Assembly (NCBI RefSeq): GCF_000739065.1
Contig: NZ_CP009149.1
Span: 682,001 to 746,000 of the forward strand
Source of the DNA: Methanocaldococcus bathoardescens
Lineage (GTDB): Archaea > AGJL01 > Methanococci > Methanococcales > Methanocaldococcaceae
DNA: 64,000 bases
Direction of reading: 5' to 3'
Part shown: positions 1-64,000 of the stretch, in pieces
How the letters are laid out: each line of letters starts with the position of its first letter
Numbering within the stretch: position 1 is the stretch's first letter
Notes under the pieces: model-generated
The model's database searches: none
What the model was told of the DNA's origin: nothing
The model's input: the letters and a program-made list of their open reading frames with translations, nothing else
Translations under genes and position numbers: made by a program

Positions 1-102
1 ACTTTCAACTATCTTTCCATCTTTGACACAAATATCCATTTTTTCTCCATTGACTCCATTTAATGGGTCATAGACAATTCCATTTTTTATTATATATTCC
101 AT
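1..102 (-). CDS. fwdA: Formylmethanofuran dehydrogenase subunit A, N-terminal 34 residues (partial)
   Basis: This is the beginning of a minus-strand gene that continues past the window start. The visible residues start [20 protein letters not shown], the opening beta-strands of an amidohydrolase-type subunit A. FwdA hydrolyses or forms formyl-methanofuran in the first CO2-fixing step of methanogenesis. The ATG at 102 follows a GGTGA sequence, and the gene is 26 bp downstream of fwdD, as expected for a fwd operon running F-G-D-A. Only 102 bases are present, so metal-binding residues cannot be checked. Identification rests on the opening sequence plus operon position. Confidence 0.85.
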
Positions 103-128
103 TTTATCACCATTTATTTATATTTGGT

Positions 129-530
129 TTATTCAACTGATTCTATGTATTTTTTCCTCATTAAAGCCCTCATATCTAAGAATTCTTCATCTGTTTTCTC
201 AACTTCAACATAGTAGCCCGGATATCCTTTAAGAGAAGGCATTCCTGTACTGTCAGTTTCTGGTTTAACGACACAGTTAGCCCATGGACCCATTGGTATG
301 AAAACCATTCCTTCTGGCATTCTTTCAGTTGCCTTTTTTACATAAACAACAACTTCACCATATTCTGACTTAACTTTAACTTTATCTCCTTCTTTAACTC
401 CTAATTTTTCCATATCTTCTTCGTTAATATAAATAACCCCAGCTGCCTTAACATACAAATCAAGGTTTTTTCCTGCCTCTATGGCCTCCCCTTGCCATAT
501 TGTTCTTCCAGTGTTTAAGATAAACTTCAT
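129..530 (-). CDS. fwdD: Tungsten formylmethanofuran dehydrogenase subunit D
   Basis: The 133-residue protein is a single molybdopterin-dinucleotide-binding beta-barrel domain (residues about 1-110). It has the typical run GVKEGDKVKVKSEYGEVVVY, followed by a segment rich in Gly and Pro. In Fwd/Fmd complexes this domain completes the pterin-cofactor site of catalytic subunit B, which is not in this window. The ATG at 530 has GGTGA five bases upstream. The gene lies between fwdG (18 bp away) and fwdA (26 bp), so all are probably cotranscribed. The length matches the family. Confidence 0.92.
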   Translation of the reverse strand: MKFILNTGRTIWQGEAIEAGKNLDLYVKAAGVIYINEEDMEKLGVKEGDKVKVKSEYGEVVVYVKKATERMPEGMVFIPMGPWANCVVKPETDSTGMPSLKGYPGYYVEVEKTDEEFLDMRALMRKKYIESVE

Positions 531-548
531 TATCTCACCAATTGTGGT

Positions 549-797
549 TTATTTTCTTTTAAAAACTAATTCTATAGCGTTAACTGGACATGCTTCTATA
601 CAAGCTCCACATCCACCACATAAATCTTGATTAACTACTGTAACTACTCCATTCTCAACTCTAATAACTACTTCATCACTGTATGGCCCTTTACCTCCCC
701 ATGTCTCTGGATGTTTAGCGTTTACTGGGCAAGAGACAACACAGTTTCCACATCCATGACATCTTTCTGGATAAACAACCAACTCATAAGCTTTCAT
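549..797 (-). CDS. fwdG: Formylmethanofuran dehydrogenase subunit G, 2[4Fe-4S] ferredoxin
   Basis: This 82-residue ferredoxin has two complete cluster motifs, CHGCGNCVVSCP near the N-terminus and CGGCGACIEACP near the C-terminus. It should pass electrons between the polyferredoxin FwdF and the Fwd catalytic core. An ATG five codons earlier (812) is possible, but the GGTGAGG ribosome binding site lies between the two ATGs and favours the start at 797. It sits between fwdF and fwdD in the usual order and is probably cotranscribed with them. Confidence 0.9.
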   Translation of the reverse strand: MKAYELVVYPERCHGCGNCVVSCPVNAKHPETWGGKGPYSDEVVIRVENGVVTVVNQDLCGGCGACIEACPVNAIELVFKRK

Positions 798-840
798 TTC
801 CTCACCTTTCAATGATTTTTAATTTTTATATGTTTTTTAT

Positions 841-1908
841 TTATCCCATTAACTTTTCAAATGCCTTTTTCCATGCAATTGCCTTTGGTTCTCTTTCAAA
901 GTTAATTTCTGTTCTCTTAACTTTTATAGCATTAACTGGACATGCCTTAGTACATGCTCCACATAAAACACAGAGGTTTTGATTGACAATAATTCTTGGA
1001 ACTTTTTCTGCCTTGTCTTTTGGTGCTGGGAATTCTAAGGCACTACATGGACATATAGCAACACATGCTCCACAAGCGTTACATGCATCAACATCAATTA
1101 TTAACTCTCCCTTGAATGGCTTCTCAACTTCAATAGCTTCTGCAGGGCAAATGAAAGCACACCATCCACAGGTTACACATGCATCTTTATCAACAACTGT
1201 TTTTCCGTTAATATCATCATATAATTTTGCTTGAGGAATTCTCTTCATCATTGGACACTTGTAACAGATAACTTCAATGGCATCGTGTGGACAAACGAAT
1301 TCACAAACCTTACAGTAGACACACTTATCTCTATCAACGTCGATATCAGTTATTGGTTTTGGATTTGTTGGTGTTGGGTAGTTGTATTTTAAGTTTATAG
1401 CATCTGCTGGACAGTATTCAGCACAAATTCCACACAAAACACATTTCTCTTTGTTTATATTTATTTCACCAATAACGAACTTCTTTCTTTCTGCCAATGT
1501 TCTTTCAACTTCTATTGCTGACTGAGGACAAACCATCTCACACTGCTCACACAAAACACACTTGTCTTGATAAACCTTAATATCTCTCTTAATTTTTGGG
1601 TATCTTTCATCTTCTTTTATTGATTTTCCATTAATTTTTAAGTCCATAGCATCAAATGGACATGCTGAAGCACACATTCCACACAAAACACATTTATCCT
1701 TATCAATATCTAATTTTGGTGCTATTATATCTCCTTTAGCTATAGCTCCTAAAGGTCCCATAGCTATAGCACTTACTGGACAGATATCAGCACAGATACC
1801 ACAACCTACACAGGAATCATCATTCCAAAACAACTCTCTTTTTTCTACTTCCCCATCTCTATATATGGTAAATCCATTTTCATAGACTTCTTTTACTTGC
1901 TCAATCAT
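841..1908 (-). CDS. fwdF: Formylmethanofuran dehydrogenase subunit F, polyferredoxin with eight [4Fe-4S] motifs
   Basis: The 355-residue protein contains eight CxxCxxCxxxCP motifs spaced roughly 35-45 residues apart, from CVGCGICADICP near residue 33 to CVLCGACTKACP near the C-terminus. The family is the electron wire linking the formylmethanofuran dehydrogenase to heterodisulfide reductase or ferredoxin. The ATG at 1908 has a GAGGGAGA ribosome binding site and overlaps the 3' end of the upstream HTH-ferredoxin gene by 8 bp, implying translational coupling. No motif is broken. Confidence 0.93.
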   Translation of the reverse strand: MIEQVKEVYENGFTIYRDGEVEKRELFWNDDSCVGCGICADICPVSAIAMGPLGAIAKGDIIAPKLDIDKDKCVLCGMCASACPFDAMDLKINGKSIKEDERYPKIKRDIKVYQDKCVLCEQCEMVCPQSAIEVERTLAERKKFVIGEININKEKCVLCGICAEYCPADAINLKYNYPTPTNPKPITDIDVDRDKCVYCKVCEFVCPHDAIEVICYKCPMMKRIPQAKLYDDINGKTVVDKDACVTCGWCAFICPAEAIEVEKPFKGELIIDVDACNACGACVAICPCSALEFPAPKDKAEKVPRIIVNQNLCVLCGACTKACPVNAIKVKRTEINFEREPKAIAWKKAFEKLMG

Positions 1909-2449
1909 AATTCTCCCTCACAAATTTTAATGAGTTTGTAGGACATCTGAATATGCAAGATGCACATAGACAGCAGGCATTTTCATCTATGTTAATGGTG
2001 AAATCATCAAGTGTGAGTGCCACACACACCAAACAAGAGCCGCAAGCTATGCAGGAATTTTCATCCCATAAAAGTTTTATGCCATATAGCTCTTTTATTA
2101 AGCTCTTTGCAAGCTCTTTATCATCAGTTAAAGAATGAATGAGCTTAGCTCCATATTTTGGTGGTATCTCTTCAATAATTTTTGCAACATTTAAGATTTT
2201 TTCTTTCGGATACCTTCCAGAGAGATAATGAGAGACAATTGACCTATCACTCTTAATAATTTTTGCTATTTCTCTCTGAATAAGCCCTTTTCTTCTTAAT
2301 TTCATTGCCACTATTGCCTTTATTCCTGAGAGAATATGCTCTGGCATCCTCCCACATGGACATACTTTTAGTTGGATAATTTCATTATATAAAGAATATG
2401 CATAAAGATTAAGTAGAAACTCTTTTATATTAGTGTGTGCTTTGCTCAC
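1901..2449 (-). CDS. HTH and 2[4Fe-4S] ferredoxin fusion at the head of the fwd operon
   Basis: The 182-residue protein joins a helix-turn-helix region (about residues 45-80, including LIQREIAKIIKSDRSIVSHY) to a C-terminal ferredoxin with CIACGSCLVC and CCLCASCIFRCP. Two further cysteines, CPCGRM, precede the HTH. It occupies the fwdH-like first position of the operon and overlaps fwdF by 8 bp. I infer either a redox- or iron-sensing autoregulator or an electron-transfer subunit that kept a DNA-binding fold. The start used is GTG at 2449 with no clear ribosome binding site, so it could be leaderless or start further in. Annotations elsewhere sometimes call this position subunit E or H. Confidence 0.75.
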   Translation of the reverse strand: MSKAHTNIKEFLLNLYAYSLYNEIIQLKVCPCGRMPEHILSGIKAIVAMKLRRKGLIQREIAKIIKSDRSIVSHYLSGRYPKEKILNVAKIIEEIPPKYGAKLIHSLTDDKELAKSLIKELYGIKLLWDENSCIACGSCLVCVALTLDDFTINIDENACCLCASCIFRCPTNSLKFVRENYD

Positions 2450-2477
2450 ATTATTAATTGATAGTTCATCATAAATG

Positions 2478-2515
2478 AATATAAGTTCTATTTTTGGTAG
2501 AAAAGCTTTATATTG
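2478..2515. promoter_or_regulatory. Divergent promoter region between the fwd operon and the HTH regulator
   Basis: The 137-bp gap between divergent genes holds two archaeal TATA-like boxes. TTTATATT at 2507-2514 suits the plus-strand regulator gene and, read as CCAATATAAAGC, also suits the minus strand. TGAATATAAG at 2478-2487 reads CTTATATTCA on the minus strand. Such crowding would let the two promoters interfere. Assigned by sequence only; start sites are unknown. Confidence 0.4.
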
Positions 2516-2598
2516 GTAAAGTTAATAATATAAAAAATACAAACCGTAAAAAATAAATATTATGAGGATTTAGATTAGAAGGTTCTATGGTGATGAGT

Positions 2599-3546
2599 AT
2601 GAGAGAGATTTTAATATCCGAATGTATAGAATTATTAAGGGCTCATAAATTTACAGTTTCAAAACCATTAGGTAGAAGTTGCTTTGATATGGTTGCAAGT
2701 AGGGATGATATTAGATTGATTTTAAAGATTTTAAAAAATATTGATAGTTTGAGTAGAGAGCAGTCAAAAGAGTTGAAGAAGATTAGTAAAATATTACATG
2801 GAACTCCTCTAATAATAGGAATTAGGACAAGAAACGCCCCTATGGAGCATGGGGTTGTTTATGACAGATACAATATAAAAGCAGTAACCTTTGAAACGTT
2901 TAGGGATTATTTAGAAGGAAGCCCCCCAGTGGTTTATGCAAATAGAGGTGGATTCTTTGTAAAGATAGATGGAAAGGTTTTGAAAGAAGTTAGAGAAGCT
3001 ATGGGAATATCTGTTGGAAAATTGGCAGAGATTGCAGGTGTTTCAAGAAAGGCAATCTATAAATATGAGACGCAGATGGCAAATCCTTCGGTTGATGTAG
3101 CTATAAAAATTGAAGAGTTCTTAGATGTACCATTAGTTAAAGGCATTGATTTATTTGAACCTGTTAATGATGAAGATGTTGAAAATAAATTAGAGAATTT
3201 AGAAGATTTTAAGAAAGAGGCGATAAATTTTCTAAACGAATTAGGGTTTAAATCATTTGTTGTTGAAAAAGCTCCATTTGATGCTGTAGCTGAGAAGGAT
3301 ATGGATAACAATCTAAATATCCTATTAACAAATATTGAAGAAAAAGGTAGTGAAGAAGTAAAGAGAAAGGCGTTATTTGTTAGAGAATTATCAAGGTTAT
3401 TGGATGGATATTCACTATTAATATTGGAAGAAAAAGAGAAGGAATATAAAAATCTGCCTGTTGTTAGTATTGAAGAGTTAAAAAAGATGGATGATGCTCT
3501 TGAGTTAATTGAACACATAAAATCCATGTTAAGAGATATAAAATAA
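2599..3546 (+). CDS. Archaeal HTH-type transcriptional regulator (COG1395-like)
   Basis: The protein has about 315 residues. It has an N-terminal nuclease-like alpha/beta region (CFDMVASRDDIRLILKILKN), a central Cro/Xre-type helix-turn-helix at about residues 125-180 (SVGKLAEIAGVSRKAIYKYE) and a second alpha/beta segment that repeats the N-terminal fold. This layout is characteristic of a conserved archaeal family of putative regulators. In-frame ATGs exist at 2587, 2593 and 2599; the GGTGAT at 2589-2594 makes 2599 the best start. It diverges from the fwd operon and could regulate it, but no direct evidence is visible. Confidence 0.8.
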   Translation: MREILISECIELLRAHKFTVSKPLGRSCFDMVASRDDIRLILKILKNIDSLSREQSKELKKISKILHGTPLIIGIRTRNAPMEHGVVYDRYNIKAVTFETFRDYLEGSPPVVYANRGGFFVKIDGKVLKEVREAMGISVGKLAEIAGVSRKAIYKYETQMANPSVDVAIKIEEFLDVPLVKGIDLFEPVNDEDVENKLENLEDFKKEAINFLNELGFKSFVVEKAPFDAVAEKDMDNNLNILLTNIEEKGSEEVKRKALFVRELSRLLDGYSLLILEEKEKEYKNLPVVSIEELKKMDDALELIEHIKSMLRDIK

Positions 3547-3561
3547 TGTCTATAAAAATCT

Positions 3562-4050
3562 TCAATCTAAAGATTGGCTATATTTCCACTTGTTAACTTC
3601 ATAAAATACAACCAACGATTCTCCAAATAGTATTCCAAAAATACTGGCTGGAAGATATACAGCACTAAATACTATTATTGACATTGTTACTTTGTCAAAT
3701 AATAGAACACTTGTAATTATTGCACAAGCTACTGAAATTGAAAATATCGCTATCATTAAAATTTTCACATATTTCATTCTTTGTTCCAGATCTACTACAA
3801 CATACATCCCGTTATCATATTTAAGGAAGGTATCCACTTTCTTTTTAGAATACCTTGCACCAAATAAAATTCCCAAACAAAATGAGGTAATATAAAACTG
3901 GATTGTATATACGTTAAATTGTATATTAACATTAAAAAATTTGCCCATATACATTACAAAAATTCCCATTATTAGAGCAAATATTGGATATAGTATAAAA
4001 CCACTAAGGACATATTTATAAAATGTCGATAATGGCATTTTGAATTTCAT
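3562..4050 (-). CDS. Four-helix membrane protein of unknown function
   Basis: This 162-residue protein has about four hydrophobic helices, at residues 10-35, 47-65, 95-117 and 123-147, with a Lys/Asp-containing loop between helices 2 and 3. I do not recognise a family. A GTG at 4062 is in frame but is itself part of the GGTGA ribosome binding site, so the ATG at 4050 is the likelier start. It converges with the HTH regulator (15-bp gap). It lies just downstream of the broken antitoxin-like gene on the same strand, and might once have been cotranscribed with it. Confidence 0.7.
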   Translation of the reverse strand: MKFKMPLSTFYKYVLSGFILYPIFALIMGIFVMYMGKFFNVNIQFNVYTIQFYITSFCLGILFGARYSKKKVDTFLKYDNGMYVVVDLEQRMKYVKILMIAIFSISVACAIITSVLLFDKVTMSIIVFSAVYLPASIFGILFGESLVVFYEVNKWKYSQSLD

Positions 4051-4219
4051 AATATTATTCACCTAAAAAATTCTTCTTGGAATTTTTAGATAAAATTTTT
4101 AAATATTGATTATTTCACTATTATAACAATTTTTTAGCTATTTCTAAATCAGACTCTTCTCATCCTCAACCTCTTCCATAGCTTTTAAAAGCCCATAATC
4201 TAATAACAACTCTTCAATT

Positions 4220-4226
4220 TTTTTAA
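4220..4226. repeat. Left target-site duplication of the insertion sequence
   Basis: TTTTTAA, repeated exactly at 5382-5388 on the other side of the element. The repeat was part of codons for Phe-Lys-Lys-Ile in the interrupted minus-strand gene. Confidence 0.85.
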
Positions 4227-4317
4227 CTGATACTGTGATTTAACAATATTATCTTTAAAATCGAAAAATAGAAATAGGTAGTAGTTAAATATCTCGTTAA
4301 AAAACGGTGCATCCAAT

Positions 4318-5369
4318 ATGCTATCTGCACTTAATAATATACTCACTAATTCTATAAATAGTTTAGGATTTAACTGTTCGGAAGAATTATCCAAGTTTGC
4401 GTTAGTTAGAACATTAACGCCGATAAAAACCATCAAAGCATTTTCAGAGAATATTTCAAAAATCCACAGAACAACCCTCGTTAAAAACTTGCAAAAATTC
4501 TCCGAAGAAGAGTTTTACTTATACACTCAATTATTAAACCTTCCCGACATTTTGAACGACAATAGATTTAAATACACTGCAATAATCGATTCAACATTAT
4601 TAAGAAGATGGAGTGAAAACGTTTATGGTTGTAGTATTAGATACAATTACATCGAAAATCATAGCAAACTATATCAAGAGCAAATAAACTGCTGTATCTA
4701 TCACGAAAAAAAGGGATTTATACTATTCACACTACAATAAAACCACTTAACAAAAAATCCACAAACATATTTATTGAAATCATCAAATTCTTATCCCGAA
4801 CTAATATCAGGAGGGTTATGGGAGACACTTTTATCACAACAAAGAAAATTCTAAAGAAGTGTAAGGAATTAGGAATCGAATACATTGGCAAACTTAGGAA
4901 AAACATTATAATCGAGTTTTTCGGTAAGAAGGTTAAAGTGGAAGAGTTGTTCGAAAAGGATTTTCAAAATAGAAAGTCCAAATTAAGGACGATTAATAAA
5001 GTAGAGTTCAAATTATCCGATAGAATTGTAAATATTCCAAATGTTGGTAGGGTTAAAATCGTTGCAGTGCTAATGGAAAATCAGAAAAAACCTAAGTACT
5101 TGGTCTCTACAAACTATAAAAAGAAGATAGAGAATATTATAATCGAGTATATGAAGAGACCAAAGATAGAAGAAAAACATAAAAGGGATAAATCGATTTT
5201 AGAAGTTGAAGGGAATTACTTAACATCTGAAAAAAGTAATATCGGATTCATTAGACTTATGGCGATAGTCTCAAACTGCATCGAATACTTAAGCTACAAA
5301 TATGGGCTATCGTTTTATGAAGTTGTTAAAGAGTGTTGTAAAGAACTAATAAAGAAAGGAATACCATAA
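4318..5369 (+). CDS. DDE transposase in two frames, probably joined by -1 frameshifting
   Basis: The upstream frame (4318-4740) ends after 140 codons and contains the first likely catalytic Asp in YTAIIDSTLLRRW. The downstream frame contains GDTFITTKKILKKC and GIEYIGKLRKN, like the second-Asp region of IS4-type enzymes, and IEEKHKRDKS, like the final Glu helix. The two frames overlap, and a -1 slip at A_AAA_AAG (4707-4713) would give one 350-residue protein. The start ATG has GGTG eight bases upstream. Without the slip neither half has a full triad. A simple one-base deletion in the seven-A run would look the same. Confidence 0.75.
4707..4713 (+). promoter_or_regulatory. Candidate -1 ribosomal frameshift site in the transposase gene
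   Basis: In the upstream reading frame the codons are GAA AAA AAG GGA, so the heptamer A AAA AAG is in the exact phase needed for tandem tRNA slippage. After slipping, translation continues GGG ATT TAT into the downstream transposase frame. A_AAA_AAG is a known slippery site in bacterial insertion sequences. I see no strong stem-loop just downstream. Confidence 0.5.
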
Positions 5370-5381
5370 CCACACTGTCAG

Positions 5382-5388
5382 TTTTTAA
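5382..5388. repeat. Right target-site duplication of the insertion sequence
   Basis: TTTTTAA, identical to 4220-4226. Collapsing the pair to one copy gives a continuous antitoxin-like reading frame. Confidence 0.85.
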
Positions 5389-5548
5389 ATGTCTTATAAT
5401 CTAAAATAACTCCTTTGATATTTCCTTTTTCATCAGTAATATATGATTGAACAATATTCATCCAAAACCACCATCAATATTTACTTTTACTTTATGTATA
5501 AATTAAATAAAATAGATAAAATTTTTAAAATTCGAAAAATAATGAGAT

Positions 5549-6202
5549 TTATAAATCTAATGGCTCACCAATCTTTGGAACTATAACCTCAACTCCCAAT
5601 GCTTCTGCTTTTTTTACAAACTCATTTACATCAACTTCAATTAATGGGAAAGTGTTGTAGTGCATTGGAATAACTATTTCTGGATATATTAGCTCAATAG
5701 CTACTAACGCCTCATCTATTCCCATTGTATATCTTCCACCTATTGGCAATAAAGCTATTTGTGGGGCATAAATCTCTCCAATTAGTTCCATATCTCCAAA
5801 TAAACCAGTATCTCCTGCATGATACACTCTATCATTTATAATAAATCCAGCAGCAACTCCCCCACTTATATTTGGTGCTATATCTGATGAGTGTTCTGCT
5901 TTAACCATTGTTAATTTTGCTCCATTTATTTCAATAGTTCCTCCAATGTTCATTCCTTCTGCACAAACTCCTCTTTCTGATAAATAGACACTAATCTCAT
6001 GGTTCGTTACTACTGGAACATTGTAGGTTTTAGCTAACTCTTCAGCATTTCCTAAGTGATCTGCATGGCCATGAGTTACTGCTATTACATCAACTCCATT
6101 CATTATCTCATCATAAGGCAAATTACATAAAGGATTTGGAACAAATGGGTCTATTAAAACATTATCTACTTTAAAGCATGCATGTCCATACCATGTTATC
6201 AT
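5549..6202 (-). CDS. UPF0173 metallo-beta-lactamase-fold hydrolase
   Basis: The protein has 217 residues with the metal-binding THGHADHLG motif near residue 50. Later conserved pieces include VTNHE, AEHSSD, YHAGDTGLF and IPMHYNTF, which make up a full two-metal site. It belongs to the UPF0173 group of metal-dependent hydrolases found across archaea; the substrate is unknown. Earlier in-frame starts back to 6274 exist, but GGAGGTGGG lies just before the ATG at 6202. It diverges from the phosphoesterase gene. Confidence 0.85.
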   Translation of the reverse strand: MITWYGHACFKVDNVLIDPFVPNPLCNLPYDEIMNGVDVIAVTHGHADHLGNAEELAKTYNVPVVTNHEISVYLSERGVCAEGMNIGGTIEINGAKLTMVKAEHSSDIAPNISGGVAAGFIINDRVYHAGDTGLFGDMELIGEIYAPQIALLPIGGRYTMGIDEALVAIELIYPEIVIPMHYNTFPLIEVDVNEFVKKAEALGVEVIVPKIGEPLDL

Positions 6203-6357
6203 GCTCCCACCTCCACATAATAATTTTAATGTTAAGCTATTTAAATTTTTATTATGTGTGGAAAATTTTCTCAATCTGATAAAAGTGGTTTATGGATGCT
6301 TAAAAAATTAAACTAAAAATTTCAAAAGCTTAAAAAATAAGATAAAATGGTGAAATT

Positions 6358-7002
6358 ATGAAAATTGTAGGAATTACTGATTTGCATGGAAAACTTCCTC
6401 CAGCAGTTAGAGAATTTAAAGATTTTGCTGATGTTTTGGTTGTTTGTGGGGATATAACACACTTTGGTAAAGGGATTGAAGTTATAGAGAAATTAGCTGA
6501 GTTATCAGATTATATGGAAGTTCTATGCGTTCCAGGAAATTGTGATACTAAAGAAGTTATAGATGAGTTAAATAGCTTTAGATTAAATATAGATGGAAAA
6601 GTGAAAAAGATAGACAATATAAATTTTGTTGGAATAGGGGGAAGTAATAAAACTCCCTTTAACACTCCAAATGAATACACTGAAGAAGAGATATATAATA
6701 AGCTTATAAATGTGGCTAAAAACTTAAAAAACATATTTTTAGTTAGCCATGCTCCTCCATACAATACAATGGCTGATATTGTTGATTTAGACAAAGATAT
6801 TCACGTTGGAAGTAAAAGCATTAGAAAGATAATTGAAGATTTTAACGAAAATATAATATTCTGTGCTTGCGGACATATTCATGAAAGCAGATGTATAGAC
6901 AAAATTGGAAAAACAATAGTTGTAAATCCATCTCCAAAAAGTTATTTTGTTTATAACACAAAAAAGAATATGGTTGTTTTAGAAGATTTCGCAGGGCTTT
7001 AA
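6358..7002 (+). CDS. Calcineurin-like metallophosphoesterase
   Basis: All motifs of the metallophosphoesterase fold are present in 214 residues: DLHG (about residue 8), GDITHFG, GNCDT, SHAPPY and GHIHE (about residue 178). These supply the two-metal centre. The family splits phosphomonoesters or phosphodiesters; the substrate cannot be told from sequence. The ATG at 6358 follows GGTGAAATT. It ends converging with the surface protein gene, with a 4-bp overlap. Confidence 0.85.
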   Translation: MKIVGITDLHGKLPPAVREFKDFADVLVVCGDITHFGKGIEVIEKLAELSDYMEVLCVPGNCDTKEVIDELNSFRLNIDGKVKKIDNINFVGIGGSNKTPFNTPNEYTEEEIYNKLINVAKNLKNIFLVSHAPPYNTMADIVDLDKDIHVGSKSIRKIIEDFNENIIFCACGHIHESRCIDKIGKTIVVNPSPKSYFVYNTKKNMVVLEDFAGL

Positions 7003-7505
7003 GTTAAATTTTTTGATTTTCTATATAGGATATAGGTAAAGAAAGCAGTTGTAATTAAATAAACGTTTAATGGGATTGGAGCTTTTGTTGATGAAGGTGA
7101 TGATGAAGGTGAACTAAAGTCGTAGGTTATTGGTGTAATTTTTAAGTATATACCATAACTTGTACTTTTATAATTAAAGCTATCTCCTTCAATGGAAACA
7201 TTTACAATTATATTACCATCAGAAGTTTTATAGGTATGAGCATATCCTGCATTAGTATCAGGATTAGAAGGAGGAGTATAATTTATAATTATATGGACAT
7301 TTCCATTAGTTTTATTATCATAGAATTGCTTTCCCTTAGGTATTATTTTATGATATAAAACTTCTCCACTGCTTGCATTTTTTATAGTAATGTTATATGC
7401 ATTAGTTTCTGCAAAACTCTCTGACATTAATCCCAAAAATGCAGTTAATATTAGAATAGTGTATATACTTATGTTAATATTAGAATAGTGTATAGGAACT
7501 CGCAT
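6999..7505 (-). CDS. Predicted secreted, membrane-anchored surface protein
   Basis: The 168-residue protein has a hydrophobic N-terminal segment (about residues 12-30, ending SFAE) that looks like a signal peptide. A beta-rich extracellular part carries several N-x-S/T sites, followed by a Ser/Pro linker (SSPSSSPSSTKAP) and a C-terminal membrane helix with basic tail YRKSKN. That is the usual plan of an archaeal cell-surface protein. No family recognised. The start at 7505 has a strong GAGGAGGG ribosome binding site. A 29-bp tandem duplication lies inside the signal-peptide codons. Confidence 0.7.
   Translation of the reverse strand: MRVPIHYSNINISIYTILILTAFLGLMSESFAETNAYNITIKNASSGEVLYHKIIPKGKQFYDNKTNGNVHIIINYTPPSNPDTNAGYAHTYKTSDGNIIVNVSIEGDSFNYKSTSYGIYLKITPITYDFSSPSSSPSSTKAPIPLNVYLITTAFFTYILYRKSKNLT
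7444..7494. repeat. Tandem duplication inside the signal-peptide coding region
   Basis: GTTAATATTAGAATAGTGTA (plus TA) occurs at 7444-7465 and again at 7473-7494, an offset of 29 bp. Because 29 is not a multiple of three, the two copies are read in different frames of the minus-strand gene, giving YSNINI and then YTILIL. Confidence 0.85.
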
Positions 7506-7668
7506 GTTCCCTCCTCACAAATATAATAAATCCAAATTTAAAAAACTTATGTTATTGAAGTATATAAAAATATTTCCATTTGGATTTAGAACTTAAACTT
7601 AAATATAAAAATAAAAATTCGTCAAAGAAATATTAAAAATATTGTAGATTTAACACTAATATTTTTAA

Positions 7669-8973
7669 TTATTGCATTGCTTTTTCAAATGCAATCATTG
7701 CACTTAAAACCTTTTCATCTTCAAATGGCTTTCCTTGAATTTGCAATCCAACTGGAATGCCATTTATATCTCCACATGGAACTACTCCAGCACACAAACC
7801 GCAGATATTGGCTGGAACTGTTAAGACATCATAACTATACATTTCCATTGGTGTTAATTTTTCTCCTAATTTGTGTGGTAACTTAGGAACTGTTGGGGAA
7901 ACAATGATATCAACATCCTTCATAATCTTAATCATCTCATTTTTCATTAAATTCCTTGCTCTTAAAGCGTTTTTGTAATATTTACCGCTATACTCTTTTT
8001 GGCTAATCATTGAACCAATCATAATTCTTCTTAAAACCTCCTCTCCACAAACTTCTTCTATTTTATATCCATATCTTCTTCCATCATATCTTCTTGTGGA
8101 TGAGAAGAACTCAACGTAGTTAATTAAATAGTAAGTTGGTAGAGCTAAATCAACATATTTATAGCTTAATTCAACAATCTCACATCCTAAATCTTTAAAG
8201 ACTTCAATACCTTTCTCTATCTTATCTCTTATCTTCTCATCAGCAACTTCCATAAATTCTTTAACAACTCCAACTTTAAAGCCTTTGATGTCTCTCTTCT
8301 CAAATTCTTTTGTTTCTACTGTTGTTGTGTCTCTAAAATCTTTTCCTTTAATGATATTTGTTAATAATAAAGCGTCTTCAGCTGTTTTTGTTAAAGGCCC
8401 TATTTGGTCAAAACTCATTGCCAAATCACATAAACCATATCTGCTAACAACTCCATAACTTGGCTTAAATCCAACAACTCCGCAATGTGAAGCAGGGTTT
8501 CTAATACTTCCTCCTGTATCACTACCCAAAGCCATATCACACAAATCTGCAGCTACTGCAGCAGCACTTCCTGAAGAACTTCCTCCAGGAATTCTATCCT
8601 CTGCTTTAGGGTTTTTTGTTGGACCATAATAGGAGGTTTCTCCAGAGCTACCACATGCAAACTCATCCATATTTGCTATTCCTATTATCAATCCACCGTT
8701 TTCTTTAATCTTCTCTATAACGGTAGCATCGTAAGGGGCAATGTAATTTTCCAAAGTCTTTGATGCACATGATATTGTATAGCCCTCAACGTTTATGTTT
8801 GCTTTAACTGCAATAATCTTTCCATATAATGGCTTTTTCTTAGCTTTTTCATCTTTTTCCAATTTTTTTGCTTCCTCTAAAACTCTATCTGGATTCACTT
8901 CTATTAATGCGTTAATATCTTTATTAATTTTTTCTATTCTGTCTAAATACTCTTCAACTCTCTCAACAATCAT
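7669..8973 (-). CDS. gatA: Glutamyl-tRNA(Gln) amidotransferase subunit A
   Basis: This is an amidase-signature protein of 434 residues. The signature GGSSSGSAAAVAADL includes the catalytic Ser-cisSer region, the upstream Lys lies in IIAVKANINVEG, and GSDTGGSIRNPA supplies the Ser nucleophile. It releases ammonia from glutamine so that misacylated tRNA(Gln) or tRNA(Asn) can be amidated with GatB and GatC; neither partner is in this window. The ATG at 8973 follows GGTGATGTG. The length is slightly below bacterial GatA, as usual in methanogens. Confidence 0.92.
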   Translation of the reverse strand: MIVERVEEYLDRIEKINKDINALIEVNPDRVLEEAKKLEKDEKAKKKPLYGKIIAVKANINVEGYTISCASKTLENYIAPYDATVIEKIKENGGLIIGIANMDEFACGSSGETSYYGPTKNPKAEDRIPGGSSSGSAAAVAADLCDMALGSDTGGSIRNPASHCGVVGFKPSYGVVSRYGLCDLAMSFDQIGPLTKTAEDALLLTNIIKGKDFRDTTTVETKEFEKRDIKGFKVGVVKEFMEVADEKIRDKIEKGIEVFKDLGCEIVELSYKYVDLALPTYYLINYVEFFSSTRRYDGRRYGYKIEEVCGEEVLRRIMIGSMISQKEYSGKYYKNALRARNLMKNEMIKIMKDVDIIVSPTVPKLPHKLGEKLTPMEMYSYDVLTVPANICGLCAGVVPCGDINGIPVGLQIQGKPFEDEKVLSAMIAFEKAMQ

Positions 8974-9029
8974 CACATCACCGTAAAATTTTTGGTTATA
9001 ATATTGACTTATGCTTATTTATTTTTTGT

Positions 9030-9132
9030 TATAGTCAATCATCAAATGTTTGTTAATTATAAGGAATTTATAAAACCCAGTAGGGGTTTATACCGTGCCT
9101 TAATAAATAATTTAGTTTGATGATTGACTATA
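9030..9132. repeat. PE1: palindromic element, 103 bp, overlapping the RPA stop codon
   Basis: A perfect 17-bp inverted repeat, TATAGTCAATCATCAAA at 9030-9046 and its complement at 9116-9132, encloses a central hairpin with stem AAACCC/GGGTTT (9073-9089). A CCTTAATAAATA core follows the hairpin at 9098. The right arm encodes the last six residues and most of the end of the RPA protein. Same plan as PE2-PE8. Confidence 0.85.
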
Positions 9133-11067
9133 TTCCATCTCCTCCAATATTTTTATTTCTTTCTCAACATCTACATAGCCAATTCTTCTAACAACTATAA
9201 TCAACTCATCATTCTCTACCCTAACATTTCCATATAGAACAAATTCTTCCCCTAAAATCTCATCCTCTACCATTTCTATACTTAGATTTTTTAACTCTTC
9301 TCTCCTCATTTTTAACATCTTCTCAACTCTTCTATCATAAGCCCTACACAATAAAGTTCCTGTTCCATCATCTACAACAAAATTTAATCTCAAAATTTCC
9401 TCTGGTTCAACATCTCCACAAATAGGGCAGTTATAGATTCCATCAATCTCCACAACCCTCTTTTTACAATTTGGGCATAGATAAAGGAAAAGATTGTCGC
9501 TCAATATTTTAACAACAGCTCCTCTAACTTCAACTGTTTCCCCATCTTCAATATCGGCTATAAACTTTCTATTACTCTTTATTTCAACCCCTTCTGGATT
9601 TATAATTATTCTTCCATACTTTCCAAGAACTAAATCTATATAATCTCCTCTCTCCTTGGCATAGGCATGTAAAATTTCTATAATATCTCCCTCTCTAATT
9701 TCTATCTCAGCTAAATCATCCCATAAACTCAACCTTATTCTTCCAGTTCCATCCTCTAAAATTAAATTCCTTACTTTTCTAATGCCATTCTCAAATTCAA
9801 TTTCATTAATGCCATAATCTTCAACAACTTGGGCTATTAAATTTATATCGTTCCAATCAACGTCTCTGTTATAGATATCTTCAATTTTGCAGTATTTTAG
9901 CTCATACTCTGGGGCTTCAATGCTCTCATCTTTAACAACTTCAGTATCAGCAGTTGCCACTAAATCAGCCCTTTTATTCCCTTCTCTATCATAGTATGTC
10001 TTCACTCTACAGTTTGTTATTCTCACCAAATCTCCTTCTTTTATATTTTCTAATAAAGCAGTTTTACCCCTCCAAAACGAAACTCTAACTCTACCAGTGC
10101 CATTATCTAACAAAACATCCTGAACTTTTGCTATCTCTCCATCCAAATCTACACTTCTTTTACTGCTTATAGCTATAACTCTACCTTTAACTGTAACCAA
10201 TTCTCCATCTTCATATTTTGGTAAATCATCAACATTTATTTCCTCACTCTCTATTTTCTCTCCTTTTTTCAATATCTCTACATTACTTGCTGTGCATTCC
10301 AACCCTCCATAGTAGCCATTTCTTACATATCCTCTAACTCTAACATAATCTCCTCTACCAACATCAATATCTGTTAGCTCATCCCATAAGGTAACTCTTA
10401 TACTTCCTGTTTCATCTTTAACAATAAATGATTTTAATCTTCCTAAACTACCATCTGCCTTTTTAAATTCTTTTATTGGTAAAGCTGAAATAACTTCTCC
10501 TTCAAATGTTGCTGTCATCCCTGGGCTTAGCTCACCAATATCATATATATCTTTAATCTCTGGAAGTTCTCCTTCATAGTTCTCTAATTTTTCAATCTTT
10601 GTTTCGGATGTTGAGCTAAGCTCTAATCTATCTCCCCACTTTCTTGCCCTTGCTCTTTTTATTTTTAATACCTCTCCAACTTTAATATCTATCTCAGCTA
10701 AATCATCCCACAAAGTCATACCAATTGTTCCAGATTTGTCAGCGATAGTTATCTTCCTATATCTTCCCTCAGTTCCATCTTTCCTTGTAAATGTTTTTAC
10801 ATCAGAAACATCTGTAACAACCCCAGTTATTTCAACATTTATCTGCCCCTCTTCAATATCTTTAATTAAAAACTCTTCCTCTTCTTTTTTGTCAATATCA
10901 ATACCATGTTCTTTTGCAATCATCATTAAAGCGGCATCTTTTAACAATATCCCTCCAAATTCTTTAATTTTTTCTTTAATCATTTCATCCAATTCTTCTT
11001 CACTAATGTTCAATGCTTCGGCAACCTTTTTTTTAAGTTTTTTAAATCTCTCATAATCTCCTATCAT
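9112..11067 (-). CDS. rpa: Replication protein A (single-stranded DNA-binding protein)
   Basis: The 651-residue protein has repeated OB folds recognisable by the recurring pattern [17 protein letters not shown]. At least four such repeats lie at roughly residues 75-180, 180-280, 290-385 and 400-500. A C-terminal zinc finger ([20 protein letters not shown]) near residue 545 is followed by a last OB-like domain. This matches the single-chain RPA of Methanocaldococcus, which binds single-stranded DNA in replication and repair. I remember the M. jannaschii protein as 645 residues; the extra YSQSSN here is encoded by PE1. The ATG at 11067 follows GGTGG. Confidence 0.92.
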
Positions 11068-11110
11068 AAATTACCACCAAAAAATTAAATTGAAATTTAT
11101 TTAGAATTAT

Positions 11111-12034
11111 TTACTCACTTTTACTAATTTCTTTCAATTTTATGAGCCATGAACATACCTTACAAATATTTCCACTACATGGAAATCCACAAATCTCGCA
11201 TCTTTTAACCTCTTCTTTAACATCCATATATTTCAAGAGCTTTTCATAACCTCTTAGTATGCTAAACTTAACTCCTGGTTTATCTTCCTCTAAAACTTTA
11301 ATTACCTTCTTCATTCTATGCCTATAAGATAGAGATGAGTAAGGGCAGGGCTCTTTTTGATACTTTATATTGTTTATATCAGCATACAACCTAACTTCAT
11401 CTTCAGGGATTAATTTTAGAGGTTTAATCCTCTTAACAAACCCTTCTCCTTCAAATTCTTTACCAAACTGAATAATATTTTTTACATTTCCTTCAACATA
11501 GTTCATCAAAATTGTTTGGCAGAAATCATCCAAATTATGCCCTATAGCTAAATAATCACAGCCTTCTTTTAATGCATGTTTATTTAACAAATACCTTCTA
11601 ACAACTCCACAAAAAGAACATGGCCTTCCAATATTTAATTCACTTAAGTAATCATTTTTTACAATTTCATCTAAAGTATAGCCAATTTCATCTTCAAATT
11701 TTATAATCTTCAACTCTAATCCTTGCTCTTCACAAAACTCTTTAATATATTCTTTAGCTTTTTCTCTAAATCCCTTTATTCCCTCATCAACGAAAAAACA
11801 AATTAGCTTAGCGTTTGGGATATGCTTAAAGAGCTTTTTTAAAATACATGCCATAACTAAGCTATCCTTCCCACCACTAATCCCAATACCTATTTTAACA
11901 TTATTTCTTATAATATCCTTTCCTAAAACTTTTTTAGCTCTTCTTTCAATATCTTTTTTAAAGCACTCTTTGCATAAATACTTGTTTGAATATCTTTGAT
12001 AATAAAATGCTTCATTTCCACAACTGCATATCAT
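11111..12034 (-). CDS. tRNA 2-thiolation enzyme, TtuA/NcsA type
   Basis: This 307-residue protein begins with a zinc ribbon (CSCGNEAF...YLCKEC). An ATP-binding PP-loop GISGGKDSLVMA follows (about residue 52), then the central cysteine motif CSFCGVVRR, the GHNLDDFCQTI motif, a further Cys in PCPYSS, and a C-terminal zinc ribbon CEICGFPCSGNICKVC. The family activates uridine in tRNA with ATP and inserts sulfur using an Fe-S cluster held by the central cysteines. Whether the target is U54 or U34 cannot be told. The start ATG has GAGGGA upstream. Nothing is missing. Confidence 0.85.
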   Translation of the reverse strand: MICSCGNEAFYYQRYSNKYLCKECFKKDIERRAKKVLGKDIIRNNVKIGIGISGGKDSLVMACILKKLFKHIPNAKLICFFVDEGIKGFREKAKEYIKEFCEEQGLELKIIKFEDEIGYTLDEIVKNDYLSELNIGRPCSFCGVVRRYLLNKHALKEGCDYLAIGHNLDDFCQTILMNYVEGNVKNIIQFGKEFEGEGFVKRIKPLKLIPEDEVRLYADINNIKYQKEPCPYSSLSYRHRMKKVIKVLEEDKPGVKFSILRGYEKLLKYMDVKEEVKRCEICGFPCSGNICKVCSWLIKLKEISKSE

Positions 12035-12428
12035 AATTTTCCCTCATAATTAATTACATGAAAAATTATAAAAACAAACAACCTATAAAATACTTATCAT
12101 GCCCGAAACTATCAAATTAACCAAAACTGTAGTATTGAAAAGTAGACCTTTAACAAGAACGAAAATAAAAATCTTAGGGAATACAATAGAAATATATAAA
12201 GAAGTTTTATCTATTGCATTAGATTATGGCTTAAGAAATAAGAAGAAAAGCTTTATAAAGATTAGAGAAGGCATTTATGAAAGCATAAAATCCAAATTTC
12301 CGAAATTGCCAACTCACTATATCCATACTGCTTCCAAAGATGCTTCTACAAGAATAAAAAGCTTTATATCCATGAAAAAGAAAAATAAGTCTTACACTTC
12401 AAAGCCATTGATAAAAAACATTTCCTTA

Positions 12429-12436
12429 TGGTTAGA
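12429..12436. repeat. Left 8-bp target duplication of the IS6-type element
   Basis: TGGTTAGA, identical to 13139-13146. It encodes Trp-Leu-Asp/Glu within the interrupted TnpB. Confidence 0.9.
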
Positions 12437-13138
12437 GAGACTGTCAGGTTAAATTTTTATCAATATGTCGATAAAAAATAGTAAATATGAAGCTCGCAAT
12501 AGATGTAATAAAGGAGAGAATCGAAGAGAAGAAGCTTTTTAAGAGGAATAGGAAGTCGATAGAAGTTAAAATCTTAGCAGGGCTTTTATACTACCTCGGG
12601 TTATCGTTGAGGAAGACGAGTTTATTTCTCTCCCAATTCGAAAGTATAAGCCACGAGTCAGTTAGAGTTTATTATCACAAGATTAAAGAGGTTTTAAACA
12701 AGCCTGAGAAGACTGTAAGAAGGTTAATTGCAATCGACGAGACTAAACTAAAGGTCGGAGATAAGAATATTTACGTATGGTCTGCTATTGACGTTGAATC
12801 GAAGGAATGCTTGGGAGTTTATATATCAAAAACAAGAAATTACCTCGATACTATATTATTCGTTAGGAGTATATTAAAATTTTGCTCGAATAAGCCCAAG
12901 ATTTTAGTCGATGGTGGAAAATGGTATCCGTGGGCATTGCAGAAGTTGGGCTTAAAATTTGAAAGAGTCCGATTCGGACTGAGAAATTATGTAGAAAGCT
13001 TCTTCTCACTACTCAAACGAAGAACAAAAACATTCTCCAACAGATTCCCAAATAATAGTAAGTTCGATACAGTTATCAGTTGGATAAAAAGCTTCATGAT
13101 GTTCTATAACTGGATACTATCGATAACTTGACAGTCTC
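12437..13138 (+). mobile_element. IS6-family-like insertion sequence, intact, 702 bp
   Basis: Terminal inverted repeats begin GAGACTGTCA at both ends (12437-12446 and the complement ending at 13138). An 8-bp direct repeat TGGTTAGA (12429-12436 and 13139-13146) flanks them. Eight-base duplications are usual for this family. One transposase gene fills the element, and its stop codon lies within the right inverted repeat. A decayed copy of the same element is at 43841-44340. Confidence 0.92.
12487..13131 (+). CDS. IS6-family-like DDE transposase
   Basis: The 214-residue transposase has an N-terminal helix-turn-helix region (about 20-65, [17 protein letters not shown]) and an RNase H-like core. 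The core has the first Asp in [10 protein letters not shown], the second in [10 protein letters not shown] and the Glu in [13 protein letters not shown]. These match the IS6/IS240 family, which moves by replicative cointegration. No obvious ribosome binding site precedes the ATG at 12487. The triad is complete, so it may still be active. Confidence 0.9.
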
Positions 13139-13146
13139 TGGTTAGA
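13139..13146. repeat. Right 8-bp target duplication of the IS6-type element
   Basis: TGGTTAGA, identical to 12429-12436. Collapsing the two copies restores the tnpB reading frame. Confidence 0.9.
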
Positions 13147-14068
13147 TGACGTTTTATTTAATTATAAAGATTTTAAAACTAATATAGAAAAACTATTTTC
13201 TACTAATAAAGAAGGAAAGAAAACTCTAATTATGAGGTTATCAACTTCGAATGGTAGGATAGTTATTCCTCTAAAACCTCACAAACAATTTTTTAAACTA
13301 TTAGATAATGGCTGGAAGGTAAAAGCAGGGTTTAAATTGAGAATAAACAAAGAAGATGGAACTGCAACGATTTTAATTCCGTTAGAAAAGAAAATAACAA
13401 TCAATGATAGTTTTAAAACTGTTTATGCGTTAGATTTTAATTTGGATAACATTACTTATGGTAGTTTCGAAGAGATAAATACTATAAATACAAATTTAGG
13501 AAAATTAACTGAAAAGTATTCTAACATTATGTCTAATATCCAAGAAAAATTTTCTTATGAAGGAATTCACAAACAAGATAAGCCGTTAAAGAGGAAGGGA
13601 TTTATTTTGCTTAAAAAATTTGGTAATCGATTAAAAAATATCAGAGAGGATAAGTTAAAAAAATTAGCTAACAAAATAGCTAAAGAGCTTAGAGATAAAG
13701 ATGCTGTTTTAGTTATCGAAGATTTATCATCTTATTTTAACCAAAATATAGCTAAAAAATCATTTAAAAAGATAAAACATAAATTGCATAACATTTCAGC
13801 TAAGAAATTTTTAAGTTATTTAAAAAATAAATGCTTAGAGTTTGGAGTTAAAGTTGTTGAGGTAAATCCATCCTATACTTCTGTCTTATGTCCAAATTGT
13901 GGTAGTAAATTAGCTCAACTTTATAGGTTAATCGATGAGAGGGCTCTGCCTTCGAGAGTCATGTATTGTTTCGAATGTGGATTTTATGCTGATAGGGATG
14001 TTATAGCTGTTTTTAATCTGATAAAAAGAGCTTGGGGGGTTTTCCGTTGTCCCCAAAAGTCCAATGAG

Positions 14069-14181
14069 CCCATAGCTAAGGAAACGGTGTTTTCGATGAA
14101 GCTATGGGTTGAGGACAATCTACTCCCATATTTTAGATTTAATACAATACGATATTAAATGCTATAAAATGCCATGGGAGT
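14069..14181 (+). ncRNA. Candidate right-end guide RNA (omega RNA) scaffold of the tnpB element
   Basis: Two perfect stems lie across the 3' end of tnpB. CCCATAGCT (14069-14077) pairs with AGCTATGGG (14100-14108), with an inner GGAAAC/GTTTTC pairing. ACTCCCAT (14122-14129) pairs with ATGGGAGT (14174-14181). Guide RNAs of TnpB elements are known to overlap the gene's 3' end and finish at the element border. Placement and pairing are seen; function is inferred. Confidence 0.4.
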
Positions 14182-14191
14182 GGGAAACGGT

Positions 14192-14198
14192 TATATAT
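14192..14198 (+). promoter_or_regulatory. Archaeal TATA box for the zinc-ribbon gene
   Basis: TATATAT within GGTTATATATAG, preceded by the purine-rich GGGAAACG typical of a BRE element. It is about 65 bp upstream of the start at 14264, leaving a leader of roughly 40 nt. Confidence 0.45.
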
Positions 14199-14263
14199 AG
14201 TGTAGTTATAGATATTTTTAATGTATTGGTGCTGAGTGGGGGAATCCAATATTTGGTGGTTTT

Positions 14264-14623
14264 ATGGAAAAATGGGAGTTAAAAAAATTAGCGGTATGTT
14301 TTAACTGTAAGAAAGAAGTAGACCAGATAATAGAGATTTATACAAATCAGGCGTTTGTTAAGTGTTCTAATTGTGGTGCTACAAGGTATTATATTTTAAG
14401 AAGAGTGGGGATTGAAGATGAAAGCATAATTGAAGAAGAAAAAAAGAAAAAGCATAAATATGAGCCATGGTTTTTAGAGAAAACTGCTGTTTGCTTTAAC
14501 TGTAAAAAAGAAACTATACAGGATATTGCAATAACAGAGACAAAGATGATTGTTAGATGCAGAAACTGTGGATTTACAAGAGTCTATCAGTTCCATATAT
14601 TAGATATTCCTGAAAATAAATAA
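14264..14623 (+). CDS. Tandem zinc-ribbon protein of unknown function
   Basis: The 119-residue protein has two near-identical zinc ribbons: CFNCKKEVDQ..KCSNCGATRYY (about residues 12-48) and CFNCKKETIQ..RCRNCGFTRVY (about 74-108). A charged, Lys-rich linker joins them. Internal duplication is clear. Such small ribbons may bind RNA, DNA or protein; no named family is recognised. The ATG follows GGTGGTTTT. It lies between the tnpB remains and cdc48 on the same strand, but cdc48 has its own promoter. Confidence 0.7.
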   Translation: MEKWELKKLAVCFNCKKEVDQIIEIYTNQAFVKCSNCGATRYYILRRVGIEDESIIEEEKKKKHKYEPWFLEKTAVCFNCKKETIQDIAITETKMIVRCRNCGFTRVYQFHILDIPENK

Positions 14624-14656
14624 TTGTGCATAGTTATGTCATTAGTATGAACAAAA

Positions 14657-14672
14657 CCAAAAAGTTTATATA
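14657..14672 (+). promoter_or_regulatory. Strong BRE/TATA promoter for cdc48
   Basis: CCAAAAAG (14657-14664) directly followed by TTTATATA (14665-14672) is the archaeal BRE-TATA consensus. Transcription should start about 25 bp later, giving a leader of roughly 45 nt before the ATG at 14742. Confidence 0.6.
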
Positions 14673-14717
14673 GAACTTCAACGGTATATTATTTCCAGTA
14701 AGAAAATTATTATATAA

Positions 14718-17453
<2,736 letters not shown>

Positions 17454-17581
17454 ATCCCTAATCTTTCAATTTTCTTTTTTTATTTTTATTTTATAAGTTT
17501 TATAACCACAAACAATATTGTAAACCTATTTTAATGTTTGCTTATTATTATAATTTACAAGCATTTTTGAAGTGATATTTT

Positions 17582-19417
17582 ATGTTTTTGCCAACTACTA
17601 AAGAAGAGATGGATGAATGGGGATGGGAAGAATTGGATGTTATTATTGTTACAGGAGATGCTTATGTCGACCATTATTTATTTGGAGCTTCTGTTGTTGG
17701 GAGGTATTTGGTTGAGCATGGTTATAGAGTTGGGATTATTGCACAACCAGATTGGAAAAATTTAGATGATATAAAAAGATTAGGGAAGCCGAATTACTTT
17801 TTTGCTGTAACTGCTGGGAATTTGGATAGTATGTTAGCTCACTACACACCACAAAAGAGATTAAGAGATTTTGACTCAATGTCTAATGAAGGGATAAGAA
17901 AGAGGCCAGATAGGGCTACAATTGTTTATACTAATTTAATAAAAAGGGCATTTAAAGGTATTCCTATAGCTTTAGGTGGGATTGAAGCTTCTTTGAGGAG
18001 ATTTTCTCACTACGATTATTGGGACAATAAAGTTAGGAAGAGTGTTTTAATTGATTCAAAGGCAGATATTTTAATGTATGGGATGGGAGAAAAGAGCATT
18101 TTATCAATAACTAAAGCATTAGAAAGTGGAGAGAGCATAAAAGATTTAGAAATAAATGGAACTGTAATTAGAGTTAATAAAAAAAAGTTAGAGGATATAA
18201 AGGAAAGATATGAAGTTAAAGAGCTTCCATCTCATGAAGAAGTTGTGGATAGCAAAGAAAAATACGCTGAAATGCATAGGAAGTTAATGACAATGGATAA
18301 AGTTATTTATCAAAAAGTTGGAAATCAATATTTAGTTCAATTTCCACCAATTTATTTAACTGAAAAGGAAATGGATGAAATATATGAGATGCCATTTGAA
18401 AGAAAAGCTCATCCTTCTTATTCTTATGTCCCAGGAATTGTCCCAGTTCAGTTTTCAGTCGTAACACATAGAGGATGCTTTGGAGGTTGCTCTTTTTGCT
18501 CAATCCTACATCATCAAGGTAAGGTTATTCAAAATAGGAGTGAGAAAAGCATCTTAAAGGAAATTAGAAGATTATTAAATCATGAAGATTTTAAAGGAGT
18601 TATTCAAGATATTGGAGCTCCAACAGCAAATATGTATAGAATGGGATGTAAAAAAGGAATAGCTCATAAATGTCCAAAAAATTGCCTCTATCCAGAGCCA
18701 TGTGAAAATTTAATCATAAACCACAAACCACTAATTAAGCTCTATAGGAAAATTAGAGATATTGTTGGAGACGAGGTTAGAGTTTATGTTAGAAGTGGGG
18801 TTAGGTATGATTTAATAATGTATGATGAAGAATATGGTGAGGAGTATATAAAAGAACTCTCTAAATATCACGTCTCTGGAAGGTTGAAAGTAGCTCCTGA
18901 ACACATCTCTAAAAAAGTTTGTAGGGCAATTCAAAAACCTGATGGAAGGTTATTTAAAAAATTTTTAGAGAAATATAGAGAAATAGCTGAAAAAGTTAGA
19001 GGAATAAAAGAAGTTTTGCCATATTGGCTTATTGCCCATCCAAATTGCTCTATTAAAGAGATGATTGAGTTAGCAGAATTCATCCATAAAAATAACTGTT
19101 ATTCAAGGCAAGTGCAAGTTTTCACCCCAACTCCTATGGCTCTATCAACTACAATGTATCACACTGGCATAAATCCAATAACTAACGAGAAAGTTTATGT
19201 TCCTTACACCTATAAAGAGAAAAAGATTCAAAAAGCTATCTGCTTATATAGGGAGGAGGAAAATTGGGAAAAGGCATTAGAAGGATTTAAAATGGTTGGA
19301 TATAAAGGAATTATTTATAAGTGGATTGTGGAGCAGATGGAAAAGAAGAAAAAGCAGAAAAAAGATAAAAATAAAAAGAACAAAAAGTTAGTTAAAATAA
19401 AGAGAATTAAAAGATAA
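17582..19417 (+). CDS. YgiQ-family radical SAM protein
   Basis: The 611-residue protein has an N-terminal B12-binding-like domain (VTGDAYVDHYLFGASVVGRY, about 20-40). The radical-SAM cluster motif CFGGCSFCSI lies near residue 300, followed by extra cysteines (CKKG..CPKNCLYPEPCENL). The Lys-rich tail (KKKKQKKDKNKKNKK) may bind RNA. The family (UPF0313) is widespread but its reaction is not established. It starts 128 bp after cdc48, and the spacer is T-rich, consistent with a terminator. The HD-domain gene follows 26 bp later, probably in the same transcript. Confidence 0.85.
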   Translation: MFLPTTKEEMDEWGWEELDVIIVTGDAYVDHYLFGASVVGRYLVEHGYRVGIIAQPDWKNLDDIKRLGKPNYFFAVTAGNLDSMLAHYTPQKRLRDFDSMSNEGIRKRPDRATIVYTNLIKRAFKGIPIALGGIEASLRRFSHYDYWDNKVRKSVLIDSKADILMYGMGEKSILSITKALESGESIKDLEINGTVIRVNKKKLEDIKERYEVKELPSHEEVVDSKEKYAEMHRKLMTMDKVIYQKVGNQYLVQFPPIYLTEKEMDEIYEMPFERKAHPSYSYVPGIVPVQFSVVTHRGCFGGCSFCSILHHQGKVIQNRSEKSILKEIRRLLNHEDFKGVIQDIGAPTANMYRMGCKKGIAHKCPKNCLYPEPCENLIINHKPLIKLYRKIRDIVGDEVRVYVRSGVRYDLIMYDEEYGEEYIKELSKYHVSGRLKVAPEHISKKVCRAIQKPDGRLFKKFLEKYREIAEKVRGIKEVLPYWLIAHPNCSIKEMIELAEFIHKNNCYSRQVQVFTPTPMALSTTMYHTGINPITNEKVYVPYTYKEKKIQKAICLYREEENWEKALEGFKMVGYKGIIYKWIVEQMEKKKKQKKDKNKKNKKLVKIKRIKR

Positions 19418-19443
19418 AAGATAAATAAAAATTTTGGGAGAAG

Positions 19444-20799
19444 ATGAAGGTTATTAGAGATTCTATCCATAAAGACATATATTTGGATGAAAATGAATTA
19501 AAGATTGTTGATAGTGAGGAATTTCAGAGATTGAGAAATATAAAACAAACAGGTTTAACATACTTAGTTTATCCCTCTGCAAATCATACAAGGTTTGAAC
19601 ATTCTTTAGGAACTATGTTTATTGCCTCAAAAATAGCAGAGAAAATTAATGCAGATGTTGAGCTTACAAGAGTTTCTGCTTTATTACACGATATTGGACA
19701 TCCCCCATTTTCTCACACATTGGAAATTTGCGGATACAGCCATGAAGCTTTTGGCAGAAAGAAAATTAAATACATGGATTTGGATAATTTTTCAAAAAAT
19801 GAGATAATTAAAACTTTAAGTAGGAAAAATTTAGAAGGGAAGATAATTTCTGGAGATGTTGATGCCGATAGAATGGATTATTTGTTGAGAGATAGCTACC
19901 ACACAGGAACTGCCTATGGAATGATTGATTTACCAAGAATTTTAAGGAGTATAACAACCTTCGAAAGTTTTGGGAAAATTAAAATTGGAATATTAAAGAA
20001 AGGAATTCAGGCAATTGAATCGTTATTGGTAGCGAGACATCAAATGTATTCAGCTGTTTATATGCATCCAACAGTTAGAATAGCAGATACGATGATGAAG
20101 AGGGCAGTGATAAAAGAAATAAAAGATAGAAATTTAAATATAAAAGATTTGGCTGATATGGATGATATTGCGTTAGTTTCATTTTTAAGAAACTCTAACA
20201 ACTATTTGATGGAAAGAATAGACAGAAGAAATCTTTATAAAAATCTCATAACATACAGCTATTTTGATTTAAATCCAATAGAAAAATGGATTTTTGTTAA
20301 TTTAGATGAAAAACAAATATTATCATTGGAAAGTAGGTTTTATGAAGAATTTGGATGCGATATATTTATTGACATCTATCCAATTCCTAAAATGGAAGAG
20401 CATAACGTCTATATAATCTCAGATGAAGGTGTTAAGAGATTAGATGAAGTTTCCCCATTAGCTCAGAGCTTAAAACCATCTGAGATGAGGTTGTGGAACA
20501 TCTCAATATATGCACCAAAAGAAAAAATTAAAAAGCTTAAAGAGAACAATATAAAGGATAGGATAAATAAAATCTTAAAAGAGTTAGATATGAAGGTTGA
20601 GAGTAAGTTAATTGATATTTTGAAAGAGCATGAAACAATAATTGGGAAAGGAAAGTTTTTAGAGATTGCTAAAGAACATGGCATTTCACCAAAAGAGTTT
20701 TACAATGAATTGCATAAATTAATATTCTGTGGTTTGATAAAAGAAAAATTCTCTAAAAGAAAATATATTTACACCCTAAACAATTTTGTGAAGTTATAA
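19444..20799 (+). CDS. HD-domain phosphohydrolase (dGTPase-like)
   Basis: This 451-residue protein has the HD metal motif in order: FEHSLGT (His, about residue 57), LLHDIGHPPFSH (His-Asp, about 82) and SGDVDADRMDYLLRDS (Asp, about 140). The last motif is typical of the SAMHD1/dGTPase branch, which hydrolyses deoxynucleoside triphosphates. The C-terminal 100 residues look like a winged-helix extension. The start at 19444 follows GGGAGAAG. Substrate is not certain from sequence. Confidence 0.85.
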   Translation: MKVIRDSIHKDIYLDENELKIVDSEEFQRLRNIKQTGLTYLVYPSANHTRFEHSLGTMFIASKIAEKINADVELTRVSALLHDIGHPPFSHTLEICGYSHEAFGRKKIKYMDLDNFSKNEIIKTLSRKNLEGKIISGDVDADRMDYLLRDSYHTGTAYGMIDLPRILRSITTFESFGKIKIGILKKGIQAIESLLVARHQMYSAVYMHPTVRIADTMMKRAVIKEIKDRNLNIKDLADMDDIALVSFLRNSNNYLMERIDRRNLYKNLITYSYFDLNPIEKWIFVNLDEKQILSLESRFYEEFGCDIFIDIYPIPKMEEHNVYIISDEGVKRLDEVSPLAQSLKPSEMRLWNISIYAPKEKIKKLKENNIKDRINKILKELDMKVESKLIDILKEHETIIGKGKFLEIAKEHGISPKEFYNELHKLIFCGLIKEKFSKRKYIYTLNNFVKL

Positions 20800-20806
20800 A
20801 ATAATT

Positions 20807-20823
20807 AAAAGCATGCTTTTACA
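20807..20823. terminator. Palindrome after the HD hydrolase gene, possible terminator
   Basis: TTAAAAGCATGCTTTTA is a perfect 16-18 bp palindrome eight bases after the stop codon. The rest of the 172-bp gap is AT-rich, with two TAGGTAATAA repeats and no gene-like content. Confidence 0.35.
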
Positions 20824-20971
20824 TAGTTATTCAATATTTTGAAAAATAAGAAAAGCTGTTAAGAGTAGGTAATAACTAACCTAAATAATAAATATCATGA
20901 TACAGATAATAATTAGGTAATAATTTAACGATAATAAATTTTATTTTATTATTCATAAATGAGTGGTTCTT

Positions 20972-21903
20972 ATGAAAACTAATGATAAAAACAATTTATG
21001 GAAGAAATATTTAGAAGTTGTTGGAAAAAAAGATTATGAAAAGGCCATTTCTATACTGGATGAACTTTTAGAGATTAAAAAACTCCAGATTTTTATGTAA
21101 GAAAAGCAAGATTATTAAAATCATTAGGAAAGTATGACGAGGCATTAGAATGTTTGGATAAGGCATTAAAATTAAAACCAGACTATAGTAGAGCATATTT
21201 TTTAAAAGGAGTTTTATTAATGAGTTTAGGTAGATTAAAAGAATCAAAAGAAGTATTTTTGAAATTATTAGAGTTAGATAAACAGGAATCTAATATAGGT
21301 GCTAAATGTATAACCGCTACCATATTAATGAGACTTGGAGAGTTTGATGAAGCGTTAAAAATCCTTGAGACTATGTTCGAAGATTATCCAAACTCAGCTA
21401 TTGCTTGGGCTGAAAAAGGAGAAATACTATATAGTGAAGGAAAACTCAAGGAAGCGTTAGAATGTTTTGAGAAAGCTTTAGAAGTGAACCCTAAAGATTA
21501 TCTTTCTTTACTATATAAAGGAGAAATATTATTTGAACTTGGAAAGTTTAGGGAGGCATTAGAATGCTTTAAAAAGATAATTAAGAAAAATGAAAAAGAT
21601 ATTCGTGCATTACTGCATGTTATACAAATTTTAATTTTCCTTGGAAGAATAACCGAGGCCAAAGAATACATCGAAAAAGCATTAAAATTAAACCCTAATA
21701 GCTCATTACTTTACGTTTATTATGGGGTTGTTCTAAACAAATTAGGGAAATATGAAAAGGCGGTAGAGTGGTTTGATAAAGTATTAGAAATTAGTCCTAA
21801 TAATGTATATGCTTGGCATGGTAAAGCAGTGGCTCTTGAAAAATTAGGAAAAATTGAGGATGCTTTAGAATGTTATAAGAGAGCATTTGGACTCTTTGAA
21901 TAA
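20972..21903 (+). CDS. TPR-repeat protein with a one-base frameshift
   Basis: Starting at ATG 20972 the frame encodes a TPR-like helix pair (KDYEKAISILDELLEIKK) and then stops at 21100. In the -1 frame the protein continues TPDFYVRKARLLKSLGKYDEA and stays open to 21903. The whole has about eight tetratricopeptide repeats (for example GKLKEALECFEKALEVNPKD and GKYEKAVEWFDKVLEISPNN), about 310 residues. The shift is at a run of six As (21077-21082), where seven would restore the frame. It could be a true mutation or a sequencing error. TPR arrays bind partner proteins; the partner is unknown. Confidence 0.75.
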
Positions 21904-21933
21904 AATCTGTTTTCATATAAGGTCAAGCTTCCA

Positions 21934-21949
21934 AATGACTACAGTCATT
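21934..21949. terminator. Small hairpin after the TPR gene
   Basis: AATGACT and AGTCATT pair around a 2-base loop, 30 bp after the TPR stop codon and just before PE2. It might serve as an RNA 3'-end signal. Confidence 0.3.
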
Positions 21950-21957
21950 GAATATTC

Positions 21958-22055
21958 AATAGGACTTTCGCAGTTTATATTATTAATTTTAGAACTTAGA
22001 CATCCGAAGGATGTCAATGTGCAATAAATCATTTTATTCCTGCGAAAGTCCTATT
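21958..22055. repeat. PE2: palindromic element, 98 bp
   Basis: The ends are a perfect 16-bp inverted repeat, AATAGGACTTTCGCAG (21958-21973) and its complement (22040-22055). In the centre GACATCC-GAA-GGATGTC (21999-22015) forms a hairpin with a 3-base loop. It sits between the convergent TPR and DUF99 genes. The arm sequence is nearly that of PE6. Confidence 0.85.
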
Positions 22056-22064
22056 CAAATTATT

Positions 22065-22610
22065 TTACTTCAATCCTAAAAATCCTCTACCAATTAAATG
22101 AGATATTCTCAAACACTCTGGAATTTTACTTTTAAGCTTTGTTTTTTTAATGATATTCTCAACAAAATCTCTATTAGTCCCAACATACTGAATATAAATA
22201 TTGTCCATTCTTTCTGGTTCTGGAAAGCTGTTTATAAGCTTTATCCTTTCATCTGCATCATCAAAGTATTTTTTAAGGGCTGAAAACATCTTCTCTTTAT
22301 TTGGATACTTATCAATAACAACGATAACTGGTTTTTTTGTCTCTCTATTTATTTCCCATAAATCAGCTATATTAAATCCCCCAAAAGTTATTCCAGATAA
22401 AAAAATTGCTTTTATTTTTTTATAATGCTTTTCTTTAATGATATCTATTATCTTCTCTGTAACATCCATTCCATCCTTCTTAAATTTTCTAAAATAAATG
22501 CCATCTATTATTCTATTCCCTCTCATGTATGTGCCTATCAAAATACACTCTTTATCTGTTCTATTAAAGGGGGCATCATCAAAACCTATAACCTCTATTT
22601 CATCTTTCAT
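22065..22610 (-). CDS. DUF99 (UPF0215) family protein
   Basis: The protein has 181 residues counted from the ATG at 22610; a GTG at 22619 is in frame but overlaps the GGTG ribosome binding site. Conserved pieces are GFDDAPF near the N-terminus, IFLSGITFGGFNIAD in the middle and KPVIVVIDKYP. This matches the archaeal DUF99 family, whose fold suggests an endonuclease V-like relative; no function is established. It diverges from the Nudix gene with about 68 bp between starts. Confidence 0.8.
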   Translation of the reverse strand: MKDEIEVIGFDDAPFNRTDKECILIGTYMRGNRIIDGIYFRKFKKDGMDVTEKIIDIIKEKHYKKIKAIFLSGITFGGFNIADLWEINRETKKPVIVVIDKYPNKEKMFSALKKYFDDADERIKLINSFPEPERMDNIYIQYVGTNRDFVENIIKKTKLKSKIPECLRISHLIGRGFLGLK

Positions 22611-22678
22611 AGACACCACAAATTTTAAATATATCTCCTTATATTCATTATGAAGTTCTTACATATTTAAGTGAGAGT

Positions 22679-23188
22679 ATGGCTAAAAAATGTTTTTGCA
22701 TAAGTGGGAAAATATTGGCTTTAAATTTGTTTGGAAAAAGATACTCTAAAAAAATCATAAAAAAGAGAGATTTAAAAAAATATAAGCTATATCTTCATCC
22801 AGCAGTGGCTGTTGATGGAATTATAGAGAAAGACAATAAAATTCTATTAATAAAAAGAAAAAACAATCCATTTAAGGGATGTTTTGCCCTTCCAGGGGGC
22901 TTTGTAGAATGTGGAGAGACGGTTGAAGAGGCAGTTGTTAGAGAAATTAGAGAAGAAACTGGTTTAATAACAAAGGTAAAAAGCTTATTAGGTGTTTATT
23001 CCTCCCCAGATAGAGACCCGAGAGGGCATGTTATCTCAATTGTATTTGTCTTAGATGTTGTTGGAGGTAAATTGAAAGCAGGAGATGATGCAAAAGAGGC
23101 AGAGTTTTTTGATTTAAATAATCTCCCCAAATTAGCTTTTGACCATAAAAAAATAATTGAAGATTACATGAGGTGGAAGAATGGTTAA
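22679..23188 (+). CDS. Nudix hydrolase, ADP-ribose pyrophosphatase type
   Basis: The 169-residue protein has a complete Nudix box, GGFVECGETVEEAVVREIRE followed by ETGL, at about residues 78-101. The first 40 residues are Lys-rich and not part of the Nudix fold. The M. jannaschii relative (remembered as MJ1149) is an ADP-ribose pyrophosphatase that splits ADP-ribose to AMP and ribose 5-phosphate, and I assign the same role by similarity. It overlaps the following TFS gene by 8 bp. Confidence 0.85.
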   Translation: MAKKCFCISGKILALNLFGKRYSKKIIKKRDLKKYKLYLHPAVAVDGIIEKDNKILLIKRKNNPFKGCFALPGGFVECGETVEEAVVREIREETGLITKVKSLLGVYSSPDRDPRGHVISIVFVLDVVGGKLKAGDDAKEAEFFDLNNLPKLAFDHKKIIEDYMRWKNG

Positions 23189-23507
23189 GTTTTGCCCAAA
23201 ATGCAATAACTTAATGCTACCAAAGGATGGAAAATTGAGATGTGTTGTCTGTGGTTATGAAGAAGAGACAACAGCTGAAGGAAGCAAAGAGTATGAATAC
23301 AAAGAACACTTAGAGAACAAGAAGGAAAAAATTACTGTTATTGAAAGTGAGGGCTTAGAAACATTACCAACAACAAGAGTTGAATGTCCAAAGTGTGGGC
23401 ATAACGAAGCTTACTGGTGGCTACAACAGACAAGATGTGCTGATGAACCAGAAACAAGATTCTACAAGTGTAAGAAATGTGGGCATACATGGAGAGAGTA
23501 TGATTAA
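23181..23507 (+). CDS. tfs: Transcription factor S (TFIIS-like cleavage factor)
   Basis: This is a two-zinc-ribbon protein of 108 residues. The N-ribbon is CPKCNNLMLP...CVVCGYEEE, like RNA polymerase subunit RPB9. The C-ribbon is CPKCGHNEAYWWLQQTRCAD plus EPETRFYKCKKCGHTWREYD. The Asp-Glu pair in CADEPE is the acidic hairpin that enters the polymerase and stimulates RNA cleavage in stalled complexes. It overlaps the Nudix gene and ends 1 bp from the convergent pentapeptide gene. Confidence 0.93.
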   Translation: MVKFCPKCNNLMLPKDGKLRCVVCGYEEETTAEGSKEYEYKEHLENKKEKITVIESEGLETLPTTRVECPKCGHNEAYWWLQQTRCADEPETRFYKCKKCGHTWREYD

Positions 23508-23508
23508 T

Positions 23509-24987
23509 TTATTTTCTACTCAATTTTCTTCTCAGTGCTATGTATAAATTAGCTGTTGTAATCATCATAAAAATGCTGTATAAACAAAATATTATCGTCT
23601 CTAACAATGAAGATTTTCCATTTCCTATGTAGAATTTAGCTCCTAAGACGTCTTTTAAGTATTTTATATACATCAATAAAAACTCTGGAATTTTATTTGA
23701 AATCTGAGCATTAATAAAAGAGTTTAAGTAATGAGAGAGTGTTAAAATCAGTGGAGTAGTAATTATTAACCCAAACATAAAAATTATTGGCTTTTTTATT
23801 GATTCTCCATAATCTGATAAAAATCCATAAAACCAAATAGCAAATCTTTCAAAGTCATTTTTAGAAAATTCTTTTATTAGTTCCATCTCCATTTTGTATA
23901 AATCAGAAGCCTCAATGTATGTTCTGTTATTTTCAATGGATATTCTTAGGTTTCTGTATTCTGCAAGGACTGATTTATAATCTAAATCGCTTATTAGGAT
24001 TTCATAAGCAAATTTATATATCCCTTCAGTATTTTCTTTTAGTTTTAAAAGTTTATGGCTTAAAATCTCTTCTTTTTTAATATTGCATAGTATCATTACC
24101 TCCCTAACATCTGTTTTTAAAAAAGATGTTTTTGATAATGGGAAGTTTTCTATTTTTGTGTGTTTGTTTAGAAATTGTGTATTGAAGAATATTGCTAAAC
24201 ATTCTTTATTTTCTTCGTCTTCTTTATCTTCTTTCTTTTTAAATAATGCTAAATCTTCAAATATACAATATTCAAAGGATAATAAGTTAAAAGAAATATT
24301 TGTAAAATCTGCACGAGATTTAAAGGTTGAATTATAAAATCTTGCTATATTAAATGTTGAATTGAGAAAAACAGCTTCTTTTTCAAAAGTAGCTTCTCTA
24401 AAATCAGTCTTTCCATTGAAAGTAGTCTCTATAAAATTAGTCTCTCCATTAAAAGTAACTCCTTCAAAATTGACTTTTCCCTTAAAAGTAGCTCCCCAAA
24501 AATTAGTCTCTTCATTAAAAGTAGCTTTTCTAAAATCAGTCCTCTCAAAAGTGGCCCCTCCAAAATTAACTTCTCCATTAAAAGTAGCTCCTCCAAAATA
24601 AGCCTCTTCATTAAAAGTAACTCTTCTAAAATAAGTCTCTTTATTAAAAGTAACTTCTCCAAAATCAGCTAATTTCCTAAACTCTGCTATTATTTCAATT
24701 TCAAAATCTATTATGTAGTTGTGCATTCTAAACTCGCCATTAAATTTAACGTTAGAAATATATACATCCACATCTATAATTATCTTACTCAATAATCCAC
24801 TTCTTTCTTCAATCAATTCTTCTAACCTCTTTTTATCCTTAATTTTCTTTTTAATCTTCTTATAAATATCCAAAATATCAACATCTCCCTCAACAATACA
24901 ATTTTCTAATCTAAAATCCTTCCTTTCTTTTAAACATTCAACAAATTTATCAATAAACTCTTTATTTGTTATAACCCTCTTTTTCAT
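23509..24987 (-). CDS. Membrane-anchored pentapeptide-repeat protein (copy 1)
   Basis: The 492-residue protein has three parts. An N-terminal region holds RKDFRLENCIVEGDVDILDI. Residues about 110-260 are pentapeptide repeats of the form ATFNGEVNFGG, folding as a right-handed beta helix. The C-terminal region holds LAEYRNLRISIENNRTYIEA, DYGESIKKP and two membrane helices. The last part resembles the YGERP-type membrane domain following pentapeptides in bacterial proteins, some of which carry a pore loop; none is visible here. Frames extending to 25149 would overlap gapdh, so ATG 24987 is preferred. A diverged paralogue is at 52599-54245. Function unknown. Confidence 0.75.
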   Translation of the reverse strand: MKKRVITNKEFIDKFVECLKERKDFRLENCIVEGDVDILDIYKKIKKKIKDKKRLEELIEERSGLLSKIIIDVDVYISNVKFNGEFRMHNYIIDFEIEIIAEFRKLADFGEVTFNKETYFRRVTFNEEAYFGGATFNGEVNFGGATFERTDFRKATFNEETNFWGATFKGKVNFEGVTFNGETNFIETTFNGKTDFREATFEKEAVFLNSTFNIARFYNSTFKSRADFTNISFNLLSFEYCIFEDLALFKKKEDKEDEENKECLAIFFNTQFLNKHTKIENFPLSKTSFLKTDVREVMILCNIKKEEILSHKLLKLKENTEGIYKFAYEILISDLDYKSVLAEYRNLRISIENNRTYIEASDLYKMEMELIKEFSKNDFERFAIWFYGFLSDYGESIKKPIIFMFGLIITTPLILTLSHYLNSFINAQISNKIPEFLLMYIKYLKDVLGAKFYIGNGKSSLLETIIFCLYSIFMMITTANLYIALRRKLSRK

Positions 24988-25082
24988 AATCCCACATTTC
25001 ATTATTAAAATAGACAAATCATAAAAATATATATTGACAAGATAATTATTATATCCTACAACAATTCTAATGGTGAGTTTTG

Positions 25083-26114
25083 ATGTCAGTAAAAGTATTG
25101 ATAAATGGGTATGGGTCAATTGGTAAAAGAGTAGCTGATGCAGTTTCAATACAGGATGATATGGAAGTTATAGGAGTTACAAAGACAAAACCTGATTTTG
25201 AAGCAAGATTGGCTGTTGAGAAAGGATACAAGTTATTTGTAGCAATTCCAGATAAAGAGAGAGTTAAATCATTTGAAGATGCTGGAATTCCAGTAGAAGG
25301 GACTATATTGGACATTATAGAAGAGGCAGATATTGTTGTTGATGGTGCCCCAAAAAAGATTGGAAAGCAAAACTTAGAAAATATCTACAAACCACACAAA
25401 GTTAAAGCTATACTTCAAGGAGGAGAAAAAGCAAAAGATGTTGAAGACAACTTCAACGCACTCTGGAGCTACAACAGATGTTATGGAAAAGATTATGTAA
25501 GAGTAGTTTCATGTAACACAACAGGTTTATGTAGAATATTATATGCAATAAATTCAGTTGCTGATATTAAGAAGGCAAGAGTAGTTTTAGTTAGAAGAGC
25601 AGCTGACCCAAATGATGACAAAACAGGACCTATAAATGCCATAACACCAAACCCAGTTACAGTTCCTTCCCATCACGGTCCTGATGTTGTCTCAGTTATT
25701 CCAGAATTTGAAGGAAAAATTTTAACTTCAGCTGTTATAGTTCCAACAACATTAATGCACCAACATACTTTGATGGTAGAGGTTGAAGGAAATATTAGCA
25801 GAGATGATGTATTAGATGCTATCAAAAAAACCCCGAGAATCATAACTGTTAAAGCAGAAGAAGGGTTTACTTCAACAGCTAAGATAATAGAATATGGAAG
25901 AGATTTAGGAAGATTGAGATATGACATAAACGAGCTCGTTGTTTGGGAAGAGAGTGTTAATGTTTTAGAAAATGAGATATTCTTAATGCAAGCAGTCCAT
26001 CAAGAAAGTATAGTTGTTCCTGAAAATATTGACTGTATAAGAGCTATGCTTCAAATGGAAGATGATAACTTCAAATCAATTAAAAAGACAAATAAAGCTA
26101 TGGGAATTCAGTAA
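25083..26114 (+). CDS. gap: Glyceraldehyde-3-phosphate dehydrogenase (archaeal class II)
   Basis: The 343-residue enzyme has the NAD(P)-binding start [18 protein letters not shown], the catalytic cysteine in [11 protein letters not shown] (about residue 140) and the downstream motif [13 protein letters not shown]. This is the archaeal GAPDH, interconverting glyceraldehyde 3-phosphate and 1,3-bisphosphoglycerate, probably mainly in gluconeogenesis. The ATG at 25083 has GGTGA six bases upstream; the TTG before it is unlikely. Most residues agree with the M. jannaschii enzyme as I remember it, with scattered substitutions. Confidence 0.95.
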
Positions 26115-26260
26115 AATTCTAAATATCTCTTTTTCTTTTTTATTTTCATAATGTTAATTTGTTATTTTAAATCTTTAAATTTATATTAATACAAAAAATT
26201 TTAATAATTATAAAATAACTTTTACTTATTGGAAGGAACGAATCATTTTCATACTGCTAA

Positions 26261-26277
26261 CCGAAAATCTTATATAT
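26261..26277 (+). promoter_or_regulatory. BRE/TATA promoter for the small 65-residue protein gene
   Basis: CCGAAAATC followed by TTATATAT (26270-26277) matches the archaeal BRE-TATA pattern and is 41 bp upstream of the ATG at 26318. The rest of the 203-bp gap after gap is T-rich near the stop codon and otherwise featureless. Confidence 0.5.
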
Positions 26278-26317
26278 TATAATACTAATCTAAATTGTAG
26301 TATTAAAAGGTGGTATT

Positions 26318-26515
26318 ATGGATGATATAGATAAGAAGGCTATAAGCTTATTAATGGACGCCACCTTAATGAGTGAAGATGAAATTGAGAGAACTCTAAA
26401 AATATTAAGAAACATGGCCAGAATTAAAAAAAGAAAGGAAAAAAACTTAAAATCAATAAAGGATGTTTTAGATTACTGGGCTTGTCAAGCTTATGAATAT
26501 TCAATGAAAGCTTAG
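26318..26515 (+). CDS. Small charged helical protein of unknown function
   Basis: The 65-residue protein ([20 protein letters not shown] then [20 protein letters not shown]) is mostly amphipathic helix, with a Lys-rich middle and a C-terminal [12 protein letters not shown]. It has its own promoter and a strong AAAGGTGG ribosome binding site, so it is very likely expressed. I recognise no family. It could be a small DNA- or RNA-associated protein. Confidence 0.65.
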
Positions 26516-26584
26516 CTATTTTTATTTAATATTTATCACAATTTAAATCTGCTTTTAAGAATTTTTACTTTTTTAAAGATTAAG

Positions 26585-26824
26585 TTATAAAATTGAAAGC
26601 AAAATTAAGATAAAAACCCCAATTATCCCTCCAATTGCTATTATTAATAAGTTTATTAAATTTAAATCAATATGCACAATTCCAAGGAAATTTAAAATTC
26701 CTACCAAAATTAAACCGATTATTGTATTCACAGCCAAATATCTCAGTATTTTATAAGTTAGTTTAAAAAATAAAATTCCTACTGCAATTATTAATATCAA
26801 TAAAATTAGATGTTCCAAACCCAT
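26585..26824 (-). CDS. BofA-like small membrane protein
   Basis: The 79-residue protein is almost wholly hydrophobic, with three predicted helices. The pattern AVNTIIGLILVGILNFLGI followed by INLLIIAIGGIIGVFILILL resembles the BofA family (in Bacillus, an inhibitor of intramembrane processing of sigma-K). In archaea its role is unknown. The ATG at 26824 is preferred over 26839 because GAGGTGGAT lies between them. It diverges from cbiG. Confidence 0.65.
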   Translation of the reverse strand: MGLEHLILLILIIAVGILFFKLTYKILRYLAVNTIIGLILVGILNFLGIVHIDLNLINLLIIAIGGIIGVFILILLSIL

Positions 26825-26889
26825 AAATATCCACCTCATAAATAATAATTTATTATTAACTTAAATAAAAACCTTTTGTGTGATTAGTA

Positions 26890-28879
<1,990 letters not shown>

Positions 28880-28897
28880 TTAATCTCACCTTAATTA

Positions 28898-29530
28898 TTA
28901 TAATGATTTTAATCTTGTTATTAATTCATCAACATCGACCAGAGTATTTATGCACCCATCCCTTAATAAAGGTTGTCCTTGTGAAGGAATACCTTTTCTT
29001 GATAACATGTTCATTCCATAAAATAAATCTCTATTGCATGCAACACCAAAAACTGCCTCTGGCTTCTCTTCCTTTAAAATTCTCTTTAAAAATGTAGAGC
29101 CAGGGACTATATAAACTTTATAACCATTTTCTTCAGCAACTTTTATAATATCCCCTATTTTACATCTATTGCAGAATATACACTCAACACCCTTTGGTGT
29201 TAATTTGGCTGGGCATTTTGTATTTCTAAGACAATGGGGCAATATCAAAACCCTCTTTTTAGTTTTTTTAAATTTGTCCTCATAATATTTGTTGTAAAAC
29301 TCTATCCCTACTCTATAAAATGTATCTTCAGTTCCTATGAGGAGGAATATCTTTAATAGTATTGAGTAAAAATTGTCCATTAAAAATAAAGCCAAATTTG
29401 GAAATATTAATTTATTCTTTTTTAATAATACATAGCCGATAATTAAAATTAAGACGAAGGATATAAATGCTAATGCAAATATTGTTATTGTTATTATCCC
29501 TATAATTTGTAAAAATCCTTCTACACTCAA
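28898..29530 (-). CDS. DUF116 membrane-associated cysteine-rich protein
   Basis: The 210-residue protein has two N-terminal membrane helices (about 5-37 and 45-65). A soluble cysteine-rich domain follows: LPHCLRNTKCPAK, ECIFCNRCKIGD, GVACNRDLFYG and DGCINTLVD. This matches DUF116, a prokaryotic family possibly binding an Fe-S cluster; the function is not known. The start appears to be TTG at 29530 behind GGGGAAGATATT. It is upstream of get3 and probably cotranscribed. Confidence 0.8.
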   Translation of the reverse strand: MSVEGFLQIIGIITITIFALAFISFVLILIIGYVLLKKNKLIFPNLALFLMDNFYSILLKIFLLIGTEDTFYRVGIEFYNKYYEDKFKKTKKRVLILPHCLRNTKCPAKLTPKGVECIFCNRCKIGDIIKVAEENGYKVYIVPGSTFLKRILKEEKPEAVFGVACNRDLFYGMNMLSRKGIPSQGQPLLRDGCINTLVDVDELITRLKSL

Positions 29531-29587
29531 AATATCTTCCCCCTCTAAGCTTTCAAAAAATTAAAAAATTACAAGAAGGTTGATAGC

Positions 29588-30262
29588 ATGATAACCTTAT
29601 GTAACGAATTTGCTGAGTATAAATGCAACGACGTAGCAATAGTTGTTGATGTTTTGAGAGCTTCCACAACAATAACAACGCTCTTATCATTTATTGATGA
29701 AGTATATATAACCACCTCAACATCTAAAGAAGAAAATGCAATATATATTGGAGAGAGAAAAGGTAAAAAAATAGAGAACTTTGACTTTGGAAATTCCCCA
29801 ACTGAGATTTTAGCAAATAAAGATATTATAAAGGAAAGATATGAGAATGGAGAAAAAGTAGTTTTAACAACCACCAATGGGACGAGAGTTTTAAAAAACT
29901 TAGAGGCAGAGCATATTTTTATAGGAGCTATAGTTAATGCAAAGTATGTTGCTGAAGCTGTTAAAGAGTTTGAAAATATAAGCTTAGTCCCATGCCACAG
30001 AGAGAATAACTTTGCAATAGATGACTTTATTGGATGTGGAATTATAGCTAAATATCTCAACGGAGATTTTGATGAATTCATTAAAGCCGCAATAGAATTA
30101 ACTAAACATGATTGGATGTCTTTGATTTTGAATTCTTCATCTGCAGAGAATTTAAAAAATCTTGGATATGAAAGAGATGTTACTTTTGCATTATTGGAAA
30201 ATAGCATAGATGCTGTTGGTATTTATAAAAAAGAAGAAAGTAAAGTTGTTAGATTTAAATAA
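29588..30262 (+). CDS. comB: 2-phosphosulfolactate phosphatase (coenzyme M biosynthesis)
   Basis: The 224-residue protein matches ComB: VVDVLRASTTITTLLSFIDE near the N-terminus, the GERKGKKIENFDFGNSP motif, VLTTTNGTRVL and LVPCHRENNFAIDDFIGCG. The enzyme removes phosphate from (R)-2-phospho-3-sulfolactate, a step toward coenzyme M. The start ATG follows GAAGGTTG. It is followed 15 bp later by the RNase P gene rnp3 and probably shares its transcript. Confidence 0.92.
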   Translation: MITLCNEFAEYKCNDVAIVVDVLRASTTITTLLSFIDEVYITTSTSKEENAIYIGERKGKKIENFDFGNSPTEILANKDIIKERYENGEKVVLTTTNGTRVLKNLEAEHIFIGAIVNAKYVAEAVKEFENISLVPCHRENNFAIDDFIGCGIIAKYLNGDFDEFIKAAIELTKHDWMSLILNSSSAENLKNLGYERDVTFALLENSIDAVGIYKKEESKVVRFK

Positions 30263-30277
30263 TTAATTTGTGATAAC

Positions 30278-30973
30278 ATGAGGATTGATATAAACAGGAT
30301 AGAAAATGAAGAGGAAATCAAATTACTCAAAGAATTAAAATGGAACGGATTTGTTTTTTACCAGTACGATGACGAGTTTGATAAGGATAAATATGAGGAA
30401 GTTAAAGTTATTGGTGAGAATTACAAATTAAAGGTATATTCTGGAGTTAAAATAAAGGCAGAGAGTCCTAAAGAACTAAGAAACAAGGTAAAAAAGTTTA
30501 GAGATAAATGTCATATAATATTAGTTGAAGGAGGTATTTTAAAAATAAATAGAGCCGCTGTAGAAATGCACGATGTAGATATTTTATCAACTCCTGAACT
30601 TGGAAGAAAAGATAGTGGTATAGACCATGTATTGGCAAGATTAGCATCAAATCACAGAGTGGCTATTGAGATAAATCTCAAAAATCTACTAAACAAAGAT
30701 GGATATGAAAGAGCAAGAACATTGATATTTTTTAGAAATAACTTAAAATTAGCAAAAAAGTTTGATGTGCCTGTTGTTATATGCACTGATGCTGAAAATA
30801 AATACCAAATTAAAAACCCCTACGACTTGAGAGCTTTTTTAAATACGTTAATTGAGCCAATATATGCAAAAAAAATTATGGAAACTGCATATAAGATATG
30901 TGATTTTAGAGATTATTTGATGAGAGATAATGTTGTTAGATATGGAGTTGAGATTATAAAAGATGAAGAATAG
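30278..30973 (+). CDS. rnp3: Ribonuclease P protein component 3 (p30)
   Basis: The 231-residue TIM-barrel protein carries the typical motifs VEGGILKINRAAVEMHDVDI, LSTPELGRKDSGIDHVLARL and VAIEINLKNLL. It is the archaeal homologue of human Rpp30 and pairs with Pop5 to help the RNase P RNA trim the 5' ends of tRNAs. The ATG at 30278 follows TGTGATAAC. It converges with the large membrane protein gene (25-bp gap). Confidence 0.9.
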   Translation: MRIDINRIENEEEIKLLKELKWNGFVFYQYDDEFDKDKYEEVKVIGENYKLKVYSGVKIKAESPKELRNKVKKFRDKCHIILVEGGILKINRAAVEMHDVDILSTPELGRKDSGIDHVLARLASNHRVAIEINLKNLLNKDGYERARTLIFFRNNLKLAKKFDVPVVICTDAENKYQIKNPYDLRAFLNTLIEPIYAKKIMETAYKICDFRDYLMRDNVVRYGVEIIKDEE

Positions 30974-30998
30974 GCTTATTTGTTGGTATTTAAGATTT

Positions 30999-32495
30999 TT
31001 AGTTTTCATTGCTTTCTAATTTTTTAATAACGCTTTCAAAAAATTTTTTGTGATTTTCTGTAGGTAATTGAAACGTTATGCCATTATATTCATTATTATT
31101 CTGAAAATTTATTAAAAGTTCTGAATCTTTAATTGTGATATAATACCCTTTGCTTTTTAAATGCTTTAACAATGAAACTAATATATCGGTCATTTTCTCA
31201 ATTTCAAAATTTAATATTATATTGTTTAATGTATCTTTCTGATTTAACTGAGAAATGACATACTTTATAAAAGAAACTGTAATTTCATATAAATCATTGG
31301 CATTTAATTTAAGATTTTCAATGTCATTTTCTGAAATTTCGGTTAATATTTGTGGATATTTCTTTAGAACTTCTGCAACTTTTTTAATTAATGATTCTCC
31401 TCCAAAATAAAGCCTTTCATCATAAGAAAGTTTTATTGCAATTTTTATTATCCCAGGAACTGAAGTATTTTTATCCAATATTTCTGATAGATTGTTATAA
31501 ATGGTTTCCAAAACTCTGGCACAATCTTTGTTTTTATCTAACTTTATCATTTCATCTGCATTAATTGGTTTAAATGAAATTAATCTATCAAGAGCATTAT
31601 TAATAACCGTTATTTGCAATTCAAAATAATTACTTTCAGGAGATATTTTCTCCATTTCTTCAAGAATTTCTAAAAAATATGTAAATGCAGGATATAAAAA
31701 GAAATAATTGTTTATTAAAACATCAGCTAAGTTTTTAAAAATGCTATTAATATTAATAACCAATCTACGGTCATTTTTACATATATCTTTTAAAGGTGTT
31801 ATTACTGAATCCTTTAGCACATATTCAAAAAGATATTCAAAAAATGAGCCTATAATATCTTTTTGTTCCCATGTCCATAATCTCCACCATTGGGGATTTC
31901 CATATTCTGCGTATCTGATGGCTTTTGAAATTTCCCAAGTAACGGCAGGAACATAAATCCATAAAGTTGGGTCTCTTAAAGAAATTTTAAATAAATCAAA
32001 TAGCGAGTTGAGATACATAGAGACTTGCCATGGACTGCCCCTACTATTTTTTAAAACTCTTGCAAGAGCTTTTCCATTTTCAGAATATATTTTAGTAATA
32101 GTATCGATTGATAATACAAATAGCTCCTTTATATTAGAAAAGAGATAATATATAAGTAAAACTGTAGTTATAAACCACATTGGTGTAAGAATAGCGAGAA
32201 CCTGTAAAGATATTGTATTCGAGTCTATAAAATGCATTAAAAATGTAATAGATGTAATCACAAAAACTATAAGGAAAATTACTTGTAAATATTCTTCCAA
32301 AATGCTTTTGGCATATTCTTTATAGGAACTTTGAACATGAACTACGCCGATTGAAATTAAAATTGCAGTAATAGTTATCACTATTTGAAAAGTCATATCA
32401 TTAATTTTTATTAATTCTTCCCAAGATATTTTAATTCCAATAATTTTTTGATGACCACAACCAAAATAGAAGAACAAAATCAATTTCCAATACAA
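30999..32495 (-). CDS. Large multi-helix membrane protein of unknown function
   Basis: The open frame is up to 498 residues, but the first start is a TTG with no good ribosome binding site. The ATG at 32396 (MTFQIVITITAILISIGVVH) is a plausible alternative, giving 465 residues. Three hydrophobic helices lie in the first 100 residues after that ATG. A long soluble, mostly helical domain follows, containing SPWQVSMYLNSLFDLFKISL and WEISKAIRYAEYGNPQWWRL. I recognise no family. It has no same-strand partner nearby. The soluble part may face the cytoplasm. Confidence 0.6.
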   Translation of the reverse strand: MYWKLILFFYFGCGHQKIIGIKISWEELIKINDMTFQIVITITAILISIGVVHVQSSYKEYAKSILEEYLQVIFLIVFVITSITFLMHFIDSNTISLQVLAILTPMWFITTVLLIYYLFSNIKELFVLSIDTITKIYSENGKALARVLKNSRGSPWQVSMYLNSLFDLFKISLRDPTLWIYVPAVTWEISKAIRYAEYGNPQWWRLWTWEQKDIIGSFFEYLFEYVLKDSVITPLKDICKNDRRLVININSIFKNLADVLINNYFFLYPAFTYFLEILEEMEKISPESNYFELQITVINNALDRLISFKPINADEMIKLDKNKDCARVLETIYNNLSEILDKNTSVPGIIKIAIKLSYDERLYFGGESLIKKVAEVLKKYPQILTEISENDIENLKLNANDLYEITVSFIKYVISQLNQKDTLNNIILNFEIEKMTDILVSLLKHLKSKGYYITIKDSELLINFQNNNEYNGITFQLPTENHKKFFESVIKKLESNEN

Positions 32496-32595
32496 ATATT
32501 ATCCAATATCTCTTACAGTATCTTTTAAAAATTTCAAATTTACTCATAGTATCCCGCTATTCTTAACATAAAATAAAAAAGTAAAGTTAAAATAA

Positions 32596-33111
32596 TTATT
32601 GACTAATATCTAGGCCCTCTAAATTGTTTAACTGTTTTAACATCTCTTCTTTTGCTATTGCAGAGACATCTATTTCTTGTTGGATATCTATTGGAATATT
32701 TACTGTTGTTATGAATAAATTAACCGAGATATTTCCTTTAATCTCAATAGGTATTTTTGTGCTTTTACCTTTTACAGCAACTTCAATAAGTTTTTTATTG
32801 GATATAGTTACTGGCAAAGTAAAGGAGCTATTTCCAGAGGTTATTTTAATATTACTCTGCTCCCCATGACCTAAATATATCTTATCTCCATCAACTAAAG
32901 CATAAATATCGAATGAGATTTTATCTATTGTTATTCCAATAGGATTTGGATTATCAACCAACACTTGAATCTCTATCTTTGTGTTATCTTCATCTAATTT
33001 CTGGACTTTTTGTCCAATAACTTCAATTTTTGGTTGCTCTAAACATCCTGAAAAGCTAACTGTTATAGCAACTGCAAAAACTAAGAGAAGAAGTTTTTTG
33101 ATATCTTTCAT
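32596..33111 (-). CDS. LEA14-type (WHy domain) lipoprotein
   Basis: The 171-residue protein has a signal peptide ending in the lipobox FSGC (Cys near residue 23), so it is probably lipid-anchored outside the membrane. The rest has the LEA-14/WHy beta-sandwich pattern, IEIQVLVDNPNPIGITIDKI and VTISNKKLIEVAVKG. The same domain in plants and bacteria is linked to desiccation or stress protection; in archaea the role is unknown. The start at 33111 has GGTGATAGT upstream. Confidence 0.8.
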   Translation of the reverse strand: MKDIKKLLLLVFAVAITVSFSGCLEQPKIEVIGQKVQKLDEDNTKIEIQVLVDNPNPIGITIDKISFDIYALVDGDKIYLGHGEQSNIKITSGNSSFTLPVTISNKKLIEVAVKGKSTKIPIEIKGNISVNLFITTVNIPIDIQQEIDVSAIAKEEMLKQLNNLEGLDISQ

Positions 33112-33203
33112 ACTATCACCATTTAGTTTATTTTACTGAAAAAAGATATTAATAACTTTCTATAATACGTTAAGTTATTAACAAATTAAAAAAGGTTGAA
33201 AGT

Positions 33204-33797
33204 TTGAGAGAGATTTATAGACAGACAATCCATTTAATTGCTGGGATTTTAATAGCTTTTTCAGTGTTGATATTTAAAAAACTTCTAATAATTCCGTTAA
33301 TTATTAGTATAGTTGTTGGTATTGGATTATATTTTTTATGTAAGAAATATTACATCCCGATAATCTCAGATTTGTTGAATCTCTGCAAAAGAGAAAAAGA
33401 AGATGGGAAAGGGGCAATATACTTTGCCTTTGGTATGTTGTTATCTTTAATCTTAATTGATGATATAAACGCAATATTTTTTGGTATCTTAGTATTTGCT
33501 GTTGGGGATGCATTAGCTACCATTGTAGGAATTAGAGGAAAAATAAAGATAAATTATTTTGGAAAGACAATTGAAGGATTTTTGGCATTTTTTATCTCTA
33601 CCTCATTAATTTTATATCAATTTTATGGAATTTATGGGATTTTTGTAGCTTTAATCTCTGCTTTTGTTGAATTTATAAGCAAAAAGATAAAGATAGATGA
33701 TAATTTATATCTACCTTTTATTGTGGCATTTATTCTAAGTATTTACCCATATAAACCCCAACTCTCTCATATCCCAACTTTCTGTAGTATTCTCTAA
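33204..33797 (+). CDS. Dolichol kinase/phytol kinase family membrane protein
   Basis: The 197-residue protein has about six membrane helices and the signature FAVGDALATIVGIRGK followed by FGKTIEGFLAFFI, found in CTP-dependent dolichol and phytol kinases (SEC59/VTE5). It probably phosphorylates a polyprenol or recycles an isoprenoid alcohol for archaeal lipids. The start is TTG at 33204 after AAAGGTTGA. The last 68 bp overlap the end of convergent elp3, so the tail YPYKPQLSHIPTFCSIL is antisense to elp3 codons. Confidence 0.75.
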   Translation: MREIYRQTIHLIAGILIAFSVLIFKKLLIIPLIISIVVGIGLYFLCKKYYIPIISDLLNLCKREKEDGKGAIYFAFGMLLSLILIDDINAIFFGILVFAVGDALATIVGIRGKIKINYFGKTIEGFLAFFISTSLILYQFYGIYGIFVALISAFVEFISKKIKIDDNLYLPFIVAFILSIYPYKPQLSHIPTFCSIL

Positions 33798-35343
33798 CTC
33801 CAATACCACTTGTCACCAAAATTTTCTTCTTTCCAAATTCTTCTTTAGCTATCCTTTCAGCTTCTTCTAAAAGCTTCCTACCATAACCCTTATGTTGCCA
33901 AGTTATTTCCTTTAAATCCTTAGTTAATGGTTTTTCTTGCCCGCAGACATGCAACTGCCTAACTAACATTGTGTTATCATCAATCTCTTTTCTAAATGGT
34001 TTATATGGCTCTCTTAATCTTAAAAATGCAATTAATATATCATTTTTTACATCTTCATAGGATAAGAATATCTCAGTTCCACCACTTGCCTCATACTCTT
34101 CTCTACATAGTTTTATATGCTCTATCTCTGGCATTATTCCTTTTTTATACATAACATGCCCAACTTCTCTGCATCTTATACATTTACACTTAATTCCATG
34201 CTTTTCCATATACTTATAAACTAATTCTCCCAAATTACTCTTCTTAACTCCATCAACTATTACAGTTGCTGGAATATCTCTCTGAATTCTTGAAGTCCTA
34301 ACCCATTTTGGCATTATTGATTTTGCATAGCTAATTATCTCTATCGCTTCTTCTTCTCTGTATGGCTGATATTCTCCTCTCTTCCACATCTCATAAAGCT
34401 CTGTTCCTTCAACAACCAAGCATGGATAGATTTTAACCATATCCGGCATAAAATCTGGATTGCTAAATATCTCCCTAAACATCTTTTTATCCATTTCCAT
34501 ATCAGAGCCAGGCATTCCCGGCATTAAATGATAAGATACTTTTAAACCACTATCTTTTAATAGTTGAGTCGCCTTTATAGTGTCTTCAACACTATGCCCT
34601 CTCTTACAAAACTCTAAAATCTCATTATATATTGTTTGAACCCCCAACTCCACTCTTGTAGCTCCCAACTTTAACATTTGATTTATCTCTTTTTCTCCAC
34701 AATAGTCAGGTCTTGTTTCTATACAGAGAGCTACACATCTATGTTCTGCTGTTTCATTAATCTTTTGTGCCTCTTCCAAACTACTTGCATCAACACCGTT
34801 CATAGCATCTAAGCATCTCTTAATAAACCAATCTTGATAAGCTATTTCCCTTGCTGGAAATGTTCCTCCCATTATAATAAGCTCTATTTTATTTGTTGGA
34901 TGCCCTACCTTTTCCAACTGCTCAATCCTTGCCTTTGTTTGTAGATAAGGGTCGAAGTTAAACATTAAACCTCTCATAGTAGCTGGTTCTCTTCCAGTAT
35001 AGCTTTGAGGAACATCCCCAAATACACTCCCAACCCCTCCAGGACAAAACATACACTTTCCATGAGGACATTTTTCTGGGGATGTCATCACTGCTACAAC
35101 AGCAACACCAGAGATAGTTCTAACTGGCTTTTTTCTTAATATTGGAATTAACACTTTTTTTTCTTCTTCAGTAGCATACTGCAAAATTTCAGAGTTTGAT
35201 GGATGCCCAATACCAATTCTATGTATTCTTAAACACTCCGCTTTAATCTGCTCTATTCTCTTTTTTGAAAGCTCTTTTCCTTTGTTATATTCATCCAAAA
35301 TTCTCTCAATGATACATCTCATTAACTTTGTCTTTTCATCCAT
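33730..35343 (-). CDS. Elp3 tRNA uridine acetyltransferase (radical SAM and GNAT)
   Basis: The 537-residue protein has the radical-SAM motif CPHGKCMFCPGG near residue 100. The Elp3 segment VELGVQTIYNEILEFCKRGH follows, then a zinc-type cluster CKCIRCREVG and a C-terminal GNAT acetyltransferase domain (GYGRKLLEEAERIAKEEFG). Elp3 modifies the wobble uridine of tRNAs to carboxymethyl-type products. The ATG at 35343 follows GGTGATTATC; the GTG at 35355 is part of that site. The 3' end overlaps the convergent lipid-kinase-like gene by 68 bp. Confidence 0.92.
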   Translation of the reverse strand: MDEKTKLMRCIIERILDEYNKGKELSKKRIEQIKAECLRIHRIGIGHPSNSEILQYATEEEKKVLIPILRKKPVRTISGVAVVAVMTSPEKCPHGKCMFCPGGVGSVFGDVPQSYTGREPATMRGLMFNFDPYLQTKARIEQLEKVGHPTNKIELIIMGGTFPAREIAYQDWFIKRCLDAMNGVDASSLEEAQKINETAEHRCVALCIETRPDYCGEKEINQMLKLGATRVELGVQTIYNEILEFCKRGHSVEDTIKATQLLKDSGLKVSYHLMPGMPGSDMEMDKKMFREIFSNPDFMPDMVKIYPCLVVEGTELYEMWKRGEYQPYREEEAIEIISYAKSIMPKWVRTSRIQRDIPATVIVDGVKKSNLGELVYKYMEKHGIKCKCIRCREVGHVMYKKGIMPEIEHIKLCREEYEASGGTEIFLSYEDVKNDILIAFLRLREPYKPFRKEIDDNTMLVRQLHVCGQEKPLTKDLKEITWQHKGYGRKLLEEAERIAKEEFGKKKILVTSGIGVREYYRKLGYERVGVYMGKYLE

Positions 35344-35370
35344 GATAATCACCAATAAACTTTAAACTTA

Positions 35371-35406
35371 CATATATAAATATATTCATAAAAATGATTT
35401 ATATAA
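35371..35406. promoter_or_regulatory. Divergent TATA boxes for elp3 and moaC
   Basis: CATATATAAATA at 35371-35382 reads as TATTTATATATG for elp3 on the minus strand. TTTATATAA at 35398-35406 serves moaC on the plus strand. Both sit in the 133-bp gap between the divergent genes. Confidence 0.45.
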
Positions 35407-35476
35407 TTTATTCGTCAATGATTATAATGTTATTGCATAATTGTAGTATTTAGTTTAATAAAGTAGTGGTGATTAA

Positions 35477-35938
35477 ATGCTGACTCATGTTGATGATAAA
35501 GGAGTTAAGATGGTTGATATCTCTAAAAAAGAAGATGTTGAGAGGTTTTGCATTGCTGAGGGATATATAAAATTAAAACCAGAGACAATTAAATTGATAA
35601 AAGAGCAGAAAATTAAAAAGGGAAATGTTTTAACAACTGCCCAAATAGCTGGAATCTTGGCAGTGAAAAAAACTTATGAACTAATCCCAATGTGCCACCC
35701 TATCCCAATAACTTCAGTAAATATTAACTTTGAGATATTTGAAGATAAAATAAAGGCAATTTGTTCAGTAAAAACTACCTATAAGACAGGAATTGAAATG
35801 GAAGCTTTAACTGGTGTTTCTATAGCATTATTGACAATTTGGGATATGGTTAAAAGTGCTGAGAAAGATGAATATGGGCAGTATAAAACTGCTGAGATTT
35901 TTGGAATTAGAGTTGTTGAAAAAGTAAAGAAACCTTAA
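35477..35938 (+). CDS. moaC: Cyclic pyranopterin monophosphate synthase
   Basis: The 153-residue protein has the MoaC hallmarks [20 protein letters not shown] and [20 protein letters not shown] followed by MVKSAEK. MoaC makes cyclic pyranopterin monophosphate, the first stable intermediate of the molybdopterin/tungstopterin cofactor used by the formylmethanofuran dehydrogenase whose genes open this window. The start ATG follows GTGGTGATTAA. The condensin gene scpA starts 24 bp downstream. Confidence 0.93.
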
Positions 35939-35962
35939 ATAAGTTTATTTTAGGGGATTGTA

Positions 35963-36643
35963 ATGATTGATTCTAACTTTGACATTGTTCTTTGGGTAAG
36001 AATGATTAAAGAAGGTATTGAAAAGAAAAATTTAAACCCTTGGGATGTTAATATTGCTGAAATCGCAGATTACTATATACAAAAAATCAGAGAGCTTAAA
36101 AAGTTTGATATTAGGTTGTCTGCCGATGTTATTCTTGTTGCTGGTATATTGTTGAGGATGAAATCTGAAGCATTGTATGATGAATGCAAAGTTGAAGAAG
36201 ATGAAGATGATTATGATTACTATGATGACTATTATGATTACGATGATGTAGTAGATGATAAACCTAAGAAAAATAGAAAAGAAAAAAAAGAAAATAAGGA
36301 CAAAAAAAGTAAAAAGCCAGTTACTGTTGATGAATTAATTAAAACCATTGAGAAAGAGTTAAATAAAGTAAAAAAGTCGAGAAAGAAGAGAGAGAGGAAG
36401 ATAAATGAAGTTGAAGAGATTATAGAAGAGCTTATAGAAGAGGAAGATATTTCAGATATAATAGCAGAGCTCTTAGAAGATTTAATGAAAGAAGGTATTA
36501 TAATTTATCAGGAAAGGTTTAAAACAAAGGAAGAGAGGGTTAGATATTTCATCCCATCTTTATACTTAGCTAATGATGGAAAGGCAGAGCTAATCCAAGA
36601 AAAATTATTTGGGGAATTAATCATTAAACTTAAATCTTTTTAA
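35963..36643 (+). CDS. scpA: ScpA-like segregation and condensation protein
   Basis: The 226-residue protein has the ScpA/kleisin N-terminal region (WVRMIKEGIEKKNLNPWDVN, then IAEIADYYIQKIRELKKFDI) and a C-terminal winged helix. Between them is a very acidic tyrosine-rich stretch, DDYDYYDDYYDYDDVVDD, followed by a Lys-rich stretch. The family bridges the heads of SMC proteins in chromosome compaction; the SMC gene is not in this window. Start follows GGGGATTGTA. Confidence 0.85.
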   Translation: MIDSNFDIVLWVRMIKEGIEKKNLNPWDVNIAEIADYYIQKIRELKKFDIRLSADVILVAGILLRMKSEALYDECKVEEDEDDYDYYDDYYDYDDVVDDKPKKNRKEKKENKDKKSKKPVTVDELIKTIEKELNKVKKSRKKRERKINEVEEIIEELIEEEDISDIIAELLEDLMKEGIIIYQERFKTKEERVRYFIPSLYLANDGKAELIQEKLFGELIIKLKSF

Positions 36644-36655
36644 ATCATTTATTAT

Positions 36656-36763
36656 TATAGTTTTTTGCAAAATATCTTAGAATGAATAAGGAAGATATGA
36701 AGCTTTATATTATAAAGCTTCAAATATGTTTTTTAATTTTAATAGGTTTTGCAAAAAACTATA
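36656..36763. repeat. PE3: palindromic element, 108 bp
   Basis: A perfect 17-bp inverted repeat, TATAGTTTTTTGCAAAA (36656-36672) and its complement (36747-36763), surrounds a hairpin with an 11-bp stem GAAGCTTTATA (36699-36709) and TATAAAGCTTC (36711-36721). TGAATAAGG precedes the hairpin, as in PE4 and PE5. It fills the gap between convergent scpA and ubiD, where it could also end transcription from both sides. Confidence 0.85.
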
Positions 36764-36771
36764 CATTCAAC

Positions 36772-38037
36772 TCATTCATCAGGAATTTTAGCCCTTTCAA
36801 AATGCTCTTTTCCTTTAATTAAGCTCATTGTTGCATCTATCCCTACTTTTGCTGTTAATTTATTTTTTAAATCACTTGAAGGGTCTAAAGAAGAACCTTT
36901 AGCCCCAGGGATTATAATAATATCCTTATCCCCCTGCACCCTTGTAGCTATTGCATACTCAACATCATTTATATCAAATATATTAATGTCTTCATCAACA
37001 ACTACCACATGTTTTAAACTTGGATGAGAAGCGAAAGCTGCTAATATAGCATTTTTTCCATCCCCTTCTGTTCTTTTTTGTATTTGCACTACTGCATGAA
37101 GCCAGCAACAACCCCCTTCAGTTAAAACAACATTTTTTACTGTTGGGACTGTATTTCTTACTCCTTTTAAAATTCTCGGCTCTTGGGGCATTCCCATCAA
37201 TGTCTTATGCTCAATTCCTCCTGGCAATAAAGCATGGAATATTGGCTTTTCCTTTCTATATAATTTTTCAATTTTAATTATTGGCTGTTTTCTAACAATA
37301 TCGTAAGTTCCAGTTATATCTACAAAAGGCCCCTCATCATCCATTTCTGGTAGAATTTTACCTTCAATAATAAACTCTGCCTCTGGGACTAATAAACCAT
37401 TATCTAACTCAAAAACCTCTAATTCCCCACCTAATAAAGCAGCTGCAAATTTAAGTTCATCAAATGTTATATCAGCAGAGGTAGAACCAGCTAACAAAAC
37501 AGCTGGATGAACCCCTATGATTATAGCCACATCTAAATAACCTCTCTCATTTATAGCTTTATTGTATAAAAAGTGTAAATGTCTTTGCTCAACCATTCTT
37601 ATAACTAAATAATCATCTTTAACCAAAATCCTATGAATTGATAAGTTATAACCATAATCTTTATCATTTACAACAACAACTCCACTTGTTATATAAGCTC
37701 CTGCATCTTTTTCATAGTATATTGGAATTGGCCAGTCTTTAATTTTCTCTGGACTTTCAACAATATATTTTTCTCTCAATTTATTGTTTATCTTTAATTT
37801 CCCTTCTTTCTCTTTTTCCATTGCATTAAGCATAAAGAATATAAAATCCTCTTTCTTCACATTAAAAATCTTTGAGAGAGTTTCTCTACTGCAGAGATTA
37901 CCAACAACTTCAAAACCATTTACATCTTTTATATACACAGGTTTTCCATCACATTTCTTTAATATTCTTGAAACACCAAACTTCTTGTCAGCTTTCTCTA
38001 TTATAATGGGGTTAAGCTTATTAATAATCTCTCTCAT
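36772..38037 (-). CDS. UbiD-family prenylated-FMN decarboxylase
   Basis: The 421-residue protein has the UbiD pattern, including EGDGKNAILAAFASHPSLKH, VVVVDEDINIFDINDVEYAI and the catalytic-type DGPFVDITGTYD. The family uses prenylated FMN to decarboxylate or carboxylate aromatic or unsaturated acids. In methanogens the substrate is not fixed by sequence; menaquinone-type roles do not apply. The ATG at 38037 follows GGTGAGATT. It diverges from the UPF0058 gene. Confidence 0.88.
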   Translation of the reverse strand: MREIINKLNPIIIEKADKKFGVSRILKKCDGKPVYIKDVNGFEVVGNLCSRETLSKIFNVKKEDFIFFMLNAMEKEKEGKLKINNKLREKYIVESPEKIKDWPIPIYYEKDAGAYITSGVVVVNDKDYGYNLSIHRILVKDDYLVIRMVEQRHLHFLYNKAINERGYLDVAIIIGVHPAVLLAGSTSADITFDELKFAAALLGGELEVFELDNGLLVPEAEFIIEGKILPEMDDEGPFVDITGTYDIVRKQPIIKIEKLYRKEKPIFHALLPGGIEHKTLMGMPQEPRILKGVRNTVPTVKNVVLTEGGCCWLHAVVQIQKRTEGDGKNAILAAFASHPSLKHVVVVDEDINIFDINDVEYAIATRVQGDKDIIIIPGAKGSSLDPSSDLKNKLTAKVGIDATMSLIKGKEHFERAKIPDE

Positions 38038-38121
38038 AATCTCACCAAAATTTTATATATTTCTTAATTTTATTATTAATCTTAAGTTTTAAATTTCTTC
38101 TTTAATATTTAAAGTGATAAC

Positions 38122-38478
38122 ATGCACAAAGAACAGTTAATGAAACTTCATCAATTTTTTGTTTATGTTGTAAAAGAAATTATAAATGATGATTTTGAAA
38201 ATACAAATAATGAATGCAAAAAATTACTTGAAATTTATGAAATGTTAGACATTCGCCCCCATCACATTCATCGACTTAAAAGTGAACAAAAAGCTGCTAT
38301 ATTACTATTATCTGCCTGTGTTGCCAGTTATTTAGCTAATAATATGGAGAATGTTCCAAAAAACTTAGCTAAAAAACTTGAAGAAAACGCTTTTAAACAT
38401 CTAAACAGCTGTAAGAAAAACATTATTATATTAGAAGAAGATGAAAATAATGGTGAAAATGCTGAGAAAGAGGAATAA
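38122..38478 (+). CDS. UPF0058 family small helical protein
   Basis: This 118-residue protein begins MHKEQLMKLHQFFVYVVKEI and contains YEMLDIRPHHIHRLKSEQKA, typical of UPF0058, an archaeal family of unknown function. The C-terminus is acidic (EEDENNGENAEKEE). The start follows AAAGTGATAAC. It is 28 bp upstream of the GMP synthase gene and probably cotranscribed with it. Confidence 0.8.
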   Translation: MHKEQLMKLHQFFVYVVKEIINDDFENTNNECKKLLEIYEMLDIRPHHIHRLKSEQKAAILLLSACVASYLANNMENVPKNLAKKLEENAFKHLNSCKKNIIILEEDENNGENAEKEE

Positions 38479-38506
38479 TTTAAAATAATTTAAAGGTGAT
38501 ATCTTT

Positions 38507-39439
38507 ATGTTTAATCCACAAAAATTTATTGAAGAAGCTGTGGAAGAAATAAAACAGCAAATTGGAGATAGGAAGGCAATAATTGCTTTGAGTGGAGGAG
38601 TAGATAGCTCTGTTGCGGCAGTTCTAACCCATAAGGCTATTGGAAATAACCTGACAGCTGTTTTTGTTGATACTGGATTGATGAGAAAAGGTGAGAGGGA
38701 AGAGGTTGAAAAAACATTTAGAGATAAGTTGGGATTAAATTTAATAGTTGTAGATGCAAAAGATAGATTTTTAGAGGCACTAAAGGGAGTTACAGACCCA
38801 GAAGAGAAGAGAAAGATTATAGGTAAGTTATTTATTGATGTTTTTGAAGAGATTGCTGAAGAAATAAAGGCAGAGGTTTTAGTGCAAGGAACTATAGCTC
38901 CAGATTGGATTGAAACACAAGGAAATATAAAAAGTCATCACAACGTTGCTCTACCACACGGAATGGTTTTAGAGGTTGTTGAACCATTGAGAGAGCTCTA
39001 CAAAGATGAAGTTAGATTATTAGCAAAAGAGCTTGGATTGCCAGATAGCATCGTTTATAGACAACCATTCCCAGGGCCTGGATTAGCTGTTAGAGTTTTA
39101 GGGGAAATTACTGAAGAGAAATTAAATATATGTAGAGAAGCAAATGCAATAGTTGAGGAAGAAGTTAAAAAAGCTAATTTAGATAAAGATTTATGGCAAT
39201 ACTTTGCTGTTGTTTTGGACTGTAAAGCAACTGGAGTTAAAGGGGATGAAAGAGAATACAACTGGATTGTTGCTTTAAGGATGGTTAAGTCATTGGATGC
39301 TATGACCGCCCATGTCCCTGAAATACCTTTTGACTTGTTGAAGAGAATTAGCAAAAGAATCACTTCAGAAATTCCTAATGTAGCAAGAGTAGTGTTTGAT
39401 ATAACTGATAAACCGCCAGCAACTATTGAATTTGAATAA
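38507..39439 (+). CDS. guaAB: GMP synthase subunit B (ATP pyrophosphatase domain)
   Basis: The 310-residue protein has the PP-loop [14 protein letters not shown] (about residue 30) and the C-terminal dimerisation domain with [16 protein letters not shown]. In archaea GMP synthase is split into this ATP pyrophosphatase and a separate glutaminase subunit; the latter is not seen here. It aminates XMP to GMP. Start ATG follows AAAGGTGATATCTTT. PE4 lies 75 bp after the stop. Confidence 0.93.
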
Positions 39440-39513
39440 AACTTTTTTAAACTTTTTTAAGAGATGCTATTATATTATTAAGTGTAATATTAACTATTTT
39501 TTGAAGATAAAAT

Positions 39514-39625
39514 TTATAGTGTCTTTCAAAACATTTTGAAATAAATAAGGTATTAATGAACACCTCCTTTGGAAGGTGTTCAAATCTTCCTTAATAAAAT
39601 TTATTAATTTTGAAAGACACTATAA
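39514..39625. repeat. PE4: palindromic element, 112 bp
   Basis: A perfect 18-bp inverted repeat, TTATAGTGTCTTTCAAAA (39514-39531) and its complement (39608-39625), encloses the hairpin GAACACCT/AGGTGTTC (39558-39565 and 39574-39581). A TAAATAAGG motif precedes and CCTTAATAAAA follows the hairpin. Its right end is 24 bp before the kae1-bud32 start, so it must lie within or next to that gene's promoter or leader. Its inner part closely matches PE5. Confidence 0.88.
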
Positions 39626-39649
39626 TAATTCTTTAATTTGAGTGATACT

Positions 39650-41257
39650 ATGATTTGCTTAGGATTAGAAGGAACTGCAGAAAAAACTGGAGTAGGAATT
39701 GTTACTTCGGATGGAGAAGTTTTATTTAACAAAACTATCATGTATAAACCACCAAAACAGGGAATTAACCCAAGAGAAGCTGCTGACCACCATGCTGAAA
39801 CATTTCCTAAGTTGATAAAGGAAGCTTTTGAAGTAGTTGATAAAAATGAAATTGACTTAATTGCCTTTTCTCAAGGGCCAGGATTAGGGCCAAGTTTGAG
39901 AGTTACTGCAACAGTAGCGAGAACTCTCTCTTTAACATTAAAAAAACCAATAATTGGAGTTAATCATTGCATAGCTCACATAGAAATTGGTAAATTAACT
40001 ACTGAAGCAGAAGACCCTCTAACCCTATATGTTAGTGGAGGAAACACCCAAGTCATTGCCTATGTCTCAAAAAAATATAGGGTCTTTGGAGAGACATTAG
40101 ATATAGCCGTTGGTAACTGCTTAGACCAATTTGCAAGGTATATAAATTTACCACATCCGGGAGGGCCTTATATAGAGGAGTTAGCAAAGAAAGGAGAAAA
40201 GCTTATAGATTTACCATATACAGTTAAAGGAATGGATATTGCCTTTTCTGGATTGCTAACAGCGGCTATGAGGGCTTATGACGCTGGAGAGAAATTGGAA
40301 GATATATGCTATTCCCTACAAGAGTATGCATTCTCAATGCTTACCGAGATTACAGAGAGAGCTTTAGCTCACACAAATAAAGGAGAAGTTATGCTTGTTG
40401 GGGGAGTAGCTGCAAACAATAGATTGAGAGAGATGTTAAAAGCAATGTGTGAAGGGCAAAATGTAGATTTCTATGTGCCACCAAAAGAGTTTTGTGGTGA
40501 TAATGGAGCTATGATTGCATGGCTTGGTTTGTTAATGCATAAAAATGGAAAATGGATGAGTTTAGATGAAACAAAGGTAATTCCAAACTATAGAACAGAC
40601 ATGGTTGAAGTTAATTGGATAAAAGAAATTAAAGGTAAAGAAAGGAAGATTCCAGAACATTTAATTGGCAAAGGGGCAGAAGCAGATATTAAAAAAGATA
40701 AGTATTTGGATTTTGATGTAATTATCAAGGAGAGGGTTAAAAAAAGCTATAGGGATGAGAGATTAGATGAAAAGATAAGAAAGAGTAGAACAGCAAGAGA
40801 AGCGAGATATTTAGCAATGGTTAAAGATTTTGGCATCCCAGCTCCATACATTTTTGATGTTGATTTGGATAGGAAGAGAATTATGATGAGCTACATTAAT
40901 GGCAAATTAGCTAAAGATGTTATAGAGGATAATTTAGATATTGCCTATAAAATTGGGGAGATTGTTGGGAAATTGCATAAAAATGATGTCATACATAACG
41001 ATTTAACCACATCTAACTTTTTATATGATGGAAATCTCTATATTATTGACTTTGGTTTAGGAAAAATTTCAAATCTTGATGAGGATAAAGCAGTAGATTT
41101 AATAGTCTTTAAAAAAGCTGTTCTATCTACCCATCATGAAAAGTTTCAGGAAATTTGGGATAAATTCTTAGAAGGTTATAAAAGTGTCTATGATAGATGG
41201 GAGGTTATTCTAAAATTAATGAAAGATGTTGAAAGAAGAGCGAGATACGTTGAATAA
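39650..41257 (+). CDS. Kae1-Bud32 fusion, tRNA threonylcarbamoyl-adenosine synthesis
   Basis: The 535-residue fusion has a Kae1/TsaD domain (about 1-325) with metal-binding [10 protein letters not shown] and nucleotide motifs [12 protein letters not shown] and [14 protein letters not shown] Bud32 kinase-like domain (about 340-535) has [22 protein letters not shown] and IIDFGLGKI. These are the core of the KEOPS complex that makes t6A at position 37 of ANN-decoding tRNAs. ATG 39650 follows GAGTGATACT; the TTG at 39638 is unlikely. Fusion of these two genes is normal in methanogens. Confidence 0.94.
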
Positions 41258-41318
41258 AATATTTATAAGATTATCCATAGATAGTGAAATAAAAACTTTA
41301 AACTAAAGAGGTGTAAAT

Positions 41319-41612
41319 GTGGTAACCAAAGAAGATGTTTTAAAAGCTCTAAAAACAGTTGCAGACCCCCACATGGGAATAAGCATTGTAGATATGGGTT
41401 TAGTTAGAGATGTAGAAGTTGATGAAGAAGGAAATGTTAAATTCAAAATAATTCCAACAAACCCCGCATGTATGAGTGTTTTAGGTATGGCATTCCAGGC
41501 AAAAGATGCTGTTAAGTCATTAGAAGGCGTTAAAAGTGTTGAAGTTGTTGTTGAAGGACACATGATGGAAAAAGAGATTAATGAAATGTTAAAAGAGAAA
41601 GATAAAGAGTAA
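41319..41612 (+). CDS. MIP18/SufT-like (DUF59) iron-sulfur assembly protein
   Basis: The 97-residue protein matches the DUF59 domain: DPHMGISIVDMGLVRDVEVD near residues 18-37 and TNPACMSVLG with a conserved cysteine near residue 51. Relatives (SufT, MIP18/Cia2) help insert Fe-S clusters. The start is GTG at 41319 behind GAGGTG. It ends 7 bp before the convergent TatD-like gene. Confidence 0.82.
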   Translation: MVTKEDVLKALKTVADPHMGISIVDMGLVRDVEVDEEGNVKFKIIPTNPACMSVLGMAFQAKDAVKSLEGVKSVEVVVEGHMMEKEINEMLKEKDKE

Positions 41613-41618
41613 ACAAAC

Positions 41619-42461
41619 TCAAAATTCTAACTCAACATTATAAATCTTTTCTATATTCTCTTTATGGATTTTATAAACCATCTCTTCACTTAAAATCTCT
41701 TTTTCAATTAATTTTCTTGTAACCCTTGGGACTGTTTTAATCCCCAAAACAACTCCAGGTCTCTTTAAGTCATCTATATAGTCAGTTTCCATAACAAATC
41801 TTAAAGATTTTTTAATAATATTTTCATTTACTCTTGAAGCTAAAATTGATGGAAATATGCCATATTTCTCTCCTTCCAAAACCATATCTCCGCAGTGATG
41901 CTTTATAACTTTTTCAGGACTTAACCCTATTTCCTTAGCCATCTCAGAAAATTCTTTAAATTGCTCTTCAGTTGAACTCTCAGCATGTATCTGTATTGCA
42001 CATCCAATATCTTTAGCTAAGCTCATACAGTATTTTAAAATCTCATTTGATGCATTCCAAACATCTTCATCAACTTTATAATGAGGTCTTCCAACCTCAC
42101 CAATGCCAACTATAAAATCGTGTTCTTCAACAAGCTTTTTTGCATAATTTAGAGCATTGATAATTTTTTCTTTTGCTTCTTCCAAACTCATAAATTTCAT
42201 TAAATAGGTTAGCTCAGCAGGATGAACGCCAACTAAACCAAAAGCTTTAACTGGTGTGTTTTTATTTATTTTTTCTATATCTTTAACCAATATATCCATT
42301 GATTTTGTTAAATCCCCATCAAATGTTGGCTTATTTAAAATAATCATTACTTTTCCTCCAGCATTGTAAAATATTTTTGCAACTTTTTCAGCTCCATATC
42401 CATTTTTATCATCAACATGAATATGATTGTCCGTAACTGGCAGATTTTTTAAAACATCCAT
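41619..42461 (-). CDS. TatD-related metal-dependent hydrolase
   Basis: The 280-residue TIM-barrel protein has the N-terminal metal motif DNHIHVDD (about residue 11). Further conserved residues are in GVHPAELTY, GIGEVGRPHY, IHAESS and HHCGDM, ending METDYIDD with the last metal Asp. This agrees with TatD-like amidohydrolase-fold enzymes, possibly nucleases; the substrate is unproven. It lies 32 bp downstream of hflX on the same strand. Confidence 0.8.
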   Translation of the reverse strand: MDVLKNLPVTDNHIHVDDKNGYGAEKVAKIFYNAGGKVMIILNKPTFDGDLTKSMDILVKDIEKINKNTPVKAFGLVGVHPAELTYLMKFMSLEEAKEKIINALNYAKKLVEEHDFIVGIGEVGRPHYKVDEDVWNASNEILKYCMSLAKDIGCAIQIHAESSTEEQFKEFSEMAKEIGLSPEKVIKHHCGDMVLEGEKYGIFPSILASRVNENIIKKSLRFVMETDYIDDLKRPGVVLGIKTVPRVTRKLIEKEILSEEMVYKIHKENIEKIYNVELEF

Positions 42462-42493
42462 TATTTCACCAATTTAATTCATTAAATGGAAAG

Positions 42494-43732
42494 TCATGCG
42501 ATGATTTTATGCAATTTTAAAATTCTATTAACATCCTTCTCTTTAGCTCTAAATGTTATTATATGCTTGTCTTCATCTAAAATGTCTTCAATAATCTCAG
42601 TATTTTCATATAAATAGGATATCAGTTTTGGATTATTTGTCTCTATTGTTCCTATTGATAGATTTAGATTATCTATGATTTTCTCAATTAATAAATCAAT
42701 ATTTATATTATATTTTGCAGAGACAAATATTGGATTTACAATGTATCTATCTAACTCCTCCAAAATTCTTTTCTTCTTTTCCTCTGTAATTTTATCAACT
42801 TTGTTGAATACAGTTATTATTGGTGATTTGCAATTAATTTTACTTAAAATTTCATGATTTACCTTTAATTTTCTTTTAATTTCCTCAATATCATCAGATG
42901 CATCTACAACAATTAAGATTAAATCGCTATCTGCACTCTCTTCAATTGTTGATAAAAATGCCTCAATCATGAATGGCGGTAAATCATCAATAAATCCAAC
43001 TGTATCAGTAACCAATATCTTTCTTTTAATACCTTTTATAGCCCTTGTTGTTGTAGTTAATGTTGTAAAAACTTGATTTTTCGATTCTTTGCTCTCTCCA
43101 GTTAGAGCATTTAACAAACTTGTTTTTCCTGCATTTGTATAACCAATCAAACCAACTGAATCAAATTTTTCCCTACTTTTTCTTGCTATCCTTCTATGTT
43201 CTCTAACTTTCTCTAATTTTCTTTTTATTGTTGCTATTTCTCTCTTTACTTTTTGGTAGTATTTTTCAACTTCATAATCCCCATATCCCCCAAATCCTGG
43301 TTGTTCTCCCATCTTTGCCAATCTAACCTTTTCCCTTGCTCTTGGCAATTCATACTGTAACTCTGCCAATCTAACTTGTAATTGAGCTTCTTTAGTTCTT
43401 GCGTGCTTATAGAATATCCTCAAAACAAGTTCAATCTTATCAATAACTTCAACCTTAAATTTCTTAGCCAAGTTGTATTTTTGAGATGGGGTTAAGATAT
43501 TTCCAACTATAACAATCTCAATATCTTCCTCTTTAATTTTTTCAGCTAATTTTTCAACTAAACCACTACCAATTTGATATTTTGGGTCTGGTTTTCTTAT
43601 TTGAACCACTGTTTTTATTGGGTTATAAAGAACTTCAGCCAATTCTTTTAGTTCTTCTATACTTTTATTATCAAACTTGTTATCTTTTCTTAAAATTAAC
43701 AATGCTCTTCTCTTAATTCTATCTCCCCCCAT
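42494..43732 (-). CDS. hflX: HflX-type ribosome-associated GTPase
   Basis: This 412-residue protein has the HflX N-terminal nucleotide-binding domain (ending with the helical stretch ELPRAREKVRLAKMGEQPGF). A G domain follows: G1 GYTNAGKTS near residue 197, G3 DTVGFIDDLP and G4 NKVDK. HflX acts on ribosomes, including stalled or stressed ones. The ATG at 43732 starts MGGDRIKRR and has the purine run GGGGGGAGAT after, not before it, so the message may be nearly leaderless or start slightly further in. Confidence 0.88.
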   Translation of the reverse strand: MGGDRIKRRALLILRKDNKFDNKSIEELKELAEVLYNPIKTVVQIRKPDPKYQIGSGLVEKLAEKIKEEDIEIVIVGNILTPSQKYNLAKKFKVEVIDKIELVLRIFYKHARTKEAQLQVRLAELQYELPRAREKVRLAKMGEQPGFGGYGDYEVEKYYQKVKREIATIKRKLEKVREHRRIARKSREKFDSVGLIGYTNAGKTSLLNALTGESKESKNQVFTTLTTTTRAIKGIKRKILVTDTVGFIDDLPPFMIEAFLSTIEESADSDLILIVVDASDDIEEIKRKLKVNHEILSKINCKSPIITVFNKVDKITEEKKKRILEELDRYIVNPIFVSAKYNINIDLLIEKIIDNLNLSIGTIETNNPKLISYLYENTEIIEDILDEDKHIITFRAKEKDVNRILKLHKIIA

Positions 43733-43780
43733 TTTAATTTTTTAAATTTTAAATTGTTAAAATAGATTATGAAAATTCAA

Positions 43781-43788
43781 TATATAAA
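43781..43788 (-). promoter_or_regulatory. TATA box for hflX
   Basis: Read on the minus strand this is TTTATATA, preceded by GGGCAAGA. It is 49 bp upstream of the hflX start, predicting a leader of about 20-25 nt. Confidence 0.5.
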
Positions 43789-43840
43789 TCTTGCCCTTAT
43801 TAAAAAAGAAAATAAAATCTAATCAATTTTATAGAAACTC

Positions 43841-44340
43841 AAGACTGTTAAATTATCGATAACCCCCAATTGTAGAATACTATGACTTTTTATCCAACTA
43901 ATAACTGTATTAAACTCACTATTATTAGGAAATATGTTAAATAATGCTTTTGTTCTTCGTTTAAGCAGTGAGAAGAAGCTTTCTATACAATTTCTCAGTC
44001 CAAATCGAACCCTTTCAAATTTTAAGCCCAACCTCTGCAACGCCCAATCTTTAGAATCCACCATCGACTAAAATCTTAGGCTTATTCGAGCAAAATTTTA
44101 ATATGCCCCTAACGAATAATATAGTATCAAGGTAATTTCTTGTCTCTGATATATAAACTCCCAAGCATTCTTTCGATTCAACGTCGATAGTAGACCATAC
44201 GTAAATAGTTTTATCTCCAACCTTTAGTTTGGTCTCATCGATTGCAATTAAGTTTCTTATACCCTTCTTAGGTTCGTTTAAAACCTCTTTAACCTTGTGA
44301 TAATAAGTTCTAACTGATTCGTGGCTTATGCTTTCGAATT
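43841..44340 (-). pseudogene. Decayed IS6-type element and transposase fragment
   Basis: The sequence is clearly related to the intact element at 12437-13138. It encodes [40 protein letters not shown] and [17 protein letters not shown]. The first 50 residues or so are missing, a frameshift lies near 44055-44065, and the terminal repeat has decayed to AAGACTGTTA at 43841. At 44340 the homology stops abruptly and PE5 sequence begins. It is not functional. Confidence 0.88.
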
Positions 44341-44436
44341 TTTTATAAACTGAAATGAATAAGGTATTTATAAACGCCTTTCCAAAGGAGATATTCAAAT
44401 CTTCCTTAATAAATTTTAATAACTTGCAAAGAACTA
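44341..44436. repeat. PE5: truncated palindromic element beside the IS6 remnant
   Basis: The inner part (TGAATAAGG, then a degenerate CGCCTTT/AAAGGAG hairpin, then CAAATCTTCCTTAATAAA) follows PE4 closely. The right arm CTTGCAAAGAACTA resembles the PE3 arm. The matching left arm is absent because IS6 sequence is fused at 44340. It ends 16 bp before the DUF364 start. Confidence 0.75.
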
Positions 44437-44452
44437 TTAAACTGTGGTAAGT

Positions 44453-45160
44453 ATGATAGATGTTAAAGAAATGTTAAAAGAACTCGCTGAAGAAAATAGC
44501 TTACTAAATGAAGATGTTGAGATTAAAATATCAGATACTAAGTTAGATACAGCAAGAATTAAAGATTATCCATTAATGAGTGGAAAAGAGATTTTGTTGA
44601 GAGCTAATTTCAAAGGATGTTATGGAGATGCATTTACAGATAAACCAGTTGAATTTAAAGGAACAATTAGAGAGCTCTTAGATAAAGGAAATAGAGCTGA
44701 GATAATTGCCACTTTAAATGCTGTAATGAGATTTCTTGGTTTAATTGATAAAACTGTCCATTGTACTGGAGATGAGCCAGAAAAATGTGCAAAAAAGTTA
44801 GTAGAGTATTTAAAAGAATTAAAGCTAAAAAAGATTGGGATTATTGGATTTCAGCCAGCGTTTGTTAAAGAAATTGTTAGTAACTTTGGCTCTGAAAATG
44901 TTATAGTTAGCGATTTAAATCCAGAAAATGTTGGAAAAATAAAATATGGGGCTAAAATTATTCATGGGAAGTATAATGAAGAGCTGATAAAAAATTCAGA
45001 TGTTGTTTTAGCTACTGGCTCAACTATAGCTAATGAAACTTTTGAAGAAATTTGGGAGTTGGCTAAAAAATACAACAAAAGAATTATCTTCTATGGAACA
45101 ACAATTGCTGGAATGGCTAAAATATTAGGAGTTGAGAGATTCTGCATATTTGGGAGATGA
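44453..45160 (+). CDS. DUF364-family protein, putative metal-chelate related
   Basis: The protein has 235 residues from the ATG at 44453; a GTG at 44444 is in frame but forms the GTGGTAAGT binding site. It has an N-terminal DUF4213-like region ([12 protein letters not shown]) and a Rossmann-like C-terminal half ([20 protein letters not shown] and [15 protein letters not shown]). The DUF364 family is often called heavy-metal chelation protein; that label is unproven. Its promoter region is occupied by PE5. Confidence 0.8.
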
Positions 45161-45326
45161 TATTGCTCAAAATTGAAAATATTTGAAATCTCATTTTTAT
45201 CATTTCCTCAAGATTTCTATCCATTTACGGGCTTTGTTGGGTTTTTAAACTTTGCAAGGGAAGTTTATAAAGCTATATATCACCCAATTTGGAAAATAAT
45301 AGAATTCAAATATGAAATTTGAAATT
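45161..45326. other. Gap between convergent DUF364 and hel308 genes
   Basis: This 166-bp stretch contains an imperfect palindrome TTCAAATATGAAATTTGAA at 45307-45325 next to the hel308 stop codon. I see no open frame or known motif in the rest. Confidence 0.3.
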
Positions 45327-47411
45327 TTAGAGATTTAATTTTTGCTGTCCAAATTTAACTCCCAACTCATCTAAAATCTTTTTAGCTATCTTCTCTCCAA
45401 TAATTGAAGCTACTTTTGAAGGGTTGTTTATAATATCATCAACATTCCTGATTCCAGCATTATACAGCTTTCTCGCTCTAACCCTTCCAATATACTTTAT
45501 GCTCAACAGCTCAATGATATCTTCCTTAGCTCCATATTCTAACCTTATTTCTAATTTCTCTGGAATATCTGAACTTTTACCAATTATTTTAGCAATCTCT
45601 TTTAAAGCGTGCATCATCCAAATGGCATTTTCAACCTTATATCTTAAAATTCCTGGTTCAATTTTGTATTTCTTTAAAATTTCATCTTCTGGCACTTCAT
45701 TAATCCAATCATACAGCATTTTAGCTGTTTTAAATGCCTCTAAATCCTCAATTTCAAAACTCTTTATCCCAAGAGATTCCATTTCATTAATCAAATCCAA
45801 CTCCTCAGATTTATAAACTCTCAAATTTGGCATCATCTCTAAGGTTTTTGAGATTAAGTATAGATAATAAATCTCTTCTTCATTTTCCATTTCATTTAAA
45901 CCATCTATGATATATTTAGCTGACAACGGGTCTATATAGAGTTCAGAAACCCTCTTTCCTAATTCAGTTGGCATAAAATCAACAATAAACTCATTTTCTT
46001 CCAAAAATCTAATGACTTCATTAATATTTTTAGCAACCTCCCTCAAATTTCCGTATTGATAAGCGTAGAAAGTGTTTTTTATAAACCATTCTAAATCATG
46101 CTCATCCCTAATCTCTCTCGTAGCAATAAGCCCTAAAAGCTGAGTTCTTAAAACTGCCTGATTTGAGAGCTTTGAATATATCGGCTCTGGTCTTTGCGTT
46201 AATGCCTGATAAGCTCTTAAATAATCTCTATCGTTCTTTACTAAAATTATTCCCTCCCCATAAGGGTCTAATCCTGGCCTTCCTGCCCTTCCTATACATT
46301 GCTGAATTTCCATTATTGGAATCGGCCTAATTCCTTTGTTTGTATATCTTGTTAAGTCCTTAACTATTGCCCTTCTGCACGGTAAGTTTAGGCCCGCGCT
46401 AAGGGTTGGGGTTGCACAGATAACCTTAATTAATCTCTCTCTAAAAGCATCTTCAACTATCTTTCTGTGTTGATAAGTTAAACCAGCATGATGAAAGGCA
46501 GAGCCATTTAAAATGCATTCAGCTAAAGTTTTACACATTTCAGTTGGTGGTTCTAAAATAGATAAAATTTCTTCGGCTATTTCCTTTAATTTTCTTTTTT
46601 CTTTATTTGTCAGAAATTTCTTTAAATTTAATTTTTTTGCCTCATTAACAGCTCCTTTTTTAGTGTTGCAGAATACTAAACAACATCCTCCCTCTTTTAC
46701 ACAATCAACAACTAAGTTGTATATGTCGTTATCGTTAATAGCTTCTATCTCTTTATTTCCTCCATTTATGTATTCAATAACCCCTTCTCTATAAATTCCT
46801 TTTTTTAACTCAACAGGCCTCCAATCATCAACTATAAGCTCTGCGTTAAGCCATTCAGCTAACTCATCTGGATTTCCTATTGTAGCTGATAAACCAATAA
46901 TTTGTATATTAAATTCTTTTAATTTAGTTAGTAAAATCTCTAAAGTCCCTCCTCTTGTTTCATCATTAATTAAGTGGATTTCATCAACCACAACAACAGA
47001 AACATCATTAATCCAATCAATTTTATGCCTCCATAGAGAGTCAAGTTTCTCAGCTGTCGTTATAATTAAATTATAGCTGCTCAAATCCTCATCTTCATCG
47101 TAATCTCCAATTGATAAAGCTATTCTCAACCCATACCTCTCATATTTATTTTTAAATTCTTCATATTTCTCTGATGCTAATGCCTTTAAAGGCACTATAA
47201 AAATACCTTTTTTATTTGTAGGCTTTTTATTTTCATCCAATAGGTGGTTTATTAAAGCCATCTCTCCAATTAGTGTTTTTCCTGAAGCTGTTGGTATAGA
47301 AATCAAAAAATTTTTATTTTTATCTAATAAACCTCTCTCTAATGCCTTTTTTTGTGGTGGTCTAAGCTCTACAATGCCAAAGTCATTTAAAACCTCTAAA
47401 ACTTTATTCAT
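45327..47411 (-). CDS. hel308: Hel308/Ski2-type DNA helicase
   Basis: The 694-residue superfamily 2 helicase has motif I IPTASGKTLIGEM (about residue 40), motif II VVVVDEIHLIND (about 137) and motif III GLSATIGNP. Motif VI is QCIGRAGRPGLDPYGEG. A C-terminal helical and HhH part ends LLSIKYIGRVRARKLYNAGI. Hel308 unwinds forked DNA 3' to 5' in repair of stalled forks. It starts 13 bp after the methyltransferase gene on the same strand. Family length is normal. Confidence 0.92.
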   Translation of the reverse strand: MNKVLEVLNDFGIVELRPPQKKALERGLLDKNKNFLISIPTASGKTLIGEMALINHLLDENKKPTNKKGIFIVPLKALASEKYEEFKNKYERYGLRIALSIGDYDEDEDLSSYNLIITTAEKLDSLWRHKIDWINDVSVVVVDEIHLINDETRGGTLEILLTKLKEFNIQIIGLSATIGNPDELAEWLNAELIVDDWRPVELKKGIYREGVIEYINGGNKEIEAINDNDIYNLVVDCVKEGGCCLVFCNTKKGAVNEAKKLNLKKFLTNKEKRKLKEIAEEILSILEPPTEMCKTLAECILNGSAFHHAGLTYQHRKIVEDAFRERLIKVICATPTLSAGLNLPCRRAIVKDLTRYTNKGIRPIPIMEIQQCIGRAGRPGLDPYGEGIILVKNDRDYLRAYQALTQRPEPIYSKLSNQAVLRTQLLGLIATREIRDEHDLEWFIKNTFYAYQYGNLREVAKNINEVIRFLEENEFIVDFMPTELGKRVSELYIDPLSAKYIIDGLNEMENEEEIYYLYLISKTLEMMPNLRVYKSEELDLINEMESLGIKSFEIEDLEAFKTAKMLYDWINEVPEDEILKKYKIEPGILRYKVENAIWMMHALKEIAKIIGKSSDIPEKLEIRLEYGAKEDIIELLSIKYIGRVRARKLYNAGIRNVDDIINNPSKVASIIGEKIAKKILDELGVKFGQQKLNL

Positions 47412-47424
47412 CTTATATCCCCAA

Positions 47425-48042
47425 TTAAATCTTTTCAGCAGAAATAGCTACAAATCCACCTTCTCCATATCCATCTTTAACTTCAACCTTATCAACTTTA
47501 TCAATTTCTTTAAAAATTGTCTGTGTAACCTTTATATTTTTAAATCCTAACTCTTTTAACATTTCTATAACTTCCTTAGCTGATAAAAAATTTGCGTCTT
47601 TGTAAAATTTACTTTTTTGCTTTTTTTCTTCATATATCTTTCCTAAAAAGCTATTTTTATCTATAATTCCGATAATTATTTTTCCTCCGCTTTTTAAAAC
47701 CCTCCTTGCCTCTTCTATCATCTTTTTTGGATTCTCTGCAAACTCTAAGACAGTATTTATTAAAACAAAATCAAACTCTTCATCTTTGAAAGGCAAATCT
47801 TCTCCCTTTGCTATTATAACTTTTATTCCTCTCTTTTCAGCTATTTTGGCCATTTCTTTTGATATATCAACACCAATTTTTATATTAAATGGTTTAGCAA
47901 ATCTTCCAGTTCCTATTCCTATCTCCAACCCTTTACCTTCTGGAATATGTCTTTTTAATGCTTCAATCTCTGATTTATAGATAATTTCGTTTTCATCAAA
48001 CCATCTATCATACTCTTCAGCATATTTATCAAAGACATTCAT
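47425..48042 (-). CDS. Class I SAM-dependent methyltransferase
   Basis: The 205-residue protein has the SAM-binding motif GLEIGIGTGRFAKPFN (about residue 38), the acidic GVDISKEMAKIAEKRG, and DFVLINTVLEF with RRVLKSGGKIIIGII. This is a UbiE-like Rossmann methyltransferase; the substrate cannot be predicted. It begins within the end of the upstream HTH regulator (14-bp overlap) and is followed by hel308. Confidence 0.82.
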   Translation of the reverse strand: MNVFDKYAEEYDRWFDENEIIYKSEIEALKRHIPEGKGLEIGIGTGRFAKPFNIKIGVDISKEMAKIAEKRGIKVIIAKGEDLPFKDEEFDFVLINTVLEFAENPKKMIEEARRVLKSGGKIIIGIIDKNSFLGKIYEEKKQKSKFYKDANFLSAKEVIEMLKELGFKNIKVTQTIFKEIDKVDKVEVKDGYGEGGFVAISAEKI

Positions 48043-48886
48043 ACTTAAAACCCAATTTTTTTATTTTTTTAAGTTCTTTTTTATCTATCTCAATATCTTT
48101 ACCAAAGCTAATAAAGTTTATTGCATGAACTGTCTTTTTATAAAAGTTGGGATATTCAACATTAAAATCTCCATCTACATATTTCAATAAACTCTCATTT
48201 AAAAACAAGCTATAGCCTTCATTAACCAACTCTATAGCCCTAAATGGATTTTTTGTTTTAATTTTTACCTTAAATTTTATCCCTTCTTTCTTTAAAATGT
48301 TATAAACTATCCTCTGTGAGCTAAATCTAACACCAACTAAATTTTTGTAATCAAACTCTTTTTTACTAACCATTACAAAGTTGTCATAGGCAATTAAAAA
48401 TATATTAAAGTCAGAACTACCAATCTCTGACTTTAAAAATCTCTCATCTCCCAACCTATAAATCCAGTAGCTATCATCAACACCCAAAATATCAACAAAT
48501 CCCATTTTTAATAATTTTAAGGCATTATCAAAAGAAGTTATTATTGGATTTTCAAATAATATTTTGGCAATCTCACCACTTACAAATCCAGAAACTGTAA
48601 AAAAGTGATTTTTTAATCTTTTGCTATATGAGTTGTAAGTTTCTAAAATCTCTAAGCCTGTATCTGTTAAAATTGTCCCATTTGGGGATGAATAATATAG
48701 CTTAACCCCTAACTTATTCTCCAATCTTTTTAATTGAATATTAAAAGAAGAAGGGGAAATATTTAACAACTTTGATGCCTCATTTTGAGATTTTGTTTTA
48801 TGTAAAGCCATTAAAAGTTTTATTTGGTTTTGTGTAATTAACTTCCCCTTATATTCAATAGCTAAGCCAATATTAATGTCCTTCAT
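48029..48886 (-). CDS. ModE/LysR-like regulator with ligand-binding domain
   Basis: The 285-residue protein has an N-terminal winged HTH (about 18-75): KLLMALHKTKSQNEASKLLN and SPSSFNIQLKRLENKLGVKL, the pattern of ModE and LysR DNA-binding domains. The C-terminal 180 residues look like a periplasmic-binding-type effector domain (IARILFENP-like opening and SLFLNESLLKYVDGDF). It probably responds to a small ligand. It starts 3 bp after dapF and overlaps the methyltransferase gene, so all three may be cotranscribed. Confidence 0.75.
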   Translation of the reverse strand: MKDINIGLAIEYKGKLITQNQIKLLMALHKTKSQNEASKLLNISPSSFNIQLKRLENKLGVKLYYSSPNGTILTDTGLEILETYNSYSKRLKNHFFTVSGFVSGEIAKILFENPIITSFDNALKLLKMGFVDILGVDDSYWIYRLGDERFLKSEIGSSDFNIFLIAYDNFVMVSKKEFDYKNLVGVRFSSQRIVYNILKKEGIKFKVKIKTKNPFRAIELVNEGYSLFLNESLLKYVDGDFNVEYPNFYKKTVHAINFISFGKDIEIDKKELKKIKKLGFKYECL

Positions 48887-48889
48887 AAT

Positions 48890-49777
48890 TTACCATCCAA
48901 TATTTAGTAGTTTTGCATCATAAACCATTACTGCATCTCCAATCATATAGATGTCATCATCTTTAATTTCAATCTCTAAATCTCCACCATCTAAGTGAGC
49001 TAAAACCCTATTACTTGTTTTACCAAGTTTGTGGGCTATAATTACAGAGGCAGTTGTTCCAGTTCCGCATGCGGTTGTGTATCCAGCTCCTCTTTCCCAG
49101 GTAACAATCCTAATTTCATTAGGATTCAAAACTTTTACAAAATGCACATTAATTCTCTCTGGGAATGCTTCATGGTGCTCTATTTCTTTTCCAATAACAT
49201 CTAAGTGTTCTCTAACAAAATCTAAATCAATACCATTATCTTCAACAAATATAACTGCATGTGGATTTCCTACATTAACTACACTCAACTTAACCTTAGG
49301 TAAATAAGGATTTTTTAATTTTAGCTCTCCATTTAAAAACTCATCATCCTCTTTATAACCATCAACAACCATTGGTATATCTTTTAATTTAAACTTTGGA
49401 ACTCCCATATAGACTTTAATTTTCTTTACTTCATCCCCTTCTATTTCCATTTCAGAAACTCTTAAACCCCCTTTAGTCTCTACTCTCAATGGATTTTTTT
49501 TCATTATTCTCTCATAAACGTATTTTGAGAAGCATCTAATTCCATTACCACACATCTCTGCCTCAGAACCATCACTGTTAAAGATTCTAAATCTCACATC
49601 ATACTCATCAGATGTAGGTTTTTGTATAAAGATGACACCATCAGCCCCAACTGAAAAACCTCTTCTGCAAATTTTTCTTGAAAACTCTGCTTTTTCCTCT
49701 TCTTTAACTTTCTCTCCATCAAACTCATTTATAATTATGTAATCATTCCCAAGAGCGTGCATCTTTGTAAATTCCAT
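48890..49777 (-). CDS. dapF: Diaminopimelate epimerase
   Basis: The 295-residue enzyme has both catalytic cysteines: EMCGNGIRCFSKYVYER (about residue 82) and TTACGTGTTASVIIAH (about residue 242). The start MEFTKMHALGNDYII is also typical. It interconverts LL- and meso-diaminopimelate in lysine synthesis. The ATG at 49777 follows GGTGTTAAAT; in-frame codons back to 49789 are less likely. Confidence 0.94.
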   Translation of the reverse strand: MEFTKMHALGNDYIIINEFDGEKVKEEEKAEFSRKICRRGFSVGADGVIFIQKPTSDEYDVRFRIFNSDGSEAEMCGNGIRCFSKYVYERIMKKNPLRVETKGGLRVSEMEIEGDEVKKIKVYMGVPKFKLKDIPMVVDGYKEDDEFLNGELKLKNPYLPKVKLSVVNVGNPHAVIFVEDNGIDLDFVREHLDVIGKEIEHHEAFPERINVHFVKVLNPNEIRIVTWERGAGYTTACGTGTTASVIIAHKLGKTSNRVLAHLDGGDLEIEIKDDDIYMIGDAVMVYDAKLLNIGW

Positions 49778-49819
49778 ATTTAACACCAAAAAATAGTTTT
49801 TTAATTATAAATTAATGTT

Positions 49820-50089
49820 TTAATGAGTTGAAGGCCTTATACTTATTTTATTTAAGCATTTTTCATCTATTACAACAACATCTTTAACAGCCACTACAAT
49901 TTTATAAGGTATTAAAACATTTTTCCCTTCTTCTACCATCACTGGACTATTTTCAACAGGCTCAATCTCTAAAGAAACCAATTTTCCTACTTTTTCATCG
50001 AAAATAATGTCCTTAACTCTGCCTATTACACTACCCATATTTCCTATTACATTTCTTTCAAATAACAACTTAGCAGGCATTTTTTCCAT
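49820..50089 (-). CDS. PRC-barrel domain protein
   Basis: The 89-residue protein is one PRC-barrel domain, with GNMGSVIGRVKDIIFDEKVG and KNVLIPYKIVVAVKDVVV. Free-standing PRC-barrel proteins in archaea have been linked to RNA processing and cell division; no specific role can be given here. The ATG at 50089 follows GGGGATAAA. A fragment of a repeat found at 59870 lies just upstream. Confidence 0.8.
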   Translation of the reverse strand: MEKMPAKLLFERNVIGNMGSVIGRVKDIIFDEKVGKLVSLEIEPVENSPVMVEEGKNVLIPYKIVVAVKDVVVIDEKCLNKISIRPSTH

Positions 50090-50098
50090 TTTATCCCC

Positions 50099-50130
50099 TC
50101 GAGACTTTTAGAAAAAGTTAAATGAAAAAA
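50099..50130. repeat. Partial copy of the CCA-flanking repeat
   Basis: ACTTTTAGAAAAAGTT with flanking GAG and AAATGAAAA matches the core of the repeat at 56704-56724 and 59870-59900. The small palindrome lies in the 95-bp gap between the PRC-barrel and cobY genes. Confidence 0.5.
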
Positions 50131-50184
50131 CATAAGCAGCCCTACTTTAACAAATTTTTAATGTTATCTTCCTATAGATATGAG

Positions 50185-50772
50185 TTATTTCCTTCCATTC
50201 AAGAGCATTTTAGCAAGTTTTAAATCATCTTTAGTATTAACATTAAATATCAACTCCTCAATAACCATAATCTCTTCTTTTTGATATCCATGCTTTGGTG
50301 ATAAAACGTTTATCCCTACAGGAACTAAGCCATTAAACTCGATTGATGGATTAGGATATTTCTCTTTAGGAATCATAACAGCTAATGCCTCAACATCTGG
50401 ATTTTTAGATTTAATAAAGTAGTAGTAATCAACTATACTATTAATAATTTTCGATGTTAAGTTAATCAAATCAGAGCTAACGACTAAAAATGGCTCTGAA
50501 AAATATTCAATGCATTCATTTAAATCATTGATATAGCCATTACCAGAAGTATCTATAACTGAAATATTTTTATAACTCTTATAAGTTGATATTACATATT
50601 CTTTTGTTTTTGGAGTGTTAGGGGATACAGCAACAAATATATTTTTTACCTTTGATTTTAATAAGGGAGAAAGAACATAATCTATAATGCATTTATCACA
50701 AACCTTAACTATTGGCTTTTCCACATTTCCCATTCTCGTCCCTTTACCACCAGCCATAACTAAGGCATCCAT
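50185..50772 (-). CDS. cobY: Adenosylcobinamide-phosphate guanylyltransferase
   Basis: The 195-residue protein has the nucleotidyltransferase opening MDALVMAGGKGTRMG and the PIVKVCDKCIIDYVL segment of the archaeal CobY family. CobY transfers GMP from GTP to adenosylcobinamide phosphate in assembling the cobamide nucleotide loop, the archaeal replacement for CobU. The match to M. jannaschii MJ1117, a studied enzyme, is from memory. It fits with cbiG at 26.9 kb as cobamide synthesis. Confidence 0.92.
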   Translation of the reverse strand: MDALVMAGGKGTRMGNVEKPIVKVCDKCIIDYVLSPLLKSKVKNIFVAVSPNTPKTKEYVISTYKSYKNISVIDTSGNGYINDLNECIEYFSEPFLVVSSDLINLTSKIINSIVDYYYFIKSKNPDVEALAVMIPKEKYPNPSIEFNGLVPVGINVLSPKHGYQKEEIMVIEELIFNVNTKDDLKLAKMLLNGRK

Positions 50773-50844
50773 TTTAAAACCTCTCTATAGATTGATTATT
50801 TATAATAAGTTTATTTAATGTAATTGTAAAGCTGAAATTAATTA

Positions 50845-51037
50845 AATAGGACTTTCGCATTTTATATATTAACTTTGGAAATTGAATGCTTAAGGCATCA
50901 TTAACAGGTTGAATGCAGAATAAATTTAATATTATTGAATAGTTGAAGCCGATGGCTTCAAAATTGCCTTAATAAATATTTGAAGTGCATTCAACCTGTT
51001 ATATTCAATAAATTATTTATTTCTGCAAAAGTCCTAT
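50845..51037. repeat. PE6: palindromic element split by PE7, 193 bp overall
   Basis: The arms AATAGGACTTTCGCA (50845-50859) and TGCAAAAGTCCTATT (51024 on) pair with one G-T mismatch and are nearly the arms of PE2. The element is about 95 bp once the inner PE7 (50903-51000) is removed. Its own remaining hairpin is ATGC/GCAT around 50886. It lies upstream of asnB. Confidence 0.8.
50903..51000. repeat. PE7: palindromic element nested inside PE6, 98 bp
   Basis: A perfect 15-bp inverted repeat, AACAGGTTGAATGCA (50903-50917) and its complement (50986-51000), encloses the hairpin TTGAAGCC-GAT-GGCTTCAA (50943-50961). CCTTAATAAATA follows the hairpin, exactly as in PE1. Its arms are unlike those of the host PE6. 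Confidence 0.85.
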
Positions 51038-51069
51038 TAAACCAACTCATATTTAAAAATGTGAGAGAT

Positions 51070-52590
51070 ATGTGCTCAATAAGTGGGATAATAGTTAAAG
51101 AAAGTCAAATTCCTGCAAAATATGCAATAGATATGATGAAAATTTTAAAGCATAGGGGGAGAGATAATTCTGGGCTATTATTGGATGATGAAGTAATTTA
51201 CTTTGAGGATTTTGAAGATGTTGAGGATTTAGAAGATGAGATGATTGGAAATTTAAGCTTAGCCCACAACAGGTTAGCAATAGTTGGAAGATATGGTGTT
51301 CAACCAATACCTAATGAAGACGAAGATATATGGTTGGTTTGTAATGGAGAAATCTACAACTACATTGAATTAATGGAATACTTAAAGGAATATCATGAAT
51401 TTAGAACAGATAGTGATAATGAAGTTATAGTCCATCTATATGAAGAAGGAATGTTGGAAGAGTTGGATGGAGATTATGCATTTGCCATATATGATAAATC
51501 AAAAAATATTGTGTTGTTAGCAAGGGATGTATTTGGAGTTAAGCCATTGTTTTATATAGATACGGGTAATTATTTTGCATTTGCTTCTGAAAGAAAGGCA
51601 TTATGGCATTTGTTAATAAATATTGATGGATGTGAAAAAGATTTGGATAAATTAAATAGCAAAATTAAAACATTAAAACCAAATTCACAGCTAATTTATT
51701 ATTTGGATGATAATAAGTTTGATATTATTGAAAACTTTAAAAAGATAGAGCTAAATTATATGAAAGAAAGAAGTTATGAAGAAGCTAAGGAATATTTAGA
51801 CAAAGCATTAAAAAAAGCGGTGTTAAAGAGAGTTAGAGGATTAGATAAAGTAGGAATTATCTGTTCTGGTGGAGTTGATAGCTCATTGATTGCAAAATTA
51901 GCCTCTCAATACTGTGAAGTTATTTTATATGCTGTTGGAACTGAAAATAGTGAAGATTTAATCTATGCTGAGAGATTAGCTAAGGATTTAAATTTGAAGC
52001 TAAGGAAGAAGATTATTTCAGAAGATGAATATGAGAAGTATGTTTTTAATGTAGCTAAAGCAATAGATGAAGTTGATTTGATGAAAATAGGTGTTGGAAT
52101 TCCTATATACGTTGCTTCTGAAATGGCTAATAAAGATGGATTAAAGGTTGTTCTATCTGGACAAGGGGCTGATGAGTTGTTTGGTGGATATGCAAGGCAT
52201 GAAAGGATTTATAAAGAAAAAGGAGAGGAAGGGCTAAAAAAAGAACTATTAAAAGATGTAAATAACCTATATAAAGTAAATTTAGAGAGGGATGACCACT
52301 GCACAATGGCTAACGGTATAGAGTTGAGAGTTCCTTTCTTAGATGAGGAAGTTGTTGGGATAGCATTATCAATTCCTGTTGATTACAAAATATCTGAACT
52401 CAGAAAGAAGATTTTAAGAGATGTTGCTTCTAAATATCTACCAGATTATATTGCTTATAGGCCAAAAAAAGCCGCTCAATATGGAAGTGGTGGGGAGAAG
52501 ATGATTTATAAAGTTGCTAAAAAATATGGCTACTCAAAAAAGAGAATTAATGAGTTTTTGGACATGTTGAAGAGAAAGATTGTTGAGTAG
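51070..52590 (+). CDS. asnB: Glutamine-dependent asparagine synthetase
   Basis: The 506-residue enzyme starts MCSISGIIV, where Cys2 is the glutaminase nucleophile, so the ATG at 51070 must be the true start although the frame is open further upstream. The N-terminal glutaminase domain has LSLAHNRLAIVG and NGEIYNYIEL. The C-terminal synthetase has the PP-loop ICSGGVDSSLIAKL (about residue 276). A GTGAGA ribosome binding site is present. PE6/PE7 lie 32 bp upstream and may affect its promoter. The pentapeptide gene follows 8 bp later. Confidence 0.93.
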   Translation: MCSISGIIVKESQIPAKYAIDMMKILKHRGRDNSGLLLDDEVIYFEDFEDVEDLEDEMIGNLSLAHNRLAIVGRYGVQPIPNEDEDIWLVCNGEIYNYIELMEYLKEYHEFRTDSDNEVIVHLYEEGMLEELDGDYAFAIYDKSKNIVLLARDVFGVKPLFYIDTGNYFAFASERKALWHLLINIDGCEKDLDKLNSKIKTLKPNSQLIYYLDDNKFDIIENFKKIELNYMKERSYEEAKEYLDKALKKAVLKRVRGLDKVGIICSGGVDSSLIAKLASQYCEVILYAVGTENSEDLIYAERLAKDLNLKLRKKIISEDEYEKYVFNVAKAIDEVDLMKIGVGIPIYVASEMANKDGLKVVLSGQGADELFGGYARHERIYKEKGEEGLKKELLKDVNNLYKVNLERDDHCTMANGIELRVPFLDEEVVGIALSIPVDYKISELRKKILRDVASKYLPDYIAYRPKKAAQYGSGGEKMIYKVAKKYGYSKKRINEFLDMLKRKIVE

Positions 52591-52598
52591 GTGGGGTT

Positions 52599-54245
52599 GT
52601 GGAAGAAAGTAAAATCAAAGTTAAAGTTATTGATAAAAAAACTGGAGAAGTTATTGGAGATTTTTATGATATGTTTATTGATGCTTTAAAGAATAGGAGA
52701 GATTTTTGGTTAGAAAATTGTATTGTTGAAGGAGATATTAATATTTTGAATATTTATGAAAGGATTAAAGAAAAAATTAAAGATAAAAATGATAAAAATA
52801 GGCTGAAGGAATTAATTACTAAACGAGATGATGATAAAGGCACGATTGTAGAAATAAACATAGATATACATATATGTATTGATAATGTTGAATTTAAAGG
52901 AAATTTCATATTATACTATATAAGTAGAAATATTGAAATAATTAAAACAATATTTAAAAATGGTATTGTTTTTAGTAATTCAACATTCGAAAAGGATGTT
53001 GTATTTATGAAATCAACATTTGAAAACATGTCTATTTTTGGTAATTTGACATTTAAAGGAAGAGTTGATTTTAGTAATGCAATATTTAAAAAAACTGAAT
53101 TTAGTAGATTAATATTTGAGAAAGAAACTTTTTTTAATAATTCAATATTTGAAAATGTTAAATTTTTAGGATGTATTTTTGAAAACGACGTATTATTTGT
53201 AGAAACAGAATTTAATGGTGAGAAATTAGAATTTAAAAATTTAATATTTAAAAAAATAACAAAATTTGAGGAAATTTCTTTTAAGTTATTAATTTTTTCA
53301 GAATGTATTTTTGAATATATTTCTCACTTTAAGAGTAAAAAAGATAATAACGGTTTTGCAGTATTTTATAAATGTGCTTTTGGACATAAGGAAGTGATAA
53401 TAGAAAACTTTCCGTTATCAAAAACATCATTTTTATTAACAGATATGAGAGAGGCATTAATATTATGTGATGAAGAAAAAGAAGAAATTTTAAGCCATAA
53501 ACTTTTAAAATTGAAAGAAAATGCTGAAGGAATATATAAAGAAGCATGTAAAATCCTAAAAGACGATTTAGATTATAAATCAGTCCTCGCAGAATACAGA
53601 AACCTAAGAATCTCCATTGAAAATAATAGAACTTATGTTGAAGCATCGGAGTTATTTATCTATGAAATGGCATTGTTAAAGGAAGGATTTGATAAAGAGA
53701 TAGAGCAAATAAAACAAAACTCAAGAATAGTGCAAAAATTAGATAACTTACTATCAAAACTCAAATTTGTTGATTCAATCTTAGATAAAATAAAACAACA
53801 CATAATTAATGATGAGACAAAGAATTTAGCAAAATATATTCTCTTATTATCTGGAAAATGGATTATTAAGTTTTATGGGGCAATATCTGACTATGGAGAA
53901 TCAATAACAAAACCTATTGCAATATCACTAATTTTAGTGTTGTTTGTATTTCCTATTTTATTACCAATTATTAGTTCAGAATATTTAAAACATTTTATTG
54001 ATTCAATAGGTTTATATATTTACAATCTCGCACCAGAACCATTAAAAAACATAATTTTACACTATAATGAATTACTTGAACAAACACTAAGAGCATTTTT
54101 CCAATTAAAAATGAATATTAACAAGAATCATGCATGTGATGAGTTAAAAACATTAGCAAGCTATGAATGGCTTATAAGAATTATCTCATTAATTCTACTT
54201 GGTAGTTTATTTATAGCCATTAAAAGAAGATTAGAAAGAAAGTGA
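52599..54245 (+). CDS. Membrane-anchored pentapeptide-repeat protein (copy 2)
   Basis: The 548-residue protein is a paralogue of the one at 23509-24987. The N-terminal RRDFWLENCIVEGDINILNI, the pentapeptides (about 115-240, of the form STFENMSIFGNLTFKGRVDF) and the block LAEYRNLRISIENNRTYVEA are shared. The C-terminal part has DYGESITKP, then membrane helices near 440-465 and 525-540. An extra coiled-coil-like segment (IEQIKQNSRIVQKLDNLLSK) is absent from copy 1. The start is GTG at 52599 behind GGTGGGG. It lies 8 bp after asnB and 4 bp before btpA. Function unknown. Confidence 0.75.
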   Translation: MEESKIKVKVIDKKTGEVIGDFYDMFIDALKNRRDFWLENCIVEGDINILNIYERIKEKIKDKNDKNRLKELITKRDDDKGTIVEINIDIHICIDNVEFKGNFILYYISRNIEIIKTIFKNGIVFSNSTFEKDVVFMKSTFENMSIFGNLTFKGRVDFSNAIFKKTEFSRLIFEKETFFNNSIFENVKFLGCIFENDVLFVETEFNGEKLEFKNLIFKKITKFEEISFKLLIFSECIFEYISHFKSKKDNNGFAVFYKCAFGHKEVIIENFPLSKTSFLLTDMREALILCDEEKEEILSHKLLKLKENAEGIYKEACKILKDDLDYKSVLAEYRNLRISIENNRTYVEASELFIYEMALLKEGFDKEIEQIKQNSRIVQKLDNLLSKLKFVDSILDKIKQHIINDETKNLAKYILLLSGKWIIKFYGAISDYGESITKPIAISLILVLFVFPILLPIISSEYLKHFIDSIGLYIYNLAPEPLKNIILHYNELLEQTLRAFFQLKMNINKNHACDELKTLASYEWLIRIISLILLGSLFIAIKRRLERK

Positions 54246-54249
54246 TATT

Positions 54250-55041
54250 ATGTTTGAGAAAAAACCTTTAATTGGAATGGTTCATTTAAAGCCATTGCCT
54301 GGCTCTTATCATTATAATGAAGATTTTGATAGCATTGTAGATTTCGCAGTAAAAGAAGCTAAAAAGCTTGAAGATGCAAATTTTGATGCTGTAATGATTG
54401 AGAATTTTGGAGATGCCCCATTTAAAAAAGAGGTTAATAAGATAACTATAGCTTCAATGACTGTAATAGCCAAAGCTATAAAGGAAGAAATATCTCTTCC
54501 ATTAGGAATAAATGTTTTGAGAAATGATGCTATTGGGGCTTATTCAATTGCCCATGTCGTTAAAGCAGATTTTATTAGAGTTAACGTTCTTTCTGGAGTA
54601 GCATTTACAGACCAAGGGATTATTGAAGGTAAAGCTCATGAATTGGCTAAGTTAAGGAAGTTACTTCCAAGTAAAATAAAGGTTTTTGCAGATGTTCATG
54701 TAAAGCATGCATATCATTTCATGGATTTTGAAAGCTCATTAGTAGATACTGTTGAGAGAGGTTTAGCTGATGCTGTAGTTGTTAGTGGTAAGAGAACCGG
54801 AGCAGAGGTAGATATTGAAAAACTAAAATTAGCTAAAGAATTGGTTGATGTTCCTGTTATTGTCGGCTCTGGAACAACTTATGATAATTTAAAAAAACTT
54901 TGGGATTATGCAGATGGTTTTATAATTGGAACATGGATAAAGAAAGAAGGAGATGTTAATAATGAGATTGATATTGAGAGAGCTAAAAAGATTGTGAGCT
55001 TAGCTAACCAATTAAGAAATCTTTCAGAAATCTATATATAA
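54250..55041 (+). CDS. BtpA-family TIM-barrel protein
   Basis: The 263-residue protein matches BtpA: LIGMVHLKPLPGSYHYN at the start, AVMIENFGDAPF, NVLRNDAIGAYSIAHVV and VVSGKRTGAEVDIEKLK. In cyanobacteria BtpA affects photosystem I stability. In archaea the family is regarded as a predicted TIM-barrel enzyme of unknown reaction. Start ATG follows AAAGTGATATT. A short hairpin GTTGT-AAA-ACAAC follows the stop codon. Confidence 0.85.
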   Translation: MFEKKPLIGMVHLKPLPGSYHYNEDFDSIVDFAVKEAKKLEDANFDAVMIENFGDAPFKKEVNKITIASMTVIAKAIKEEISLPLGINVLRNDAIGAYSIAHVVKADFIRVNVLSGVAFTDQGIIEGKAHELAKLRKLLPSKIKVFADVHVKHAYHFMDFESSLVDTVERGLADAVVVSGKRTGAEVDIEKLKLAKELVDVPVIVGSGTTYDNLKKLWDYADGFIIGTWIKKEGDVNNEIDIERAKKIVSLANQLRNLSEIYI

Positions 55042-55105
55042 GTTGTAAAACAACTATAAGATATAGTAACTCAAAAATATATAAAAAAACAGTGTGGGGG
55101 AAAAT

Positions 55106-55708
55106 ATGGATATTGCAGAAAAAACATTTAAAGAAGGGATTTTAAAACTGAAAGAGAACATTCCTCAAATTATAATTAACTTAGTTATTGCTGGATTGAT
55201 ATGGATATTTGGTGTTTTGATATTTATACCTTTAGCAGACATGCTTGGAAATCCAAATTTATTTGGACTAACTGCATTAAAGCCAATAATATCTGCTATT
55301 ATAGGTATTGCATTGGTTATAGTTCTTTTAAAAATTACAAAGGACTTTGGAGAGTTGATGGATGGTGTAGCTGATATAATTGCATCAAAGTTAGCTGGAA
55401 ATAGAGTAAATGATGAAAAATTAAAAAAATACAGAAGAGGATTAAGAGGTTTAGCTTATTTGATAGTTGCAATAATTGCATATCTGTTCTTCCTACCAAT
55501 AATGGCTGGAATCACTCCAGTTGTTGCAGGAATAGTTTTGATAATATTAGTTATCTGGGCTGTAGTAGTTTTAATAAACATTGGGAGCATATTTTCAGAT
55601 GAAATTGAAGAAGGGGCAAGAATTGCATTAGCAAAACTTGAAAAAAGTGTAAAAAAAGAAGAAAATGAAAAAAATGAAAATGAAAAAAGCAGTGAAAATG
55701 CAGAGTAA
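55106..55708 (+). CDS. Four-helix membrane protein of unknown function
   Basis: The protein has 200 residues from the ATG at 55106, which follows GTGGGGGAA; the GTG at 55094 is part of that site. Hydrophobic helices lie at about 20-45, 55-75, 110-130 and 130-155. A conserved-looking amphipathic middle reads KDFGELMDGVADIIASKLAG, and the tail is Lys/Glu-rich. The layout with a membrane-parallel helix recalls small mechanosensitive-channel-like proteins, but I cannot assign it. It has its own AT-rich promoter (AAAATATATAAA). Confidence 0.65.
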   Translation: MDIAEKTFKEGILKLKENIPQIIINLVIAGLIWIFGVLIFIPLADMLGNPNLFGLTALKPIISAIIGIALVIVLLKITKDFGELMDGVADIIASKLAGNRVNDEKLKKYRRGLRGLAYLIVAIIAYLFFLPIMAGITPVVAGIVLIILVIWAVVVLINIGSIFSDEIEEGARIALAKLEKSVKKEENEKNENEKSSENAE

Positions 55709-55811
55709 AAACAAAAAAACTTATAAATTAAACTTTTTTCTATTTTTATTAAAACCTTTTGATTTCTAATAATTTTAAATTTTATTTTATAAGATTTAAT
55801 GGGGGATGATA

Positions 55812-56703
55812 ATGCTATATTTTATTTTAATACCTACAAGTTTTATATTCTCAGCAGTATTGTGTTATTTTTTAATGAAAAAAATGATTAATCATAAATT
55901 TGGCTATGATTTGCAATAAAAAAGAGAAAGTTAAAGTTCCAGAGATGGGAGGTTTAGCAGTATTGTTTTCTAATGTTTTATTTATTCCATTTATAAATCC
56001 AATTTTTGTTTTGCCAGTAATTGTTGCCGGAATTATAGGAATTGTTGATGATATAGCTAAGCTCTCACCAAAAGAAAAATTAATATTGTTATTTATTTCT
56101 GGTTTGATTATAGGAGTTTTGTTCTACAACAATTATTATGTTGATTTAATTGGAATTTTGTTTATTGCTTTGGGTATTATGGTTTTCTCAAATTTAACAA
56201 ATATGTTAGCTGGATTTAATGGATTAGAAATTGGGATAGGGGTTATAGCTTCTATTTCATTGGCAGTAGTTTTATTTTTGGATAATTGCACAGTTGGATT
56301 TCTATTAGCTTTAATATTTTCTGCTTCTTATTTTGGGTTATTAATCTTTAACAAATATCCAGCAAAAGTATTTCCTGGAGATGTAGGAACTTTACCAATA
56401 GGAGCGTTTTTAGCTGTTTTGGCAGTTATATACAAAGAATACGTTCCATTTTTGATTATAATGTTGCCTTATGTGATAGATGCCGCTCTAAAATATTTAA
56501 GTGCTGGAGTTATGAGTAGAGATGAGCATAAACCAACGGTTATTAAAGATGATGGAAAGCTATATTACATTGGAGGTTATCTTTCTTTACCAAGGTTGAT
56601 ATTGAAATATAAACCAATGAAAGAGTATCAGTTGGTTGCAGTTTTGTGGGTTATTGGAATATTTTTTGGAATAATTGGGATTTTAGTATCATTAAAAGTT
56701 TAA
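55812..56703 (+). CDS. MraY/WecA-type glycosyltransferase family 4 with a frameshift
   Basis: The frame from ATG 55812 (after GGGGGATGAT) encodes one membrane helix and NHKFGYDL, then stops at 55919. The rest continues in another frame from KKEKVKVPEMGGLAVLFSNV through NMLAGFNGLEIG, the catalytic FPGDVGTLPIG and RDEHKPTVIKDDGKLY to 56703. Dropping one A in CAATAAAAAA (about 55915) joins them as GYDLHKKEK, about 296 residues. The family moves sugar phosphates onto polyprenyl phosphate. The frameshift could be a mutation or a sequencing error; a TTG start at 55900 might express the second part. Confidence 0.8.
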
Positions 56704-56880
56704 TTGAAACTTTTAGAAAAAGTTAGATGAAAACTTTTAAAAGTTTTCATTGCCCGAAGCTTCGCTTCGGTTAAACAAAATCTTTCAGATTTTGTAGCTG
56801 GAAAGCAGAACTTTCCATTAAACAAAACCTTAGCGGTTTTGTAGCCCGAAGCTAACGCTTCGGTTTCATCAAAACTCGTC
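56704..56880. repeat. Array of seven consecutive small hairpins
   Basis: Seven stem-loops follow each other: AACTTTT/AAAAGTT (56708-56724), the palindrome GAAAACTTTT/AAAAGTTTTC (56729-56748), CCGAAGC/GCTTCGG (56754-56770), ACAAAATCT/AGATTTTGT (56775-56795), GGAAAG/CTTTCC (56800-56816), ACAAAACC/GGTTTTGT (56822-56842) and CCGAAGC/GCTTCGG (56846-56863). The middle is built of two units of about 47 bp with the same linkers TTAAACAAAA and TTTTGTAGC but different stems. The short flanks match 59870-59900 without the hairpins in between. Confidence 0.85.
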
Positions 56881-56884
56881 CATT

Positions 56885-56987
56885 TAACCAATTATCAAAG
56901 TTTTAAAATTAATATGGCACTTATAGAAGCCCCTTTGAGGCTTCTAAGTTCATTTTAACAAATAATATTTCCTTTGATAATTGGTTA
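56885..56987. repeat. PE8: palindromic element with preserved empty site nearby
   Basis: A perfect 16-bp inverted repeat, TAACCAATTATCAAAG (56885-56900) and its complement (56972-56987), encloses the hairpin AGAAGCC/GGCTTCT (56925-56945). On both sides it is flanked by sequence that is continuous at 59845-59870 (inverted), where only CCAACTTAATAGACGAG is found. That second location is the empty site. Confidence 0.88.
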
Positions 56988-56991
56988 TAAG

Positions 56992-57010
56992 TTGGGGCTT
57001 TCAGCCCCAA
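56992..57010. repeat. Hairpin of the inverted repeat flanking the CCA operon (left copy)
   Basis: TTGGGGCT-TTC-AGCCCCAA forms an 8-bp stem with a 3-base loop. The surrounding 31 bp occur in inverted form at 59828-59858. Confidence 0.85.
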
Positions 57011-57056
57011 TTAATGTCCATATTATTATAACAAAAGGTTTAATTTGGTGATTATT

Positions 57057-58373
57057 TTGATAGAAAAAATATTGGAAGAAGTTTTAAAAGAAATAAAGCC
57101 ATCAAAAAATGAAATAGAAAAATTAAAATCTAAAGCAAATGAAATTATTAATAAAATCTGGGAAATAGTTAAAGAAAATAATTATCCAGTTTTAGAAGTT
57201 TTGTTAGTTGGTTCTTCAGCAAGAAATACAAATTTAAAAAATGATTATGACATAGATATTTTTGTATTGTTTGATAAATCAACTTCTGAAGATGAATTAG
57301 AAGAAATTGGACTAAAAATAGGGACAGAGGCAATAAAAAGATTGAATGGCTCTTATAAAATAAACTACGCTTCTCATCCTTATGTTAATGGTAAAGTTGG
57401 TGATTATGAAGTAGATATAGTTCCATGCTATAAGATAGATTTTGGGGAAAAAATTATTTCTGCAGTTGATAGAACTCCTCTGCATCATAAATTTCTAAAG
57501 GATAGATTAAATGAAAAGCTGTGTGATGAAGTTAGGTTGTTAAAAGCATTTTTGAAAAGTTTGGGACTGTATGGTTCAGATGTTAAAACTAAAGGATTCT
57601 CTGGCTATTTATGTGAGTTGTTGATTTTACATTATGGTTCATTTATAAACCTTCTAAAAGATGCTCAGAATTGGAAAATTGGGAAGAGAATAATTTTAAA
57701 GGATATTTTTGAAATTTATAAAGATGTGGATGTTAAAAATCTTAAGAAATTTGATGAACCATTTATTGTTTATGACCCAGTAGATTTAAATAGGAATGTT
57801 GCCTCCCCATTAAGCAAAGAGAATTTTTGCAAATTCATATTTTACTCAAGAGAATTTTTAAAAAATCCATCTATTGAGTTTTTTAGAGATTATGCTAAAA
57901 AAATGGAAGAGATTTTGGAAAATAGAGAGCATGGGTATAGATTAATATTGAGAATTCCAAGAGAAGATGTAGTTGATGACATCATTTATCCACAAATGGA
58001 AAAGCTTCAAAAAAGTATAAATAAAGCTATCACAAAACATGAATTTGTAATTTTAGATAGTAAGTGTTTTGCCGATGATAATTATTGTTATCTATATTGG
58101 GAATTTTTAGTGCATGAATTGCCAAGAATTGCTCTGAGAGAAGGGCCACAAATATTTAAAAATGATAGGGTTGAGAGATTTTTAAAGAAATATGATAAAG
58201 TTTTTATTAAGGATTGTAAGTTATTTGCATATACTGAGAGGAAATATTCTCATATAATCGATTTATTTAAAGATATTATTAGTGGGAATTTACAGAACAT
58301 CTCTATTCCAAAGTATGTTAATCCAAGAAATGGAGAAATCATTGAGTTGAGGGATTATGGAAAATACAAGTAA
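57057..58373 (+). CDS. cca: CCA-adding tRNA nucleotidyltransferase (archaeal class I)
   Basis: The protein has about 438 residues. The nucleotidyltransferase motif LVGSSARNTNLKNDYDIDIF lies near residue 53, with the catalytic DID pair, and the third carboxylate in YEVDIVPCYKI. Later features include TPLHHKFL and RLLKAFLKSLGLYG. It builds or repairs the 3' CCA of tRNAs. The frame is open from GTG 57045, but GGTGATTATT makes TTG 57057 the probable start. The downstream DUF530 gene overlaps its end by 17 bp. Confidence 0.9.
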   Translation: MIEKILEEVLKEIKPSKNEIEKLKSKANEIINKIWEIVKENNYPVLEVLLVGSSARNTNLKNDYDIDIFVLFDKSTSEDELEEIGLKIGTEAIKRLNGSYKINYASHPYVNGKVGDYEVDIVPCYKIDFGEKIISAVDRTPLHHKFLKDRLNEKLCDEVRLLKAFLKSLGLYGSDVKTKGFSGYLCELLILHYGSFINLLKDAQNWKIGKRIILKDIFEIYKDVDVKNLKKFDEPFIVYDPVDLNRNVASPLSKENFCKFIFYSREFLKNPSIEFFRDYAKKMEEILENREHGYRLILRIPREDVVDDIIYPQMEKLQKSINKAITKHEFVILDSKCFADDNYCYLYWEFLVHELPRIALREGPQIFKNDRVERFLKKYDKVFIKDCKLFAYTERKYSHIIDLFKDIISGNLQNISIPKYVNPRNGEIIELRDYGKYK

Positions 58374-59817
58374 TTTAATAAAAAATGCCAATGAATTTTT
58401 GGATTCTTTAAATGGGATTAACAACAAATTAAAAGAGATAGTCGATAAGATAAAAAATAAAACTATCGATAAAACTGAATTATCTAATATTATATCAACC
58501 TTAGAAAAAAATTTAGAGATTTTGCAAGATTTGAAATCAAAAATGGAGTTTTTAGAATTTGATTCCCCATACAAGAACGTTGGAAAGTTAAAAGGTAGCT
58601 ATGATAGTGAGGGATTACAAGAAATAGCAAGTTACAGCACATATCTAAGAAGGATAGCCAGTGAAAAGAAAGGGATATTAGAGAGAGTTAGACATGCCTT
58701 AGTTGCTCATAAAATTGCTTTAGCTCACTTAACTGAAGATATTGGTAATATAAATTTACCACCAAACCTACCATTAGATGGTTCATACAAAAAGATAATG
58801 TTTGAATTCCCGCCATATTTAGTCACAACCTACAAAGAATTTTTAGACATCTTAGAACCGAAAGGTAGAGGAATTTTAACCTCATATACGGTCTCACTCA
58901 TAGTAATTGATAAGGGAAAGAGAGAATTTAAGAGAGTTAAAGTTGAAGATAAAAATTATGAGAAATATATTAAAGAGAAGTTTGGAAATGCAATAATTAC
59001 ATCAATAAAAAGAAATTTCTCAAAGAATAAAATTATTGATGACCAGTATGTTAGAAGGGTTTTAGCTATTGGCTATCTAAATGCTTACAAAGATGAAATT
59101 GAAAGAGCCATAAATGAAAAGATTGATAAGTTGCTTAATGAAGAAGAGAAAAAATACCTCAATAAATATTTAGAGCTCTGCTTATTATTTAGAGAAGAAG
59201 CAGATATAAGTGGAGGAATATTGGATGTTAGGTGTATGGAAGAAAGAAAATTGAAAGAGCTTGAACTTAAAGAGATTTTGGAAAAAGAGGGATTATATAA
59301 AGATGGAGAACCAATTGAACTATTAAAAAAAGCCATTAAAATTAAAAATGAGTTATCTAAGGAAATATCAAAAGATATTTTAATAAAAAAATTCTCTGAG
59401 GATGTGTTTAAATTTTATCTCTATAAAACTCCAGATGAAAGAGCAAGAAGTAATTTATTCCCATCTATCATGATAACTCCACAGAAAGGATTTTTATCTT
59501 GGATGAAAGTTGAGGGAGTTGATTGCATAAATGTCTTAGATTTAAAATTTAAATTAGAAGAAGAGCTTCCAAAATATCAGATTCCTTTAAAGAATATTGG
59601 AGGAGTTGCTTTATACTTAATTCATGATTGGAAAACTGTGGAGAAATTCAACTTTAACAAAAAAGATATTGAAGATTTATTGAAAAAAATTGCTTTAATA
59701 GAACCAATAAAAGAAATTTTAAAGGATAAAAATGTAGATATCAGCAAGTTAGAGAAGTTTGGTAAAGTTAAAAAAGAGAAAACTAAGAAGTTTTTGGATT
59801 TACTGAGTGGATTGTAA
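58357..59817 (+). CDS. DUF530 family protein
   Basis: This 486-residue protein matches DUF530, which as far as I know is confined to methanogens and relatives. The first 60 residues are a coiled coil (NKTIDKTELSNIISTLEKNL). The middle has MFEFPPYLVTTYKEFLDILE and a four-cysteine-poor helical core. The C-terminus has FPSIMITPQKGFLSWMKVEG. It overlaps cca by 17 bp, so translation is coupled and a tRNA-related role is a reasonable guess. No catalytic motif is recognised. Confidence 0.75.
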   Translation: MENTSNLIKNANEFLDSLNGINNKLKEIVDKIKNKTIDKTELSNIISTLEKNLEILQDLKSKMEFLEFDSPYKNVGKLKGSYDSEGLQEIASYSTYLRRIASEKKGILERVRHALVAHKIALAHLTEDIGNINLPPNLPLDGSYKKIMFEFPPYLVTTYKEFLDILEPKGRGILTSYTVSLIVIDKGKREFKRVKVEDKNYEKYIKEKFGNAIITSIKRNFSKNKIIDDQYVRRVLAIGYLNAYKDEIERAINEKIDKLLNEEEKKYLNKYLELCLLFREEADISGGILDVRCMEERKLKELELKEILEKEGLYKDGEPIELLKKAIKIKNELSKEISKDILIKKFSEDVFKFYLYKTPDERARSNLFPSIMITPQKGFLSWMKVEGVDCINVLDLKFKLEEELPKYQIPLKNIGGVALYLIHDWKTVEKFNFNKKDIEDLLKKIALIEPIKEILKDKNVDISKLEKFGKVKKEKTKKFLDLLSGL

Positions 59818-59825
59818 ATTTAGAT

Positions 59826-59900
59826 TGGACATTAATTGGGGCTGAAAGCCCCAACTTAATAGACGAGTTTTGATGAAACTTTTTCTAAAAGTTTCATTGT
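59826..59900. repeat. Right copy of the inverted repeat flanking the CCA operon
   Basis: It contains the hairpin TTGGGGCT-GAA-AGCCCCAA (59836-59854), then TTAATAGACGAGTTTTGATG and the palindrome AAACTTTTTCTAAAAGTTTC. The left copy (56704-57016, inverted) has the same parts but with PE8 and the hairpin array inserted. The repeat reaches into the last codon and stop of pyrE (59894-59896). Confidence 0.88.
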
Positions 59901-60415
59901 AATTCTTTAACTGTAACTAATGGGATTAGTTCAACATTCTCTTTTTGTAAGTTTTCCTTAGCCCCTTCTAACCTATCAACAACAACAAAAACTCTATCAA
60001 CAATTCCACCATTTTCCCTAATCTCATTAACTGCTTTCAACACACTTCCCCCAGTTGTTGTAACATCCTCTACAATAACTACCTTATCCCCTTCTTTTAA
60101 TTCCCCTTCTATTTTATTTTTAGTTCCATAATCTTTTGGTTTTTTTCTAACAATTAATAATGGCTTTTGTGCTATAATTGAAACAGCAGTTGCTATAGGG
60201 ACAGAGCCGAGCTCAACACCAGCAACTTTTACATCTTCATCTTTTATTTGCTCAGCAATCATCTCTCCAACTAACTTTAAAATCTCTGGGTTTGTTGTAG
60301 CTTTCTTTATATCTATATAGTAGTTGCTCTTTTTACCAGAAGCTAAAATAAATTCCCCGAATTTTATGCATCCAACATCTTTAAGTAGTTCTATTAATTT
60401 AGATTTTTTATCCAT
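59894..60415 (-). CDS. pyrE: Orotate phosphoribosyltransferase
   Basis: The 173-residue enzyme has the PRPP-binding motif KVVIVEDVTTTGGSVLKAV (about 110-128) and the N-terminal ASGKKSNYYIDIKKATTNPE typical of PyrE. It joins orotate to PRPP to make OMP in pyrimidine synthesis. The ATG at 60415 follows GGTGATATTT. The stop codon TGA lies inside the repeat described at 59826-59900. Confidence 0.93.
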   Translation of the reverse strand: MDKKSKLIELLKDVGCIKFGEFILASGKKSNYYIDIKKATTNPEILKLVGEMIAEQIKDEDVKVAGVELGSVPIATAVSIIAQKPLLIVRKKPKDYGTKNKIEGELKEGDKVVIVEDVTTTGGSVLKAVNEIRENGGIVDRVFVVVDRLEGAKENLQKENVELIPLVTVKELQ

Positions 60416-60544
60416 AAATATCACCAAAATTTTATAGTTTGTTCTTTAATTTTTGTTTATTTGTTTAATTCTTTTAAAAAAGTTTCTACAATTTTTAAAA
60501 TTAAATACTCAACAACCTAAAACAAAAAAAGATTGTTAAGAAAT

Positions 60545-61630
60545 TTATGAAATAATCTTATCAATCATATCTAACTGTAAAGCCATTTTTATCTCTCTTG
60601 CTATTCTCTGCCCCATACTCAATGGCTCACCATTGTATAAGAAAGAGTATGGACTACCATTCATAAAGCTGTTTGTTCCACCATCAACTCTTGCACTCAT
60701 TTCAAACACTACCAACTCAAGATTCTCATTACACAAGCTCTGTAAGCAGAAAGGCCCAATCATTCCTGGAGGGACAAGCTCTTTAGCCTTAGCAACTAAC
60801 TTATCTCCCATCTCAAAGACTTGTGGCAATAAACTCTCTCTAATAACAACTGGAATATTTCCTGTAATAACATAGCTTGGGTTTATATCCATCTCTAATT
60901 GGTCTTTTGCTGGAATTCTAACTAAACCATCTATATTACTTTCATATCTCTTATCCATTCCTAATAACTCAACTTCATCTTTTAGTGGAGAGTAGAAATA
61001 ATGGATACAGAAGTTAGTTCCAACAACATACTCTTCTATGTGTGCGTTGACTATGTCTTCATCAGTTAATATTCCTCTCTTTTTTAAATCCTCTGCCTTT
61101 TTGTAAAATTCTTCTGTTGATGAAGCTACGAAATAACCTCTTCCACCTCTTGCCCCTGGGAATTTAACTATAACTGTCCCATCAATATCTTCTGGACTTT
61201 CATACTTCTTAGGAACTCTTATTCCTGCCTCTCTCAATAATTTTCCTTCTAAGCTTCTCTCTGATTCCCATCTTAATATCCTTCTATTCCCAAACATTGG
61301 GACTAAAAAATTATTTTCCACATTGTCTAAACCACAGTAAGCTATAAAAGAGCCATGTGGAACAACTATAGCATTTAACTCTCTCAACTTTTCCTGAATC
61401 TCTTCATTTTTTATGTCAGAAAAGTTATCAACATATATAAATTTATCAGCAACTTTAAATCTCTTGTATGGAACATCTCTTCCCTTCATTGTTATACATA
61501 CAGTAGAAAAGCCCTCTAACTTCGCCCCTTTTAAAATGTGTAAAGATGTATGGCTTCCTAAGGTTGCTATTGTTATTTCATCTTTGTTGTATTTATCAAA
61601 AATCTCTAAAATCTCATCTTTTGAAATCAT
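60545..61630 (-). CDS. purP: Formate-dependent FAICAR synthetase
   Basis: The 361-residue protein has an ATP-grasp fold: IVKFPGARGGRGYFVAS (about residue 151), AHIEEYVVGTNFCIHYFYSP and VVFEMSARVDGGTNSFMNG with the metal-binding Glu. PurP uses formate and ATP to formylate AICAR to FAICAR in archaeal purine synthesis. The sequence is very close to the studied M. jannaschii enzyme as I remember it. ATG 61630 follows GGTGAAATAA. It diverges from rnhB. Confidence 0.93.
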   Translation of the reverse strand: MISKDEILEIFDKYNKDEITIATLGSHTSLHILKGAKLEGFSTVCITMKGRDVPYKRFKVADKFIYVDNFSDIKNEEIQEKLRELNAIVVPHGSFIAYCGLDNVENNFLVPMFGNRRILRWESERSLEGKLLREAGIRVPKKYESPEDIDGTVIVKFPGARGGRGYFVASSTEEFYKKAEDLKKRGILTDEDIVNAHIEEYVVGTNFCIHYFYSPLKDEVELLGMDKRYESNIDGLVRIPAKDQLEMDINPSYVITGNIPVVIRESLLPQVFEMGDKLVAKAKELVPPGMIGPFCLQSLCNENLELVVFEMSARVDGGTNSFMNGSPYSFLYNGEPLSMGQRIAREIKMALQLDMIDKIIS

Positions 61631-61713
61631 TTATTTCACCTAACTAAGTTTTTATGGTATTAGTAATTTTTTTAAAAAAGCATATAAAATGCTTACTGCT
61701 TAAACTAAGTAGA

Positions 61714-61722
61714 AATTATTAT
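61714..61722 (+). promoter_or_regulatory. Probable TATA box for rnhB
   Basis: ATTATATAG in the 142-bp gap between divergent purP and rnhB is about 50 bp upstream of the rnhB ATG, which is preceded by GAGGTGCAATT. Confidence 0.4.
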
Positions 61723-61772
61723 ATAGAGATAAACCTATGGGCAGAAATATGCTTCCTACTTGAGGTGCAATT

Positions 61773-62465
61773 ATGATAATTATTGGTATTGATGAAGCTG
61801 GCAGAGGGCCTGTTTTAGGCCCAATGGTTGTTTGTGCTTATGCTATTGAAAAAGATAAAGAAGATGAATTAAAAAAATTGGGAGTTAGAGATAGTAAGGA
61901 GCTAACTAAAAATAAAAGAGCTTATTTAAAAAAGTTACTTGAAGATTTAGGATATGTAGAGAAATTAATTTTAGAGGCAAAGAAAATAAATGAGTTAATG
62001 AACTCTATCAACTTAAACGAGATTGAAATTAACGCCTTCTCTGAAGTTGCTAAAAATTTAATAGAAAAATTAGATATAAAAGATGAAGAGGTTGAGGTTT
62101 ATTTGGATGCATGTAGCACAAATACTAAAAAATTTGAAGATAGCTTTAAAGAAAGGATAAGAGACATAATTAAAGAAAGAAATTTAAATGTTAAAATTAT
62201 AGCTGAACATAAGGCAGATGCTAAGTATCCTATTGTTTCAGCATCATCCATTATTGCAAAGGCAGAGAGGGATGAGATAATAGATAACTACAAAAAAATT
62301 TATGGAGAGATAGGAAGTGGTTATCCATCAGACCCAAAAACTATAAAATTTCTCGAAGATTACTTTAAAAAGCATAAAAAACTTCCTGATATTGCAAGAA
62401 TCCACTGGAAAACATGTCAAAGAGTTTTGAGCAAATTAAAACAAACAAAACTAATAATAGAGTGA
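61773..62465 (+). CDS. rnhB: Ribonuclease HII
   Basis: The 230-residue enzyme starts IIIGIDEAGRGPVLGPMVV, with the catalytic Asp-Glu pair. The third Asp is in VYLDACSTN (about residue 112), and EHKADAKYPIVSASSIIAKA is the other family signature. It cuts RNA in RNA-DNA hybrids and removes misincorporated ribonucleotides and primers. TrmI starts 4 bp after its stop codon, so the two are cotranscribed. Confidence 0.94.
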   Translation: MIIIGIDEAGRGPVLGPMVVCAYAIEKDKEDELKKLGVRDSKELTKNKRAYLKKLLEDLGYVEKLILEAKKINELMNSINLNEIEINAFSEVAKNLIEKLDIKDEEVEVYLDACSTNTKKFEDSFKERIRDIIKERNLNVKIIAEHKADAKYPIVSASSIIAKAERDEIIDNYKKIYGEIGSGYPSDPKTIKFLEDYFKKHKKLPDIARIHWKTCQRVLSKLKQTKLIIE

Positions 62466-62469
62466 TATT

Positions 62470-63324
62470 ATGTTTGCTTATAAATTATTAGTGGACGAGA
62501 GAGGGAAGAGGTATTTATTAAAAAAGAACGTTGAGAAGTTTGGAACAGATTTGGGAATTGTAGATATGAAAGATGTTGAGGAAGGAACAATATTGAAATC
62601 CCATAAAGGGCATACATTCTATTTGGTTGAGCCAACAATGTTTGATATCTTAAAGAGAATGAAGAGAACAGTAACTACTTTATTACCAAAAGATATTGGG
62701 TTTATTATAGCAAGAGCTGGAATTAGAGAGGGAGAGACAGTAGTTGAAGCTGGAACTGGTTCAGGAGCTTTAACTATGTATTTATCAAATGCTGTTGGTA
62801 AAACAGGGAAAGTTATAACCTATGATATAAGACCAGAATTTGCCAAAGTTGCAAGAAAGAATTTGTTGAGAGTAGGAGCTATTAGAAAAGGGCAGAAGAT
62901 TATTGGATTGGATGAAGAGTTTGATGATGAAGATGAAATTGAGGTTGAAGATGGGCTTTTCAATGTTATCCAAAAAATTGGTGATGTTAGGGAGAAGATA
63001 GATGAGAAAGATGTTGATGTAATTGTTTTAGATTTACCTGACCCATGGAATGTTGTAGAGAATGCAAAAAAGGCATTGAATAAAAAAAGAGGAAGGATAG
63101 TTACTTATCTTCCATACATAGAGCAGGTTAAAAAAACTGTAGAGAAGCTTAAAGAGGAGGGGTTTTGGGATATACACACTTATGAAATTATTGAGAGGGA
63201 AATTGAGATTTCTGAGAAAGGTGTTAGACCATCAACAAGGATGATTGGGCATACTGGATATATAACAGTTGCGAGAGTTCCACCTGAACCAATTAATGAA
63301 AATGAAGAAGAGAAGGAAGAATAA
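62470..63324 (+). CDS. trmI: tRNA (adenine-58-N1)-methyltransferase, TrmI type
   Basis: The 284-residue protein has the SAM-binding motif VVEAGTGSGALTMYLSNAVG (about 95-114), the acidic VITYDIRPEFAKVARKN and the catalytic-type VIVLDLPDPWNVVE. N-terminal beta-rich residues 1-70 are typical of TrmI. It methylates A57/A58 in the T-loop of tRNAs. An acidic insertion (DEEFDDEDEIEVEDG) sits mid-domain. The acidic tail (NEEEKEE) is repeated, diverged, at 63390-63458 after a hairpin block. Confidence 0.9.
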   Translation: MFAYKLLVDERGKRYLLKKNVEKFGTDLGIVDMKDVEEGTILKSHKGHTFYLVEPTMFDILKRMKRTVTTLLPKDIGFIIARAGIREGETVVEAGTGSGALTMYLSNAVGKTGKVITYDIRPEFAKVARKNLLRVGAIRKGQKIIGLDEEFDDEDEIEVEDGLFNVIQKIGDVREKIDEKDVDVIVLDLPDPWNVVENAKKALNKKRGRIVTYLPYIEQVKKTVEKLKEEGFWDIHTYEIIEREIEISEKGVRPSTRMIGHTGYITVARVPPEPINENEEEKEE

Positions 63325-63389
63325 ACAAATTTACACCTCCGCCGTAGGCGGAGGTGTTATGGGTATCCCAATAGGGGTTTCCCCTATGG
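63325..63389. repeat. GC-rich double hairpin block after trmI
   Basis: ACACCTCCGCC-GTA-GGCGGAGGTGT (63333-63357) is a perfect 11-bp stem, and ATAGGGG-TTT-CCCCTAT (63371-63387) a 7-bp stem, both with 3-base loops. They are much richer in GC than their surroundings. Three-base loops are shared with the central hairpins of PE2 and PE7. It could be a mobile unit, a terminator or a small RNA. Confidence 0.75.
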
Positions 63390-63458
63390 ACTGGCTATAT
63401 AACAGTTGCAAGAGTCCCACCTGAACCAATTGATAAAGAAGAAGAGAAAGAAAAATAA
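63390..63458 (+). pseudogene. Duplicated 3' tail of trmI
   Basis: From ACTGGCTATATAACAGTTGC the sequence repeats the end of trmI with about 85% identity. It would encode GYITVARVPPEPIDKEEEKE and then stop, against GYITVARVPPEPINENEEEK in the true gene. It has no start codon and lies 66 bp after the trmI stop, separated by the hairpin block. Confidence 0.85.
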
Positions 63459-63477
63459 AACTTTAAAAAGAATAAGA

Positions 63478-64000
63478 TTAACCAATAATTCTTACATTAG
63501 TTGCTTTTATAATTGCATAAACACCATCTCCCTCTTTTATATCTAAACTGTATAATGCGTTTGGTGTTAAAATACATCTTAACTTAATTCCATCCATATC
63601 TAAAATTAAATACATTAAATTACCCATTTTTTTAATTTCTTTAACTTTACATTTAAATTCATTCCTTGTAGAGGTTTCTATCGGATTTTTTGAGATAATT
63701 ATATCCTCAGGTCTTATAGATAATCTCACTTTACCTTTTCCATCATCAACACTTAATAAAATGCAATTCCCAACTTTTACTTTTGTTAATCCATTTTCTT
63801 TGCCTAAAATCTCTCCTTCTAAGACATTAGTTCCAACAAAATCAGCAACGAAATTTATAGAAGGTTTGTAAAATACATCATTAACACTTCCCTCTTGTAG
63901 AATTCTTCCATTTTTCATAACTACAATCCTATTTGCCAAACCCCAAACATCATCAAAATCATGAGTTACATGTAAGACGGTTGTTTCATACTCATTTATA
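63478..64000 (-). CDS. Molybdate/tungstate ABC transporter ATPase, C-terminal part
   Basis: The frame is open to the window end; the visible 173 residues start within the ATPase domain at VLHVTHDFDDVWGLANRIVV (the His-switch region). They continue with MKNGRILQEGSVNDVFYKPS and a C-terminal TOBE/Mop-type oxyanion-binding domain (CKVKEIKKMGNLMYLILDMD and VYAIIKATNVRIIG). That domain marks importers of molybdate or tungstate. Tungstate fits the tungsten enzyme genes at the window start. It converges with trmI. The Walker motifs are outside the window. Confidence 0.85.
   Translation of the reverse strand, partial: INEYETTVLHVTHDFDDVWGLANRIVVMKNGRILQEGSVNDVFYKPSINFVADFVGTNVLEGEILGKENGLTKVKVGNCILLSVDDGKGKVRLSIRPEDIIISKNPIETSTRNEFKCKVKEIKKMGNLMYLILDMDGIKLRCILTPNALYSLDIKEGDGVYAIIKATNVRIIG

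Follow-up and report, generated by a model that had tools for sequence, protein, structure and literature searches.

PE8, a 103-bp palindrome at positions 56885-56987, is probably a non-autonomous, MITE-like mobile element that is moved in trans and lands only at one position of hp1, a small hairpin in a second interspersed repeat (the host repeat). We put the probability of this reading at about two in three. The sequences compared are better explained by repeated insertion at a specific site than by one composite repeat that was duplicated. In the proposed mechanism, an element of ~100 bp with a conserved 16-bp inverted repeat at its ends would be recognised by a putative recombinase or transposase, which would insert it in trans. 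The sole landing place would be one position on the 3' arm of hp1 (AACTTA^ATGG). The hp1 hairpin or its base is likely to be the recognised target, and most changes would represent insertion, not exact excision. The window, that is, the whole stretch of 64,000 nucleotides analysed, corresponds to 682001-746000 of a single-contig genome of 1,607,556 bp (G000).

PE8 and the host repeats around the CCA operon

The gene for the CCA-adding tRNA nucleotidyltransferase (57045-58373, plus strand) and a DUF530 protein gene (58357-59817, plus strand), both of which served for assigning orthology, lie between two host repeats. These flanks are inverted copies of each other: 33 nt are 100% complementary (56988-57020 and 59826-59858), and a second shared block of 22 nt is 95% complementary (56863-56884 and 59858-59879). 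The first-pass annotation had described nearly identical inverted flanks with a shared block of 31 bp; the near identity holds, and the block is 33 bp long. PE8 splits the left repeat into the hp1 part (TGGACATTAATTGGGGCTGAAAGCCCCAACTTA, 56988-57020, minus strand) and the part past PE8 (AATGGACGAGTTTTGATGAAAC, 56863-56884, minus strand). On the minus strand, this left repeat runs from CCAACTTA through PE8 (TAACC...GGTTA) to AATGGACGAG. The right copy is intact: its hp1 part (59826-59858, plus strand) is continuous with the tail ATAGACGAGTTTTGATGAAACTTTTTCTAAAAGTTTC (59859-59895, plus strand), and the uninterrupted sequence is CCAACTTAATAGACGAG. The letters and coordinates of this split and continuous pair agree with those first reported. 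The left host tail (56704-56862, minus strand) contains extra hairpin modules (CCGAAGC..GCTTCGG, AAAACC..GGTTTT, GGAAAG..CTTTCC, and AACTTTT..AAAAGTT).

On the minus strand, the strand that gives the host orientation, PE8 of the window has orientation 1. Its terminal inverted repeats, TAACCAATTATCAAAG (56885-56900) and CTTTGATAATTGGTTA (56972-56987), constitute a perfect, 100% complementary 16-bp pair. A central hairpin, AGAAGCCCCTTTGAGGCTTCT (56925-56945), is recognised from the sequence, the alignment of copies and the fold. Relative to AACTTAATGG, the form that empty sites usually have, this site has gained a net 104 bp (103 bp and one A).

The pattern of host repeat and PE8 at the CCA flanks is not a product of chance, because G000 has 17 occurrences of the host repeat (none with the reversed-pattern control) and six full-length copies of PE8, and the fold of the left copy has z = -8.6. 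The strong fold could also mean that a functional RNA or DNA hairpin element includes PE8 as an optional structural module, which would be retained because of its fold and gained and lost by replication slippage at palindromes without dedicated enzymes. The hp1 stem carries compensatory variants and the tails include other optional hairpin modules, both consistent with such a function, which is left open by Rfam: the whole window gave nothing at the gathering threshold. However, slippage cannot account for one 100-bp sequence that is found in both orientations at loci that are not linked, and this explanation is highly improbable.

A single docking position

PE8 copies were catalogued in 14 genomes with BLAST and terminal-repeat searches, from the search results and fetched stretches. 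There are 21 copies in five Methanocaldococcus genomes. Among 67 host copies examined, 19 are filled, and two further filled copies (L139 and L048) were added by hand. All 21 PE8 copies are inserted at the identical position, AACTTA^ATGG, of the small hairpin repeat, whose full form with the docking point is TGGACATTAATT-stem-GAA-stem-AACTTA^ATGGAC. Every pair of terminal repeats found in the 14 genomes is inside a host copy. Two solitary exact matches to the terminal repeat (G000:1436918 and G006:589512) were considered as ends of a larger transposon and rejected; both belong to one conserved coding-like sequence. The copies range from 81 to 104 bp with terminal repeats of 16 bp. The terminal repeats are nearly invariant across the 21 copies and the interior is divergent, as expected if the ends are recognised.

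A pattern search of the order detected the host hairpin in 9 of 36 genomes, all of them in Methanocaldococcus, one of the five genera. The exact palindrome was found in one Methanocaldococcus MAG only, in a collection scan from which records near the window were possibly left out. In the MAG G011, about nine CRISPR arrays carry a copy of the host repeat at one end, within their terminal, degenerate repeat (L130, L131, L132, L134, L136, L137, L138, and L139). Three of the nine closely similar host copies at these array ends are filled, with both orientations represented.

Empty hosts read AACTTA-ATGG, and most filled hosts read AACTTA-[TAACC..GGTTA]-AATGG. An extra base at the right junction is present in 17 of the 21 copies, and four are without the extra A. 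Any target duplication at PE8 is TTA/TA at most, clean in 4 of the 21 copies. The first-pass annotation had proposed to compare presence and absence across Methanocaldococcus and to define the target duplication from filled and empty pairs. Discordant orthologous sites were indeed observed (see below), but the most that the pairs yield is an ambiguous TTA/TA, as a rule together with the extra A. An ordinary target duplication is not definable, because all 21 copies are at one position of the second repeat.

Related palindromes have other junctions. In G000, AGGACTTTCGCA-type palindromes give 65 matches to their terminal repeat, and the 18 copies measured show direct repeats of ~5 bp (observed match 0.733 vs 0.544, permutation p = 2e-4, for the best of four lengths tested). 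The TATAGTCAATC-type palindromes have TA at both ends. From these junctions, the larger palindrome family lands at varied sites and PE8 at one. Nested palindromes are also observed: at 50846-51040 of the window, a palindrome with TAACAGGTTGAATGCA ends (50902-51001) is inside another with AGGACTTTCGCA ends, and a second nested pair is at G000:527415-527616.

The strict single position of PE8 would also be expected if an ancient composite of host and PE8 had been amplified and exact deletion of PE8 had then given the short form. That the host repeat, too, looks mobile would fit such amplification. In 42 of the 67 host copies, for example L111, L115, L096, L119, and L140, the flanks are direct repeats of the target, an end or start of a gene, over ~17-75 bp, and exceed the 95% level of mixed pairs. 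This control includes paralogous flanks, so that its 99% quantile is inflated. The variable length of these repeats suggests an unusual insertion process for the host repeat, as far as the sequences indicate. Against a composite origin, PE8 is present at the one position in two orientations, at a ratio of 15:6. Moreover, deletion between the TTA repeats that flank most copies would lead to AACTTAAATGG, yet empty sites read AACTTAATGG.

Other features of host copies were also recorded. The 40-bp duplications beside the orthologous hosts L140 (G013) and L144 (G007) are identical within each species and different between them, which suggests concerted evolution or parallel insertion. One host copy is in frame in a bioB-like radical SAM gene and adds the peptide RGTLIGAESPNLMDVGYPNRGFPLWV (L118, G003:1244247; L133, G011C15:6137).

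Orthologous sites: filled and empty

The CCA gene was located in 13 congeners and its flanks were read there; orthology of loci was assigned from both flanking regions. The window locus, 739020, carries PE8 in G000 and is empty in G003, which we take to be M. jannaschii and which has five PE8 copies of its own. The left CCA flank of G003 is GTCCATTAAGTTAGGGC.. where the window has GTCCATT[103 bp]TAAGTTGGGGC, and the empty left repeat of G003 reads GTCCATTAAGTTAGGGCTTTCAGCCC.

The flanks of the CCA gene vary further. In G011 the left flank is also without hp1. G001 and G006 lack the left block entirely: the glycosyltransferase gene nearly abuts the CCA gene, and the tail modules are not found between the two genes. 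The right block is missing in four genomes (G004, G005, G009, and G010). Because blocks present in some congeners are absent from others, the flank seems to have been built up by insertions that differ in age, PE8 being one of the later ones. There was no sign that the CCA operon had inverted through its flanks: the congeners in which both neighbours could be located share one gene order and orientation.

Other orthologous hosts are also discordant. One set of three is filled in G000 (G000_1433502), empty in G003 (G003_1637065), and filled in G011 (G011C105). G003_1118809 is filled and its ortholog G011C161 is empty. G000_58101 is empty and G013_1283399 is filled, a pair that matches on one flank only. 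The gain or loss of PE8 as a unit, as first claimed, is borne out by the empty orthologous left CCA flank in another species, by these other discordant loci, and by the occurrence of both orientations at one host position.

Orthologous loci filled in both species are informative about relatedness. At all three such loci, the inner parts of the two PE8 copies are only 72-76% alike. Each of these six copies is closer to a copy at another site (81-95%), which for five of them is in the same genome. Opposite orientations are observed at two doubly filled loci (G000_1433502/G011C105 and G003_726184/G006_1342469). At 1086079/G011C9, the host letters agree up to the insert on both sides and the PE8 copies do not correspond. 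Simple flipping of a vertically inherited PE8 was rejected, since PE8 copies at orthologous sites resemble each other less than they resemble copies at non-orthologous sites.

Near-identical PE8 elements (90-95%) occupy different host backgrounds. For example, the elements of G000_131566 and G000_1433502 are 95% identical and in opposite orientation, and their hosts have different hp1 stems and tails. Elements 95% alike and oppositely oriented in different hosts are predicted by repeated insertion at the docking site and not by a single copied composite. The non-orthologous elements in orthologous filled sites strongly weaken the derivation from an amplified composite, which is quite unlikely. 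The first-pass annotation had taken the filled and empty pair at the CCA operon to show directly that PE8 came or went as a unit, and as strong evidence of mobility. Mobility is supported, but the pair alone is not decisive, as it could represent two versions of one composite repeat; that reading of the pair is disfavoured because orientation and sequence relatedness argue against it.

Tail types differ between orthologous hosts. The left CCA host has tail A in G003 and tail B in G000 (L026 vs the window), and L123 and L102 differ likewise, which suggests the exchange of modules between host copies. In another orthologous pair, a double-hairpin module of ~46 bp (CGAAGC..TTCAAC) is found in one tail and missing in the other (L125 5346 vs L093 1086079), which makes a further filled and empty pair. 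Gene conversion or ectopic recombination between dispersed hosts could then have spread PE8 together with tails, and the 16-bp terminal repeats could occasionally have served to invert it. The hp1 common to host copies and the differing tails of orthologs are consistent with this, as exchange seems to happen, and PE8 copies are somewhat more alike within genomes (0.81) than between them (0.77). However, near-identical PE8 elements are in hosts whose hp1 stems differ immediately past the 6-nt AACTTA that adjoins the insertion point (GCCTC/GAGGC vs GGGGC/GCCCC), so that a conversion tract must end within 6 nt, and the changes of orientation require a second, separate process. Conversion as the source of the pattern is rather unlikely. 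For some cases it is possible, because tail modules differ between orthologous hosts, and recombination between dispersed host copies may have moved some PE8 elements in addition to the site-specific insertion favoured here.

Candidate enzymes and related elements

Transposases were searched for in G000 with three Pfam families. The IS630-type DDE transposase (PF13358) was not found in G000, and only G011 was positive. The Y1 (RAYT-type) transposase (PF01797) was absent from G000, and the IS110 DEDD transposase (PF01548) was absent from all 14 genomes, with positive controls for both. A search of the 14 genomes with the terminal-repeat pattern for an autonomous partner returned only palindromic copies and scattered single matches. 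A gene family beside several host copies (ending NPIEG.LKPQSFLVWNAIKKLL) was considered as a transposase and rejected; it is an archaeal ATPase (PF01637).

PE8 fits many traits of bacterial MITEs listed in PMC2229807: it is short, A+T-rich and without protein, its terminal inverted repeats start with TA, it is multi-copy, and empty sites are observed, here at orthologous loci. It is unlike MITEs in its single strict target inside another repeat and in the lack of a clear target duplication, and terminal repeats common to an autonomous transposon were not found in the 14 genomes. ISPsy8, ISPa11, and ISPpu9/10 insert specifically into extragenic REP palindromes (PMC1525189), and the targeting proposed for PE8 would be comparable. 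Both enter a palindromic repeat, but PE8 is a palindrome in its own right and carries no gene for a transposase. With REP/REPIN-RAYT systems, PE8 and its host share the character of interspersed intergenic hairpin repeats; they differ in layout and terminal repeats and in the absence of a Y1 transposase from G000.

Palindromic repeats of ~100 bp, MJRE1-3, are known in M. jannaschii (Suyama, Lathe and Bork 2005, FEBS Lett 579:5281, as cited in PMC2229807). PE8 shares with them the genus, the nature of short palindromic interspersed repeats, and an in-frame copy, that of the host in the bioB-like gene (G003 and G011). The MJRE set reportedly comprises 141 copies averaging ~100 bp, some of them within genes without a frame break, and its authors are said to have emphasised the great age of the elements and their coding potential rather than any fixed site of insertion. 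The class of PE8 resembles the MJRE palindromes in kind, in a comparison by description that leaves the MJRE consensus groups aside. Strict docking, two orientations at orthologous sites and a series of filled and empty sites were not found in the literature searched, which did not extend to the MJRE paper of 2005. Set against that literature, the restriction of PE8 to one docking site seems to be new.

It is possible, though doubtful, that PE8 is integrated by an archaeal site-specific recombination system of a new type, which recognises a hairpin-forming site in another repeat, and that the host repeat spreads by another process leaving target duplications of unusual and variable length (17-75 bp); the two mechanisms, both new, would then produce nested small elements. 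The loci described here provide several filled and empty pairs for palindromes whose mobility in methanogens rested mainly on sequence resemblance. The strict relation of an element inside an element is testable, and the orthologous docking sites make the turnover of such elements measurable across species. They also point to a missing enzyme, which should be findable.
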